A stretch of DNA of 48,523 nucleotides. Origin: Acidobacteriota bacterium (GTDB taxonomy: Bacteria > Acidobacteriota > Thermoanaerobaculia > Gp7-AA8). The DNA lies in the NCBI GenBank assembly GCA_003223645.1, contig QHVT01000032.1:1-48523 (forward strand), read 5' to 3'. The notes beneath the pieces were generated by a model. It was not told the DNA's origin, made no database searches, and saw nothing but the letters and a program-made list of their open reading frames with translations. Made by a program: the position numbers and the translations under genes. This document shows positions 1 to 48,523 of the stretch, in pieces (the stretch's first letter is position 1; every line of letters begins with the position of its first letter).

Positions 1-2
1 TC

Positions 3-158
3 TACAAAGAACGAGCAGCGACGGCGGAGTTAGTCAACGCCCAGTGCCGTGCCCAAGGTCTATGGCAGTTCCTCGTACGCGGAACGGAAAAGGTGCGTTC
101 GGTCGCGCTGCTGCACGCAATCGTCAATAACATGCGCCGCGGGTGGGCGTTCGCCTAA
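3..158 (+). CDS. Transposase C-terminal fragment (IS1182-like), cut by window edge
   Basis: An open frame of 51 residues enters from the left edge and stops at TAA 156-158. It reads YKERAATAELVNAQ, then GLWQFLVRGTEKVRSVAL, then NNM. This matches the C-terminal end of DDE transposases of the IS1182 type, where a YK.RA..E..NA stretch precedes a VRG..KV.....L.A...N tail (family knowledge). The catalytic core lies outside the window, so I cannot say whether the element is intact. No terminal inverted repeat is obvious in the 180 bases that follow. It sits about 330 bases from a toxin-antitoxin pair, a common accessory setting. Confidence 0.7.
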   Translation, partial: YKERAATAELVNAQCRAQGLWQFLVRGTEKVRSVALLHAIVNNMRRGWAFA

Positions 159-341
159 CCAGAACCGCGAAAATCGACCGCACCGACCTTCGTGCAGTTT
201 TCTCGACGCTCTTCAGCGGCTATCTTCTTGTCTCGACCCGCACCGTCCCCTTGAGTTCTTCGCGGCTCGAGGTCTCGCGCACGCCATCATCTCGCTCCTT
301 CTGACTCCCTTCTGTCGCCGATCGCGAATCCTTCACAGCCT
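159..341. other. Non-coding stretch
   Basis: No convincing gene, RNA or hairpin is seen between the transposase stop and the palindromic repeat at 342. Open frames here have unnatural Arg/Ser-rich compositions. It may hold the end of the insertion sequence. Confidence 0.4.
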
Positions 342-440
342 CCGAGCGTGAGCGAGGGACCTGGGGCTCGGGTGGCGGCACAATGGACGTGCCTCGTAGC
401 CCCACCCGCCCAGGTCCCTCGCTCACGCTCGGGATGACAG
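342..440. repeat. Palindromic intergenic repeat, copy 1 (SSRA type)
   Basis: Left arm 342-365 (GAGCGTGAGCGAGGGACC core) pairs with right arm 409-433 (GGTCCCTCGCTCACGCTC core) over more than 20 bp, with a GC-rich centre. A homologous element in opposite orientation lies at 13107-13207, including the central block around CCGCCACCCGAGC. Two copies with shared arms and centre show a dispersed repeat rather than a simple terminator. It follows the 3' end of the leftward toxin gene at 485 and could act as its terminator (inference). Confidence 0.8.
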
Positions 441-484
441 GTTATTGATGCTTCTGAACGTGGTGAGCATGCCTTAGGGCACGC

Positions 485-781
485 TCACCTCCGCTCGGCG
501 AGAACGTCCGGATCACGCGCCTGATGCAACACTGCGACGACGACGATCCGATCCTCGGCGGCGTGAAAGAACAACGCGTACGGAAACCGGTGCAGCAGTA
601 GGCGTCTGAATGTTCGATGAACGATCTGGTATGCGAGTGGTTGATCTTTCGCTCGCGCGATCGCGCTATCAACCGCGTCTAGAAACCGATCACCGAGCAG
701 CGGGGAGATCTTGCGATACCAGATCCGTGCATCGCGAATGTCTCGTTTCGCGAGAGGCCGGATGACAACGCGTTCGATCAT
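485..781 (-). CDS. RelE/ParE-family toxin
   Basis: 98 residues, the usual size for ParE/RelE toxins. The N-terminus IERVVIRPLAKRDI fits the first strand and helix. The Arg-rich stretch FRRLLLHRFPYALFF followed by IVVVAVLHQARDP is the family's characteristic C-terminal sheet. ParE toxins poison gyrase and RelE toxins cleave ribosome-bound mRNA; the sequence does not decide between them. The start overlaps the antitoxin stop by 4 bases (778-781), so the pair is translationally coupled. Antitoxin first, toxin second is the standard order. Confidence 0.85.
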   Translation of the reverse strand: MIERVVIRPLAKRDIRDARIWYRKISPLLGDRFLDAVDSAIARAKDQPLAYQIVHRTFRRLLLHRFPYALFFHAAEDRIVVVAVLHQARDPDVLAERR

Positions 782-996
782 TCGGATCGAAGCGATGCCT
801 TGACGTCATCCCACGACTCACCTTCTTCGGGATTGTTCTGAAACTCCAGCCACCGTTTCTCCAACTCGTCGCGTTGCGCGGCGGTCAGAGGCAAAGCATC
901 CGAGTCTTCGAAAACGCTCTCCCATATCTCCTGAGCGATCGCAACGCGCTCGGGCGCGGGAAGCTCGAGAATGTCTTCGATCGTCGCACGGCTCAT
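778..996 (-). CDS. Antitoxin of addiction module (TIGR02574-like)
   Basis: 72 residues, acidic. The N-terminal half (IEDILELPAPERVAIAQEIWESV) has the L-P..ER..LA..LW.S pattern of the small antitoxins called addiction module component TIGR02574. The rest is an acidic helix ending in a WDDVKASL motif that resembles the E.SWeeV...l end of that family. It should bind and neutralise the ParE-like toxin at 485-781. Its start lies only 4 bases after the methyltransferase stop (1001), so the module may be read from an upstream promoter as part of a longer leftward operon. Confidence 0.85.
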   Translation of the reverse strand: MSRATIEDILELPAPERVAIAQEIWESVFEDSDALPLTAAQRDELEKRWLEFQNNPEEGESWDDVKASLRSE

Positions 997-1000
997 CGCA

Positions 1001-1876
1001 CTATGCTACTCCACTGAACGTCAGCTCGATCCACCCCCGATTCCCCTCCCCCATCACAGCCGACTCCTCCTCCCGCGCCCACGAATGCAATGCATCGCGA
1101 AGCGGCCGGATCGCTTCTCGTCGCAGCGCGCGCAGGAACGTGAACCGGTGCTTCTCCACCAAGCCGCGGAGGGCTGCGATGTCGTAGCCGAATCGATGCG
1201 GCCATCCGAGGAGTCCGTTGTACGCGAGAAGTGGAAACGCCGACTGGTCCTTTCTTCGTTGGACATAAAAGGCCGCGTCCGGAACGCGGATGACGAGCAG
1301 ACCGGAATCGTGCAAGAGACGGCGAGCATTCGTGAGCATCTCGTGCGGACTAGCCAGCTGTTCGAAGCAATTCCAGATGAACACGGCATCGACTTCGAGC
1401 GCGCAGTCGCGCAGTTCGAGACATCGCGCGTCGAGTCCGCGGCGGCGGCAGAAGCGCACGACATCGCAGCCGATGTCCGTCCCGATCGCGCGCCAGCCCC
1501 ATTCCTCGGCGACGGAGAGGAACCCGCCGACATAACTGCCCACCTCGATCACGCGCGCGCCGGACGGCAGGAGCGGTCGATAGTCGATCGCTTTCGCGCG
1601 AAACGCTCGCACGTGCGTCTCATGAAGACGCTCCAGGACATCAGCGCCGTACTGGTCGTGACGAAACACATCTTCGTCCGGCGCCGCGTCGCGAATCAGG
1701 ATGCCGCAGCGCGAGCAACGCATGACCGCCGCGGGCGTGCCGAGGACGACGTTCGTAACGTCGCGCAACTCTTCGTGAGAGAAACGTTGCTCGAGCCTTC
1801 GCGCGAAGAATCGATTGCGAGCGTGCAGTTCCGCCTCGATCTCCATTCGATCGAGGAAGAGAAGTCCGGCATGCAT
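1001..1876 (-). CDS. Class I SAM-dependent methyltransferase
   Basis: 291 residues. A small-residue loop VIEVGSYVGGFL near residue 105 is the SAM-binding motif I; GTDIG follows as motif II, and VDAVFIWNCFEQLASP plus LLHDSGLLVIRVP give the motif IV/V region of the Methyltransf_23 type. The N-terminal third has CSRCGILIR, possibly half of a zinc site, as in methyltransferases that act on sugars or small molecules. The substrate is unknown. The start is uncertain: ATG 1876 has no clear Shine-Dalgarno sequence and an internal Met lies at 1846. It follows the ATPase gene by 43 bases in the same direction. Confidence 0.75.
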   Translation of the reverse strand: MHAGLLFLDRMEIEAELHARNRFFARRLEQRFSHEELRDVTNVVLGTPAAVMRCSRCGILIRDAAPDEDVFRHDQYGADVLERLHETHVRAFRAKAIDYRPLLPSGARVIEVGSYVGGFLSVAEEWGWRAIGTDIGCDVVRFCRRRGLDARCLELRDCALEVDAVFIWNCFEQLASPHEMLTNARRLLHDSGLLVIRVPDAAFYVQRRKDQSAFPLLAYNGLLGWPHRFGYDIAALRGLVEKHRFTFLRALRREAIRPLRDALHSWAREEESAVMGEGNRGWIELTFSGVA

Positions 1877-1919
1877 GCAACGCCGGAGGCGTGCAAGACG
1901 ACAGCCTGATTGCTTCGCT

Positions 1920-4247
1920 TTACTTGACCGCGATCGCCCGCGCCTGCTTGATGTCCATCACGCCCTTGAATGCCTTCTCGATCGCGTCCTGCATCAGCGT
2001 CCGCATGCCTTGCTGCATGGCCAGCCTGCGCAGATCATCGATCGTCGCGCGGTGCTGGATCGCTTTCTTCAGCTCGTCGGTGCCGGCGAGGAGCTCGTGC
2101 ACGCCCATGCGCCCTTTGTAGCCGCTGTTCGTGCACGCGGGGCAGCCTTTCGGCTTGTACAGCATCAGCTCCGGCGAATAGGTGATCTTCGTTTCGGGCC
2201 AGTATTCGTAGCCGTACGCCTCGATGATCTCCTCGAACTCTTCCGGCGTCGGGTTGTAGCCCTCTTTGCATTTCGCGCAGAGCACGCGGATGAGTCTTTG
2301 CGCCATGATGCCCAGGAGCGCGTCCGCGAAGTTGAAGGGATCGATGTTCATGTCGAGCAGACGCGTGATCGTCTCCGGCGCGGAGTTCGTGTGCAGCGTC
2401 GAGAAGACGAGATGGCCGGTGAGCGACGCCTCGATGCCGATCGCCGCGGTCTCGTGATCGCGCATCTCGCCGACCATGATCACGTCGGGATCGGCGCGCA
2501 GGAATGAGCGCATCGCGGCTGCGAACGTGAAGTCGATCTTCGGCTGCACCTGCACCTGCCGCAATCCGCGCTGCGTGATCTCGACCGGATCCTCGGCCGT
2601 CCAGATTTTCATGTCGACGGTGTTGATGAATCCGAGTGCCGAGTGCAGCGTCGTCGTTTTGCCCGAGCCGGTCGGACCGACGACGAGACAGATGCCGTAC
2701 GGCTTCTGCACGATGTGCTTGAACCTCTCGAGATTGCGCTCGGAGAAGCCCATCTTCTCCAGCGGCAGCGGCTTCGACGCCGCGAGGATGCGCATCACCA
2801 CGTCCTCGTTCTGATTCGCGGTCGGAATCGTCGCGACGCGGAGCTCGATCGTGCCGCGCGAATACTTGAAGCGGATCTTCCCATCCTGCGGCTTGCGCTT
2901 CTCCGAGATGTCGAGCCGCGCCATGATCTTGAGGCGCTGCACGACTGCGTTGCGGTGCGCGCCCGGGACCTCCATGAACTTCTGGCAGTCGCCGTCGATG
3001 CGCAGCCGGATGACGCACGGATTCTTCGGACCGTCGGGCTCGACATGGATGTCCGATGCTCCGCGCGCGAAGGCCTCGATGATCAACTGATTGACCAGCT
3101 TCACGATGCCGGAGTCGGTCTCATCGAGCTCGGGCTGGTCACTGCCGGCCGGACTGTCTTCCAGTTCGACCTTCTCCCCTTCGCCAAGGGAATCGAGAAT
3201 CTTCGCCCAGTCCGCGGAATCGGACGAACTCCCGTCGCCGCCGCCGTCCCTCGACTCGCCGTAGGAGTTGGCGATGTAGTCGAGGATGTCGTGCTTCATC
3301 GCCACGAGGAACTCGCTTCGCGGCGCGAGGTTCATCGCGCGGATGCCATCGATGCGCGTCAAGTCCTGCGGGTCGTCGACCGCCACGACCAGCATGCCCG
3401 GCTTGCGTTCCACCGGTGCGGCGCCATGTTTCCTCCAGATGTCGGCGGAGACGCGCTCGCGCAAGTCGGCGGGGATCTCCTGCGTGCCGTCGTAGTGAAA
3501 CCACGGCGTGGAGTAGTACGCCGACAGCGAGGCGCCGATCTCTTCTTTCGAGATGCTGAAGTCCTCGATCAGGACCTTCTCGACGTTCGTGTTGTTCATA
3601 CGCGCGTTGCTGACCGCCTGCTCGAGCATCTTCTCCGACAGAATGCCCTTGTCGATCAGCGCGCCGAAGCGCGACGGCTTCGACGTGCGCGCCACCTTGT
3701 GCTGGTTGTAGAACGCGATGCCGAGGATGCGCGCGATCTCTTCGACGCCGTCTTCGTCCTGGCCGGTGAAGAACGGTCCGTGCCGCTTGTTGATCAGCTG
3801 CACGACGCCGAGGAGATACTTCTCGAACATGATCGGAACGGCGAGCACGGCCTTCGTGCGGAAGCCGCTCTGCTTGTCCCAGCGCTGATCGAAGCGGAGA
3901 TTCGCGTGGAAACGCTGCAGCTCCGTCGTATCGTAGGCGTCTTTGATGTTGATGGTCTTGCGCGCGAGCGCGGTGAAACCGGCGATCGACGCGAACGACT
4001 TCGGAACGCGGATTTCCTTCGGTTGATCGCCGCCCGCCTTCTGCAGCGAATACAGCTCCTGGTTCTTCGTGTCGATCGCATAGATCGTGAGGCGCTCCGC
4101 GTCGAGCAGCTCCAGGATCTTGTCCTTGAGCGTCATCAGAATGTGCGCGATCGACTCCGCGGAGTTGATCTGATTCGCGATCGCGGTGAGCTTCTTGCGG
4201 AACTCCAGCTCACGCTCGAGAGACAAAGGCGGCGCCTGAACGGTCAT
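1920..4247 (-). CDS. PilB/GspE-type secretion ATPase with N-terminal GAF domain
   Basis: 775 residues. A GAF-like domain spans roughly 20-180 (IYAIDT, VLAVPIMF, GVVQLINK). A MshEN/T2SSE N-domain follows (FGALIDKGILSEKML, then YSTPWFHY). The ATPase core has Walker A GPTGSGKTTTLHS near 522, Asp box EDPVEI, Walker B DPDVIMVGEMRD near 585, His box GHLVFSTLHTN, and a zinc site CAKC ... CPAC near 654-702. It should power type IV pilus assembly or type II secretion at the inner membrane. Start ATG 4247 was chosen over an upstream in-frame start at 4295 because GGAG lies 9 bases upstream. The GAF domain suggests control by a small ligand (inference). No pilin or PilC gene is nearby. Confidence 0.9.
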   Translation of the reverse strand: MTVQAPPLSLERELEFRKKLTAIANQINSAESIAHILMTLKDKILELLDAERLTIYAIDTKNQELYSLQKAGGDQPKEIRVPKSFASIAGFTALARKTINIKDAYDTTELQRFHANLRFDQRWDKQSGFRTKAVLAVPIMFEKYLLGVVQLINKRHGPFFTGQDEDGVEEIARILGIAFYNQHKVARTSKPSRFGALIDKGILSEKMLEQAVSNARMNNTNVEKVLIEDFSISKEEIGASLSAYYSTPWFHYDGTQEIPADLRERVSADIWRKHGAAPVERKPGMLVVAVDDPQDLTRIDGIRAMNLAPRSEFLVAMKHDILDYIANSYGESRDGGGDGSSSDSADWAKILDSLGEGEKVELEDSPAGSDQPELDETDSGIVKLVNQLIIEAFARGASDIHVEPDGPKNPCVIRLRIDGDCQKFMEVPGAHRNAVVQRLKIMARLDISEKRKPQDGKIRFKYSRGTIELRVATIPTANQNEDVVMRILAASKPLPLEKMGFSERNLERFKHIVQKPYGICLVVGPTGSGKTTTLHSALGFINTVDMKIWTAEDPVEITQRGLRQVQVQPKIDFTFAAAMRSFLRADPDVIMVGEMRDHETAAIGIEASLTGHLVFSTLHTNSAPETITRLLDMNIDPFNFADALLGIMAQRLIRVLCAKCKEGYNPTPEEFEEIIEAYGYEYWPETKITYSPELMLYKPKGCPACTNSGYKGRMGVHELLAGTDELKKAIQHRATIDDLRRLAMQQGMRTLMQDAIEKAFKGVMDIKQARAIAVK

Positions 4248-4370
4248 CTCGTGTTTCTCCGAATGGTGTTTACGAACCTCGACAAAGAATAGCACTGGCG
4301 GAACTTATACTCGGAAACGGGATCAGAGCCGCATTGACGGCAGTAATGACGGCTGCTAACCTCGCTGAAG
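4248..4370. promoter_or_regulatory. Divergent intergenic region with likely promoters
   Basis: The 123 bases separate the leftward ATPase gene from the rightward exported-protein cluster, so promoters for both should lie here. AT-richer patches such as TATACTC and TATTCT occur but no textbook -35/-10 pair stands out. Confidence 0.35.
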
Positions 4371-5270
4371 ATGTCATTCCGCCTGGTGGCAGCCACGCTT
4401 TTGCAGCTGATGATGGCCGGTTTCGGGGTGATGCCGGATGCTGCGGGCGCCACGTTACCTGATCCGGCCACCGGAGAAATCAACGGGACGATCGCGCTCC
4501 TTTTGTGGCCGGTCAGTCCGGACGCCAGCCGTCAACCGCTGTCTGCAGAAGGTTGCGAGGTCCACCTCACGCTCTCGGATTCTCAGACCGACGAGACGCG
4601 ATATCCCTGTAGCGGATGGTTTCAGCCGCCGGGCCGGGGACGCTATCTCGTTTGGCTCGAGCAGGGCGAAACGGTGAGTCCGCAGACGTTCATCACGTTC
4701 GACTATCTCCGTTTCCGCGGCCTCGGCCAGACGATCTTGATGCCGATGAGAGCGGCCGGATGGCTTCGCGTGGATGCTCCAAAGACCGCGGACGGTGCGA
4801 CGGTGCGTGTTCTTTCCCTCGAGGAATCTGCCGAGGACGTCCGCGCATTCGATCGGCGGGTTCCGGCATCGCAAGGCGGAGTTACGGTCCGCGTTCCCGC
4901 GGGCCGTGCGATCGCCGGAGTGTTCGACTCGACAGGGCGGGCCCGGGCGCTTTCGCGCCCGGTGCAAGTGAAGAAGGGAACCACGAGGACCGTCGCACCC
5001 AGCACGCCTCCGAACACGGACGTCCTCGTATCGCTGGTCCGCAGGAACCACAAACACGCCGATGCCTGCCGCTCCTCGATCGTGTTCCCGAACGGCTCCG
5101 AGCAGCCGGCGGAAGCCACGCTCGTCGCCTGGGATCGAGTCGTTGCCGTCTGGTATGGACTGAAATCGGCAGAAGGTCGTGTCCTCGTCGATTGCGGACC
5201 GTCGAAGTTCGAGAAGGAGATTCAACTCGCTCGATTCAAAGTGATCACGATCCGCGATGAACTTCATTAG
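4371..5270 (+). CDS. Exported protein of unknown function, short paralogue
   Basis: 299 residues. The first 27 form a signal peptide (AATLLQLMMAGFGVM, then AAGA). The rest is beta-rich with few charged helices and four or five cysteines. It aligns along its length with the N-terminal third of the protein at 5477-7660: VFDSTGRARALSRPV against LFDAKGNALAISKPH, VVAVWYGLKS against ILAIWYGVDA, and C-terminal IQLARFKVITIRDELH against VDVARLRITTVRAKLQ. No known enzyme motif is seen. It opens a three-gene rightward cluster of exported proteins. The start has only a weak ribosome site. Confidence 0.75.
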   Translation: MSFRLVAATLLQLMMAGFGVMPDAAGATLPDPATGEINGTIALLLWPVSPDASRQPLSAEGCEVHLTLSDSQTDETRYPCSGWFQPPGRGRYLVWLEQGETVSPQTFITFDYLRFRGLGQTILMPMRAAGWLRVDAPKTADGATVRVLSLEESAEDVRAFDRRVPASQGGVTVRVPAGRAIAGVFDSTGRARALSRPVQVKKGTTRTVAPSTPPNTDVLVSLVRRNHKHADACRSSIVFPNGSEQPAEATLVAWDRVVAVWYGLKSAEGRVLVDCGPSKFEKEIQLARFKVITIRDELH

Positions 5271-5283
5271 CAGGAGAGAAAGT

Positions 5284-5523
5284 ATGCGTAGACGTCTTGC
5301 CTCGATTGCCGTTCTGATCATTCTCGTCGCGCCGGCTGCATTCGCTAGTGGCGGACATTGCGTTCCTCCGTTCGGATATATCGAAACCTGCGGCGCGCAA
5401 TGCGGACAACCGGGCCAGTGCACTTATACAAGTCCGAAGGACTACTGTCTCGTCACGGACGACGGCTACGGATGTCATGACGGCCAGGATGACCCCTGCT
5501 GCGAGCCAGACCCCGGCTTCTGA
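5284..5523 (+). CDS. Small Cys-rich exported protein
   Basis: 79 residues from ATG 5284, which has GGAGAG 8 bases upstream and so is preferred over 5257. A signal peptide (LASIAVLIILVAPAAFA) leads to a mature part of about 60 residues with eight cysteines, including a CC pair near the end, suggesting a disulfide-knotted fold. The family is not recognised. It lies between two paralogous exported proteins and its last 47 bases overlap the start of the next gene. Reading frame, ribosome site and signal peptide together make it a real gene. Confidence 0.65.
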   Translation: MRRRLASIAVLIILVAPAAFASGGHCVPPFGYIETCGAQCGQPGQCTYTSPKDYCLVTDDGYGCHDGQDDPCCEPDPGF

Positions 5524-7660
5524 TCGGCCGCACCCGGGCGGCCGGCTCGCCATTTGGCTCGGAGTCGTAACGATCGCCGCGCTTTCTGTGCGCGGCGCAA
5601 CGGTACGCATTTCTCCGGCGAAGCCATCGGCCGCCGATTGCCAGGTGCATGTTGTCTCGCTCGCTGCCGGCCGGGAGATCGTCGCGCGATGCGGCCAGAC
5701 ATTCGAGATTCCGTCCGGTGACGCCGAGGGATGGATTGAATCGTCCGCCCAGGTCTCCCCTTCCACGGTCGATGTCAGCGACGGCGGCGATTTCACCGTA
5801 CCGGCCGCGGTTCCATCAGGCCGTGTCCTGGTCACGGCGCCGAGTGCTCTCCGGAGCGGCGAGCACGCCGCATTGTTCGGACTCGCGCCGCCGCCGGAAG
5901 CACCTCTCTTCGAACGACCCATCCTCGGCGGCGGCCTCGCGCATCCTCACCTCGTCCCGGCCGGAAATGTCGTCGCCGTCCTTTTTGATGCAAAGGGAAA
6001 CGCTCTCGCGATCTCGAAGCCGCATCCTGTGGCGGCATCGAAGCAGACCACGGTCGAAAGCACGCGAACGGCGGGCGACCTCCTCGTGATCCTCGAGCGG
6101 CCGGGATCAGAATCGAAAGAACCGGTGGGACTCACGGCAATGGTCGGCGATGCGCGGCGTCCACCGGACGTTTTCGTCGTCGGATCCGATCGCATCCTCG
6201 CAATTTGGTATGGAGTCGATGCGCGCGCGGTCCGCTTGGTACTCGACTCGAAAACTGTGCGCCTGCCGGTCGAGGCGGTCGATGTGGCACGCCTCCGCAT
6301 CACTACCGTGCGCGCGAAGCTGCAGCCGCTGCCGACGCTCACGGTTGCCATCGGGGATTTGCCGCCATCCGTCAAACGGGAAGATCTCCCCCCGCTTTAT
6401 CTGACGGTTCTTGGAGACCGCGGCGACACGTCGATCCGGCCGCGGATCGAGGCGACGGCGGGGAAGACGTACACGTTCGAGCACTTGCCGCCCATCCGAG
6501 CGCTCGTCATGCTCGAGATCGGCCCGTTCAAGACAGGAGGGCGCGTGGATCTCACGTCGGGCAATGATGTTCACCTGGATCTCGCACTCGAGCCCGTTCC
6601 GATTTCCGGAACCGTCTATGCCGGCGAGTCGGCGGCACGCGCCGAGCTTCGGTTCCTGCAGAAAGGGGAGCCGGTTCGCGTCGAGACCGACGAGCGCGGG
6701 CGTTACAACGTGACGTTATGGGAAGAGCGCCGGTATTTCGTCGACATTCTGCTGCTCGACCAACCCGCCATTCCTCCGAGTCAGGAAGTGGTCGCCGTCG
6801 CCGCGAATCAGACGATCGATTTCCGCATTCCGGCGATGCACTTCGCGGCGCGGATTCATGATGCCGAGGACGGCGAGCCGGTCGGGCACGCGACCGTGGC
6901 AGTGCGCAATTCGTGGACCGCGGAGGACGGCCCCCACAACAGCGTGCGCGCCTTTCCATCCGATGGCGAGACGCTCACGCAATTACCCCCGCAGAAGGCC
7001 GGGAGATCGGAAGTGCGCGTGACCGCGCCCGGCTATCTGGAAGTCGGTCCTCTGATCGTGGAGATCCAACCAGACATGCGCGAGAGCATCGTTGACGTAC
7101 CGATGCATCGGATCGGCGAAACCCGGGTGATCGAGTTGCGGTCACCCGATGGTTCGGCGGCGGCCGGCGCGGAGCTCGCCGTTTCGGCTGACGCAAGCCA
7201 GATCGTCTGGCGCGGCACAGCCGACACCGCGGGACGGATCGACCTGCCGAAATCGTTCGCGACGATGCTGCTGCTGACACGACATCCTTCCGCAGCGTCG
7301 ACAGTGTTCCGACTCGATCAGGACGCGACGAGACCGTTCGTCGATCATCTCCGCGCGCCGGGGACCGCCCTCACCATCATTGCCAAACCGCGCGACGCGT
7401 CGCGCGCGGCAAGGGCCGTCGTGGCATCGATCGACGGGATTCGACTGACCGGTGCGGCGCTCGGGTTTTTGACGTGGTCGTCCAGCCTCACGGATCGCGA
7501 GTATCAATGGGTCGCTCGTAACTTACCGCCCCAGCCGCTGCACGTGATCGTCGTAGCTCCACCAAAGGTGGGACAGGCGCTTGCCGGAACGTTCGACGCC
7601 GTCGCCACTGTGTTGCCGTATCCATGGCCGACCGGCGCGACGGTTCAGCCAATCGATTGA
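5477..7660 (+). CDS. Large exported protein with repeated beta-domains, long paralogue
   Basis: About 727 residues from ATG 5477; 5486 is also possible. A hydrophobic segment (LAIWLGVVTIAALSV) gives a signal peptide. Residues to about 290 are homologous to the protein at 4371-5270. After that come several beta-sandwich stretches of the carboxypeptidase-regulatory type, for example ISGTVYAGESAARAEL with DERGRYNVTL, and RVTAPGYLE. Such domains are common in exported adhesins and peptidase accessory proteins (family knowledge). No catalytic motif is seen. The frame is open upstream of 5477, but that part overlaps the Cys-rich gene and lacks signal-peptide features. Confidence 0.75.
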   Translation: MTARMTPAASQTPASDRPHPGGRLAIWLGVVTIAALSVRGATVRISPAKPSAADCQVHVVSLAAGREIVARCGQTFEIPSGDAEGWIESSAQVSPSTVDVSDGGDFTVPAAVPSGRVLVTAPSALRSGEHAALFGLAPPPEAPLFERPILGGGLAHPHLVPAGNVVAVLFDAKGNALAISKPHPVAASKQTTVESTRTAGDLLVILERPGSESKEPVGLTAMVGDARRPPDVFVVGSDRILAIWYGVDARAVRLVLDSKTVRLPVEAVDVARLRITTVRAKLQPLPTLTVAIGDLPPSVKREDLPPLYLTVLGDRGDTSIRPRIEATAGKTYTFEHLPPIRALVMLEIGPFKTGGRVDLTSGNDVHLDLALEPVPISGTVYAGESAARAELRFLQKGEPVRVETDERGRYNVTLWEERRYFVDILLLDQPAIPPSQEVVAVAANQTIDFRIPAMHFAARIHDAEDGEPVGHATVAVRNSWTAEDGPHNSVRAFPSDGETLTQLPPQKAGRSEVRVTAPGYLEVGPLIVEIQPDMRESIVDVPMHRIGETRVIELRSPDGSAAAGAELAVSADASQIVWRGTADTAGRIDLPKSFATMLLLTRHPSAASTVFRLDQDATRPFVDHLRAPGTALTIIAKPRDASRAARAVVASIDGIRLTGAALGFLTWSSSLTDREYQWVARNLPPQPLHVIVVAPPKVGQALAGTFDAVATVLPYPWPTGATVQPID

Positions 7661-7680
7661 CGAACGCGACGAGACGCGCG

Positions 7681-8004
7681 TCACCGCACCCGATAGCCCA
7701 ACTTTCGCAACTCCTCCGCCACCCGACCCGCGTGGTCGCCCTGGAGCTCGATCTCGCCGTCCTTCGCGGTCCCGCCGGAGCCGCATTTCTTCTTCAGTGT
7801 TGCGGCGAGTTTGGCGAGCGTTTCCGGTGTGTGCTCGAAGCCGGTGGCGACGGTGACGGTCTTGCCGGCGCGGCGTTTGCGGTCGAGGGTGACGCGGATT
7901 TGTTGCCGCGAGGGCTCGACGTCGTGTGCGGCATCGAGCTTTCCTTCCTCGCGCAGCTTCTTCGCCTGCTCGGGATCGCTCGTCCAGACGAGCCTGGACG
8001 ACAT
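7681..8004 (-). CDS. SUI1/eIF1-like translation factor (YciH type)
   Basis: 107 residues. The C-terminal 75 residues have the SUI1 fold signature: IRVTLDRKRRAGKTVTVATGFEH, then LKKKCGSGGTAKDGEIELQGDH and LRKLGYRVR. YciH proteins are homologous to eukaryotic eIF1 and influence start-codon discrimination in vitro (family knowledge). Its ATG shares bases with the stop of the upstream ATPase gene in a TGATG overlap at 8002-8006, so its translation should be coupled to that gene. Confidence 0.9.
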   Translation of the reverse strand: MSSRLVWTSDPEQAKKLREEGKLDAAHDVEPSRQQIRVTLDRKRRAGKTVTVATGFEHTPETLAKLAATLKKKCGSGGTAKDGEIELQGDHAGRVAEELRKLGYRVR

Positions 8005-9812
8005 CAGATTCCCGTCACGCGCACGACTTCTTCGAAGCTCGTGATGCCTTCGGCTAGTTTTCGCAAAGCGCTTTGCCGCAGCGTGCGCATGCCGCGCTTG
8101 ATGGCCATGTCCTTGATCTTGAGGAAGTCTTCGCCGCGGTCGACGAGGTCGCGGATGGAGTTGTCGACGGGAAGAATCTCGAAGATGCCGGTGCGGCCGA
8201 AGTAGCCGGTGTTGCGGCAGCGGATGCAGCCCGCGCCTTCCTTGACGATGATTCGTTTTCCGGGCGGCGCCTGCAGGTTCAGCATCGACGCTTCCTCGAG
8301 GCTCAGCGGACGGTTGCGGCGGCAATGCTCGCAGATCTTGCGGACGAGGCGCTGCGCCATTGCGCCGATGAGCGTCGACGAGATCAAAAACGGCGGGATG
8401 CCCAGGTCGACGAGACGGGTGATCGACGTCGAGGCGTCGTTCGTGTGCAGCGAAGAGAAGACGAGATGGCCGGTCAGCGCGGCCTGCACCGCATTCTGTG
8501 CAGTCTCTTCGTCGCGGATCTCGCCGACCATGATGATGTCGGGATCCTGCCGGAGGATCGTGCGAAGCGCCGACGCGAACGTGATGCCGATCTTGTTCTG
8601 TACTGCCGTCTGATTGAAGTCGTCCCACACCATCTCGATCGGATCTTCGATCGTCGTGATGTTGATCTCCGGCGACGCGAGGCTCTTGAGCGCGGAGTAC
8701 AGCGTCACGGTCTTGCCCGATCCCGTCGGACCGGTGACGAGGATGATGCCGTGTGGCCGCTTGATCCAGTCGGCGAACGTTTTCAATTCGTCTTCGTAGA
8801 ACCCGAGTCCGCTGAGATCGCGGAGGAGAATGTCGGGATCGAAGATGCGCATCACGACTTTCTCGCCGAACGCGGTCGGCAGCGTCGAGACGCGCAGCTC
8901 GACTTCTTTTCCGTCATGCTCGGTCTTGATGCGGCCGTCCTGCGGGCGCCGCTTCTCCGCGATGTCCATGCGGCACATCGTCTTGAGTCGCGACGTCACG
9001 GCGAGGTTGACGAGCTTCGGCACGCGCTGGATCTCGTGCAGCACGCCGTCGATGCGGAAGCGGATCTGTGCATGCTCGCGCTTCGGCTCGATGTGAATGT
9101 CGGACGCGCGCGAGTCGTACGCGTGCTGCAGCAGGTAGTCGACTGCGTTGACGATGTGCTGGTCGCTGGTCTCGATCTCCGCGCCCGACTTCAGCTTGAT
9201 GTACTGCTCTAGATTGCCGAGGTCGATCGCGCCGCGGGAGAGATCGCGCTCGGCCTTGGTGACCGCGGAGCGGAATCCGTACTGCTCGGTGATCACCGCC
9301 ATCACGTCCGACTCGGCGGAGACGACGACCTCGATCTCCTGCTTCGCCATCGGGCGATACGAGTCCATCGCCGCGTGATCGAACGGATTCACCATCGCGA
9401 CGATGACTTTGCCGTCGCGGATCGCGACCGGGACCATCTTGTGTTTGCGCGCGAACGGGCGCGAGATCTTCGACTCGATCATCTCGACGTCGAGCTTGAG
9501 CGGATCGATCTTGAAAAACTGCAGGTGCGCGTCTTCGGCGATCAATCGCGCGAGCAAAAAGTCATCGACCTTCGTCCCGTTGCCGCTCGCATCGGTCAGA
9601 TTGAGCGCCGCGAGTGCCTTGAACGGACTCGCCTCTTCCTCGGTGCGCGACTTCAACGCGCGCAGCTGCGCGCGGAACTGCCGGTCGACGTTCTCGAGAT
9701 CGGCGCGCTGGCGATCGTCGATGAAACCGGCGTTCAGCAGCAGGTCGCCGAGGTACGCGACCGTGATGTCGCGGGAGGCCTGGGGGATGGGGACGTTGGT
9801 GAGGGTGGTCAT
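8004..9812 (-). CDS. pilB: Type IV pilus assembly ATPase, PilB/GspE family
   Basis: 602 residues. The N-terminal region (YLGDLLLNAGFIDDRQ) and the MshEN-like part (VPVAIRDGKVIVAMVNPFD) precede the core. Walker A GPTGSGKTVTLYS lies near 357, Asp box EDPIEM, Walker B DPDIIMVGEIRD, His box GHLVFSSLHTND, and a zinc site CEHC ... CIRC follows. It should drive pilus extension at the inner membrane. It lacks the GAF domain of the paralogue at 1920-4247. The ATG at 9812 has no Shine-Dalgarno sequence, because the upstream bases belong to a palindromic repeat that fills the whole gap to the next gene. Confidence 0.88.
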   Translation of the reverse strand: MTTLTNVPIPQASRDITVAYLGDLLLNAGFIDDRQRADLENVDRQFRAQLRALKSRTEEEASPFKALAALNLTDASGNGTKVDDFLLARLIAEDAHLQFFKIDPLKLDVEMIESKISRPFARKHKMVPVAIRDGKVIVAMVNPFDHAAMDSYRPMAKQEIEVVVSAESDVMAVITEQYGFRSAVTKAERDLSRGAIDLGNLEQYIKLKSGAEIETSDQHIVNAVDYLLQHAYDSRASDIHIEPKREHAQIRFRIDGVLHEIQRVPKLVNLAVTSRLKTMCRMDIAEKRRPQDGRIKTEHDGKEVELRVSTLPTAFGEKVVMRIFDPDILLRDLSGLGFYEDELKTFADWIKRPHGIILVTGPTGSGKTVTLYSALKSLASPEINITTIEDPIEMVWDDFNQTAVQNKIGITFASALRTILRQDPDIIMVGEIRDEETAQNAVQAALTGHLVFSSLHTNDASTSITRLVDLGIPPFLISSTLIGAMAQRLVRKICEHCRRNRPLSLEEASMLNLQAPPGKRIIVKEGAGCIRCRNTGYFGRTGIFEILPVDNSIRDLVDRGEDFLKIKDMAIKRGMRTLRQSALRKLAEGITSFEEVVRVTGI

Positions 9813-9910
9813 ACGAAGGCAGAAGGCAGAAGGCAGAAGGCAGAAATGAGAAACATCGATGGCGATTTTACTGCCCTATTCTCACTTCTGCCTTCTGCCT
9901 TCTGCCTTTC
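9813..9910. repeat. Palindrome built of GAAGGCA heptamers
   Basis: Left arm about 9815-9851 is a run of AGAAGGC units ending in ATGAGA. Right arm 9880-9910 is its reverse complement (TCTCACTTCTGCC then CTTCTGC units). The repeat fills the gap between RlmI (stop 9909-9911) and PilB (start 9812) almost exactly. It could form a long hairpin and end transcription from the RlmI gene (inference). Confidence 0.85.
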
Positions 9911-11108
9911 ATCTCACTTCCAGAAGAAACCCCTTCAGGTACTCCCCTTCCGGACAATACATGCTCACCGGATGATCGGGAGCGGCGGTCAGGCGGCGCA
10001 CGAATGAGACGCGACGGCCGGCGTCGAGCGCGGCGGCGAAGATCACTTTCTGAAAGAGATCGAGTGACATGTGTCCGCTGCACGAGAACGTCATCAGCAT
10101 TCCGCCGGGCTCGACGAGCTTCATCGCGTGCAGGTTGATGTCCTTGTATCCGCGCGCGGCGCGATCGACGTCGCTGCGCGACTTCGCGAACGCGGGCGGA
10201 TCGCAGACGATGAACTCGAATCGCTCGCGCTTCTGGCGAACATACTGGAAGGCGTCGGCGACGACGAACTCCGCTTGGCGTTCATTCAGCGCGTGATTCT
10301 CGCGCGCGAGCTCGATCGCACGAGCGGAGACATCGACGTTCGTCACCGCGGCTGCGCCGCCCGCCGCCGCGTACACGCCGAACGCGCCGGTGTACGAGAA
10401 CAAATTGAGGACGCGCTTTCCGCCGGCGAGCGTGCGCGCGAGGCGGCGGTTCTCGCGCTGATCGAGAAAGAAGCCGGTCTTCTGCCCTTCGCCCGGATCG
10501 ATGCGGAAGTGCAGCCCCGACTCGACGATCGTCGTCGCTTCGACCGGCTCGTTTTCCGTCGGCAGCTGCTCGAGCGCGCGCACCGGCAAATCGTTCTTGA
10601 ACCAGATGGTGTGGGTGCCGCTGCCCTCAGCGGCACCGCGACCGCTGAGGACAGCGGTCGCCACATGGAGTGCGTGGACAATCAGTGGCTTGAGTTGTTC
10701 AACACCGCGGTTGGCGATCTCCACGACCAGCAAACCGTTGTAGCGATCGACGACGAGTCCGCTCAGCTCATCGCCTTCGGCGTTGATGATGCGCGCGGCG
10801 TTGGTCGTGTCGTCGAAGATGAATCGTCGTCGCGCGATCGCCTCGGCGATGCGCGTCGCGATCAATTCGCGTGTGATGTCTTCTTCGCCGAACATGAGCG
10901 CGCGCAAACGGATCTGCGAGCTGCGCGAGTAGAAGCCGCACGCGAGTCGCTTGCCGTCGCTGTCGACGAGATCGCCGATCGCCGCGTCTTCCGGGCCGCG
11001 CTCGCTGTGAATCGCGCCCGCGAAAATCCACGGATGTCGATTCGCAATGACGCGTTCCTTCCCTCGTTTCAGCGTCAGCGTGCGGCGGCGTTCAAATGCA
11101 TCGTTCAT
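9909..11108 (-). CDS. rlmI: RlmI-like 23S rRNA cytosine-C5 methyltransferase
   Basis: 399 residues. A PUA domain opens the protein (KRGKERVIANRHPWIFAGAI). The EEHEA-like middle has DELSGLVVDRYNGLLVVE. The methyltransferase domain has GQKTGFFLDQRENRR, SAM motif LNLFSYTGAFGVYAA, and catalytic FIVCDPPAFAKS and FSCSGHMS. These match RlmI (m5C1962 of 23S rRNA). Residues about 148-166 come from a twin-hairpin DNA repeat and are unusual for the family. ATG 11108 was preferred to TTG 11126 because the latter lies on top of the divergent start codon. Only 17 bases separate the two divergent genes. Confidence 0.88.
   Translation of the reverse strand: MNDAFERRRTLTLKRGKERVIANRHPWIFAGAIHSERGPEDAAIGDLVDSDGKRLACGFYSRSSQIRLRALMFGEEDITRELIATRIAEAIARRRFIFDDTTNAARIINAEGDELSGLVVDRYNGLLVVEIANRGVEQLKPLIVHALHVATAVLSGRGAAEGSGTHTIWFKNDLPVRALEQLPTENEPVEATTIVESGLHFRIDPGEGQKTGFFLDQRENRRLARTLAGGKRVLNLFSYTGAFGVYAAAGGAAAVTNVDVSARAIELARENHALNERQAEFVVADAFQYVRQKRERFEFIVCDPPAFAKSRSDVDRAARGYKDINLHAMKLVEPGGMLMTFSCSGHMSLDLFQKVIFAAALDAGRRVSFVRRLTAAPDHPVSMYCPEGEYLKGFLLEVR
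10614..10661. repeat. Twin-hairpin repeat inside rlmI
   Basis: Two perfect 10-bp stems with 4-base loops stand in tandem: 10614-10637 (GGTGCCGCTG / CAGCGGCACC) and 10638-10661 (GCGACCGCTG / CAGCGGTCGC). The second stem is also found intergenically at 44653-44676. Within rlmI the repeat is read in frame and adds about 16 residues (TAVLSGRGAAEGSG region). Confidence 0.85.
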
Positions 11109-11125
11109 CGATATAATCACTCGCA

Positions 11126-11629
11126 ATGTCGAGCGGGCGTACCAAGCAGTTCCATACCGAGTGCCAGGAAGAAGTGTATCGGCAGGTGAAGTCGTATCTC
11201 GACGAATTGGTCGACGAGCACTTCGACGACGCCGATCACTGCGACTTCTACCTCAAATACGGCTCGACGGTCTTGGAGATCTCGATCCATCCGTTCGAGG
11301 AGGACGACGCGGTCATCGACGTCCTCGCGTTCTGCGTGCAAGGCATCGATCCGACGTTCGAGTGCATGCAGGAGTTGCTGCGCCTCAATGCCGAAGTGCC
11401 GCTCGGCGCATTCAGCATGGTCGGCCAGGACGTCTTCTTCTCGCATTCGTTCCTCGGCCGCAGACTTCGTCCCGAACAATTCATCGCGTCGCTCGACGGC
11501 GTCGCCAGCATCGCCGATCTCTACGACGAACAGCTCGTCGCGAAGTACGGCGGCGAGACCGCGCTCGAGCACCTTCGCATCAACGCGCAACGGCACCGCT
11601 CGATTGCATTTCACGCGCAGAACAACTGA
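11126..11629 (+). CDS. YbjN-like small protein
   Basis: 167 residues, acidic, no signal peptide. The alternating pattern STVLEISIHPFEEDDAVIDVLAFCVQGID, then LLRLNAEVPLGAFSMVGQDVFFSHSFLG, matches the YbjN / type III chaperone-like fold, a family of cytosolic alpha-beta proteins with poorly defined roles. A C-terminal part, LDGVASIADLYDEQLVAKYGG, is also typical. It starts 17 bases from the divergent rlmI start, so both genes share one short promoter region. Confidence 0.65.
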   Translation: MSSGRTKQFHTECQEEVYRQVKSYLDELVDEHFDDADHCDFYLKYGSTVLEISIHPFEEDDAVIDVLAFCVQGIDPTFECMQELLRLNAEVPLGAFSMVGQDVFFSHSFLGRRLRPEQFIASLDGVASIADLYDEQLVAKYGGETALEHLRINAQRHRSIAFHAQNN

Positions 11630-11630
11630 T

Positions 11631-11712
11631 GCAGATGGCGGATGGCAGATCGCAGATGACAGACCCGGGCGATCGTGTGTTTCGCCATCGGCGATCCGCC
11701 ATCCGCCATCTG
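11631..11712. repeat. Palindrome built of GATGGC units
   Basis: Left arm 11632-11653 (CAGATGGCGGATGGC) is the reverse complement of the right arm 11691-11712 (GCCATCCGCCATCTG) with one mismatch over 22 bases. It begins right after the TGA of the YbjN-like gene and could serve as its terminator. It has the same design as the GAAGGCA palindrome at 9813 but a different unit. Confidence 0.85.
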
Positions 11713-11748
11713 ACGCCCGCGGCACATCGCTTGCTCTCTGTTAGACAC

Positions 11749-12315
11749 GTGATCAAGGGACTGGCAGCTTCACTCGCATTCGCGCTCGCGCTCGCCGGCT
11801 GCACCGGCGGCACCGAATCGAGCGCGGCCATGGAACAGAAACCGCCGAAGGAAGCGCCCGTACCGCAGAAGCCGGTGAATCCGCAGCAAGCGATCGGCTC
11901 GATCAATCAGGCGATTCCGATTTATGAAGGCGCGCAATATCGCGAAGACCTCACGAAACGCGATGAAGTGATGATCCGCAATCGTTACGGAGCGGGCGCC
12001 GAGGTCTACACGCTCGCGACCGACGACTCGTATCCGCAGGTCTATCACTACTACACGACCTACCTCGCGCAGTTCCGCGCGTTCCCGGCGCAGGACACAT
12101 ATCCGCCGGAACAGCAGAACTGGCGCACGCTCGAAGTGCAACTGAATCAGGCGATGCAGGACCCGTTCATCCCCGGCGAGGCGATGAGCCCGAACGGAAA
12201 ACAAGTGACGCTGCAACTCGCGGAAACCGAGGCCGAGCCGAAGACAGTGATTCGTTACATCGTGACGCCGTCACCGGCTGGGGCTGCACCGATGCCCACA
12301 CCCGCTGCACAATAG
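11749..12315 (+). CDS. Lipoprotein of unknown function
   Basis: About 188 residues. GLAASLAFALALAGC is a lipoprotein signal with lipobox LAGC, so the mature protein should be membrane-anchored outside the cytoplasm. A Pro/Lys-rich linker (PPKEAPVPQKPVNPQQ) leads to a domain of about 130 residues with YEGAQYRED and YHYYTTYLAQF, a pattern seen in small secreted alpha-beta proteins; I do not recognise the family. Start codon is uncertain: GTG 11749 is used here, TTG 11731 would add positive charge to the signal. It lies 12 bases before the UspA gene and may be cotranscribed with it. Confidence 0.65.
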   Translation: MIKGLAASLAFALALAGCTGGTESSAAMEQKPPKEAPVPQKPVNPQQAIGSINQAIPIYEGAQYREDLTKRDEVMIRNRYGAGAEVYTLATDDSYPQVYHYYTTYLAQFRAFPAQDTYPPEQQNWRTLEVQLNQAMQDPFIPGEAMSPNGKQVTLQLAETEAEPKTVIRYIVTPSPAGAAPMPTPAAQ

Positions 12316-12327
12316 GCGTGCGCGCCT

Positions 12328-13122
12328 ATGTTCCACCGCATCCTCATCCCCACCGATTTCTCGACCGCCTCGGAATGGGTGTTCGATGACGCCGTGCGCA
12401 TCGCGGCGACGAGCGGCGGCGAAGTGATCATTCTTCACGTGCGCATGACGTGGACCGATCATCCGGACGAGCTGCGCTTTCCCGCCGATCCGTCTCTGTA
12501 CGAATACGTGGAGCAGCAGGAGCTCGAGCGATTGCGCGAGCGCGTGCGCGAGAGCTCATTGGTGAGGACGCGCCTCATCGTGCGGCAGGCGCCCGATCCC
12601 GGCGACGAGATTTGCCGGACGGCCACACGCGAGAACGCCGACCTGATCGTGATCGCGACACACGCGCGACATCACGTCGCACATCTCATCGTCGGCTCGA
12701 CAACCGTCTCCGTCCTGACCGATCCGCCGACGCCCGTGCTCGCGATCCGTTACGGCATTCGCAAACGCGCGCAATTGAATCGCATCGTCGTGCCGGTGCA
12801 TCTCGAACAGGACTCGCGCGCCGCGCTCGATCTCGCTGCAGGCGTCGGACGCGAGATTCATCTCCTCACGATTTGCGACGACGGCTCCCGTCCACGGGCG
12901 GAGAAACTGCATCGCGAGCTCGCGGCCGGCATCAAGAACGCGAAGTCGCACATCGTGCGGGGCTCCGACGCGCAGAAGGAGATCGTGAAGTACACGACGA
13001 AGTCGGACGCAGACGCGATCTTTCTCAACGCGCACAACGAGCCGAGCGAAGGGAAGCTCGACATTATTCGAAACGCGCCTGTGCCGGTGATGATCGTCCC
13101 GGCAGTGTCATCCCGAGCGTAG
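12328..13122 (+). CDS. Universal stress protein with two UspA domains
   Basis: 264 residues. The first domain has the family opening FHRILIPTDFSTASEWVFDDAVRIA and ends with LIVIATHARHHVAHLIVGSTTVSVLTDPPTPVLAI, close to the G..G......S....v..PVLvv nucleotide-binding pattern. The second domain starts at RIVVPVHLEQDSRAALDLA and ends NAPVPVMIVP; it is shorter and lacks the Gly-rich loop. Tandem UspA proteins are stress-linked nucleotide-binding proteins (family knowledge). The last residues SSRA and the TAG stop come from the palindromic repeat at 13107-13207. Confidence 0.85.
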   Translation: MFHRILIPTDFSTASEWVFDDAVRIAATSGGEVIILHVRMTWTDHPDELRFPADPSLYEYVEQQELERLRERVRESSLVRTRLIVRQAPDPGDEICRTATRENADLIVIATHARHHVAHLIVGSTTVSVLTDPPTPVLAIRYGIRKRAQLNRIVVPVHLEQDSRAALDLAAGVGREIHLLTICDDGSRPRAEKLHRELAAGIKNAKSHIVRGSDAQKEIVKYTTKSDADAIFLNAHNEPSEGKLDIIRNAPVPVMIVPAVSSRA

Positions 13123-13207
13123 CGAGGGACCTGGGCAAGTGGGGCTCGACGCATGTGCCTCGTGCCGCCACCCGAGCCCCAGATCCCTCGCTCACGCTCG
13201 GGATGAC
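13107..13207. repeat. Palindromic repeat, copy 2, covering two stop codons
   Basis: Left arm starts GTCATCCCGAGCG and right arm ends CGCTCGGGATGAC; the arms pair over about 28 bp. The centre matches copy 1 (342-440) in reverse orientation. The left arm holds the TAG of the UspA gene (13120-13122) and the right arm the TGA of the leftward kinase gene (13192-13194). Both proteins therefore end in SSRA. Confidence 0.9.
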
Positions 13208-16026
13208 ATGCGTTCCATCGCGGCAATAAAGTCGCCGACGCTCGCGAAGCGCTCGTCCGCTTTCTTCGACAACGCGCGCTGCAACGCATTCGCGACGTTG
13301 TGCGGCACGTTCGGCACGCGCTCGGTGATCGGGACCATCGGCAGGTCGGTGTGTCCGCGCACGACCGACGCGAGATCGGTCGCCGTTCCGAGCGGATGTT
13401 CTCCCGCGATCAACTCGTACGCGATCAGAGCGAGGCTGTACTGATCCGCCCGCGCGTCCGCCGGATGTCCGCTCAACACCTCGGGTGCCATGTACATCAG
13501 TGTCCCAACGACGCCCGCGCTGTGTCCCGACTGCACGAACGTCGCTTCGTCCTCGCCGATCGGGTTCGACATCTTCGCGAGTCCGAAGTCGAGCACGCGC
13601 GGCGCGGGCAGGCTGCCGTGATCGCGCACGATCATGATGTTCTCCGGCTTGAGATCGCGATGCACGATTCCCGCGCCGTGCGCGGCGTGCACCGCATCGG
13701 CGACGGGACGCAGGATCGTCATCGCCGCATCCAACGGCTGCGGACCGGACGTGATCACTTTGCGCAACGTCTCGCCGTCGAGAAACTCCATGACGAGATA
13801 CGCGTGACCGGACGGAAGCACGCCGAAGTCGTGGATCGTGACGATCGCGGGATGACGCAATCGCGCGACGATGCGCGCCTCGCGCTCGAAGCGATTGCGC
13901 ATCGACGAGCTGCCGACGAGATGCGACAGCAGCACTTTGATCGCGACGGGACGATTGAGCCGCTTCTGCGTCGCGAGGTACACCGAGCCCATGCCGCCGC
14001 GGCCGAGGAGACGCGTGACGACGTACTTGTCCTCGATCATCCGCGGCACACCGGACTCCGGCACGAGCGCTTCGTTGTCGATTTCGCACTGCGACGCATC
14101 GGGCGCGTAGCAGCGGCCGCACTTCGGACAGAGACGCAGCACGTCCGACGTGAACGCGTGCACCGGCGCAGACCAGACGAGCGATGGCGATTGCTTGAGG
14201 CGCGTGTAGTCGAGCGTCAGCGCGAGCTGCGCGCCGAGCATGCGCAGCAGCTCGCGATCTTCGCGGCTGTACGGCTCCTCGGATTTACGTTCGCCGAGGA
14301 CCATGAGGCCGACGAGACGCTTCTCGATCAACAGCGGCACGATGAGATACGCGTCCGATTGCGTGAGCCACTCACGCTCCGCTTCCGGCAGCCGTTGCAG
14401 CAGCGCGCGCGTGCCGCGATGAAAGACGTCGAGCGGATCATCGTCGGTGATCAGCAGGGACGCGAGCGTGCCGGTGGAGGACAGGCAATCCTGCCTGTGC
14501 TGGCGATCGCCATCGACAGGCAGGATTGCCTGTCCCCCACCGCGATAGAAGCCGCGATACAGTTCTCCCCCATCGGGATCGACCTGCCAAAGCGAGATGT
14601 GTTTCGGATGCAGCGCCTTGTCGATTTCGTCGAGTGCGGCGCGCGACAGCGCGAGCATGTCCGAGCCGCCGCGAATGATCGAGACGACGTGCAGCAAGAG
14701 GTGTCGCGCGTCGTATTGCTCGCGAAAGAAACGGCGATCGAGACGCTCGAGAAGATGCTTGCGATAGTGAATCATCGCGACGAGCGGAATGATCAACAGC
14801 AGATACAGCGCCGGCGTGCCGGTCAGCAGCATCGCCAGCGAATCCTGACGATGCGCGTAGAAAAAAATCGCGAGACCGATGACCGGCAGCGACATCAGCG
14901 CGAAGAGCGTCCCGCGCGCGAGTGCGTACTGCAGGCTGCGCCGCACGAGCACGCGAATGTTGTAGAGACGGTGCCGCACCACCGCGTACGCGTACAGCGC
15001 GGCGCCGAGCATCGTCATCGGCGTATTGAGAATGGTGACGACGTAGGCGAAGGCGTAGCCGAGATGGAACGTGCCGCCGAGGAAACCGAGGGCGAACGTG
15101 GTGGTGCCGGGGAGCAACGAGAGAAAGACGAGTTGCACGCGGCGGCGCGCGTTCGCGTCGCGCACGCGCGCCAGGCGCACGCCGAGTGTGATCAGCGCGG
15201 CGACGAGCAGGAACGTGCCGACGCTCGACGACGCGTCGCGGAACGGCAGCGCTGCGGGATGCACGTCGCCGCGCAGTCGCTGCATGTCATTCGCAAGCGT
15301 CTCGACGAAGATCGGCAGGCTGACGACGTACGGGACGAATTCCCAAACCGGACGCAGTCGTCCGACGCGATCACTCGGAAAAATCAACGCGAAATGCGCG
15401 ACCGCGGCGAAGAACGCCGCGCAGAACCACGCGTCGAGGACGAACATCGGCACGCGCAACACGGCAGGAGTCGCGTCGAGAATCGGTCCGAACCCTGCTG
15501 CTTGATAGATGAAGACGCTGCCGGCCCAATAGACGAGCGTCAGTGCTGAGACCCGCGCGTCTTTGTTGTCGGGCCGCAGCACGAGCAGCGCGATGCCAAG
15601 GCCCATCATCCAGATGTGCAGCGGAAAGTTGAGATAGCGCGAGATCGCCCACAGCGTGCGCACGCCGCCCGCGCGCAGCGAAGCGCGACGCAGCGATTCT
15701 TCCGAGGCGACGTGCAGTTGAACATCGTGCCGCACGCCTTCGTGTTCGAAGACGACCGGCACGCTGTCACCGGCGCTCTCGAAGAAGAGCGGGACCACAT
15801 CGATGGCGACCGGGTAGTTGTTGATCGAAAGAAGGCGATCGCCGGCGGCGATCCCCGCGCGCGCACCCGGTCCTTCGGGCGCGACATTGAGCACTTTGCC
15901 CGTCGACTTCGAGTAATCGAAGCCGGTCATCGGTCGCTCGACGAGCACGTAGAAATTGAGCAGTACGAAGATCGCGGCGATGACGACCTGAACCCAACAG
16001 AGCATCACCAGCGGTTTCGTCTTCAT
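13192..16026 (-). CDS. Membrane Ser/Thr protein kinase: PDZ, 7-8 TM, GAF, zinc ribbon, kinase
   Basis: 944 residues. One membrane segment at about 10-28 precedes a PDZ domain (APEGPGARAGIAAGDRLLSIN). Seven or eight hydrophobic segments follow between about 130 and 405. A GAF-like region at 430-610 has SDAYLIVPLLI and LVGLMVLGERKSEEPYS. A zinc ribbon CPKCGRCY ... C lies near 629-650. The Hanks-type kinase has P-loop LGRGGMGSVY near 675, AIKVL, HRDLKPEN near 788, DFGLAK near 812 and MAPE. It should phosphorylate proteins in response to membrane or ligand signals. Residues about 495-517 are encoded by a twin-hairpin repeat. It ends in SSRA within a palindrome and starts 38 bases from the divergent GNAT gene. 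Confidence 0.9.
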   Translation of the reverse strand: MKTKPLVMLCWVQVVIAAIFVLLNFYVLVERPMTGFDYSKSTGKVLNVAPEGPGARAGIAAGDRLLSINNYPVAIDVVPLFFESAGDSVPVVFEHEGVRHDVQLHVASEESLRRASLRAGGVRTLWAISRYLNFPLHIWMMGLGIALLVLRPDNKDARVSALTLVYWAGSVFIYQAAGFGPILDATPAVLRVPMFVLDAWFCAAFFAAVAHFALIFPSDRVGRLRPVWEFVPYVVSLPIFVETLANDMQRLRGDVHPAALPFRDASSSVGTFLLVAALITLGVRLARVRDANARRRVQLVFLSLLPGTTTFALGFLGGTFHLGYAFAYVVTILNTPMTMLGAALYAYAVVRHRLYNIRVLVRRSLQYALARGTLFALMSLPVIGLAIFFYAHRQDSLAMLLTGTPALYLLLIIPLVAMIHYRKHLLERLDRRFFREQYDARHLLLHVVSIIRGGSDMLALSRAALDEIDKALHPKHISLWQVDPDGGELYRGFYRGGGQAILPVDGDRQHRQDCLSSTGTLASLLITDDDPLDVFHRGTRALLQRLPEAEREWLTQSDAYLIVPLLIEKRLVGLMVLGERKSEEPYSREDRELLRMLGAQLALTLDYTRLKQSPSLVWSAPVHAFTSDVLRLCPKCGRCYAPDASQCEIDNEALVPESGVPRMIEDKYVVTRLLGRGGMGSVYLATQKRLNRPVAIKVLLSHLVGSSSMRNRFEREARIVARLRHPAIVTIHDFGVLPSGHAYLVMEFLDGETLRKVITSGPQPLDAAMTILRPVADAVHAAHGAGIVHRDLKPENIMIVRDHGSLPAPRVLDFGLAKMSNPIGEDEATFVQSGHSAGVVGTLMYMAPEVLSGHPADARADQYSLALIAYELIAGEHPLGTATDLASVVRGHTDLPMVPITERVPNVPHNVANALQRALSKKADERFASVGDFIAAMERMSSRA
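14476..14542. repeat. Twin-hairpin repeat inside the kinase gene
   Basis: Two hairpins with 7-bp stems and 4-base loops (ACAGGCA-ATCC-TGCCTGT and ACAGGCA-GGAT-TGCCTGT) form a larger inverted repeat bounded by GGTGGAGG and CCCCCACC. The left half matches 44677-44703 (GTGGAGGACAGGCAATCC). Read in frame it encodes GGGQAILPVDGDRQHRQD and a few more residues within the GAF-like region. Confidence 0.9.
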
Positions 16027-16064
16027 CGGCCTGCGGACCGTTCGTGATTGTACGATGCGGCGTC

Positions 16065-16568
16065 ATGAACATCCGCACCGCGACGGCCGATGACCTGCCG
16101 ACGATCCTCCATTTCATCCGCGAGCTCGCGGAGTACGAACGGCTCGCCGATCGCGTCGTCGCGACCGAGGATTCATTGCGCGCGACGCTGTTCGGCAACC
16201 CGCGATTCGCGGAGGTGCTGATCGGAGAAGACCATGTCGAAGGAATGGTGGAGCCGTTCGGCTTCGCCTTGTTCTTCCACAACTACTCGACCTTCCTCGC
16301 GCGTCCCGGCGTCTACCTCGAAGACCTGTACGTCCGTCCCGAGCTGCGCGGCAAAGGCTACGGCCGCGCGCTGCTCTCACGGTTGGCATCAATCGCGCTC
16401 GAACGGAATTGCGGACGCGTGGAATGGTCCGTACTGAACTGGAATGAGCCCGCGATTCGCTTCTACAAAAACATCGGCGCGCTGCCGATGGACCAGTGGA
16501 CCACGTTCCGCATCACCGGCGGCGCGCTCGAAAAACTCGCATGTTATTCTCGCGAAGCGCGGGATTAG
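16065..16568 (+). CDS. GNAT-family N-acetyltransferase
   Basis: 167 residues. It begins IRTATADDLPTILHFIRELAEYE and carries the acetyl-CoA loop LYVRPELRGKGYGRALLSRLA and WSVLNWNEPAIRFYKNIGALPMDQW, the pattern of diamine/amino-acid acetyltransferases of the GNAT superfamily (spermidine/diamine type). ATG 16065 is preferred to 16044 because it begins just before the first strand. Its stop codon TAG 16566-16568 lies inside tRNA-Val, so the last three or so codons overlap the RNA gene. Confidence 0.9.
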   Translation: MNIRTATADDLPTILHFIRELAEYERLADRVVATEDSLRATLFGNPRFAEVLIGEDHVEGMVEPFGFALFFHNYSTFLARPGVYLEDLYVRPELRGKGYGRALLSRLASIALERNCGRVEWSVLNWNEPAIRFYKNIGALPMDQWTTFRITGGALEKLACYSREARD

Positions 16569-16633
16569 CTCAGTGGTAGAGCGTCTCCTTTACACGGAGA
16601 GGGTCGGGGGTTCGAATCCCTCATCCCGCACCA
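16559..16633 (+). tRNA. tRNA-Val (TAC)
   Basis: 75 nt with encoded CCA. Acceptor GCGGGAT pairs with ATCCCGC; D-arm GCTC/GAGC; anticodon stem TCTCC/GGAGA with loop TTTACAC (anticodon TAC); T-arm GGGGGTTCGAATCCCTC region. It overlaps the end of the GNAT gene by 10 bases and lies 14 bases before the receiver gene. Confidence 0.95.
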
Positions 16634-16647
16634 GACCGGCATCCTGA

Positions 16648-17013
16648 ATGCTCCCGCTCCTCAAGAAACCGCGCCTGCTGCTCCTGGACGACGACGCGTC
16701 GATGCAGCGGCTGCTGGCGTTGATGCTTCGGCGCGAGGGATTTTGCGTGGATGTGGTGAGCACGGGCAGACAGGCGATCGAGAAAATCGGTCGCGTCGAC
16801 TACGACGCCCTGCTGCTCGATCTCATGATGCCGACCGAGGGCGGCATGACGGTGATCAATCATCTGCGCGAGCACGAGCCGCGCATGCTGCGGCGCGTCG
16901 TCGTCGTTACCGCGTCCCCCGATTCGGTGCTGAAGAAGATCTCGAAGGAAGTCGCTGCCGTGGTGAAGAAGCCCGTCGACGCGGGCGAGCTCATTGCGGC
17001 GATTCGGAAATGA
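16648..17013 (+). CDS. Single-domain response regulator
   Basis: 121 residues, a CheY-like receiver and nothing else. The acidic pair and start of strand 1 read LLLLDDDASMQ; the phosphoacceptor Asp lies in ALLLDLMMPTEGGM near residue 58; the Thr is in VVVTASP and the Lys in VVKKPVD. It has no output domain, so it should act by protein contact. No kinase gene is adjacent in the same direction. The last 23 bases overlap the convergent permease gene. Confidence 0.9.
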   Translation: MLPLLKKPRLLLLDDDASMQRLLALMLRREGFCVDVVSTGRQAIEKIGRVDYDALLLDLMMPTEGGMTVINHLREHEPRMLRRVVVVTASPDSVLKKISKEVAAVVKKPVDAGELIAAIRK

Positions 17014-18118
17014 CCGCCGACGCCTGCGTCGAAAACGAACGCTGATAGATGTCGATCACCGCCGCGAGCAGCGAGAACACCAGCGGTCCGATCACGAGTC
17101 CGACGAAACCGAACGCCTGCATCCCGCCGAGGACTGCGAACAGAAGCGGAATCGCCGGCAGCTGCGCCTTCCCTTTCATCGCCCACGGACGCACGATGTT
17201 GTCGATCAGCGACACCGGCAGGACGCCCCAAAGGATCAGCACGATCGCCTGCCACCACGGACGCTCGCCCATCGATGCGGCGAGGACGAGATAGACCGAC
17301 GCCGGCACCCACACCGCCGCCGCGCCGACCATCGGAATCAGCGACAACAGCGAGGCGACCGCGCCCCAGAACACCGCGCCCGGAACGCCGGTGATCGCGA
17401 GTCCGACGCCGGTCATGATGCCCTGCGCGAGTCCGGTGAAGAGCTGTCCGCGGAACGTCGCTTCGATCACGTCGCCGAATCGCGCGCGGAATTCTTCGTC
17501 GTAGCGCTTCGGCATCGGCGAGAGGACCGACAACTGCACGAGAATCGATTCGCCTTCGACGTAGAAGAAAAACATCGACAACAGCATCAGCGCGAACCCG
17601 AGGACGACGCTCGCCAGACCGCCGACGAGCACACCGCCGTGACGCGCGACCCATCCGGGAACCTGGCGAATGGCGGGAAGGAGGAGCTGCTGTGGACTGA
17701 GTGTCGCCGGATCGAAGCTCGGCGCGAACCGTTTGATCCATTGAAGATGCTGCGTGAGATTGATCCGCTGCACCATCGCCTGCGCCTCGCCCGACTGCAG
17801 TTTCTGGAAGACGACATTCGCCTGCTGCACGAGCAACATGCTGAGCACCAGCGCGGGAATGACGATGATCAGCGTGATGCCGAGGAGCATCACCAGCGCG
17901 GCGCGATTCGAGCTGCCTTTCAGCCGCGCGCGGACGCGTTTGAAGAGACCGAACGTGAGGATCACGACGATCGCGCCGAGAAGAATCGCCGTCATGAACG
18001 GCCAGAGAATGAGGAACGTCGCGTACAGCAGGAGCAGCGCGAACAGGCCGAAGAAAATGACGCCGGCGAGACGCCACTCCCTTTTTTGCTCGAGACTCGA
18101 CTCCGGCAGTTCGCTCAT
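16991..18118 (-). CDS. AI-2E-family (PerM-like) membrane transporter
   Basis: 375 residues with about eight membrane segments. It shows the family pattern of two early helices (FGLFALLLLYATFLILWPFMTAILLGAI), a long amphipathic soluble part (LNLTQHLQWIKRF), then GWVARHGGVLVGGLASVVLGFALMLLSMFFFYVEGE and C-terminal helices with GVPGAVFWGAVASLLSLIPMVGAAAVW and DNIVRPWAMKG. Members export AI-2 or small ions; the substrate cannot be told here. It is convergent with the receiver gene and divergent from rmlC. Confidence 0.88.
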   Translation of the reverse strand: MSELPESSLEQKREWRLAGVIFFGLFALLLLYATFLILWPFMTAILLGAIVVILTFGLFKRVRARLKGSSNRAALVMLLGITLIIVIPALVLSMLLVQQANVVFQKLQSGEAQAMVQRINLTQHLQWIKRFAPSFDPATLSPQQLLLPAIRQVPGWVARHGGVLVGGLASVVLGFALMLLSMFFFYVEGESILVQLSVLSPMPKRYDEEFRARFGDVIEATFRGQLFTGLAQGIMTGVGLAITGVPGAVFWGAVASLLSLIPMVGAAAVWVPASVYLVLAASMGERPWWQAIVLILWGVLPVSLIDNIVRPWAMKGKAQLPAIPLLFAVLGGMQAFGFVGLVIGPLVFSLLAAVIDIYQRSFSTQASAVISESPQ

Positions 18119-18156
18119 TCAGCAAAGATATCGCGAACGTGTATCATCCGCGCCGC

Positions 18157-18663
18157 TTGAACGTACGTGAGACCGAACTGCGGGGGGTTCTCATCATCGA
18201 GCCGCGCGTCTTTCGCGACGAGCGCGGATGGTTCATGGAGACCTTCAACGCCGAACTATTCGCGAAGCACGGCCTCCCCACCGACTTTGCGCAGGACAAC
18301 CACTCCTCCTCCCGCAAGGGCGTCATACGCGGCCTGCACTACCAACCCGATCCGCCGCAGGGAAAACTGGTCCGCTGCGTCCGCGGCCGCATCTTCGACG
18401 TCGCCGTCGACCTCGACACGAGGAAGTGGACCGGACTCGAACTGTCCGAAGAAAACCAGCTCATGCTCTGGATCCCCCCCGGCTTCGCCCACGGCTTCTC
18501 CGTCCTCAGCGACGAGGCGGATGTCGTCTACAAATGCACCACCCTCTGGAACTCGAAAGGCGAACGCCAGATCGTCTACAACGACCCCGCCCTCGCCATC
18601 GACTGGCACGTCCCCACCCCCATCGTCTCCGACCGCGACGCCGCCGCTCCTCGCCTGCCTTGA
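18157..18663 (+). CDS. rmlC: dTDP-4-dehydrorhamnose 3,5-epimerase
   Basis: 168 residues from TTG 18157. Homologues begin two or three residues before the ETELRGV motif, which favours TTG over GTG 18139; neither has a clear ribosome site. Diagnostic motifs: VFRDERGWFMETFN, QDNHSSSRKGVIRGLHYQ (catalytic His), GKLVRCVRGRIFDVAVDL, and LWIPPGFAHGFSVLS with the catalytic Tyr in VVYKCT. The enzyme epimerises C3 and C5 of the 4-keto sugar in dTDP-L-rhamnose synthesis. The other rml genes are not adjacent. Confidence 0.9.
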   Translation: MNVRETELRGVLIIEPRVFRDERGWFMETFNAELFAKHGLPTDFAQDNHSSSRKGVIRGLHYQPDPPQGKLVRCVRGRIFDVAVDLDTRKWTGLELSEENQLMLWIPPGFAHGFSVLSDEADVVYKCTTLWNSKGERQIVYNDPALAIDWHVPTPIVSDRDAAAPRLP

Positions 18664-18748
18664 CTCCCCCCGCCCGCCCGTTTACGATGCGCGCTCCTCG
18701 GTGGAATGCCACCCACCAGCCTAGGGTTAGCAAGAATTCCTACGACGC

Positions 18749-18825
<77 letters not shown>

Positions 18826-18842
18826 AAATCGCTTCGCTCACC

Positions 18843-18868
18843 AGCCGCCATTTGGCGGCTTACGTGTT
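18843..18868 (+). terminator. Hairpin after tRNA-Asp copy 1
   Basis: AGCCGCC-ATTT-GGCGGCT at 18843-18860, followed by a weak T-bearing tail. Same position and sequence type as the hairpin after copy 2 at 25056. Confidence 0.55.
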
Positions 18869-19300
18869 TCTGCGGGGTGCATTAGAAAATTGCAGACTCG
18901 CAAGGTGACTTGCAAGGTCGAAAATTTGGCGCTCGAAAATCGCCGCAGACCCGCGACCCAAAAATGCTGCAATGTTCCGGGCTTTCGCGCGGTACACGGA
19001 CCAGGAGTACGAACAGGCGCGGGACGCCGCCCTGGCGTAACAGCAGCAGCAGCCGCGACTACGACGAAGGAAACGGCGGCGGCGATGGCCAAGGTGAACG
19101 ACGCGCTCGCGCAGTTGAACCTCGATTCGGAGGACGAGGAGGAATCGGGCGTAGCGCACCCGTCCGTTTTCCTTAGTTCGCGCGCCGCGAATGCCTGACC
19201 CCTCGTTGTGTTCTCCAGTCTCGCCTTTACGGCTTGCCTCCCCTCGCAACACAAGCCAGAATGCGGATCAATGCCTCAATCTTCAGCCGTCATTTCGCAC
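18869..19300. other. Non-coding region downstream of tRNA-Asp copy 1
   Basis: No gene is supported. The part up to about 18965 resembles the stretch after tRNA-Asp copy 2: both have AGACTCGCAA, CGCAAGGTCG or TGCAAGGTCG, and CAGACCCGCGACCCAAA. The remainder, with a short CAG run near 19042, shows nothing recognisable; the promoter of the CHAT operon probably lies here. Confidence 0.5.
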
Positions 19301-22300
19301 ATGCGGAGAAGGTTGCATGCCGCTTGCGGATTGGCCCTCAGCTGTTGCAGTCTCCTTTCCTGTTCTCGCGGTTCCCCGCAGAGAGCGTCCTGTAGAGGGG
19401 AAGAAGACAGCGTTGCTGCCGGCGTCGTTTGGGCAGGCGTCATAGAGCAAGTCGATCCCAACGACGATTCCCATAGATGGGAAGTGCAGATGAAGGCTCA
19501 GGAACTGGCGAAGAGTCAGACATCGGATCTGCGCTCAACTTTCCAGTTGGTCCCGCTTGCCGCAGAATTTGGAGACTACGATCTCGCGGTCAAGCTTGCA
19601 CGCGCTCGACTCGCCCAGGAGAGAGACCGGCCAGAGGTTCGGAGTTTGGCGGCTGCCGCGCTACTGGCGCGTTTTCTCCACTCCGGCGCGAACAACGATC
19701 TACTTGATGCCGGCGAGTTATTGGCCGACGAGGGAGCCGGCTCGGCAGCGCGATGCAACCGATTGTTGGCGCTGCACCGCCTCGGCTTGAGCTACCGGCT
19801 AAACGCGAGAAAAAATGACTGTCCATGCCTGGATTCTTTCGGCCTTCCTGGCAAGACGCGATTCCCTCTTGACGGCCATCGACACTCGGCGGACCAGCTT
19901 GCGGCTTCCGAGTTGGCCCAAGTAGAGACACTACTGGCCCGAGGGAACCAGGCGCAGGCTCGCGAGATGATCCGGCGCAATGGGCAGGCGTGGCGAGTCT
20001 GGTTTGAGTTGGGCGCGCTCGAGCTATGGCGAACTGCTGCTACCGAAGCCGACCGTCGGGCCGCCGAGAAGCGCATACGTCCGCTCACAGAGGTCTACGC
20101 CGAAACGGACGGAAACCCTGCTCCCATGCAGCTGTGGGCACAGCTAGGAAAGATCCCGCCGCACTCCAGAGCGACCGTGAAAGAGAGCCTTACCCACTGG
20201 GAGGAAGGAATCTCCGCCTTATCCCGCTACGAACCCGACCGCGTGGAGAGCGAGCTTCGTCTGGCGCGACGGGGGTTGGCAGCGCGACTGTCCGCTCTTC
20301 TACCGTCCATCGATCTCGCGCTCGCGGCGGCGCGCTTTCATCTCGGAGACGACCGTGGAATGCTCGAACGATCGCTCGCCGTTCGACGCAGCGTTTCCCA
20401 AGACGCCAATCCCTGGGCTCACGCGCGCGCGCTTTGGCTCGAAGCGTTGGCGCTCCAGGCTAGGGCGGACTGGTCGCAATCGCTGCGACGCGCCGAGGAA
20501 GCCGGACGCCTCTTCGCCCGCTTGGGCGAGCCCGCAAATTCCGGCTACCAGGATGTAATCCGAGGGGTGGCTTTCGAGTCGCAGGATGCGGAGGAGTCCG
20601 CTTCTTCCGCTTATCTAGCCGGCGTGACCCGGATTCAAGAAGCGGGTGACACACGTCTACTCGCCGGTGCCTTAGCACTCCTCGCCCGCCAACAGAGCCG
20701 GGCAGGCCGGGCCCATCTCGCCGTCGACTTGCAGAGGGAGAGTACAGTCCTGGACATCGCCGACGCGACTCCTCAGCTCGTCGCCGAGGCAAAGGCGATT
20801 CTTGCGGAGCAACTCTTCCGGTCCGGTGCAAGCATCGAAGGCAACCAAGTCCTGCAGCAAGCGAGGGACGCGGCCCGTCGTATCGCGAGCGCGCAGCCAC
20901 GTCGTAGGGCGGAGGCCATCATTGCTCAAGTCGAGGCTTCGGGCGCCAGGGACTCGAACCCAGTCGCTGCGGAGAGGGCGCTCGACCGCTTTCTCTCGGA
21001 GTTTGACACTTTCGGTGAACGGTTCTTTCGCGCAGAGGCATTGGTCGAACGTGCCCAAGCGCGGCTGCTTCTTGGAAAACAGTCCGGCGCTGAAGAGGAT
21101 CTCGCCCTGGCACTGGGCGAGATCGCCAATCAGAGCGAGCGGCTGGAAGACCGGGTCCAGTCCGTGGTCCTACTGGACCGGGCTCGCGACGCGCTCGAAC
21201 GTCTGGTCGATGTACTCCTCCGTATGCCAGACGGCAGCCCCCAGGCACTCGATTGGATCGAGAGGTTGCGCGCCGAGCAAATCGGGCTTGGGTTCGGTTA
21301 CGCGAAAACACCAGGCCGCCGCAGCCTCATCAACGCACCCCGCGGCACCTGCATCACGGAGTATTGGGCCGCTCCGGCTGAGCTGCTTGCCTGGACCTCC
21401 TGCGACGGCCAAGCGGCGCACTTCGATCGCATCAAGGTCTCGCGGGACGAACTACTCCGGGAACTGACGGAGCTCAAGAGAGCGTCCCAGCGAGGCAACC
21501 TCGCCGATATCCGGCGGCACTCCGTCAAGGCATCTACCTGGCTGATCGCGCCGATTGAGAAATCGCTGACTGGGTCGCTCTCATGGATTGTGATCCCCGA
21601 CGCCCTCTTTCCGTCCCTACCGTTGGCTTGGTTGACCCTGAATGGTCGCTTCGTCTTCGAGAACCGAGTCGTGAAAACTGCTCCCTCGTGGTCTCAGCTC
21701 TCGGTCAAAGCGCCCAGGGCGGCAGCTCCCTGGAAAGGTCTGGGAATCGGCGATCCCGACCCGGACCCCAAGGCCCCAGCCGACAGGTTGCCGTTTGCAC
21801 GCGCCGAAGCGAAGAGACTGCCGGCTCTCTTTCCTGGCTCCACTGCGAAGGTTGGAGCGGAGGCGACGTTTACCGCGATGCTCCAGCAGCGCAACTCGTT
21901 CAATCTTTTGCATCTGGCGACCCACCTGTCGAGTGGCTCTCGGGTGCCGCTGAGCGCCCGGCTTATGCTCGCGCCGGAACCAATCCGGCCCGACGGACGG
22001 GTTTCCGCAGACGAGGTCTCCCGAGCTCGGTTTACCCATCTGCGGCTTGCGGTCGTGGCGTCCTGTTCGAGCGCTGCGGGAGCCCCAGCCAAGATTGCCG
22101 GTGGTCTCGATTTCGTGAACGCCTTTCTCCATGCGGGAACGGAGCAGGCGCTCGGCACGCTCTGGGATGTCCCGGACCGTGAGGTCTCTCCGGCCCTCGC
22201 CGAGTTCTACAGATTCCTAAAAGCCGGCTTACCCTCCGACCAGGCATTGCAACGGGTCTGGCTCACGGCGCTCCGGAAAAATGCCAGCGACGCGGACCGG

Positions 22301-22342
22301 AGCGTCCGCGTGGCTCTGCAGTTGTCCACCACTACTTTCTGA
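19301..22342 (+). CDS. TPR-CHAT caspase-like peptidase, probable lipoprotein
   Basis: 1013 residues from ATG 19301. This start gives a lipoprotein signal (CGLALSCCSLLSC, lipobox LLSC); upstream starts at 19208 and 19271 would bury it. Residues 50-650 are helical and TPR-like (AAEFGDYDLAVKLARARLAQE; WLEALALQARADWSQSLRRAEEA). The C-terminal 300 residues form a CHAT domain: LLHLATH near 868 supplies the catalytic His, VVASCSSAAG near 920 the Cys, and ALGTLWDVPD with EFYRFLKAG closes the fold. CHAT proteases belong to the caspase clan and several act in bacterial immunity (established). An exported, anchored CHAT enzyme is unusual. It opens a three-gene cassette. Confidence 0.88.
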   Translation: MRRRLHAACGLALSCCSLLSCSRGSPQRASCRGEEDSVAAGVVWAGVIEQVDPNDDSHRWEVQMKAQELAKSQTSDLRSTFQLVPLAAEFGDYDLAVKLARARLAQERDRPEVRSLAAAALLARFLHSGANNDLLDAGELLADEGAGSAARCNRLLALHRLGLSYRLNARKNDCPCLDSFGLPGKTRFPLDGHRHSADQLAASELAQVETLLARGNQAQAREMIRRNGQAWRVWFELGALELWRTAATEADRRAAEKRIRPLTEVYAETDGNPAPMQLWAQLGKIPPHSRATVKESLTHWEEGISALSRYEPDRVESELRLARRGLAARLSALLPSIDLALAAARFHLGDDRGMLERSLAVRRSVSQDANPWAHARALWLEALALQARADWSQSLRRAEEAGRLFARLGEPANSGYQDVIRGVAFESQDAEESASSAYLAGVTRIQEAGDTRLLAGALALLARQQSRAGRAHLAVDLQRESTVLDIADATPQLVAEAKAILAEQLFRSGASIEGNQVLQQARDAARRIASAQPRRRAEAIIAQVEASGARDSNPVAAERALDRFLSEFDTFGERFFRAEALVERAQARLLLGKQSGAEEDLALALGEIANQSERLEDRVQSVVLLDRARDALERLVDVLLRMPDGSPQALDWIERLRAEQIGLGFGYAKTPGRRSLINAPRGTCITEYWAAPAELLAWTSCDGQAAHFDRIKVSRDELLRELTELKRASQRGNLADIRRHSVKASTWLIAPIEKSLTGSLSWIVIPDALFPSLPLAWLTLNGRFVFENRVVKTAPSWSQLSVKAPRAAAPWKGLGIGDPDPDPKAPADRLPFARAEAKRLPALFPGSTAKVGAEATFTAMLQQRNSFNLLHLATHLSSGSRVPLSARLMLAPEPIRPDGRVSADEVSRARFTHLRLAVVASCSSAAGAPAKIAGGLDFVNAFLHAGTEQALGTLWDVPDREVSPALAEFYRFLKAGLPSDQALQRVWLTALRKNASDADRSVRVALQLSTTTF

Positions 22343-22369
22343 TCTGACCGAGAAGGGAGAGAGGAAACC
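22343..22369 (+). promoter_or_regulatory. Strong ribosome-binding site
   Basis: GAGAAGGGAGAGAGGAAACC precedes ATG 22370. The 27-base gap after the CHAT stop holds only this purine-rich site, supporting an operon. Confidence 0.7.
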
Positions 22370-23257
22370 ATGATCAAAGTCTACGTCTTCATTACGGGGC
22401 TGGTACTCTACCAATTCACGACCTCAGTCACAGGCGGAACGAGCTACGCAATCCTCGGCTCCGGTCATTTCGCTATTGGAGATGTTCCGATCGTCGATCA
22501 TACGATCAAGATCCAGTACGGAGACAAACCGGAAACTTCTTTCAGCTCTCCCCTCGAGGCTCAATTGACTGTACTACCCTGCCCACCCAACGGGTGTACA
22601 GCGATCCAAAGCCCGGCACTCATCCCATCGCTCAAGGACTTGATGACCTCGACGCCCGTCATTCAGCCTGCGTGTTTGCAATTCGACGGCACGAACTGCC
22701 ATCCACACGACGCACCAACGGCCCCGGGAAGAAATGGCCTCCTGGCGTTTACCGGCGACTGGTCCGTCGAGGCCTTGACCGACTGCGGCGGCAGCACGTA
22801 TCCGAAAGAGCCCACACCCACCGTGGAAATGAATTTTGTCAGGGCAGGCCGCTCTTGGGAGCTTCGCTACGCGGACCTTGGAGCACTCCCCGAAACTGCC
22901 AATACCGTACTGTTCACGACGACAGTGCAAAAGATGGAGGATCTCAAAATCTCAAATGCCTCCGACCGCGAGATGTGGACCAAGGCTCTCGCTCCAATCA
23001 CCAACTGCAAAAAACTTCGCGGGTTCGAGGCTTCCGGAGCCACTCAATGCGCAGTGATCCTGATCCGAAATGGCTCGTCCGAGCAATACCTCGGCGGGGG
23101 TGATCTTCACTACGCAGCTCTCTACGAGCTCCTGAGCAATACACCTCCGATCAATGAACTTTGGCTGCCTATCACCTCGACTGGCAATGTCTGCGGCGGC
23201 GGCGGCGGTACGGGCGGCCTGAGCCACTGCACGGGCATGAAGGTGACATTCCCATGA
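22370..23257 (+). CDS. Exported protein of unknown family, middle gene of CHAT cassette
   Basis: 295 residues. A hydrophobic N-terminus (VYVFITGLVLYQFTTSV) is a signal peptide or anchor. The mature part has about nine cysteines in scattered pairs (LPCPPNGC; C...NC near 100; C near 138), a beta-rich middle (FTGDWSVEALTDCGG, then VEMNFVRAGRSWELRYADLG) and a Gly-rich C-terminus CGGGGGTGGLSHC. No known domain is recognised. It could be substrate, inhibitor or effector of the flanking proteases (inference). Its stop overlaps the next start in ATGA (23254-23257). Confidence 0.75.
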   Translation: MIKVYVFITGLVLYQFTTSVTGGTSYAILGSGHFAIGDVPIVDHTIKIQYGDKPETSFSSPLEAQLTVLPCPPNGCTAIQSPALIPSLKDLMTSTPVIQPACLQFDGTNCHPHDAPTAPGRNGLLAFTGDWSVEALTDCGGSTYPKEPTPTVEMNFVRAGRSWELRYADLGALPETANTVLFTTTVQKMEDLKISNASDREMWTKALAPITNCKKLRGFEASGATQCAVILIRNGSSEQYLGGGDLHYAALYELLSNTPPINELWLPITSTGNVCGGGGGTGGLSHCTGMKVTFP

Positions 23258-24564
23258 CCAGAGCCCGACTTCGGCTTGTTGCCTTTTACCTGACCGTGGT
23301 GTCCCTCGGTCTCGGCCAGAACGCCATCGCCGACGTCCTCCCCCTGCAGCCCATCCCGCAACGGGGAAAACTCTGGTGCTGGGCGGCCTCGTCCGAGATG
23401 GTCCTGGACTATCTGGCACCCGGCCCCGTATACAGGGCTGCGGCCGGTCAGTGCTCACTCGTACGAAGTCTGCCGCAGGTAAGTTGTGACTGCCCCCCCC
23501 CGGACGGATTCAATGTGACCGACCCGGGGTGCGATCGGCGTACCCCTTTCGTGCCCGATGATTTCGTTCCCAAGTTGATCGAATATGTTCAACGCACGGC
23601 TCCCCCAGCTGGGACCTTCAAGGCCATCAGCAGAAACCTCCTGACATGTGAGATCAATACACGCAGACGTCCGATCGTCACCTGGTGGCGATACCCGCAG
23701 AAGTGTAAGGATGCAGGACACCTCGTCATCACCTCGGGCATCGAGGCCGGGACGAATCTGGGAAGCCTCGTTCTGATCCAGGATCCGTGGCCTGTCGAAA
23801 TTGGCAATACCTATTGGCTGACATGGCGCGGGTTCGCCTGCGGACTCCAGCTCAGTGGACATTGCGTTGACTATTACGATGTACAGAAGTCGGAAGGCGC
23901 GCCTCCGTCGTGTGACGCGAGCCAACCGCTCGATGACACCGACTGTAGCCATCCATCCGCAGAGCCGGCTTACCAACTCTCCGACGTGGCCGCGACCGTT
24001 GCCAGTACCCTTAGAGATACCCCTAATATTCGGCACGCCATCGGCGTGCCGGATGAATTTCAAGACCTTGCCTGCAATACACAACAGCTACTCCGGAGCG
24101 CGAGGATTACCTTTGCCCCGGACGACTCGGAGATGGTGAATAAGATAGGAACTTCCAGGCTGCTTTGCACAGTAGGAACCAACCAAGCATCGATCGGAAT
24201 CTCGATCTTCCTGAAAGATCGCACCGCTGATACATGGACGATCGTAGGGTTTGGTGCTCCTCAGGTGACTCCCTGGTTGCAGCTTTACGCAAATACACTC
24301 CGTGGTGATCGGGCCGTCGCTCCTGAGCTCTATGAGGTCGAGATTCCCAGTACGGGAGACATTCTCTTGATCGCTCCCAACGATAAAAACCAGCCGACGA
24401 TCCACTTCCCCCTGGTTCAACCGGGCACCCCTTTGAGACCATCAGGCCAGCAGCCGAGAAGCTTGAAGGAGGTCCTCGGGAACGACAAGGTGGGCGGACT
24501 CAGATCTGCAACCCTCGGAAGCTACCTTTTTGGACTGCAGCAGAGGCTGAAGAGCAACCCATGA
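23254..24564 (+). CDS. Exported papain-like cysteine protease (C39/AvrRpt2-like)
   Basis: 436 residues. The signal peptide is LVAFYLTVVSLGLGQNAIA. Soon after, IPQRGKLWCWAASSEMVLDY carries the Gln and Cys of papain-like enzymes of the AvrRpt2 / C39-like type, which share Q....WCWAA. The His is likely in DAGHLVITSGI and the third residue in LVLIQDPWP. Between them lie cysteine-rich loops (VSCDCPPP). The C-terminal 200 residues form a separate domain of unknown type. Enzymes with this motif cleave proteins or leader peptides. ATG 23254 overlaps the previous stop, so translation is coupled. Confidence 0.8.
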   Translation: MTRARLRLVAFYLTVVSLGLGQNAIADVLPLQPIPQRGKLWCWAASSEMVLDYLAPGPVYRAAAGQCSLVRSLPQVSCDCPPPDGFNVTDPGCDRRTPFVPDDFVPKLIEYVQRTAPPAGTFKAISRNLLTCEINTRRRPIVTWWRYPQKCKDAGHLVITSGIEAGTNLGSLVLIQDPWPVEIGNTYWLTWRGFACGLQLSGHCVDYYDVQKSEGAPPSCDASQPLDDTDCSHPSAEPAYQLSDVAATVASTLRDTPNIRHAIGVPDEFQDLACNTQQLLRSARITFAPDDSEMVNKIGTSRLLCTVGTNQASIGISIFLKDRTADTWTIVGFGAPQVTPWLQLYANTLRGDRAVAPELYEVEIPSTGDILLIAPNDKNQPTIHFPLVQPGTPLRPSGQQPRSLKEVLGNDKVGGLRSATLGSYLFGLQQRLKSNP

Positions 24565-24605
24565 AGAGTAGGCTGATGAAGAGAGACTGGCCCCTCACGT
24601 TGGCC

Positions 24606-24929
24606 TCACTTGAACCGCGGCGGCGCAATCGCCGCCGCACAGCTCTCGTCCACCCTCCCCGGAGCGGGGTCGCGCACGAACTTCGCCATGATCACGTCGA
24701 GGCGGGCGAAGGAGCGGCTGGCGTTGGCGATGACGATGTGGCGGCTGTTGACGAGGTTCTTCGCCACGAGCGCGCCCATGCGCGGGCGGCGTGACGGATC
24801 GAACGGGCCACTGACGATCAGCGCGGGCACGCGCGAGCCGAAGGTCTTTGCGACTGTCAGTTGTGACGTGGCGAACTGCGCGCCATCGTGCAGCGCGACC
24901 GGTAGGCCTCGATCGACGGAATCTAATCT
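24606..24929 (-). pseudogene. C-terminal remnant of a TAP-like alpha/beta hydrolase
   Basis: A leftward frame reads GLPVALHDGAQFATSQL, VPALIVSGPFDPSRRP, LVNSRHIVIANASRSF and FVRDPAPGRVDESCAAAI. This is the C-terminal end of the hydrolases with a TAP-like C-domain (family pattern: VP.L...G..DP.TPP, then F...P....D..C). The catalytic His region looks altered (ANASRSF where GHG is usual). A TAG lies just upstream near 24953 and no N-terminal part is present. It ends against tRNA-Asp copy 2, as if cut by integration. Confidence 0.65.
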
Positions 24930-24962
24930 AATCGGTGAGCGCTGCGCGTGCCGCTACGACGC

Positions 24963-25036
<74 letters not shown>

Positions 25037-25055
25037 CCTATCTAAAGCTTTCACC

Positions 25056-25082
25056 AGCCGCCACTTCGGCGGCTTTCGTGTT
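25056..25082 (+). terminator. Hairpin after tRNA-Asp copy 2
   Basis: AGCCGCC/GGCGGCT stem (25056-25074) followed by TTCGTGTTTT. Parallel to the hairpin at 18843. Confidence 0.55.
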
Positions 25083-25700
25083 TTCAGAGAGTCGCTTAGA
25101 AATTGGAGACTCGCAAAGTCACTCGCAAGGTCGCGATTTTCGCGAGCAGAATTTTGCGCAGACCCGCGACCCAAACGGCGAATTGTTTCGCATTTCGGCG
25201 TGAATGTTCCACGGAAAAAACGTATCACGACGCGACTCAAAAGCGGGCGCGATCGCGCGAGAGTGTGAGGTGCGGCGGGTCAGCGATGCCTATCCCTGCA
25301 GTTACACCGCGCCGTGCAAGACGTTCCCACATCCGTTGCGCCAGACCGACGCTTTTCCATCGTTCAACGATCTCTTCGACCGTCGTTGCGTCCACCGATT
25401 TCCATCGAAGACCTCATAAGACAGGGCAAGCCTTCGCGCGTGACCACCAATGCGATACAGACCTGCTTGCAATCGGACCTCTATCGCGGCTGTGGCCTCG
25501 CTTGGCCATCAACTTAACGCGGCCGTTCAACGTCGAATACGCATTTCCTGATTTCCTTTTGTCGGCCTACAATCAGCTCAGCCATCGCTTATTTCCGGAA
25601 GAATCGCTGCGATAGCCTTCCAGCATAGAACGCTCGGACCGCAAGGACACAAGCAAGGTCCGAGACGCAGTTCAGTCAATTGCCCATGGAAGGAAACGAC
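25083..25700. other. Non-coding region before the PhoD cassette
   Basis: The first 100 bases repeat, at roughly three quarters identity by eye, the stretch after tRNA-Asp copy 1 (AGACTCGCAA, CGCAAGGTCG, CAGACCCGCGACCCAAA). Beyond that no gene is supported: open frames are short and lack family signals. No integrase is found. The promoter of the next gene should lie near 25600. Confidence 0.5.
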
Positions 25701-28700
25701 ATGGAACCATTATTTCGACTCGCTTTGATGCGGCCCGCGATAGCGCAAGACCCAGCCAACCCCAGTATCCGCACCGCCCAGGATTCGCCCTTCCAGAAAG
25801 CCCTCGTGGAAGCGTCGACAGCGGGGCGCCCCAGCGAGGCGCTGCAGCGGGTCGCGCGGAGCTTCGTTGCCGGCTCCGGTTTCATCGGGGACCCCGGCAC
25901 CAATCCGCTGAGCGCCGAGTTGACGGCCCTCGCACTGACGCTCGACAACCTGGAGCGCCGGCCATCAGTGTCCCACGCGGACGTTGTGGCGGCCGTCCAG
26001 GAGCCGTTCGGCTTGGACCCGGAGACGCTGGTTCAAAACAAGACGCTGGACAGTCCGATGGCAAAGCTGCGAGACAGCCTTCTGGCGATCAAGCAGTTGC
26101 AGGAGGAGCACGGCCGCCCGATCGAGGCGCTCACCAATCAACTTCGCGATCTGGAGTTGATCGAAAGGGTGGCCCGCGACGATGCCTTCCCCGCCACCCC
26201 GGCCGAGTTGCGCCGATACCGTCGCCGGTCCCTCGTGCTGCCAACGATGGCAAACCCGGGGTCGATCCTATCGACCGCCGAGTTGGAGGAGGATCGGCGG
26301 AGGAAACTGGCGGAAGCGCAAGCCGAGCGCCGGAAGCGAGCCGAAGCTCTGTTCAACAATTACCAGGGCCTCCGAAAGGCAATCGACGAGCTGACAGGCC
26401 TGGGCGGGGACCAATTGCAGACCACGCCGCAAAAATCCCATGACGGGTTCAAGGCCCCCGAGGAACTCCATCCGATGAGCGTCGTCAGCCGTGAGACGAC
26501 GTATCGTCAGAAGCTGTCCGACCTGAACCTGAAGCAATTCCAAGCCGCACTCGACCGGGGCGGCACGGTTGACTCGCTGCGTATACAGGACTCAGCCGGC
26601 GCCAGTTCGGCGGCGGTGCTCGCGGAGAAAGTCTTGGCGGGCCGCCCACTGCTTTTAGCCGGAAGCCCGCCGTTCCATCCGACGGAGCTTCGCGAGGCCA
26701 GTTTCCTACTGAAGGCCAGCGCCGCCGAGGCCTTGTCGGAGGGGACTAGAAATCTGCTGGGAGAGCGGAACTTGGTGCTGACCGAACGTGCTCTAGACCG
26801 GATCGTCGATTCTCTACAGGTCGAGATCGGCGCGACAGGCAAGGAACTGGAGCTCGTATACGGCCAGTCGGTTCGGCGGAGCGTCAAGCGGGTCGGCGAC
26901 ACATTGGTGACCATTTCGACGCCCGTCGCCTCAGCCTGGACGAGCATCGCCATCGGGACTATGTTCCTCCCTCCGCTTCCGCCCTTGCCCCCGGAGGAGC
27001 GGATTCCCCACACCCGCGGCAAGGTGAAGCCGGCCGGCATCGCCGACCTGTTGGTGGTCAAGCAACAGCTCACCGGGTACGAGACCGTCGACGTCGCCCA
27101 CATTGAGAATGTGCTGCGCGGCGAGCTCAAGAAGCGGGACCACCGTCGTCGAGTGGTGACGGAGCAGCAGACGTTCAGAGAGAGCGAGGTCACGAACACC
27201 GAGGAGCGGGAGTTGGAGTCCACCGATCGGTTCGAGATGACGAGGGAGACGAGCGCGACCATCAAGGAAGACGCTGCGCTAAAGGCCGGCCTGACCGTGT
27301 CGGGCAAATATGGTCCGACAGTCGAGTTCTCGGCCAGCGCCGAGGGGTCCGTCTCGCGCTCGAAGGAGGAGGCGACCAAGTCGGCCGCCAAGTTCTCGCA
27401 GGAGGTCACTCAGCGGAGCGCGAGCAAGATCGTCGAGCGGGTGCTCGAACGGGCATCGCTGCGGGTCACAACCGAGGTGCTGGAGAGCAATGAGCACACG
27501 CTCGACAACTTACGTGGGGAGGACCATATCCGCGGCGTGTACCAATGGCTCGAGAAGGTTTACGAAGCCCAGATGTTCAACTACGGCTTGAGGACGATTT
27601 TCGAGTTTATGGTCCCCGAGCCGGCGGCCTTCCTGGTGGAAGTGCTGAAATCCGTTCATGCCAGCGCTGTCGAGCTCCAGAAGCCGCCCGAGTTCCCGCT
27701 GAAGCCGAACGAGGTTACTGAGGACAATAGCGGGTACTGGGTGCGAGTCTACGGCGCGACCGATGTGTCTGCGCCACCCGAGATGTACAAGACGAAGTCG
27801 CTCGACTTCAAGGCCGGGGGAGGTGACGCCGCGACGAATTACTACCATTCGGGCCAGATCGCGATCGACGATGGCTATAAGGCCGTGCACGGCTCCGTCG
27901 GGGTCGTCAACATGATGTGGAACAGCGGTTGTTTGGTGGACGTGATCTTGGGGAAGGCATTCCATCGCTTCGTCACTGTGAGCGGAGCGATCTTCTCGAC
28001 TCCCTTATCCGAGGAACGGGACTCCATCCCGTTCGCGCTCGTCACCTTTAGCGTTCCCCACATCGCCGTCGCCGTTGAGGTGAAGTGCCAGCGTACCGAC
28101 CGGGCGATCGCGAAGTGGCAGCTCGACACGCACGCCAAGCTAACCACCGCGTACAAGGCCCGCCTATCCGAGTACGAGGAGAAGTTGGCAGCGATCCAGC
28201 GGCAAGCAGGTGTCGGGATCGAGGGCAAAAACCCCGCTCTAAACCTAGAAACCATGAAGGACGAGCTGAAAAAGAACTGCATCAGTATCCTGACCGATCA
28301 GCACTACGACCTATTCAACGCCATCGATCTTGCGGGGATCAACGGGTTTCCGCAGATTGATGTACTCGAGGCGGAGGCCGAGGGGACTTACGTGCGGTTC
28401 TTCGAGCAAGCGTTCGAGTGGGAGCACATGACCTGGCTCACCTATCCCTACTTTTGGGGACGAAAAAGCCAGTGGGACGAGCGCTTGGCATTCGAGGATC
28501 CAGACCCGCTATTCAACCAGTTCCTGAAGGCGGGCTCCTGCCGCGTATCGGTGCCCGCCCGGCCGGGGTTTGAGGGGGCGATCGATCACTTCATGACGTA
28601 CGGCGAGCTATGGAACGGTGGCCCGCTCCCACCGATCTCCAGCCCGCTATACCTGCCCATCGCCGACGAGATCGCCGAGCGGCTTGACCGGCCGGGCGAC

Positions 28701-28829
28701 GAGGTGCCGCAGGGCGACCCCTGGGTCGTTCGCCTGCCGACCAATCTCGTCCGCCTGCGCGACGGCGCCAGCTTGCCCTCATGGACGAAGGATGACACTG
28801 GCGAGTGGGTCCCAAGAGCGGACGGCTGA
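25701..28829 (+). CDS. Large coiled-coil-rich protein of unknown function, partner of PhoD-like enzyme
   Basis: 1042 residues from ATG 25701, chosen for AAGGA 7 bases upstream over 25686. No signal peptide. The N-terminal 250 residues are helical (AKLRDSLLAIKQLQEEHG; DRRRKLAEAQAERRKRAE). A Pro-rich joint FLPPLPPLPPEER sits near 425. Residues 480-620 are a charged Thr/Glu-rich coil (TERELESTDRFEMTRE) with a beta-like insert VSGKYGPTVEFSASAEGS, then IRGVYQWLEKVYEAQMFNYGLRTIFEFMVPEPAAFL. The last 350 residues are mixed. I do not recognise the family. Its TGA shares bases with the ATG of the PhoD-like gene. Confidence 0.75.
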   Translation: MEPLFRLALMRPAIAQDPANPSIRTAQDSPFQKALVEASTAGRPSEALQRVARSFVAGSGFIGDPGTNPLSAELTALALTLDNLERRPSVSHADVVAAVQEPFGLDPETLVQNKTLDSPMAKLRDSLLAIKQLQEEHGRPIEALTNQLRDLELIERVARDDAFPATPAELRRYRRRSLVLPTMANPGSILSTAELEEDRRRKLAEAQAERRKRAEALFNNYQGLRKAIDELTGLGGDQLQTTPQKSHDGFKAPEELHPMSVVSRETTYRQKLSDLNLKQFQAALDRGGTVDSLRIQDSAGASSAAVLAEKVLAGRPLLLAGSPPFHPTELREASFLLKASAAEALSEGTRNLLGERNLVLTERALDRIVDSLQVEIGATGKELELVYGQSVRRSVKRVGDTLVTISTPVASAWTSIAIGTMFLPPLPPLPPEERIPHTRGKVKPAGIADLLVVKQQLTGYETVDVAHIENVLRGELKKRDHRRRVVTEQQTFRESEVTNTEERELESTDRFEMTRETSATIKEDAALKAGLTVSGKYGPTVEFSASAEGSVSRSKEEATKSAAKFSQEVTQRSASKIVERVLERASLRVTTEVLESNEHTLDNLRGEDHIRGVYQWLEKVYEAQMFNYGLRTIFEFMVPEPAAFLVEVLKSVHASAVELQKPPEFPLKPNEVTEDNSGYWVRVYGATDVSAPPEMYKTKSLDFKAGGGDAATNYYHSGQIAIDDGYKAVHGSVGVVNMMWNSGCLVDVILGKAFHRFVTVSGAIFSTPLSEERDSIPFALVTFSVPHIAVAVEVKCQRTDRAIAKWQLDTHAKLTTAYKARLSEYEEKLAAIQRQAGVGIEGKNPALNLETMKDELKKNCISILTDQHYDLFNAIDLAGINGFPQIDVLEAEAEGTYVRFFEQAFEWEHMTWLTYPYFWGRKSQWDERLAFEDPDPLFNQFLKAGSCRVSVPARPGFEGAIDHFMTYGELWNGGPLPPISSPLYLPIADEIAERLDRPGDEVPQGDPWVVRLPTNLVRLRDGASLPSWTKDDTGEWVPRADG

Positions 28830-30832
28830 TGGCCCCCGTACTCCCGCGCGTCCTAGCCGGGCCGATTCTGCGTCGAGCAGAACCGACCGGCGTCTGGATC
28901 TGGTTCGCGTTCCGCCTGGAGCCCGTGGCGTTCCATCCGAACGTCCTGCCATTTTACCCTGACGGGGATGTCTCAGCGGAGTACGGGAGCGGGAGCGGCT
29001 TTCCGCTTGCGGTCCCGACGAGTGACGACCTTCGTACGATCCACATCGCAAAGAACGTTTGGATATCGCTCCTGCGCATTAGGCCTTCAAAGGGGGACAA
29101 GTTCCCGACAGACCTCTTTCTCGGCTATACGGCTCAGCTCGCACTGAAGGGGGAGCAGACCTTCTGGCTCCACGACGAGATCCCAGATATTGCCTATCGT
29201 CCGTTCTCATTGCCGACGTTCTTTCTTTCGTCCAAGCCCCGACGAATTGCCCAAGCCTCCTGCCGGCGTCCCGGCGCAGAGGGCTATGACGCCCATCTTG
29301 CCTTTGATTCCTTCATGACCGAGACGATTTCGAAATTTGAGGAACGGCCCTATGCGCTCTTCCTCACCGGGGACCAAATCTACGCGGACGACGTTGCCGA
29401 GGCGCTGTTCGACGCCACGGCGGAACTGGCGCGGGACGTCTTCGGCTACCACGAGGAAATCTTGGCCGGGAACAAGGCCATCCGGACGGATGCCCTAACG
29501 TTCGGTAAGAAGCGAAAGGCGTTCGTGAAGTCACTGGGCTTCACCACACAGGACGGCGAGGGACATCTGCTATCCATCTCGGAGTTCGCAGCAATGTACC
29601 TGCTCGTGTGGGGGCCAGGGGTCTACAAGGCTTACAACCCGGAAGGTCGGCCTGACATCCTGAAGACGCACCAGGGTCCGAACCTCGTCGGCTTCGGACC
29701 TTCCGTCGACGCAGCACGACGGGTCCTTGCGAACATCCCGACCTACATGATGTTCGACGATCATGAGGTCACCGACGATTGGAACTTCGACGGCGATTGG
29801 GTACGCGCCACCAACAGGGACGACTCGAACCTGATCCTCTCGAACGCTCTGTTCGTCTACTGGGTCTTTCAGGCTTGGGGGAACGATCCCGACGGCCTGG
29901 AGTGGATGCGCACGTCACTCGCGAGCCAGTTGGAAGCCCGCCACATAATCCAGGGGAAGTACCATCGACTGTATTTGAAGGGCTCCAAGTGGATCCTCGG
30001 TAACCATCCCTGGTCGTACGTGGCACCGCTCACCCCGCAGACGCTAGTCGTCAACTGCCGGACGCAGCGTCAATTTCCCAATAAGGTGATCTCGGCCGGG
30101 AAACAGTTGCGTCAAGGCTTGCCGGCTGCCGTACTGGTGGGCAAGGGCGAGATTGCGCGGATCAAGCGCCTCGTCGCAGGCTTGCGTCGCGGCGAGATCC
30201 TAGTCCTAGTGGTGGCAACGCCTCTCTTCATGTTGCCATTCGTCGGACTAGCTGCAATGCTCAATGAGGCCCTGGGAGGCGTGACGAGACTCGCTGACGA
30301 TCACGAGCTGTTCGTCGACAACACTGCCGCTCGCGACTACTTCCTCGCCCAGGTGCAGACAATGCTCAAGTTCGACTCAATCGTGGCATTCGCCGGGGAC
30401 GTACACCACAGTTTCATGATGCAAGGCAAGATCGACATCATCCGCGAAGTCGGTCAAGAAGTCATCGACGTCCTGCAGATCACCAGCAGCCCTATCAAGA
30501 ACATGCACTCGGCCTTCAAGGGCGCCAAAGGATTCGCTGCCGACCTAGCCGAGGAGAGGGACTACCTGCCAATGGAGATAGACGACCTTCTCGGTTCCGG
30601 TATCACTTGGGACGTGAGCATCGACGGGCAGGGGCTCTCCATCGCCGAAGCTGAGCCGCTTTCGCTCAAAGGGAAGCTCGGACACTCGACACACATTCCC
30701 AATAACAACTTCTGCGTCGTCGATTTTCGGAGAGCGCCCGGGGCCGTCGATGTGATCTACGTCGGGATGGACGGCAAGACCGTCGCCAAGGCGAGTTGCT
30801 CGGTCGCGCTGAAACCGGCGACACTTCCGTAA
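28829..30832 (+). CDS. PhoD-like metallophosphatase
   Basis: 667 residues from ATG 28829 in a TGATG overlap with the previous stop. PhoD-family signs: opening LAGPILRRAEPTGVWIWFA, metal motifs LTGDQIYADD near 181, MMFDDHEVTDDWN near 307 and FAGDVHHSFM near 522. PhoD enzymes are Ca/Fe-dependent phosphodiesterase/phosphomonoesterases, usually exported by Tat; this one has no signal peptide and so probably acts in the cytosol. A hydrophobic stretch near 450-475 (ILVLVVATPLFMLPFVGLAA) interrupts the catalytic domain and may contact a membrane or its partner. The substrate is unknown. Confidence 0.85.
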   Translation: MAPVLPRVLAGPILRRAEPTGVWIWFAFRLEPVAFHPNVLPFYPDGDVSAEYGSGSGFPLAVPTSDDLRTIHIAKNVWISLLRIRPSKGDKFPTDLFLGYTAQLALKGEQTFWLHDEIPDIAYRPFSLPTFFLSSKPRRIAQASCRRPGAEGYDAHLAFDSFMTETISKFEERPYALFLTGDQIYADDVAEALFDATAELARDVFGYHEEILAGNKAIRTDALTFGKKRKAFVKSLGFTTQDGEGHLLSISEFAAMYLLVWGPGVYKAYNPEGRPDILKTHQGPNLVGFGPSVDAARRVLANIPTYMMFDDHEVTDDWNFDGDWVRATNRDDSNLILSNALFVYWVFQAWGNDPDGLEWMRTSLASQLEARHIIQGKYHRLYLKGSKWILGNHPWSYVAPLTPQTLVVNCRTQRQFPNKVISAGKQLRQGLPAAVLVGKGEIARIKRLVAGLRRGEILVLVVATPLFMLPFVGLAAMLNEALGGVTRLADDHELFVDNTAARDYFLAQVQTMLKFDSIVAFAGDVHHSFMMQGKIDIIREVGQEVIDVLQITSSPIKNMHSAFKGAKGFAADLAEERDYLPMEIDDLLGSGITWDVSIDGQGLSIAEAEPLSLKGKLGHSTHIPNNNFCVVDFRRAPGAVDVIYVGMDGKTVAKASCSVALKPATLP

Positions 30833-31044
30833 TCTAGTAGCAAGGATGATTCTGTCATCGTGACTTTCATACGAGTCAACCGGTCGTGTGCCGGCTGGAG
30901 TCGGCATCTCCACTCGATTTGCTACCATCCCTCCTCCGTCTCACGAATGCTGGGGCGCGCCTGCCTACGGAGCGCCGGCTTCCAGCTGGCCGGTCCGGCT
31001 GCATCCTGCCGGCGCGAGGCCTGGCCATCTGGAGCGCGCGTGCT
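30833..31044. repeat. GC-rich palindromic repeat at the right island edge
   Basis: About 30952-31040 holds GCGCCGGCTTCCAGCTGGCC and further GCCGGC blocks, the look of a dispersed palindromic element. It directly abuts the truncated tRNA-Asp at 31045, taking the place of its 5' half. No gene is supported here. Confidence 0.5.
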
Positions 31045-31104
31045 GGTTAGACCTCCGGCCTGTCACGCCGGAGGTCGCGGGTTCGAGCCCCGTCGGCCCC
31101 GCCA
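31045..31104 (+). tRNA. tRNA-Asp 3' fragment (probable att site)
   Basis: 60 bases match the 3' part of tRNA-Asp from the D-loop to CCA, identical to copy 2 from the anticodon stem onward, and followed by GCCAAAATCG as after copy 1. The acceptor 5' strand and D-stem are missing, so it cannot make a tRNA. A 3' tRNA fragment in direct orientation is the usual right end of an integrated island. Confidence 0.85.
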
Positions 31105-31121
31105 AAATCGAATCATTGCTT

Positions 31122-31146
31122 GAGCCGCTTCCGCGGCTCTTTTTGT
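31122..31146 (+). terminator. Rho-independent terminator after tRNA-Asp fragment
   Basis: GAGCCGC-TTCC-GCGGCTC followed by TTTTTG. It was probably the native terminator of the original tRNA-Asp gene. Confidence 0.75.
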
Positions 31147-31601
31147 TCTGTGCCGTCACCGCGTTCGACCTAACATCATTCAGGTGTCGTTTTCGGTGAA
31201 CGGTTAGATCAACGACCTCGCTATCGCGACATCGACTCGAACGGCGTGAGATCTCGGCGTCGCCCACGAGGCTCGAAACTCTCCGTTTACAACACGTCGA
31301 ACTGATCCCCCTCCGGTCAGCTTGCGCTTTCAGACGTTCGGAAGGTCGCCGCTCAACACTAACCCTTCACCGATCCGAAGCTGACCTCGAACACGTCGCT
31401 GATCCGCGCGGTGCATCTGGAAGACCTCAGAAATGCTGTGAAGTAGATTCTCCGACCGGTGGAGAGTCCTTCGATCCGACGACTTTCTTCGGTCACAGCA
31501 TCCCTCTTCGTGGCGATGCGCAAGAGGCGACCAAACGTACGCATTCTCCTCCACGAAGAACTTCGGCTCTCTTGTCATCTGTCAAGTAACTTAAAGGCGT
31601 C
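31147..31601. other. Non-coding stretch
   Basis: No gene or RNA is supported. Frames on either strand are short with unnatural composition. It may hold decayed island DNA and the promoter of the gene at 31602. Confidence 0.4.
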
Positions 31602-31982
31602 ATGTCACACCGGACTCCGGGTCGCAACCCACGGATCATCGCGCTCGCGAAAGCGATGAATCAACGGCGGATGGAGTTCAAGGAGCAGTACCAAAACGAA
31701 GTGTTCAAGCGCGACGGAGCGGTATCGCGGATTCTGGAGAATGATCCGGACTACAAACCGCATCGTCCGCGAAAAAGGAACAAGAAGCGAAATCCGGTAC
31801 TGAACCCCGGAGTGTTTACCGTGAAGGACATCGCCGACCGGCTGCACACGACGGTCGGCTCGCTCCTCGGCGAAAAAGAATTCGAGATCACGATCGACGA
31901 TCGCCGACGGATGCTCGAGTTCATCAAGTTCCTCTCGCAGCGCTTCGCGCTCGACGATCCGGACGTCGGCGGCGAAACGTAG
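31602..31982 (+). CDS. Small HTH-like DNA-binding protein
   Basis: 126 residues, basic N-terminal half (RRMEFKEQYQNEVF; KPHRPRKRNKKRN) and a helix-turn-helix-like C-terminal half: FTVKDIADRLHTTVGSLLGEKEFEITIDDRRRMLEFIKFL, similar to XRE-type domains where (V)..IA..L..(T/S)...LL. is the recognition unit. AAGG lies 4 bases before the ATG. It sits just outside the right island edge and could be a regulator of island or host genes (inference). Confidence 0.6.
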   Translation: MSHRTPGRNPRIIALAKAMNQRRMEFKEQYQNEVFKRDGAVSRILENDPDYKPHRPRKRNKKRNPVLNPGVFTVKDIADRLHTTVGSLLGEKEFEITIDDRRRMLEFIKFLSQRFALDDPDVGGET

Positions 31983-32015
31983 CGGTCACTCAGTGGTCTG
32001 CAACGCCTGAGAGTC

Positions 32016-32091
32016 TGGCGGGCGTACGAGGATTCGAACCCCGATGACTCGTTCTGGAGACGAGCGTCCTGAACCGTTGAACGATACGCCC
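32016..32091 (-). tRNA. tRNA-Trp (CCA)
   Basis: 76 nt with encoded CCA on the minus strand. Acceptor GGGCGTA/TACGCCC, D-arm GTTC/GGAC, anticodon stem CTCGT/ACGAG with loop CTCCAGA (anticodon CCA), T-arm CGGGG/CCTCG. The body looks more like a Gln/Glu-type tRNA than the usual bacterial tRNA-Trp. Confidence 0.85.
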
Positions 32092-32094
32092 GGG

Positions 32095-32172
32095 TGGAGC
32101 ACCGGGTCGGACTCGAACCGACTAAGAGAGAGTTTGCAACTCACCGCCTCGTGCCACTTCGGCATCCGGTGC
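32095..32172 (-). tRNA. tRNA-Cys (GCA)
   Basis: 78 nt with encoded CCA on the minus strand, 3 bases upstream of tRNA-Trp. Acceptor GCACCGG/CCGGTGC, D-arm GCC/GGC, anticodon loop TTGCAAA (GCA), T-arm GTCGG/CCGAC. The anticodon stem GTGAG/CTCTC has a T-T mismatch. Confidence 0.85.
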
Positions 32173-32187
32173 ATTTTTCAAAGAAAT

Positions 32188-32216
32188 AAAAAAGCGGCCT
32201 CGCGGGCCGCTTTTTT
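32188..32216 (-). terminator. Bidirectional terminator after macB
   Basis: AAAAAAGCGGCC-TCGCG-GGCCGCTTTTTT. It lies between the end of the MacAB operon and the tRNA pair and would stop read-through in either direction. Confidence 0.85.
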
Positions 32217-32331
32217 CAGCGCTTCTGTGCACCTCTCGCCCGCGTTACGGCGCACCCCTGCTGAGCAGCCACGAGGTACAAGCGAACCAGTGCAGCGCGT
32301 TCATCGCGTGCGATTCTATCATTCAACCGCC

Positions 32332-34290
32332 TTACTCGTACCGCAACGCCTGAATCGGGTTCAACGCTGCCGCTTTGCGCGCAGGGTAATAGCCGAAGAA
32401 CACACCCACCGCACCGGAGAAGCCGACGGCGACGATCATCATCAGCGGCGAGATCACGGTCTCCCATCCCGTGAAGTGGCCGAGGATCTTCGCGCTGGCG
32501 AATCCGAGGACGAGGCCGACGAGACCGCCTAACATTCCCATGACGATGCTCTCGACGAGGAACTGCGTGAGCACGTCCGAGCCGCGCGCGCCGATGGCCA
32601 TGCGGATGCCGATCTCGCGCGTTCGCTCCGTCACGGACACGAGCATGATGTTCATGATGCCGATGCCGCCGACGAGAAGGGAGATCGATGCGATCGCCGC
32701 AAGGAGCAGCGTCATTACGCGCGTCGAGCTTTCCGCCGCCGATGCGAGATCGGACTGATTGCGCACGGTGAAGTCCTCCGCGCCGGCTTCGACGCGGTGC
32801 GACTCGCGCAGCAGCGTGCGGATCTCTTCCTGCGCCGCCGGAATGTCGCTCTCGTTCGCGGTGCTCGCGAGAATCTGCGGGATGAATGAACGTCCCGACA
32901 GCGTCTGCAGCGCGGTCGTGTACGGCATCAGCACCACGTCGTCGGAGTCATTGCCGCTCGCGGTCTGCCCTTTCGGCGCGAGCACGCCCGCAACTTTGAA
33001 GATGGAGTTGCGGATCTGGATCTCCGCGCCGGTCGGATCTTCGCCGGGAAAAAGATTCTGCGCGACGGTGTTGCCGAGGAGCACGACTCTGCGATTCGCC
33101 TGCACGTCGTCGCCGGTGAAGAAATCGCCGCTCGACGTCTTCCAGTCGCGAATCGTCTGGTAACCAGTGTCGACACCGTTGATCACCGTCCGCCAGTTGC
33201 CCGCACCGCCGATCACGGACGTGCGGCTCACGACCACCGGCGACACGGCCGTCACGTACTGCGAGTCGCTGTGGATCTTCTCGACGTCGGCGAGACTGAG
33301 ATTCGGAAAAGCCTGCGCGCCCTGGCTCACGCCGCCCTGCTGCGCGGCGCCGGGCGTGACGACGATCATGTTCGTGCCGAGGCTGTTGATCTGCTGGCGG
33401 ATGCGCGAGCGTGCGCCGCTGCCGACGCCGACCATTACCAGCACCGCGGCGACGCCGATGATGATGCCGAGCATCGTCAGCGCGGCGCGCATCTTGTTTT
33501 TCTCGATGCTCTGCGTCGCGAGCTTCACGAGCGTCCTGGATTTCATGCGACCTCCTTCTCCTCGAAGTGCTCGAGGTCGAACGCCGCGGAGCGGCGATTC
33601 TTCACCGGCTCGTCGGCGGATGCGGCCGTCGCGCACTTCGACGATTCGCTTCGTGTACGACGCGATGTCGCGTTCGTGCGTGACGAGGATGATCGTGATG
33701 CCCTGCTCGTTCAGCTCCTGGAAGAGCGCCATCACTTCCATCGACGTGCGCGTATCGAGATTGCCGGTCGGCTCGTCGGCGAGAATGAGCGCCGGCCCGG
33801 TGACGAGCGCGCGCGCGATCGCGACGCGCTGCTGCTGTCCGCCCGACAACTCGCTCGGCTGATGCTCGAGACGATCGCCGAGGCCGACGCGCTGCAGCGC
33901 GGCTGTCGCGAGTGCGTGCGTGTCGCGCTTCTTTGCGTTCGCGCCGCGGCGGTCGTACAGCATCGGCAATTCGACGTTCTCCAGCGCCGTCGTTCGCGGC
34001 AGAAGATTGAATCCCTGAAACACGAATCCGATCTTCTGATTGCGGATGTCCGCGAGCTGGTTACGATCGAGTCCTTCGACGTTGATGCCATCGATGGCGT
34101 AGGCGCCGGACGTCGGCGTGTCGAGACAGCCGAGGAGATTCATGAGCGTCGACTTTCCCGAGCCGGATGCGCCCATGATCGCAACGAACTCCCCTTTCTC
34201 GACGGCGAGATCAATTCCGCGCAACGCGTGCACTTCGGTCGTGCCGCTCACGTATGTCTTCACGAGTTGTTTCGTGTCGATGACGTTCAT
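32332..34290 (-). CDS. macB: MacB-like ABC exporter, ATPase and permease in one frame
   Basis: 652 residues, near the 648 of E. coli MacB. ATPase: Walker [10 protein letters not shown] near 41, Q-loop VFQGFN, signature LSGGQQQR, Walker [13 protein letters not shown], switch His THERD. Permease: first helix [18 protein letters not shown], a large periplasmic part, then three helices ending [19 protein letters not shown]. MacB works with MacA and a TolC-like channel to export macrolides or peptides. The joint at residues 225-247 (Arg/Gly-rich) looks like an out-of-frame read of a natural ATPase tail; ATG 33546 has a strong AAGGAGG site. It may be two genes fused by a frameshift. Its start overlaps the MacA stop (TGATG). 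Confidence 0.85.
33544..33566 (-). promoter_or_regulatory. Internal ribosome site and start for the permease half
   Basis: GAGGAGAAGGAGGTCGC stands directly before ATG 33546-33544, which begins the permease with [12 protein letters not shown]. In the alternative frame a TGA overlaps this ATG (ATGA). This is the arrangement of two separate coupled genes. Confidence 0.7.
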
Positions 34291-35579
34291 CAGAAGCCTC
34301 CCCGCGCACGGCCACCGCCGCCACCCTGCTGCTGGCTGTTCGATTGGAACGGAGAATTCGACGCGCTCTGCGCCGTCTTCGCAGTCGTGTTCGCGCCACT
34401 GCCGGCGATCACCTGCATGTTCTCTTTCAAGTTGCGGCCTTCGATCTGCGTCGTCGTGCCGTCGGTGATGCCCGTGCGCACGCGTGCGACCGCGAGCTGC
34501 CCCTTCTCATCGAGGTAGTAGAGCGTGCCGAACGACGAGCCGCTGCGTCCGTTACCCGTGCGGTTGCGCCGCGTCGTCGTCGTCGTGGTGGTGGTCGTGG
34601 TCGTCGTTTGATTCTGAGTCCGCGCGGCCTGTGCGTTCTTCTTCAGTTCCGCGAGCTGCTCGTCGCTGGGACGGAAGCGCAGTGCCGAGTTCGCGACGGT
34701 CAGCACGTTCTCCGCGCTCTTGGTCAGGAACTTCGCGCGCGCGGTCATGCCCGGCAGCAATTTGCCGCTCGTGTTGTCGACGGCGACGACGACGGTGTAG
34801 TTCACGACGTTGTCCTGCGTCGCCGACTGGAGACGCACCTGCTTGACCGTGCCCTTGAACGTTTTTACGGGCAGCGCCTGCACGGTGAACTCGACCGGTT
34901 GATCCTGCGCGATCTGCGCGATGTCGCTCTCGCTCACCTGCGCGAGGATCTGCATCTGCGAGAGATCGTTCGCGATCTTGAACAGCTCCGGAGCGGAGAG
35001 GCTCGCGGCGACCGTCTGTCCCGCATCGACATTGCGCGCGACGACGACGCCGTCGATCGGCGCGTAGATGTTCGTATACGCAAGGTTCTGCTGCGCGCGC
35101 TCGAGCGCGACGCGCGCGGACTTCACGCTTGCGCTCGCGACGGACGCACTGGCCTGGCTCTGCTCAAACGCGCTCTTCGCGACGAGACCGGCATCGGTCA
35201 GCTCGCGGTTGCGCGAGTAGTCGCGCGACGCCTGCAGCGCCTGCGCCTGTGCCTTGTCGAGATTCGCCTGCGCATCGGCGACGGCCTGCTGCGCGAGCGT
35301 CGGATCGATGCGCGCGAGCAGCTGTCCCTTCTTCACGCGGTCGTTGAAGTCGACCAGGATCTGCGCCACCTGCCCCGACACCTGCGTGCCGACCGTGACG
35401 GTCGTCAGCGCGTCGAGCGTCCCGGTCGCCGATACCGTCGACTGAACATTGCCGCGCTCGACGGCCGCGAATCGATACTCCGTGGTTTCTTTCGCGAAGG
35501 CAGAGCGATGCACGATCACGGCGATCACCGTGATGACGGCGACGAGCGCGATCGCAACGAATGATTGGCGTTTGTTCAT
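34290..35579 (-). CDS. macA: MacA-like periplasmic adaptor (HlyD/RND family)
   Basis: 429 residues from ATG 35579, which has TAGGAGG 6 bases upstream; longer starts to 35717 run into a repeat. One N-terminal membrane segment ([17 protein letters not shown]), then lipoyl half-motif [23 protein letters not shown], a long helical hairpin ([19 protein letters not shown]), the second half [23 protein letters not shown], beta-barrel and membrane-proximal domains. It couples MacB to an outer-membrane channel. An inserted tract of 12 Thr followed by RRNRTGNGR near 340 is encoded by a short-unit repeat (34561-34610). Confidence 0.9.
34561..34610. repeat. Trinucleotide-like repeat coding poly-Thr in macA
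   Basis: CGTCGTCGTC followed by GTGGTGGTGG-type units; read on the minus strand as ACC/ACG Thr codons, giving twelve Thr. Such runs are prone to length change. Confidence 0.75.
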
Positions 35580-35619
35580 GACTATCCTCCTACGCACGCT
35601 CCTTCCAACGGAGCGCGAT

Positions 35620-35660
35620 AGGTGCATGTTTCTTGTTTTCAATGAGATGCACTCTGACGT
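35620..35660 (-). promoter_or_regulatory. Possible promoter of macAB
   Basis: On the minus strand TTGAAA stands 16 bases before TATCGC, within 60 bases of the macA start. The -10 match is only fair. Confidence 0.3.
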
Positions 35661-35679
35661 CATGAACTGCATTAATGAA

Positions 35680-35740
35680 CGGTTACGCGGTCGCGCAGTT
35701 ACGCGGTTGCGCAGCAACGACCGCGAGACCGCGCAACAAT
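35680..35740. repeat. TTACGCGGT repeat, copy 1
   Basis: GGTTACGCGGTCGCGCAG, then TTACGCGGTTGCGCAGCAACG and CGAGACCGCGCAACA. The core GTTACGCGGTTGCGCAGCAACG recurs at 42417-42476, and a looser version lies at 38940-39010. Confidence 0.8.
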
Positions 35741-35768
35741 AAAAAGAGGCGCCGAAGCGCCTCTTTTT
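35741..35768 (-). terminator. Terminator after the Spy-like gene
   Basis: AAAAAGAGGCGC-CGAA-GCGCCTCTTTTT, a perfect 12-bp palindrome 20 bases after the stop of the Spy-like gene. Confidence 0.9.
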
Positions 35769-35788
35769 ATAGCTACTGCTACGACTGC

Positions 35789-36229
35789 TTACTGATGATC
35801 AGCGTGGCGCGCTTCGCGCTCGGCCTTGAGCTGCTCGAACTGCGTGCGCTGGTCGGGCGTGAGCACTCCGAGGATGCGCTGGTTTTCGGCGTCGCGGATC
35901 TGCTTCATCTGCGCGCGCTGCGAGTCGAACGTCGCCTTGAGCGCGTCGAGCTTCGCGGTGTCATTCGCCTCTTTCGCCGCGCGGAAATCCTCGCGGGTCT
36001 GGCGCATGGTCTGGAAGAACGCCGCGTTCTCCTGGTGCGTCTCCTTCTGGATCGCCTTGATCTGCTCTTTCTGCGCGTCCGTCAGATTCAGCTTCTCGGC
36101 GAGCTTCTGGCTCATCTCACCGCCGCGTCCGTGCCTGCCGCCGCCCCACTTCCCTTCGTGCGGAGCCGCAATGGCGACCGCCGCGCCGAGCGTCAGAACT
36201 GCCACTGCTGTTGCGAGTTTGCGTTTCAT
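35789..36229 (-). CDS. Spy/CpxP-like periplasmic protein (LTxxQ type)
   Basis: 146 residues from ATG 36229; AAGGAGA lies 10 bases upstream. Signal peptide LATAVAVLTLGAAVAIAA, a His/Gly-rich stretch (GGGRHGRGG), then two LTxxQ-like motifs: LNLTDAQKEQIKAI and LGVLTPDQRTQFEQL, joined by charged helices. Spy and CpxP proteins are ATP-independent periplasmic chaperones linked to envelope stress or metal response; the His tract may bind metal (inference). It lies between macA and the divergent kinase gene. Confidence 0.85.
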   Translation of the reverse strand: MKRKLATAVAVLTLGAAVAIAAPHEGKWGGGRHGRGGEMSQKLAEKLNLTDAQKEQIKAIQKETHQENAAFFQTMRQTREDFRAAKEANDTAKLDALKATFDSQRAQMKQIRDAENQRILGVLTPDQRTQFEQLKAEREARHADHQ

Positions 36230-36358
36230 GATTTTCTGGTCTCCTTGATGCCGATGAAGACACGCGGCAACGCGACTTCCTTTCCGTCCTGAAACGAACT
36301 GCACCGCCGTGTCACGAACTGCTCCGCGGCGCGCCCGCGGCGCTGTACTCTCCCTTGC
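36230..36358. promoter_or_regulatory. Divergent promoter region
   Basis: 129 bases separate the Spy-like gene and the LytS-like gene; both promoters should be here. No clear consensus pair is seen. Confidence 0.3.
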
Positions 36359-37468
36359 ATGACCGATCGCCTCACCGCGCGCGAGCGCGTGCTGATCTTT
36401 GCGTTCTGGACCGGCCTCGCGATTTTGTCGGCGGTCAACGGGCTCCTCAATGCGCCGGGCTTCATTCGCGTGATGGCGCCCACCGGACCGGTCGTGCTCG
36501 CTTTTCTCGAGGCATGGCTGTGGGCGGCATTCACGCCGATGATCTTCCGTCTCAGCGCGCGAATGCCGCCGGAGCGCACGCGCAAAGGGTTGCGTCTGCT
36601 GCTGCTGATCGCGATCGGGATCGCGCTGTCGATCACCATCTATCTCATCGTCGACGTCGCGCGCGATCTGATCTTCATGCCTCCTCGGCGCTCTCGTCAC
36701 CGCATCTCCCCCCTCGAGGAGGTCGCGCGCTTCCGCTTCATCAATCAATTCATCTTCTACGTCGCCGTGCTCGCAGCCGGCTACGCACGCTCGTATTTCC
36801 TGCGCGACCGCCAGCGCGAAGAGCAGGCGACGCTGCTCAAGGCACAGCTCGCCGAGGCGCAGCTGAATGCGTTGCGGATGCAGATCAATCCGCATTTTCT
36901 GTTCAACACGCTCCATGCGATGTCCGCGCTCGTCGAGCGCGATCCGGCCGGCGTGCGCAAGATGATCGCGCGGCTCAGCGAACTGCTGCGGCACACGACC
37001 GACAGCAGCGCGCGCGATCTCATTCCGCTGCGCGACGAGCTCGACTTTCTGCGCCGCTACATCGAGATCATGGAGATCCGCTTTCAAGGACGACTGCGCG
37101 TGACGATCGACGTGGACGAAGCCTTGTTCGACGCGCTCGTGCCGAATCTGATTCTCCAGCCCATCGTGGAGAACGCGCTCGAGCACGGCACAAGCCGCGT
37201 CGCGGGGATGGGAGAAGTGGTGATCCGCGGACGGCGCAACGGCGAGCAGCTCGTGCTCGAAGTGCGCGACAACGGGCCGGGTGTCAGGCGAGATCGCGTT
37301 CAAGGCGCGCCGGAGGCGCGCACCACTCGGGGCGGAGTCGGACTGGCGAACACGCGCGCGCGTCTCGCGCAGCTCTACGGCGACGCCGCGCGCGTGGAGC
37401 TCTCGGCGGGCGAGCAAGGAGGCGCAGTTGCAGAGATCGTCATCCCATATACGCGCAGTGATCGTTGA
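36359..37468 (+). CDS. LytS-type sensor histidine kinase
   Basis: 369 residues. Four hydrophobic segments occupy the first 160 residues (VLIFAFWTGLAILSAV; VVLAFLEAWLWAAF; LRLLLLIAIGIALSITIYLIV; FINQFIFYVAVLAAGYA). The kinase part has the His_kinase family box LRMQINPHFLFNTLHAMSAL with the phospho-His, LSELLRHTTDS, NLILQPIVENALEHG (N box) and VRDNGPGVRRD plus GVGLANTRARL (G boxes). It should phosphorylate the LytTR regulator encoded next, with which it overlaps by 41 bases. Confidence 0.92.
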   Translation: MTDRLTARERVLIFAFWTGLAILSAVNGLLNAPGFIRVMAPTGPVVLAFLEAWLWAAFTPMIFRLSARMPPERTRKGLRLLLLIAIGIALSITIYLIVDVARDLIFMPPRRSRHRISPLEEVARFRFINQFIFYVAVLAAGYARSYFLRDRQREEQATLLKAQLAEAQLNALRMQINPHFLFNTLHAMSALVERDPAGVRKMIARLSELLRHTTDSSARDLIPLRDELDFLRRYIEIMEIRFQGRLRVTIDVDEALFDALVPNLILQPIVENALEHGTSRVAGMGEVVIRGRRNGEQLVLEVRDNGPGVRRDRVQGAPEARTTRGGVGLANTRARLAQLYGDAARVELSAGEQGGAVAEIVIPYTRSDR

Positions 37469-38180
37469 TGACGAGCCGCTGGCGCGGCAACGCATCGAAG
37501 ATCTGCTCGCGAAAGTCGAAGACGTCGATGTCGTAGGCGAAGCGGACACCGGTCCCGCAGCGGTGGAGACGATTCAGTCGCTCGAGCCCGACCTCGTGTT
37601 TCTCGACGTGCAGATGCCGGGCATGACTGGAGTCGAAGTGATGGAGCGCATCGGCATCGAGCGAATGCCGGTGACGATCTTCACGACGGCCTACGATCAG
37701 TACGCGGTAAAAGCGTTCGAGCTGATGGCGCTCGATTACCTGATGAAGCCGTTCGACGACGATCGTTTTTTTCAGGCGCTCGACCGCGCGCGCGAATCGA
37801 TCCGCGCCTCGGCCGGACGGCGGGGTCCGCGTTATCTCGAACGCCTCGGCGTCGAGAGCCGCGGGCAAGTGCGATTCGTGCCGGTCGATCGTATCGACTA
37901 CATCACCGCCGACGGTCCGTACGCGGAGCTGCACATCGGCGAGCGAACGCTCGCGCTGCGCGAGCGGATGCAAACACTGGAGGAGCGGCTCGATCCGGAG
38001 GTGTGGTTTCGCATTCATCGTTCCGCGATCGTGCGTCTCGACCGCGTCGACGCGATGCTGCGCCGCTCGGGCGGCGATTACGCCGTGCGGCTGCGCGACG
38101 GCACGGTGCTGAGCCTCAGCCGCGCGCGCCGCGAGGAGTTGGAGCGGCGGCTCGGCGGCCGCCGCTCCGATGAAGCGTAA
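37428..38180 (+). CDS. LytTR-family response regulator
   Basis: 250 residues from TTG 37428, which has AAGGAGG 5 bases upstream; no ATG fits before the first strand (RAVIVDDEPLARQ). Receiver: acidic VDDEP, phospho-Asp in LVFLDVQMPGMTG, Thr in FTTAYDQYAVKAFE, Lys in YLMKPFDDD. The C-terminal LytTR DNA-binding domain has VPVDRIDYITADGPYAELHI, and FRIHRSAIVRLDRVDAM with RLRDGTVLSLSRARREEL. It is a transcription regulator working with the overlapping kinase. Its stop touches the convergent gene stop with no gap. Confidence 0.92.
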   Translation: MQRSSSHIRAVIVDDEPLARQRIEDLLAKVEDVDVVGEADTGPAAVETIQSLEPDLVFLDVQMPGMTGVEVMERIGIERMPVTIFTTAYDQYAVKAFELMALDYLMKPFDDDRFFQALDRARESIRASAGRRGPRYLERLGVESRGQVRFVPVDRIDYITADGPYAELHIGERTLALRERMQTLEERLDPEVWFRIHRSAIVRLDRVDAMLRRSGGDYAVRLRDGTVLSLSRARREELERRLGGRRSDEA

Positions 38181-38831
38181 TTACCGATCGCGAATCGCGT
38201 CGATGTTGTACGCCTCGAACGTGCTCCCGTACCAACGGCCCGACAGCTCGACGTAGTCGCCGCGGCGCATGTCGCGGATGTCGAGGCTGCGCCGGCCGGA
38301 GTCGCCGCGAAGATCGACGCGGATGATGCGTCCGCTGCGATCGTCACGGATGTCGGCCATGCCGCTGCGATAGTCGACGCGGTCGACGATGCCGGCGACG
38401 TAGCCGTTGTCATAGCCGTACCCGTTATCCGGCCAGTTCACGTCATCGACGTAGACCGATCCGCTGCGGAAGACGCCGCCGAGAACGATCTGCACGCCGA
38501 CGCTCAGGCCGCGTCCGCGATTGCGGAAATACGACTGTGGAACCCAATACGACTCACGCCGGCCGTCCATCCGCACGCGATAGCCGTCGCGCTCGTGCGT
38601 GAACGACGAGACGCGTCCCCGCGCCGTCACGCGATCGTTCTCGCGATACGTGCGCGAGGACGAGTCGTCGCGACGCTGCACTTCGCTGCGTCCGCGATCG
38701 TTGCGCGAGTTACGCGAGTCACGCGAGTCACGTCCGCCGCGCGACTGCGCAAACGTCGGAGCGGCCGTCATCAACGCGAGAGCCACCACTCCCGCCGTCT
38801 TCACCACCCACTGCTTCGATTTGCTTTCCAT
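38181..38831 (-). CDS. Exported Arg/Asp-rich protein of unknown function
   Basis: 216 residues from ATG 38831 with AAGGAGA 6 bases upstream. Signal peptide VVKTAGVVALALMTAAPTFAQ; then a low-complexity stretch of RDSR/NSR units (SRGGRDSRDSRNSRNDRGRS), then two OB-like beta segments: VTARGRVSSFTHERDGYRVRMDG and VAGIVDRVDYRSGMADIRDDRSG, each followed by a further strand. OB-fold exported proteins bind small ligands or surfaces; the actual role is not known. Convergent with the LytTR gene with no spacer. Confidence 0.7.
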   Translation of the reverse strand: MESKSKQWVVKTAGVVALALMTAAPTFAQSRGGRDSRDSRNSRNDRGRSEVQRRDDSSSRTYRENDRVTARGRVSSFTHERDGYRVRMDGRRESYWVPQSYFRNRGRGLSVGVQIVLGGVFRSGSVYVDDVNWPDNGYGYDNGYVAGIVDRVDYRSGMADIRDDRSGRIIRVDLRGDSGRRSLDIRDMRRGDYVELSGRWYGSTFEAYNIDAIRDR

Positions 38832-38939
38832 TTGAAGTCTCCTTGAGCTACGCACATGGAGACGCTTCAACGACGCGCAAACTTTCGCGTGAGCGACGAA
38901 CTGCACGCGGGCGTTACGAAGTGCGGTTTTCGTTGCACA

Positions 38940-39009
38940 GTTGCGCCGTCAGGCGGTTCAGCGGCACGCCGAGCAACCGCGCAACTGCCGCAACCGCGCA
39001 ACCGTTCGC
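38940..39009. repeat. TTACGCGGT-type repeat, degenerate copy
   Basis: GCAACCGCGCAACTGCCG and CAACCGCGCAACCG units stand just after the stop of the MFS gene. Reverse complements of these units resemble the repeats at 35680 and 42417. Confidence 0.5.
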
Positions 39010-40293
39010 TCACTCCTCCTGCTGCACGAACCCGCCGGCCACGCGCTGGAAGATGAGCAGCGCGACGATGCCGACGAGGATATGTCCGGCGAGGACGTAC
39101 CACACTTTTTCCGGCGCACCGGCATCGGAGAAGCGGCCGTAGAGCGGCGTGTAGATCAATCCGCTGAGGGAGCCGACGCCGACGGCCAGAAAGTTCGACC
39201 CCATGTAGAGGCCCGCTTTCTCTTTCGGCGCGATCCAGGTGATGTATTCCTGGATGCGCGGGGACGAGATCATTTCGCCGATCGCGAAGAAGGTGATGCC
39301 GACGAAGAGCAGCGAGACGGCGGAGACGTGCGCGAGACCAATGACGACGAAGCCGATGGCCATCATGAAGAGACCGAAGAGAAACGAGGGAATCGGTCTG
39401 AATTTCTCGAAGATCCGCGCGATGAAGACTTGCAGGATCATGATGATGTAGCCGGTCGTCGAGATCGTCTCGCCGAGGACGTGGTGCACGCCGTTTTTTT
39501 CCTGCGAGAGGAAGTTCGCGAAGGCGGTGCCGAACACGCCTCGAATCACCTCGTACAGGCGCGCCGTGTCGAGATTGCTGTCGGTGTAGAGCGCGCAGAG
39601 GTTGAAGAAGGCCCAGAACGGAATCCAGAAGAAAACGCCGAGGAGCAGGAGGTAGAGCGAGAACTTGACGTTGGCGAGCGTCTCGCCGATCTCGCGCAGT
39701 TTCTGGCCGACGGTCTTCCCTTCGATCTCGCGCGGCGGCTCTTTGTAGAAGAAGATGGTGATGAACAGCATCACCACGATGGCCGCGGCGGCCGTGTAGA
39801 ACGCGTAGTTCCAGGAGATCGCCCGCAGGCGTCCGGCGACGACCGGGCCGATCGTGCCGCCGACGTTGACCATCGCATAGAAGATGCCGAACCCGAGCGT
39901 CGCGTTCGTGCGATCGGTCGTCGCGCGCACCGTCGCGGAGACGAGCGGCTTGAAGATGCCGGCCGCGAGGCCGATGGACAGCATCGTGAGCGCGATGCCG
40001 GAGAACGACTTCGTCAAGATCAGCAGCAGGATCGACGGCAGGTAGGCGAGATACGAGACGATGAAGACTTTCTTGAAGCCGTATCTGTCGGCGAACGTTC
40101 CGGAGAAGAGCGGCACGGTATACGAGAGCAGGAGGAAGATCGTCTGCACGACGCCGAGCTGATCGCGCGAATAGCCGAGGCTCGTCATGTAGACGCCGAA
40201 CCCGAAGTAGATCCCGTAGTACGAGAATCGCTCGAGGATCTCGATCAGGTTGGCAACCCAGAAGACCCGCGGAAACGGTGAGCGCTCGGCCAT
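39010..40293 (-). CDS. MFS transporter, POT/PTR2-like
   Basis: 427 residues with about twelve membrane segments. The opening FWVANLIEILERFSYYGIYFGFGVYMT carries the E..ERF.YYG motif of proton-dependent peptide transporters (POT family). LFSGTFADRYGFKKVFI is the MFS loop 2-3 motif, and GIFKPLVSATVRATTDRTN fits the POT signature region. It probably imports small peptides with protons; other substrates are possible because the POT signature is incomplete. It is followed 21 bases upstream by another leftward membrane protein gene, so the two may form an operon. Confidence 0.82.
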   Translation of the reverse strand: MAERSPFPRVFWVANLIEILERFSYYGIYFGFGVYMTSLGYSRDQLGVVQTIFLLLSYTVPLFSGTFADRYGFKKVFIVSYLAYLPSILLLILTKSFSGIALTMLSIGLAAGIFKPLVSATVRATTDRTNATLGFGIFYAMVNVGGTIGPVVAGRLRAISWNYAFYTAAAAIVVMLFITIFFYKEPPREIEGKTVGQKLREIGETLANVKFSLYLLLLGVFFWIPFWAFFNLCALYTDSNLDTARLYEVIRGVFGTAFANFLSQEKNGVHHVLGETISTTGYIIMILQVFIARIFEKFRPIPSFLFGLFMMAIGFVVIGLAHVSAVSLLFVGITFFAIGEMISSPRIQEYITWIAPKEKAGLYMGSNFLAVGVGSLSGLIYTPLYGRFSDAGAPEKVWYVLAGHILVGIVALLIFQRVAGGFVQQEE

Positions 40294-40314
40294 GTAGCTT
40301 CCTCCGCGCGTAGT

Positions 40315-42396
40315 CTACCGTCTCTTCCAGAACACCACGCCCGCTTCGTCGAACGAAGGCGTGAAGTGCTGGCGCAGGTACGACCACACCAGCGGCGCGC
40401 GCGCGGAGTTCGGAATGCCGTCGACGTTCTGCTCCGATCCGGGAAATGCCACGAGCACCGCGCGCACGCGCGGGTTGCGCTCGATCCGCTGAATCACTTC
40501 GCGCTGCGCTTCGATCGACTGGTAATTCGCGACTTCGACCTGCCGCAGCGGACAGTCGCGTTTCAGCAGCCAGTACAACAGCGCGGAGTTGGAGAAGTCG
40601 GCGAACGTTTCGTCCGGCTTGAGCATCGCCGCGAAATGCTTCGCCGCCGCGATCGACGCCTCGGTGCGCGCATCGAAGAGTCGCGACCGCTTCGCGGCGC
40701 GGAGTTGCGGCACGACGGTGATGACGTGGCGGAACGGCTCGGCGCGAAGGACGATGATGACGGCGAGGACGATGGCGACCGTGCGCGCGTAGCGGCGCAT
40801 CACGAACAGCGCGGAGACGATGAACGGCGTGACGGCGACGAAGAAGTGATAGTTGCCGCGCTCGACGAAGGACGCGCCGGCGACAACGATCCAGACGCCG
40901 ATGAGCCACGGACCGTCACTTCGTTTTGCGCGCAGCGGCGAGCGTGCGAGCGCGATCGATGACGCGATGAGCGCGAGCACCCACGTCATCGCCTCGATGC
41001 ACCGCTCGAGCGTGTTCACGAACGCGGGCGAGCGGAGACACTCCGGAATCTCCAGCGGGCGCACGAAGTAGACGCCGTGACCGCCGAGGATCTCGAAGAG
41101 ATTGACGGTGATGAAATCGGCGACGAAGCCAAAGATCGCGAAGATGAGCAGCGCCGGAATCAATGCGGCTGCGACACCGATCGCGAACGCGCGTAACGCA
41201 CGCGCGCGAAACGCGGCAAAGACGCCGGCGATCGCCGAGTAGATGCCGAAGTCGACGCTGAGCAGATACGCGACGACGACGAGCGCGCCGGCGATCAGAA
41301 AATATCGCCGCGAGCGAAGCCGCGTGCCCGCGACCATTGCGGCGAGCGCGAACAACGCAGCCGAGGGGCGCAGCCAAATCACGGCGCCCGGCGAGAGACA
41401 AAACGCGAGCAGCGTTCCGAGGAGCGCCATCTCCGCGCTGCCGGTCGCGGCGAGCACGAGACAGAAAATCGCGAGAGAGCTGATCGTGCCGGCGATGAGA
41501 CGGATGTCGAGCAGCGAGCGCAGCGAGTCCGCGCCGAGTTGCATCGCGACGTAGTCGATCACGCCGTCCGAGAGCAGGCCGTGCGTCGGGATGATGTCGG
41601 CGTACGGTTTTTCTCCGCGCATCATCTCGCCGGCGACGACGATGTTGTGGCTGTCTTCGAAGAAGTTCGCGCTGTTCGCAGCCGGCGGAATCTGCAACAC
41701 CGCGAGCGGATAGAGCACGACCGCGATCGGATAAATGATTCGGCGCGAAACTCGAAATTTGAGGAACGGCGTGCCGAAGAGAATGACCAGCGCGATCGCT
41801 GCGCTGATCCACGGCGTGATGCGCACGATCTGCGCTGCGAGCGCGAGCGGCGTGAGCACCCACGCCTCGGAGTCGCGCACGAGCAGTCGCGCGATGAAGA
41901 CCGCGATCGCGGCGCGAAGAAACGTCGCGACCGGCGTGCCGCCGAAATCGAGATCGAGAAATGCGATGTGACAGGAGAGCGTCGTCAGGATGAGGATCAC
42001 GTCGCCGCGCGTGAACTGCGGCTCGACGCGTCGAAGAAAAACGATCGCCGCGGCGGCCACACCGAGGAGCAGGACGTGACGCAGATTGCCGAAATGCATC
42101 AACGCGATCGGCGCGAGCAACAGCGCGACCGAGTAGCTGATCGCGGCCCATCGATGAGGCACCAGCAACCGCGCGATGCGCTCGCCGGCGATTGCGAGCG
42201 CGGCGGTAAGCAGAACTGCCAGCGCAAATTGCAGAATGAGGCCGGAGGGGCGATAGCCGGCGAGCTTGAGCGCCGACAGCGGGTCGGACGGCCGTGCCGC
42301 GAACTGCAGCCGCGGCGCAATCGCGATCGCGAGCGAGAATCCGAACGCGGCCGTCGAGGCTCGCACGCTCCAGCTCAGGGCCGCGTCTTCACGCAC
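40315..42396 (-). CDS. Large polytopic membrane protein, possibly GT-C-like
   Basis: 693 residues with some fifteen hydrophobic segments from about 50 to 560, then a soluble C-terminal part of 130 residues (ASIAAAKHFAAMLKPDETFADFSN, then NPRVRAVLVAFPGSEQ and VWSYLRQHFTPSFDEAGVVFWKR). An extracytoplasmic loop after the first helix group has NSANFFEDSHNIVVAGEMMRGEKPYADIIPTHG, similar to the acidic loops of GT-C mannosyltransferase-like proteins that use lipid-linked sugars. No certain catalytic motif is visible, so a glycosyltransferase role is only a suggestion. Confidence 0.65.
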   Translation of the reverse strand: MREDAALSWSVRASTAAFGFSLAIAIAPRLQFAARPSDPLSALKLAGYRPSGLILQFALAVLLTAALAIAGERIARLLVPHRWAAISYSVALLLAPIALMHFGNLRHVLLLGVAAAAIVFLRRVEPQFTRGDVILILTTLSCHIAFLDLDFGGTPVATFLRAAIAVFIARLLVRDSEAWVLTPLALAAQIVRITPWISAAIALVILFGTPFLKFRVSRRIIYPIAVVLYPLAVLQIPPAANSANFFEDSHNIVVAGEMMRGEKPYADIIPTHGLLSDGVIDYVAMQLGADSLRSLLDIRLIAGTISSLAIFCLVLAATGSAEMALLGTLLAFCLSPGAVIWLRPSAALFALAAMVAGTRLRSRRYFLIAGALVVVAYLLSVDFGIYSAIAGVFAAFRARALRAFAIGVAAALIPALLIFAIFGFVADFITVNLFEILGGHGVYFVRPLEIPECLRSPAFVNTLERCIEAMTWVLALIASSIALARSPLRAKRSDGPWLIGVWIVVAGASFVERGNYHFFVAVTPFIVSALFVMRRYARTVAIVLAVIIVLRAEPFRHVITVVPQLRAAKRSRLFDARTEASIAAAKHFAAMLKPDETFADFSNSALLYWLLKRDCPLRQVEVANYQSIEAQREVIQRIERNPRVRAVLVAFPGSEQNVDGIPNSARAPLVWSYLRQHFTPSFDEAGVVFWKRR

Positions 42397-42416
42397 GCGG
42401 CGGATTCTACCGTGCG

Positions 42417-42476
42417 GTTACGCGGTCGCTCGGTTACGCGGTTGCGCAGCAACGAAATGCTGCGTGACCGCGTAGT
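42417..42476. repeat. TTACGCGGT repeat, copy 2
   Basis: GGTTACGCGGTCGCTCGG, then TTACGCGGTTGCGCAGCAACG and TGCGTGACCGCGTAG. It fills most of the 99-base gap between the divergent membrane-protein and metG genes, so it may overlap their promoters. Confidence 0.8.
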
Positions 42477-42495
42477 AGAATCCGCGCCCGTTCGC

Positions 42496-44469
42496 ATGAA
42501 AAAGTTCTACCTGACCACCGCCATCAATTACGTCAACGACGATCCGCACATCGGCCACATGTACGAGGCGGTCGTCGCCGACGTGATCGCGCGCCATCGC
42601 CGGCGCATGGGCGACGACGTGCGCTTTCTCACCGGCACGGACGAGCACGGACAGAAGATCGAGCGCGCGGCGGCGAAGGAAGGCGTGCTGCCGATCGAGC
42701 TCGCGGACCGAGTCGTGAGCCGCCATCACGATCTGCTGAAGCGCCTCAATATCAGCAATGACGATTTCATTCGCACGACCGAGGCGCGGCATCGCATCGG
42801 CGTGCTCGAGTTGATCGCACGCATCCAGGAGCACACGCCCGACGACATCTACCTCGGCGAGCACTCCGGCTGGTACTGCTCGAACGAGGAGACGTTCATC
42901 GCCGAGAATCAAGTAAAGAACGGCGTCGACCAGGATGGACACAAAGTCGAGTGGACGACCGAGAGCAATTACTTTTTCGCGCTGTCGCGCTACACCGAGC
43001 GGCTGCTCAAGCACTACCGCACGCACCCGGAATTCGTCTGGCCGCCCACGCGGCTCAACGAAGTGATCGCCTTTGTCGAGCAGGGACTCAAGGACCTGTC
43101 GATCTCGCGCTCGTCGATCAAGTGGGGCATCCCCTTTCCCGGCAACCCCGATCACGTGATCTACGTCTGGATGGAGGCGCTGACGAATTACATCTCGGCG
43201 CTCGGATTCGGCAGCGGCGACGTGCAGCCGAATTTCGAAAAATACTGGCCGGCGGAGATGCATCTCGTCGGCAAGGACATCGTGCGCTTTCACGCGGTGT
43301 ACTGGCCGGCGTTTCTGATGGCCGCGGGCGTGGAGCTGCCGCAGCGCGTCGTCGGTCACGGTTTCTGGCTGCGCGACCAGCAGAAAATCTCGAAGTCCCT
43401 CGGCAACGTCGTGCGGCCGTACAACATCATCGACGACTTCGGCGCCGACGCGTTGCGCTACTACGTGATGCGCGAGATGGTGTTCGGGCAGGACCAGGAC
43501 TACTCCGATCAGTCGCTGCTCGCGCGCTACAACTCCGATCTCGCGAACGATCTCGGCAACACGCTGTCGCGCGCGCTGAAGATGTCGAATGACTATTTCG
43601 GCGGCAAGACGCCGCCGACATCGTGCGACGACAACGACGTGCTTCGACAGGCACGCGCCGTCGTTCCGCAGTACCTGCGGCAGATGGACGATCTCGCGTT
43701 CCAGCGCGCGATCGAGACGGCGTGGGAGCTGCTGTCGACGATCAACAGCTACATCGTCGGCCGCGAGCCGTGGCGGCAATTCAAGCAAACCGGCGCGGAC
43801 GAATCGCTGTCGCGCGTGATCTGGAACTGTCTCGAGGGAGTGCGCATCGTCTGCGTGATGATGGCGCCGTTCATTCCGGCGTCCGCGCGCGAGGGGCTCT
43901 CGCGCCTCGGCAGCGACCCCGATCGCATCGACGCGGCCGCGCTGGAATGGGGCGGACTGCCGAACAACACGCCGATCCGCATCGGCGACGCGATCTTTCC
44001 GCGCGTCGACGTCGCGCAATACATCGGAGAAAAGAAAATGGACGAGAACGAGGAGAGCGGGCGTCCCGCCCGCCCCCGGGAGACGGGCGAGACGCCCGCA
44101 ACTCCTCCACCGATCGAGACGACGCAGGCCGCCCCGCCCGGCATGGCGAAAATCTCGATCGATCAGTTCATGGAAGTCGACCTGCGCGTGGCCGAGATCA
44201 AGGCGGCCGAGCGCGTACCGAAGTCGAAGAAGCTGATCAAGATGACGGTGTCGACGGGCGATGACGAGCGGACGATCGTCGGCGGAATCGGAACGAAGTA
44301 CACGCCGGAAGAGCTCGTGGGACGCAAGGTCGTGATCGTCGCGAATCTGCAGCCGGCGAAGCTGATGGGCATCGAGTCGAACGGGATGGTGCTGGCGGCG
44401 TCGATCGACGGCGAGCCGAGTCTCGTGAGCGTCGATCCGAGCACGCCGAACGGTACTCGAGTCCGTTGA
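42496..44469 (+). CDS. metG: Methionyl-tRNA synthetase
   Basis: 657 residues. Class I signatures: HIGHMYE near 18 and KISKSLGN near 300 (KMSKS box). The zinc region is WYCSNEE. Core motifs FYLTTAINYVNDDPHIGH and FLTGTDEHGQKI, and VGKDIVRFHAVYWPAFL, are typical. The C-terminal 110 residues form a tRNA-binding (EMAP/Trbp111-like) domain starting ISIDQFMEVDLRVAEIKAAERVP. The linker between the two, residues about 515-550, contains a twin-hairpin DNA repeat read in frame (SGRPARPRETGETPATP). It charges initiator and elongator tRNA-Met. Confidence 0.95.
   Translation: MKKFYLTTAINYVNDDPHIGHMYEAVVADVIARHRRRMGDDVRFLTGTDEHGQKIERAAAKEGVLPIELADRVVSRHHDLLKRLNISNDDFIRTTEARHRIGVLELIARIQEHTPDDIYLGEHSGWYCSNEETFIAENQVKNGVDQDGHKVEWTTESNYFFALSRYTERLLKHYRTHPEFVWPPTRLNEVIAFVEQGLKDLSISRSSIKWGIPFPGNPDHVIYVWMEALTNYISALGFGSGDVQPNFEKYWPAEMHLVGKDIVRFHAVYWPAFLMAAGVELPQRVVGHGFWLRDQQKISKSLGNVVRPYNIIDDFGADALRYYVMREMVFGQDQDYSDQSLLARYNSDLANDLGNTLSRALKMSNDYFGGKTPPTSCDDNDVLRQARAVVPQYLRQMDDLAFQRAIETAWELLSTINSYIVGREPWRQFKQTGADESLSRVIWNCLEGVRIVCVMMAPFIPASAREGLSRLGSDPDRIDAAALEWGGLPNNTPIRIGDAIFPRVDVAQYIGEKKMDENEESGRPARPRETGETPATPPPIETTQAAPPGMAKISIDQFMEVDLRVAEIKAAERVPKSKKLIKMTVSTGDDERTIVGGIGTKYTPEELVGRKVVIVANLQPAKLMGIESNGMVLAASIDGEPSLVSVDPSTPNGTRVR
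44057..44099. repeat. Twin-hairpin repeat inside metG
   Basis: GGGCG-TCC-CGCCC and GGGCG-AGA-CGCCC hairpins stand in tandem around CCCCCGGGA. Together they form an imperfect inverted repeat. It codes for part of the Pro/Arg-rich linker. Confidence 0.75.
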
Positions 44470-44591
44470 CTCACGCTTCACTTTCGCCCAAATTGGGTGA
44501 TGACGCGGCGGACGTCCGGACATACATTAGGAAGCGTCGCTGTACATTCAGAAATAGGCAGCGACCCAGCCGCCGCGCTCGTGCGCGATGC

Positions 44592-44628
44592 CCCGCTTCC
44601 CCCGGCCAGGGAAGCGGGTTTTTGTTTT
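44592..44628 (+). terminator. Terminator after metG
   Basis: CCCGCTTCCC/GGGAAGCGGG stem with loop CCGGCCA, followed by TTTTTGTTTT. It lies 122 bases after the metG stop. Confidence 0.85.
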
Positions 44629-44652
44629 GTGGCGACCGGGTTTGTTTTTGTG

Positions 44653-44732
44653 GCGACCGCTGCCCTCAGCGGTCGCGTGGAGGACAGGCAATCCTGCCTG
44701 TCCCGAAGACAGACAAAATTGTCTGTTCTCCA
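44653..44732. repeat. Composite intergenic twin-hairpin repeats
   Basis: GCGACCGCTG-CCCT-CAGCGGTCGC (44653-44676) matches a stem in rlmI. It is followed by GTGGAGGACAGGCAATCC ... GTCTGTTCTCCAC (44677-44732), two hairpins ACAGGCA-ATCC-TGCCTGT and ACAGACA-AAAT-TGTCTGT, matching the repeat in the kinase gene. Confidence 0.9.
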
Positions 44733-44739
44733 CAAACGA

Positions 44740-44767
44740 AAATGCCCGCCGTCGCCGGCGGGCATTT
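44740..44767 (-). terminator. Terminator after the Oar-like receptor gene
   Basis: AAATGCCCGCCG-TCGC-CGGCGGGCATTT, 24 bases after the receptor stop and read leftward. Confidence 0.85.
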
Positions 44768-44790
44768 CGTTTGGTCGATGTGTTGAAGGA

Positions 44791-47700
44791 CTAGAACGTC
44801 ACCTTGCCGCCGATGCGGAACACGCGCGGGGCCTGGATCTCGGTGATGCGATATCCCTGCGGGGCCGCGACGTCGGTGCCGGAGTTGTTGAAGATGGCGC
44901 CGTTGCGCTGCAGGATCGTGCGCTGGTTCGTGGCGTTGAAGATGTCCGCGGAGACGGTGAGCGTCGCCATGTTGAACATGCGGATGTCTTTCGCCACGCG
45001 CAGATCGAGCTGGTAAACGTTGTCGAAGCGGCGCGTGCCGACTTCTTCGAGCGCCACGGTGGCCGTGCCGCCGCGCAGACCGCTGACGGTGTCGCGCAAC
45101 ACGTTCGCGAAGCCCTGGCGGACCAATAGATTCGCGCCGAGGTTGATGCCGAACGGAGCGGTGTACACGCCGCTGATGTTGCCGTTCCACTTGCTGCCGA
45201 GGAACACGTTGCCGAACGCGCCCGAGCCGGCCGACTGCGGCGAAACCTGGCCGCCGATGCAGGCCGGAGCGCCGGCGTATGCGGCCTGGCCGTTGACGAT
45301 GCCGGTGCTCGGCAGACCGGGGGTCGGGTTCGCGAACGAGTTGGTGCCGCAGTCTTCGGTGTAGTCGTTCCACGACAGGTTGACGCGCAGCATCCAATCA
45401 TGCGCCATGCGCTTGGTCGCCGTCGCCTCGATGCCGTTGTAGGTCTGCTTGTAATTCGCACGGTTCGTGATCACGCTGAACTGCGGCGTCGGGATGCCGG
45501 ACTTCAGCTGCCACACACCGGCCGTGCCGGTGGCCACGGTGTTGCCGTTGCCGCTGAAATTGCCACCGACGTTGCGGACGAATTCGTAATCGGCCGTAGT
45601 GTAGAAATCGCCCGCGCCCTGCGTCTTTTCGTAGCGAACGACCGGCAGATCATTGTTGATGCGATGCGTGAACGTCGCGCCGACCGAGAAGTCGTTCCAC
45701 AGCTCGTGCTCGGCGCCGATCATGATTTCGTCGGTCGTCGGCGGATTCATGTCGTAGTCGATGCGGCGGGTGGACGTGATCGAGGACGGAGCGGCGGTGT
45801 TGATGCCGGTGAAGCTGCGGACCTTGACCAGTTCACTCTTCTGAACCGTGTGGTCGTTGTTCGAGTCGAGGCCGAGGAATGTGAACTGGCTGTTGCCGAC
45901 CGGACTCGAGCCCGAGACCGTCGAGCCGATCTGGCTCATGTAGCGGTTGTACGCGGCACGCAGCAGCGTCTTCTTGTCCGCGCCGAGCGCGTACGTGAGA
46001 CCGAGGCGCGGCGAGAAACCCTTGTAGTTCAGGTCCTCACTCTGACCCGGATACGCGAGGCCCGGAAGCTGCGTGCTGAGCGAGCCGCCGGTGCAGCTGA
46101 GCGACGTGATGCAGGGCAGCGTCAGCGCGGTCGCCAGAATCGGGTTCGGCTGCACGTCCATCGCCAGAATGCGCGACTTCTGATCGTCGTAGCGCAGGCC
46201 CCCCTGGATCGTGAAGTTGCCGAGCATCACCGTGTCGCCGACGTAGAACTCGTTGTATTCACCCGAGTAGTTCGCGAGCGGCGGACGATACAGCGTGGCG
46301 ACGCCGCAGTCCGCGGTGAGTCCGTTGCTCGTGCAAAGCGCCTGACCGAAGCTGTAATCCCAGGTACCGCTGGCCGGGCCGGGGTACGTCGTCGCGGACG
46401 ACACCGGTGTGTCGCGATAGCCGTAGCCGAACTTCAGCTCGTGGCTCATGTTCGCGATGTCGGCGAAGTAAGAGCCGTCGAGGCGATACTGCTTCTGCGG
46501 ACGGATGGTCTGGTAGGTGCTGTAGCTGTCGTGCGCGACGTTCGCCGCGTCGAACCAGAGCGATGGAGCGCTCGGTCCCTGTCCGCCGTTCGCGAACAGA
46601 CCGAATCCGCCCTGAACCTTCGACCACATCGCCGTCACATAGAGTTTGTTGCCGACCAACTGCGTGTCTTCGAGTTTGTAGACCTTCGTCGGACCGGTCT
46701 GCGTGTACGCGGTCTCGATCGGACGCGACGGCGAGAGATCGCGCGCGTTGCGGAACTTGTCGCCGAGGGTGTACGACGCCACGAAGCTGTTGCTCGTGAA
46801 CAGCTGCGCGTTGATCTTCGCGTTCTTGTTGCGGAGGACCGTGTCGTCCGGGATGAAGAATGTCGGACGCGGCGCGGCCAGCGACTGCCACGTGGAGATC
46901 TTCTGATCGCCGCGCGCAACCCACAGCCAGAGGCGGTCCTTGAGAACCGGTCCGCCGACTTCCCCGCCGTAATCACGCACGTAGTTGACCTTGTTGGTCA
47001 GCGAGAGATACGGCGTCGCTTCTGCCGGCACGGTCGCTTCGGCGGACGTGCTGCCCGGAACGTAGAGGTAACGTCCCGATCCGCTGTAGTCGTTCGTGCC
47101 GCGCTTGGTGACCATGTTCATCTGCACGCCCGCGGTCTGAATGCGCGGGTCGGAGCCGCCGGTCGTGATCTGGAACTCTTCGAACGTGTCGAAGTCGTAG
47201 TACGTGGGGGAGGAACCGGTGGCGCCCATGTCCGTGATGTTCACACCGTCGACGTTCCAGGTGCCGTCCGTACGCGGCGCACCTTTCGAAATGTAGACCG
47301 ACTGCTGACCGGACTGCGTGCCGCCGACGTTGATGCGGTCGACGAGGACTCCGGGCGTCGACTGTAGAATCATCCACGGGTCGCGCGCGGTCGGAACGTT
47401 CTCGAGCGTGACGTGATCGATCGTGGATCCGGTGCCGCTCTTGCGAACGTCGAGCAGCGGCGCCTCGGCCGAAACCGTGATCGCTTCCGAGACCGCCGGA
47501 TTGAGCATGAGATCGACACTCGCATTCGAGCCGGCGTTGATGCCGACATTGTTGCGAATCGCCGAGCCCATTCCCGAGAGATCCGCTTTCAGCGAATACG
47601 TTCCGGGCGACAGATTGATGAACCGGAATTCACCTTTCGAGTCGCTCGTCGTGATCTGCGGCGCGCCGACGCCGGTGAGCGTCACGGTGACGCCCGGCAG

Positions 47701-47835
47701 CAGCGAGCCGTCTTTCGCGGTCGTCTTGCCGAAGATGTTGCCTGCCTGATACTGCGCCGAAGCACTGACGGCAATCAGTGCGATGAGCAGTGTGGCCATG
47801 ATGGCCGCGCGAATAGGAACAGCCTCTCTCCTCAT
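44791..47835 (-). CDS. Oar-like TonB-dependent receptor
   Basis: 1014 residues. Signal peptide AAIMATLLIALIAVSASAQ; carboxypeptidase-regulatory domain at about 32-110 (GNIFGKTTAKDGSLLPGVTVTLTG, then SDSKGEFRFINLSPGTYSLKADLSG); plug-like part with DHVTLENVPTARDPWMILQSTPGVLVDRINVGG; then an outer-membrane barrel rich in alternating aromatics, ending RIGGKVTF with the C-terminal Phe used in barrel assembly. Such proteins are abundant in acidobacteria and may import or export large substrates; the ligand is unknown. ATG 47835 has AAGGAGG 9 bases upstream. A single gene, with terminator at 44740. Confidence 0.88.
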   Translation of the reverse strand: MRREAVPIRAAIMATLLIALIAVSASAQYQAGNIFGKTTAKDGSLLPGVTVTLTGVGAPQITTSDSKGEFRFINLSPGTYSLKADLSGMGSAIRNNVGINAGSNASVDLMLNPAVSEAITVSAEAPLLDVRKSGTGSTIDHVTLENVPTARDPWMILQSTPGVLVDRINVGGTQSGQQSVYISKGAPRTDGTWNVDGVNITDMGATGSSPTYYDFDTFEEFQITTGGSDPRIQTAGVQMNMVTKRGTNDYSGSGRYLYVPGSTSAEATVPAEATPYLSLTNKVNYVRDYGGEVGGPVLKDRLWLWVARGDQKISTWQSLAAPRPTFFIPDDTVLRNKNAKINAQLFTSNSFVASYTLGDKFRNARDLSPSRPIETAYTQTGPTKVYKLEDTQLVGNKLYVTAMWSKVQGGFGLFANGGQGPSAPSLWFDAANVAHDSYSTYQTIRPQKQYRLDGSYFADIANMSHELKFGYGYRDTPVSSATTYPGPASGTWDYSFGQALCTSNGLTADCGVATLYRPPLANYSGEYNEFYVGDTVMLGNFTIQGGLRYDDQKSRILAMDVQPNPILATALTLPCITSLSCTGGSLSTQLPGLAYPGQSEDLNYKGFSPRLGLTYALGADKKTLLRAAYNRYMSQIGSTVSGSSPVGNSQFTFLGLDSNNDHTVQKSELVKVRSFTGINTAAPSSITSTRRIDYDMNPPTTDEIMIGAEHELWNDFSVGATFTHRINNDLPVVRYEKTQGAGDFYTTADYEFVRNVGGNFSGNGNTVATGTAGVWQLKSGIPTPQFSVITNRANYKQTYNGIEATATKRMAHDWMLRVNLSWNDYTEDCGTNSFANPTPGLPSTGIVNGQAAYAGAPACIGGQVSPQSAGSGAFGNVFLGSKWNGNISGVYTAPFGINLGANLLVRQGFANVLRDTVSGLRGGTATVALEEVGTRRFDNVYQLDLRVAKDIRMFNMATLTVSADIFNATNQRTILQRNGAIFNNSGTDVAAPQGYRITEIQAPRVFRIGGKVTF

Positions 47836-48038
47836 ATGCGTGTGCCTCCTTCTCGTCCACGGAAAACGGCTCGCGCAGGTCTCCTGAAACCGGGGCGAAC
47901 CTTGACCAATTGGGAATGTAAGGAGAGTTGTAGCACGACGCGAACAAAGCGGCTACAAAAAGTGATGGATCTGAAACGGGATATTCCATTTGTGAACTCT
48001 ACCGATCGATAGAGTCACGAGGAGGGTGGCCAAAAAGC
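47836..48038. other. Non-coding region between receptor gene and rRNA terminator
   Basis: 203 bases with the receptor ribosome site (AAGGAGG near 47850) and a presumed leftward promoter; no gene seen. Confidence 0.4.
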
Positions 48039-48068
48039 GAAAAGCCGCTGATTGCTCAGCGGCTTTTC
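48039..48068 (-). terminator. Terminator of the rRNA operon
   Basis: GAAAAGCCGCTGA-TTGC-TCAGCGGCTTTTC followed leftward by CTTTTTGG. It lies 6 bases after the 5S 3' end. Confidence 0.9.
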
Positions 48069-48074
48069 ATAATA

Positions 48075-48191
48075 TCCCGGCGGCGTCCTACTTTCCCACA
48101 CAGTTGCCCGCGCAGTATCATTGGCGATGAAGAGCTTAACTGCCGTGTTCGGAATGGGAACGGGTGTGACCTCTTCTCTATGACCACCGGA
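48075..48191 (-). rRNA. rrf: 5S ribosomal RNA
   Basis: 117 nt. Ends TCCGGTGG/CCGCCGGGA pair. Conserved core CCGAACACGGCAGTTAAG and GTGTGGGAAAGTAGGACG on the minus strand. Transcribed leftward downstream of 23S. Confidence 0.93.
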
Positions 48192-48218
48192 AACTTGGTT
48201 TCTGGTTGTTGTCTTATC

Positions 48219-48303
48219 GTCCTATAGGTCCTATTCGTCCTATAAGTCTTATTCGTCCTATTAGGACCTATAGGACGGATAGGACCTATAGGACTAATAG
48301 GAC
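48219..48303. repeat. CCTATAGG-type palindrome in the 5S-23S spacer
   Basis: Left arm has units TCCTATAGG, TCCTATTCG, TCCTATAAG; right arm from about 48258 has their reverse complements AATAGGAC, CTATAGGAC. The repeat forms a long imperfect hairpin of octamer-like units. Confidence 0.85.
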
Positions 48304-48369
48304 ATTGAATACGGGTTGCAGCTTTGGAGAGTGCACGCTGCTGCGATCACATCAAATCAAGGCAAATAT

Positions 48370-48523
48370 GGTCAAGTCAAACGACCGATTAGTACTGGTT
48401 AGCTAAGGGCCTCGCGGCAACCTTACACATCCAGCCTATCAACGTGGTGATCTACCACGGGTCTTCAGGGAGAACTCATCTTGGGGTTGGCTTCTCGCTT
48501 ATATGCTTTCAGCGATTATCCTT
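48370..48523 (-). rRNA. rrl: 23S ribosomal RNA, 3' end (cut by window edge)
   Basis: On the minus strand the last 154 bases read AAGGATAATCGCTGAAAGCA, then GATAGGCTGGATGTGTAAG, and end near CGGTCGTTTGACTTGACC, all conserved at the 3' end of bacterial 23S rRNA. The rest lies beyond 48523. Confidence 0.95.

Follow-up and report, generated by a model that had tools for sequence, protein, structure and literature searches.

A palindromic repeat that is read in frame within a protein gene raises the question of how it entered and what it did to the host sequence. The window analyzed here comprises 48,523 nucleotides of an acidobacterial genome and contains, on the reverse strand at 13192-16026, an open reading frame for a membrane Ser/Thr kinase of 944 amino acids with PDZ, GAF, and protein kinase domains. 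The first-pass annotation had noted a twin-hairpin repeat in this gene at 14476-14542. The repeat is real, as its arms, its fold, and its genomic copies attest, and only its position had to be adjusted, because the register of its family sits two bases further left (14474-14540). It is a 67-bp, head-to-head pair of 27-nt palindromic REP units, comprising a left unit with a GTGGAG head and a palindrome (14474-14500, forward strand), a spacer of 13 nt (14501-14513), and an inverted right unit (14514-14540, reverse strand). The inverted arms (outer limits 14472-14542) measure 27 nt each, lie at 14472-14498 and 14516-14542, and are 96% complementary. Predicted folding energies were −35.8 kcal/mol for the DNA strand (z = −9.3) and −66 kcal/mol for the mRNA strand (z = −10.1), and none of 200 shuffled sequences matched either value. 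A likeness of the left half to a repeat at 44677 had also been recorded, which holds (34 nt, 88%) and was understated, as 44677-44733 is a second complete dimer of the same family, located between genes and with a GACAGAC variant as its right unit. Directly before this dimer, at 44649-44677, we also observed a single hairpin with a TGTGG head.

The 27-nt unit has the form GTGGAGGACAGGC-6nt-GCCTGTCC, i.e., a GTGGAG head followed by a hairpin with a GACAGGC stem (GACAGGC/GCCTGTC). With up to three mismatches, its 21-nt core was found 84 times in forward and 86 times in reverse orientation (170 matches) in the genome of 6,379,710 bases, and the reversed 21-mer, applied as a control to the same 6.38 Mb, gave no match in either orientation. 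GTGGAG was the commonest hexamer directly 5′ of perfect hairpins in a sample of 448,523 bases (53 of 246 occurrences), in which heads of this kind also preceded several other stems. Sixty complete head-to-head dimers were studied, drawn from similarity hits (40 scored out of 131 first-look candidates), listed 21-mer core matches, and 400 kb taken regardless of hits, with a filter that retained complete dimers only. Their lengths ranged from 54 to 80 bp and their spacers from 0 to 26 nt; dimers with zero spacer measured exactly 54 nt.

These features can be compared with published repeat classes. GTAG-type REPs are characterized by an unpaired GT(A/G)G head and an association with RAYTs (Nunvar 2010, PMC2817692). 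The GTGGAG head contains GTGG and the family comprises many near-identical copies, but its head does not occupy the same place relative to the stem as in the strict GTAG families, so that the element fits the looser definition only. Inverted REP doublets, presumed to be mobilized by RAYTs, were defined as REPINs (Bertels and Rainey 2011, PMC3116915), and the dimer likewise consists of two inverted REPs with a spacer that could form one hairpin. In contrast to the REPINs of P. fluorescens, which are described there as extragenic and of set unit length, our dimers vary in their spacers and are frequently intragenic (24 of 60). Within genes, GTAG and CGTC REPs have been described by Di Nocera 2013 (PMC3733652), predominantly in Opitutus terrae and Rickettsia conorii. 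Intragenic GTAG repeats are most numerous in O. terrae, and dnaE of R. conorii carries a REP. Over half of those intragenic inserts consist of dimers or groups; these code for 20-30 residues, and their spacers are variable. The GTAG dimers described there resemble ours in being short palindromes with an unpaired head, arranged head-to-head with variable spacers within ORFs, whereas the GTGGAG head with a GACAGGC stem, the acidobacterial host, and the loss of host codons evident from orthologues set ours apart. The comparison with Rickettsia RPEs drawn earlier is apt in the sense of 'works like', since RPEs, too, are palindromes inserted in frame into many protein genes (PMC2229807) and the intragenic R. 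conorii repeats are treated alongside GTAG REPs in PMC3733652. That the family itself differs, as had been stated, is equally borne out: RPEs are 105-146 bp long (PMC2229807, PMC3733652), RPE-4 and RPE-6 being counted with the CGTC repeats, and they belong, by published description, to another sequence family than the shorter, GTGGAG-headed REP dimers. A limited search of the open-access literature returned no report of host-codon replacement by REPs. Intragenic REPs were known before; added here are the GTGGAG/GACAGGC family, how often it occurs within genes, and the pattern of apparent replacement described below.

A search for further coding copies, as suggested with the first annotation, revealed many. 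A strict rule based on codon scores classified 23 of the 60 complete dimers as intragenic, and L018 was added by hand, as it failed on the downstream score, although FtsK domains flank its dimer on either side; the remaining 36 were not counted as intragenic. Within the 400 kb taken regardless of hits, four of eight dimers were intragenic. Affected genes include dnaE, ftsK, an amidase gene, and genes of ABC transporters. Pfam analysis of 20 of the 24 host proteins identified, among others, AlkZ-like, Peptidase_M28, Amidase_3, DNA polymerase III alpha, FtsK, His_kinase, acyl-CoA dehydrogenase, Eco57I methylase, SpoU methylase, ABC transporter, CheB, DPP IV, and P450 domains, and a class I glutamine amidotransferase domain in the host protein of L217, which we read, from the sequences, as a probable HisH; L246 is likewise read as a probable HisC. 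The upstream unit is preferentially translated as GGQAILPV (16 of 24; VEDRQSCLS, 6; WRTGNPAC, 2; chi-square p-value = 0.0015), a bias that reflects selection or an insertion preference. For the downstream unit of the same 24 dimers, no significant frame bias was detected (12, 6, and 6; p-value = 0.22). Spacer lengths of the 23 strictly defined intragenic dimers were spread over the classes modulo 3 (8, 8, and 7), as expected if the length of the whole element does not set the frame. The consensus unit corresponds to nine codons and lacks stops in all six frames. We considered this as a sign of special design; however, 18% of shuffled 27-mers were equally open and 37 of the 60 dimers themselves had no stop in any of the six frames, so that it is weak evidence of selection.

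In the kinase, the dimer is translated without a stop into 23 residues (GGGQAILPVDGDRQHRQDCLSST, residues 496-518), which fall into the GAF domain assigned by Pfam (residues 456-605; 14212-14661, reverse strand). An AlphaFold2 model of residues 420-640 places the segment in a loop that connects a strand to a helix, the mean confidence being 51 over ten residues (model residues 81-90), compared to 82 and 79 on the two sides. Kinase relatives were collected by contig scans, the first of which yielded none and the second 22 loci, with L292, L293, and L294 containing the kinase sequences of G001, G010, and G011. The element is missing from these three orthologues and from a fourth (L295), all four of which have 13 or 14 residues in place of the 23, and it is also absent from the other relatives in an alignment of 17 sequences; the idea that all orthologues share these residues is thereby dismissed. 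The first-pass annotation had described an addition of about 22 residues to a GAF-like domain, of which the reading frame and the domain stand. As a clean insertion the proposal failed in the alignment, because the net gain is only 9-10 residues. This leaves a deficit of approximately 12 host codons, which shrinks to approximately 8 if the 13 nt of the spacer are counted as host DNA. As regards the kinase, the insert probably has a neutral or mildly disruptive effect and no function of its own.

The same deficit recurs at other loci. We compared lengths for 18 of the 24 intragenic loci and three loci from G015 (L004, L066, L087, L088, L093, and L230 were left out, as their orthologues were judged insufficient). 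In all 41 locus-by-orthologue rows from these 21 loci, which include rows for L012 and L015 against G011 (with its own element) and for L212 against G010 (with another insert), the net gain was smaller than the element. The shortfall amounted to at least two host codons at 20 of the 21 loci, the exception being L233 with 0.7 codon; orthologue loops themselves vary by several codons at some loci. Dimers with zero spacer behaved alike: L246 gained 10 codons for an 18-codon element relative to both G007 and G011, and L237 gained 8 codons relative to G007. Microhomology at the junctions was seen by eye at L084 and L217. In the kinase, 9-10 residues were gained for 23 encoded, and 20 of the 21 loci lack at least two codons. 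The dimer therefore seems to take the place of host sequence, and the alignments point to an event that removes or overwrites its target. The main alternative is a clean insertion of the whole dimer and a separate, later deletion of flanking codons under selection that restored the loop length. The nearly clean insertion at L233 would suit such a course, and half copies (e.g., L091, L094, and L213) demonstrate that erosion is possible, with only complete dimers having passed our filter. We nevertheless regard it as doubtful, as the units next to the missing codons are complete at those 20 loci, and the intragenic units show no sign of greater decay (1.88 vs. 1.81 mismatches per dimer; p-value = 0.91). 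Misassembly would be another cause, in that a short repeat could have joined unrelated pieces of a metagenome: the assembly consists of 51 contigs, the repeat is numerous, and misjoins at repeats are possible in draft assemblies. This is highly improbable, however, as locus after locus the flanks of the dimer form one protein in the orthologues, in order and in frame.

The spacer may have remained from the host. Two REP units could have entered both strands at staggered positions, leaving ancestral host DNA between them. The amidase L013 provides the clearest match, with QRGAPASA in the spacer and VVQRGAP in the linker of the G011 orthologue. Spacers pooled from ten loci fitted the linkers of their own orthologues more closely than did random host peptides (0 of 2000) or shuffled residues (p-value = 0.0005), in tests that left out the L012 and L015 rows against G011 (orthologues with an element of their own), and the spread of intragenic spacer lengths over all classes modulo 3 agrees with this origin. 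Removal of L013 weakened both results (p-values of 0.0015 and 0.037, respectively), and when spacers were swapped among loci, the own locus was best for only two of ten, i.e., the dimer in the window and L013. Furthermore, the spacers of L233 and L084 do not match the host, which contradicts the idea that spacers always stem from the host, and host codons were lost at zero-spacer dimers too. A common spacer also occurs in some dimers outside genes: L078, L079, L081, L209, and L221 form one group and L080 and L223 another, none counted as intragenic, and their spacers of approximately 24-26 nt are conserved, unlike those of intragenic dimers. Shared spacers are expected of dimers copied whole, and this suggests that these seven represent a subclass propagated in that way. 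The sequence comparisons thus provide mixed evidence for a host origin of the spacer, and paired insertion seems rather unlikely.

Regarding a potential mobilizing enzyme, a single PF01797 match was found in the genome, L026, whose protein contains PDHVHLIV. This only RAYT-like gene (positions 1423-1968 of L026) is flanked by GTGGAG dimers of sister families with the stems CGGCGCCC and CGGCGGCC, and an adjoining GTGGAG dimer, which belongs to another stem family, supplies the codons of its C-terminus; with this one match scanned, no RAYT adjoining the exact GTGGAG/GACAGGC family was found in the genome. Across four genomes, REPs with GTGGAG-like heads lay on both sides of six of 14 scanned Y1 transposase loci (L026; L279, L290, and L291 in G011; L281 and L283 in G015). 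L279, a fragment with a partial Y1 match, is flanked by GTGTAG-GACAGGCGCCCTCGCCTGTC, which shares the GACAGGC stem and has another loop. Acidobacteriota genomes were part of a published REP survey (PMC12306157), and the mode of REP spread has been described as an open question (PMC8266576). The distribution of the present family across genomes is patchy: 14 of 60 genomes had any match to the unit, and the control gave at most one match per strand throughout. The genome studied here (G000) has 182 unit matches, compared to one in its congener G001, in which no Y1_Tnp match was found; G015, from another genus, has 79, many of them identical to the consensus of this genome, compared to six in its congener G007. 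The linkers of DnaE (L015) and the M28 peptidase (L012) carry the element here and, in G011 (L100 and L101), an element with the loop type of that genome, and no element was found at either linker in G001. At L212, the loop of G010 (L251) holds an unrelated insert of approximately 40 residues (ILRSAQDDNGRR...). With the same linkers filled in two genomes and another insert in a third, the three sites look like tolerant loops that were hit repeatedly, judging from the sequences; an ancestral element at the DnaE and M28 linkers that was lost in G001 is the alternative.

Taken together, we interpret the kinase element as an intragenic REPIN of two inverted 27-nt GTAG-type units that entered after the split from the sampled relatives, with a probability of roughly 80%. 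This draws on direct observations of copies, dimer form, absence from orthologues, an open frame, a GAF loop of low model confidence, and a reduced number of host codons. Several points speak against it: no insertion between strains was seen, the nearest sampled relative being only 65-66% identical in the kinase protein; eight of the 14 transposase loci lack a flanking pair; GTGGAG is not strictly GTAG; the downstream unit has no frame bias; and L233 is nearly a clean insertion. As a mechanism for this REPIN, units would spread as single-stranded hairpins handled in trans by a RAYT (TnpA-REP, an HUH Y1 transposase), and the insertion event would remove or overwrite a short stretch of the target. 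Copies in genes could then survive because the unit spans nine codons, its consensus is free of stops in any frame, and the loops are tolerant. More speculatively, and with rather low probability, REP units of this clade might generally overwrite their targets rather than being inserted as parcels, some dimers might be two opposite-strand units bracketing a spacer of host DNA, and genes such as dnaE and ftsK could take up REPs as codon replacements, since the unit amounts to nine stop-free codons. Intragenic copies and their orthologues offer a protein-anchored view of the insertion site before and after the event, which suggests that host sequence is removed, and the contrasts between G000 and G001 and between G015 and G007 mark lineages whose closer strains could be informative on insertion. 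With approximately 40% of the studied complete dimers in genes, dnaE and ftsK included, the term 'extragenic' applies loosely, and the replacement pattern deserves a direct test.

Other repeats were observed in the window as well. A further family of twin hairpins, headed by TGTGG and with the stems GACCGCTG/CAGCGGTC and GTGCCGCTG, forms a pair at 10610-10665; the single hairpin at 44649-44677 also belongs to it. A repeat with GAGCGAGGGACCTGGG is present, as an inverted pair of 55 nt and as shorter copies, at 342-432 and, just downstream of the kinase gene, at 13121-13208. Lastly, inverted repeats of short reiterated units were found at 9815-9908 (AAGGCAG) and, near rRNA genes, at 48219-48294 (GTCCTATAGG-like).
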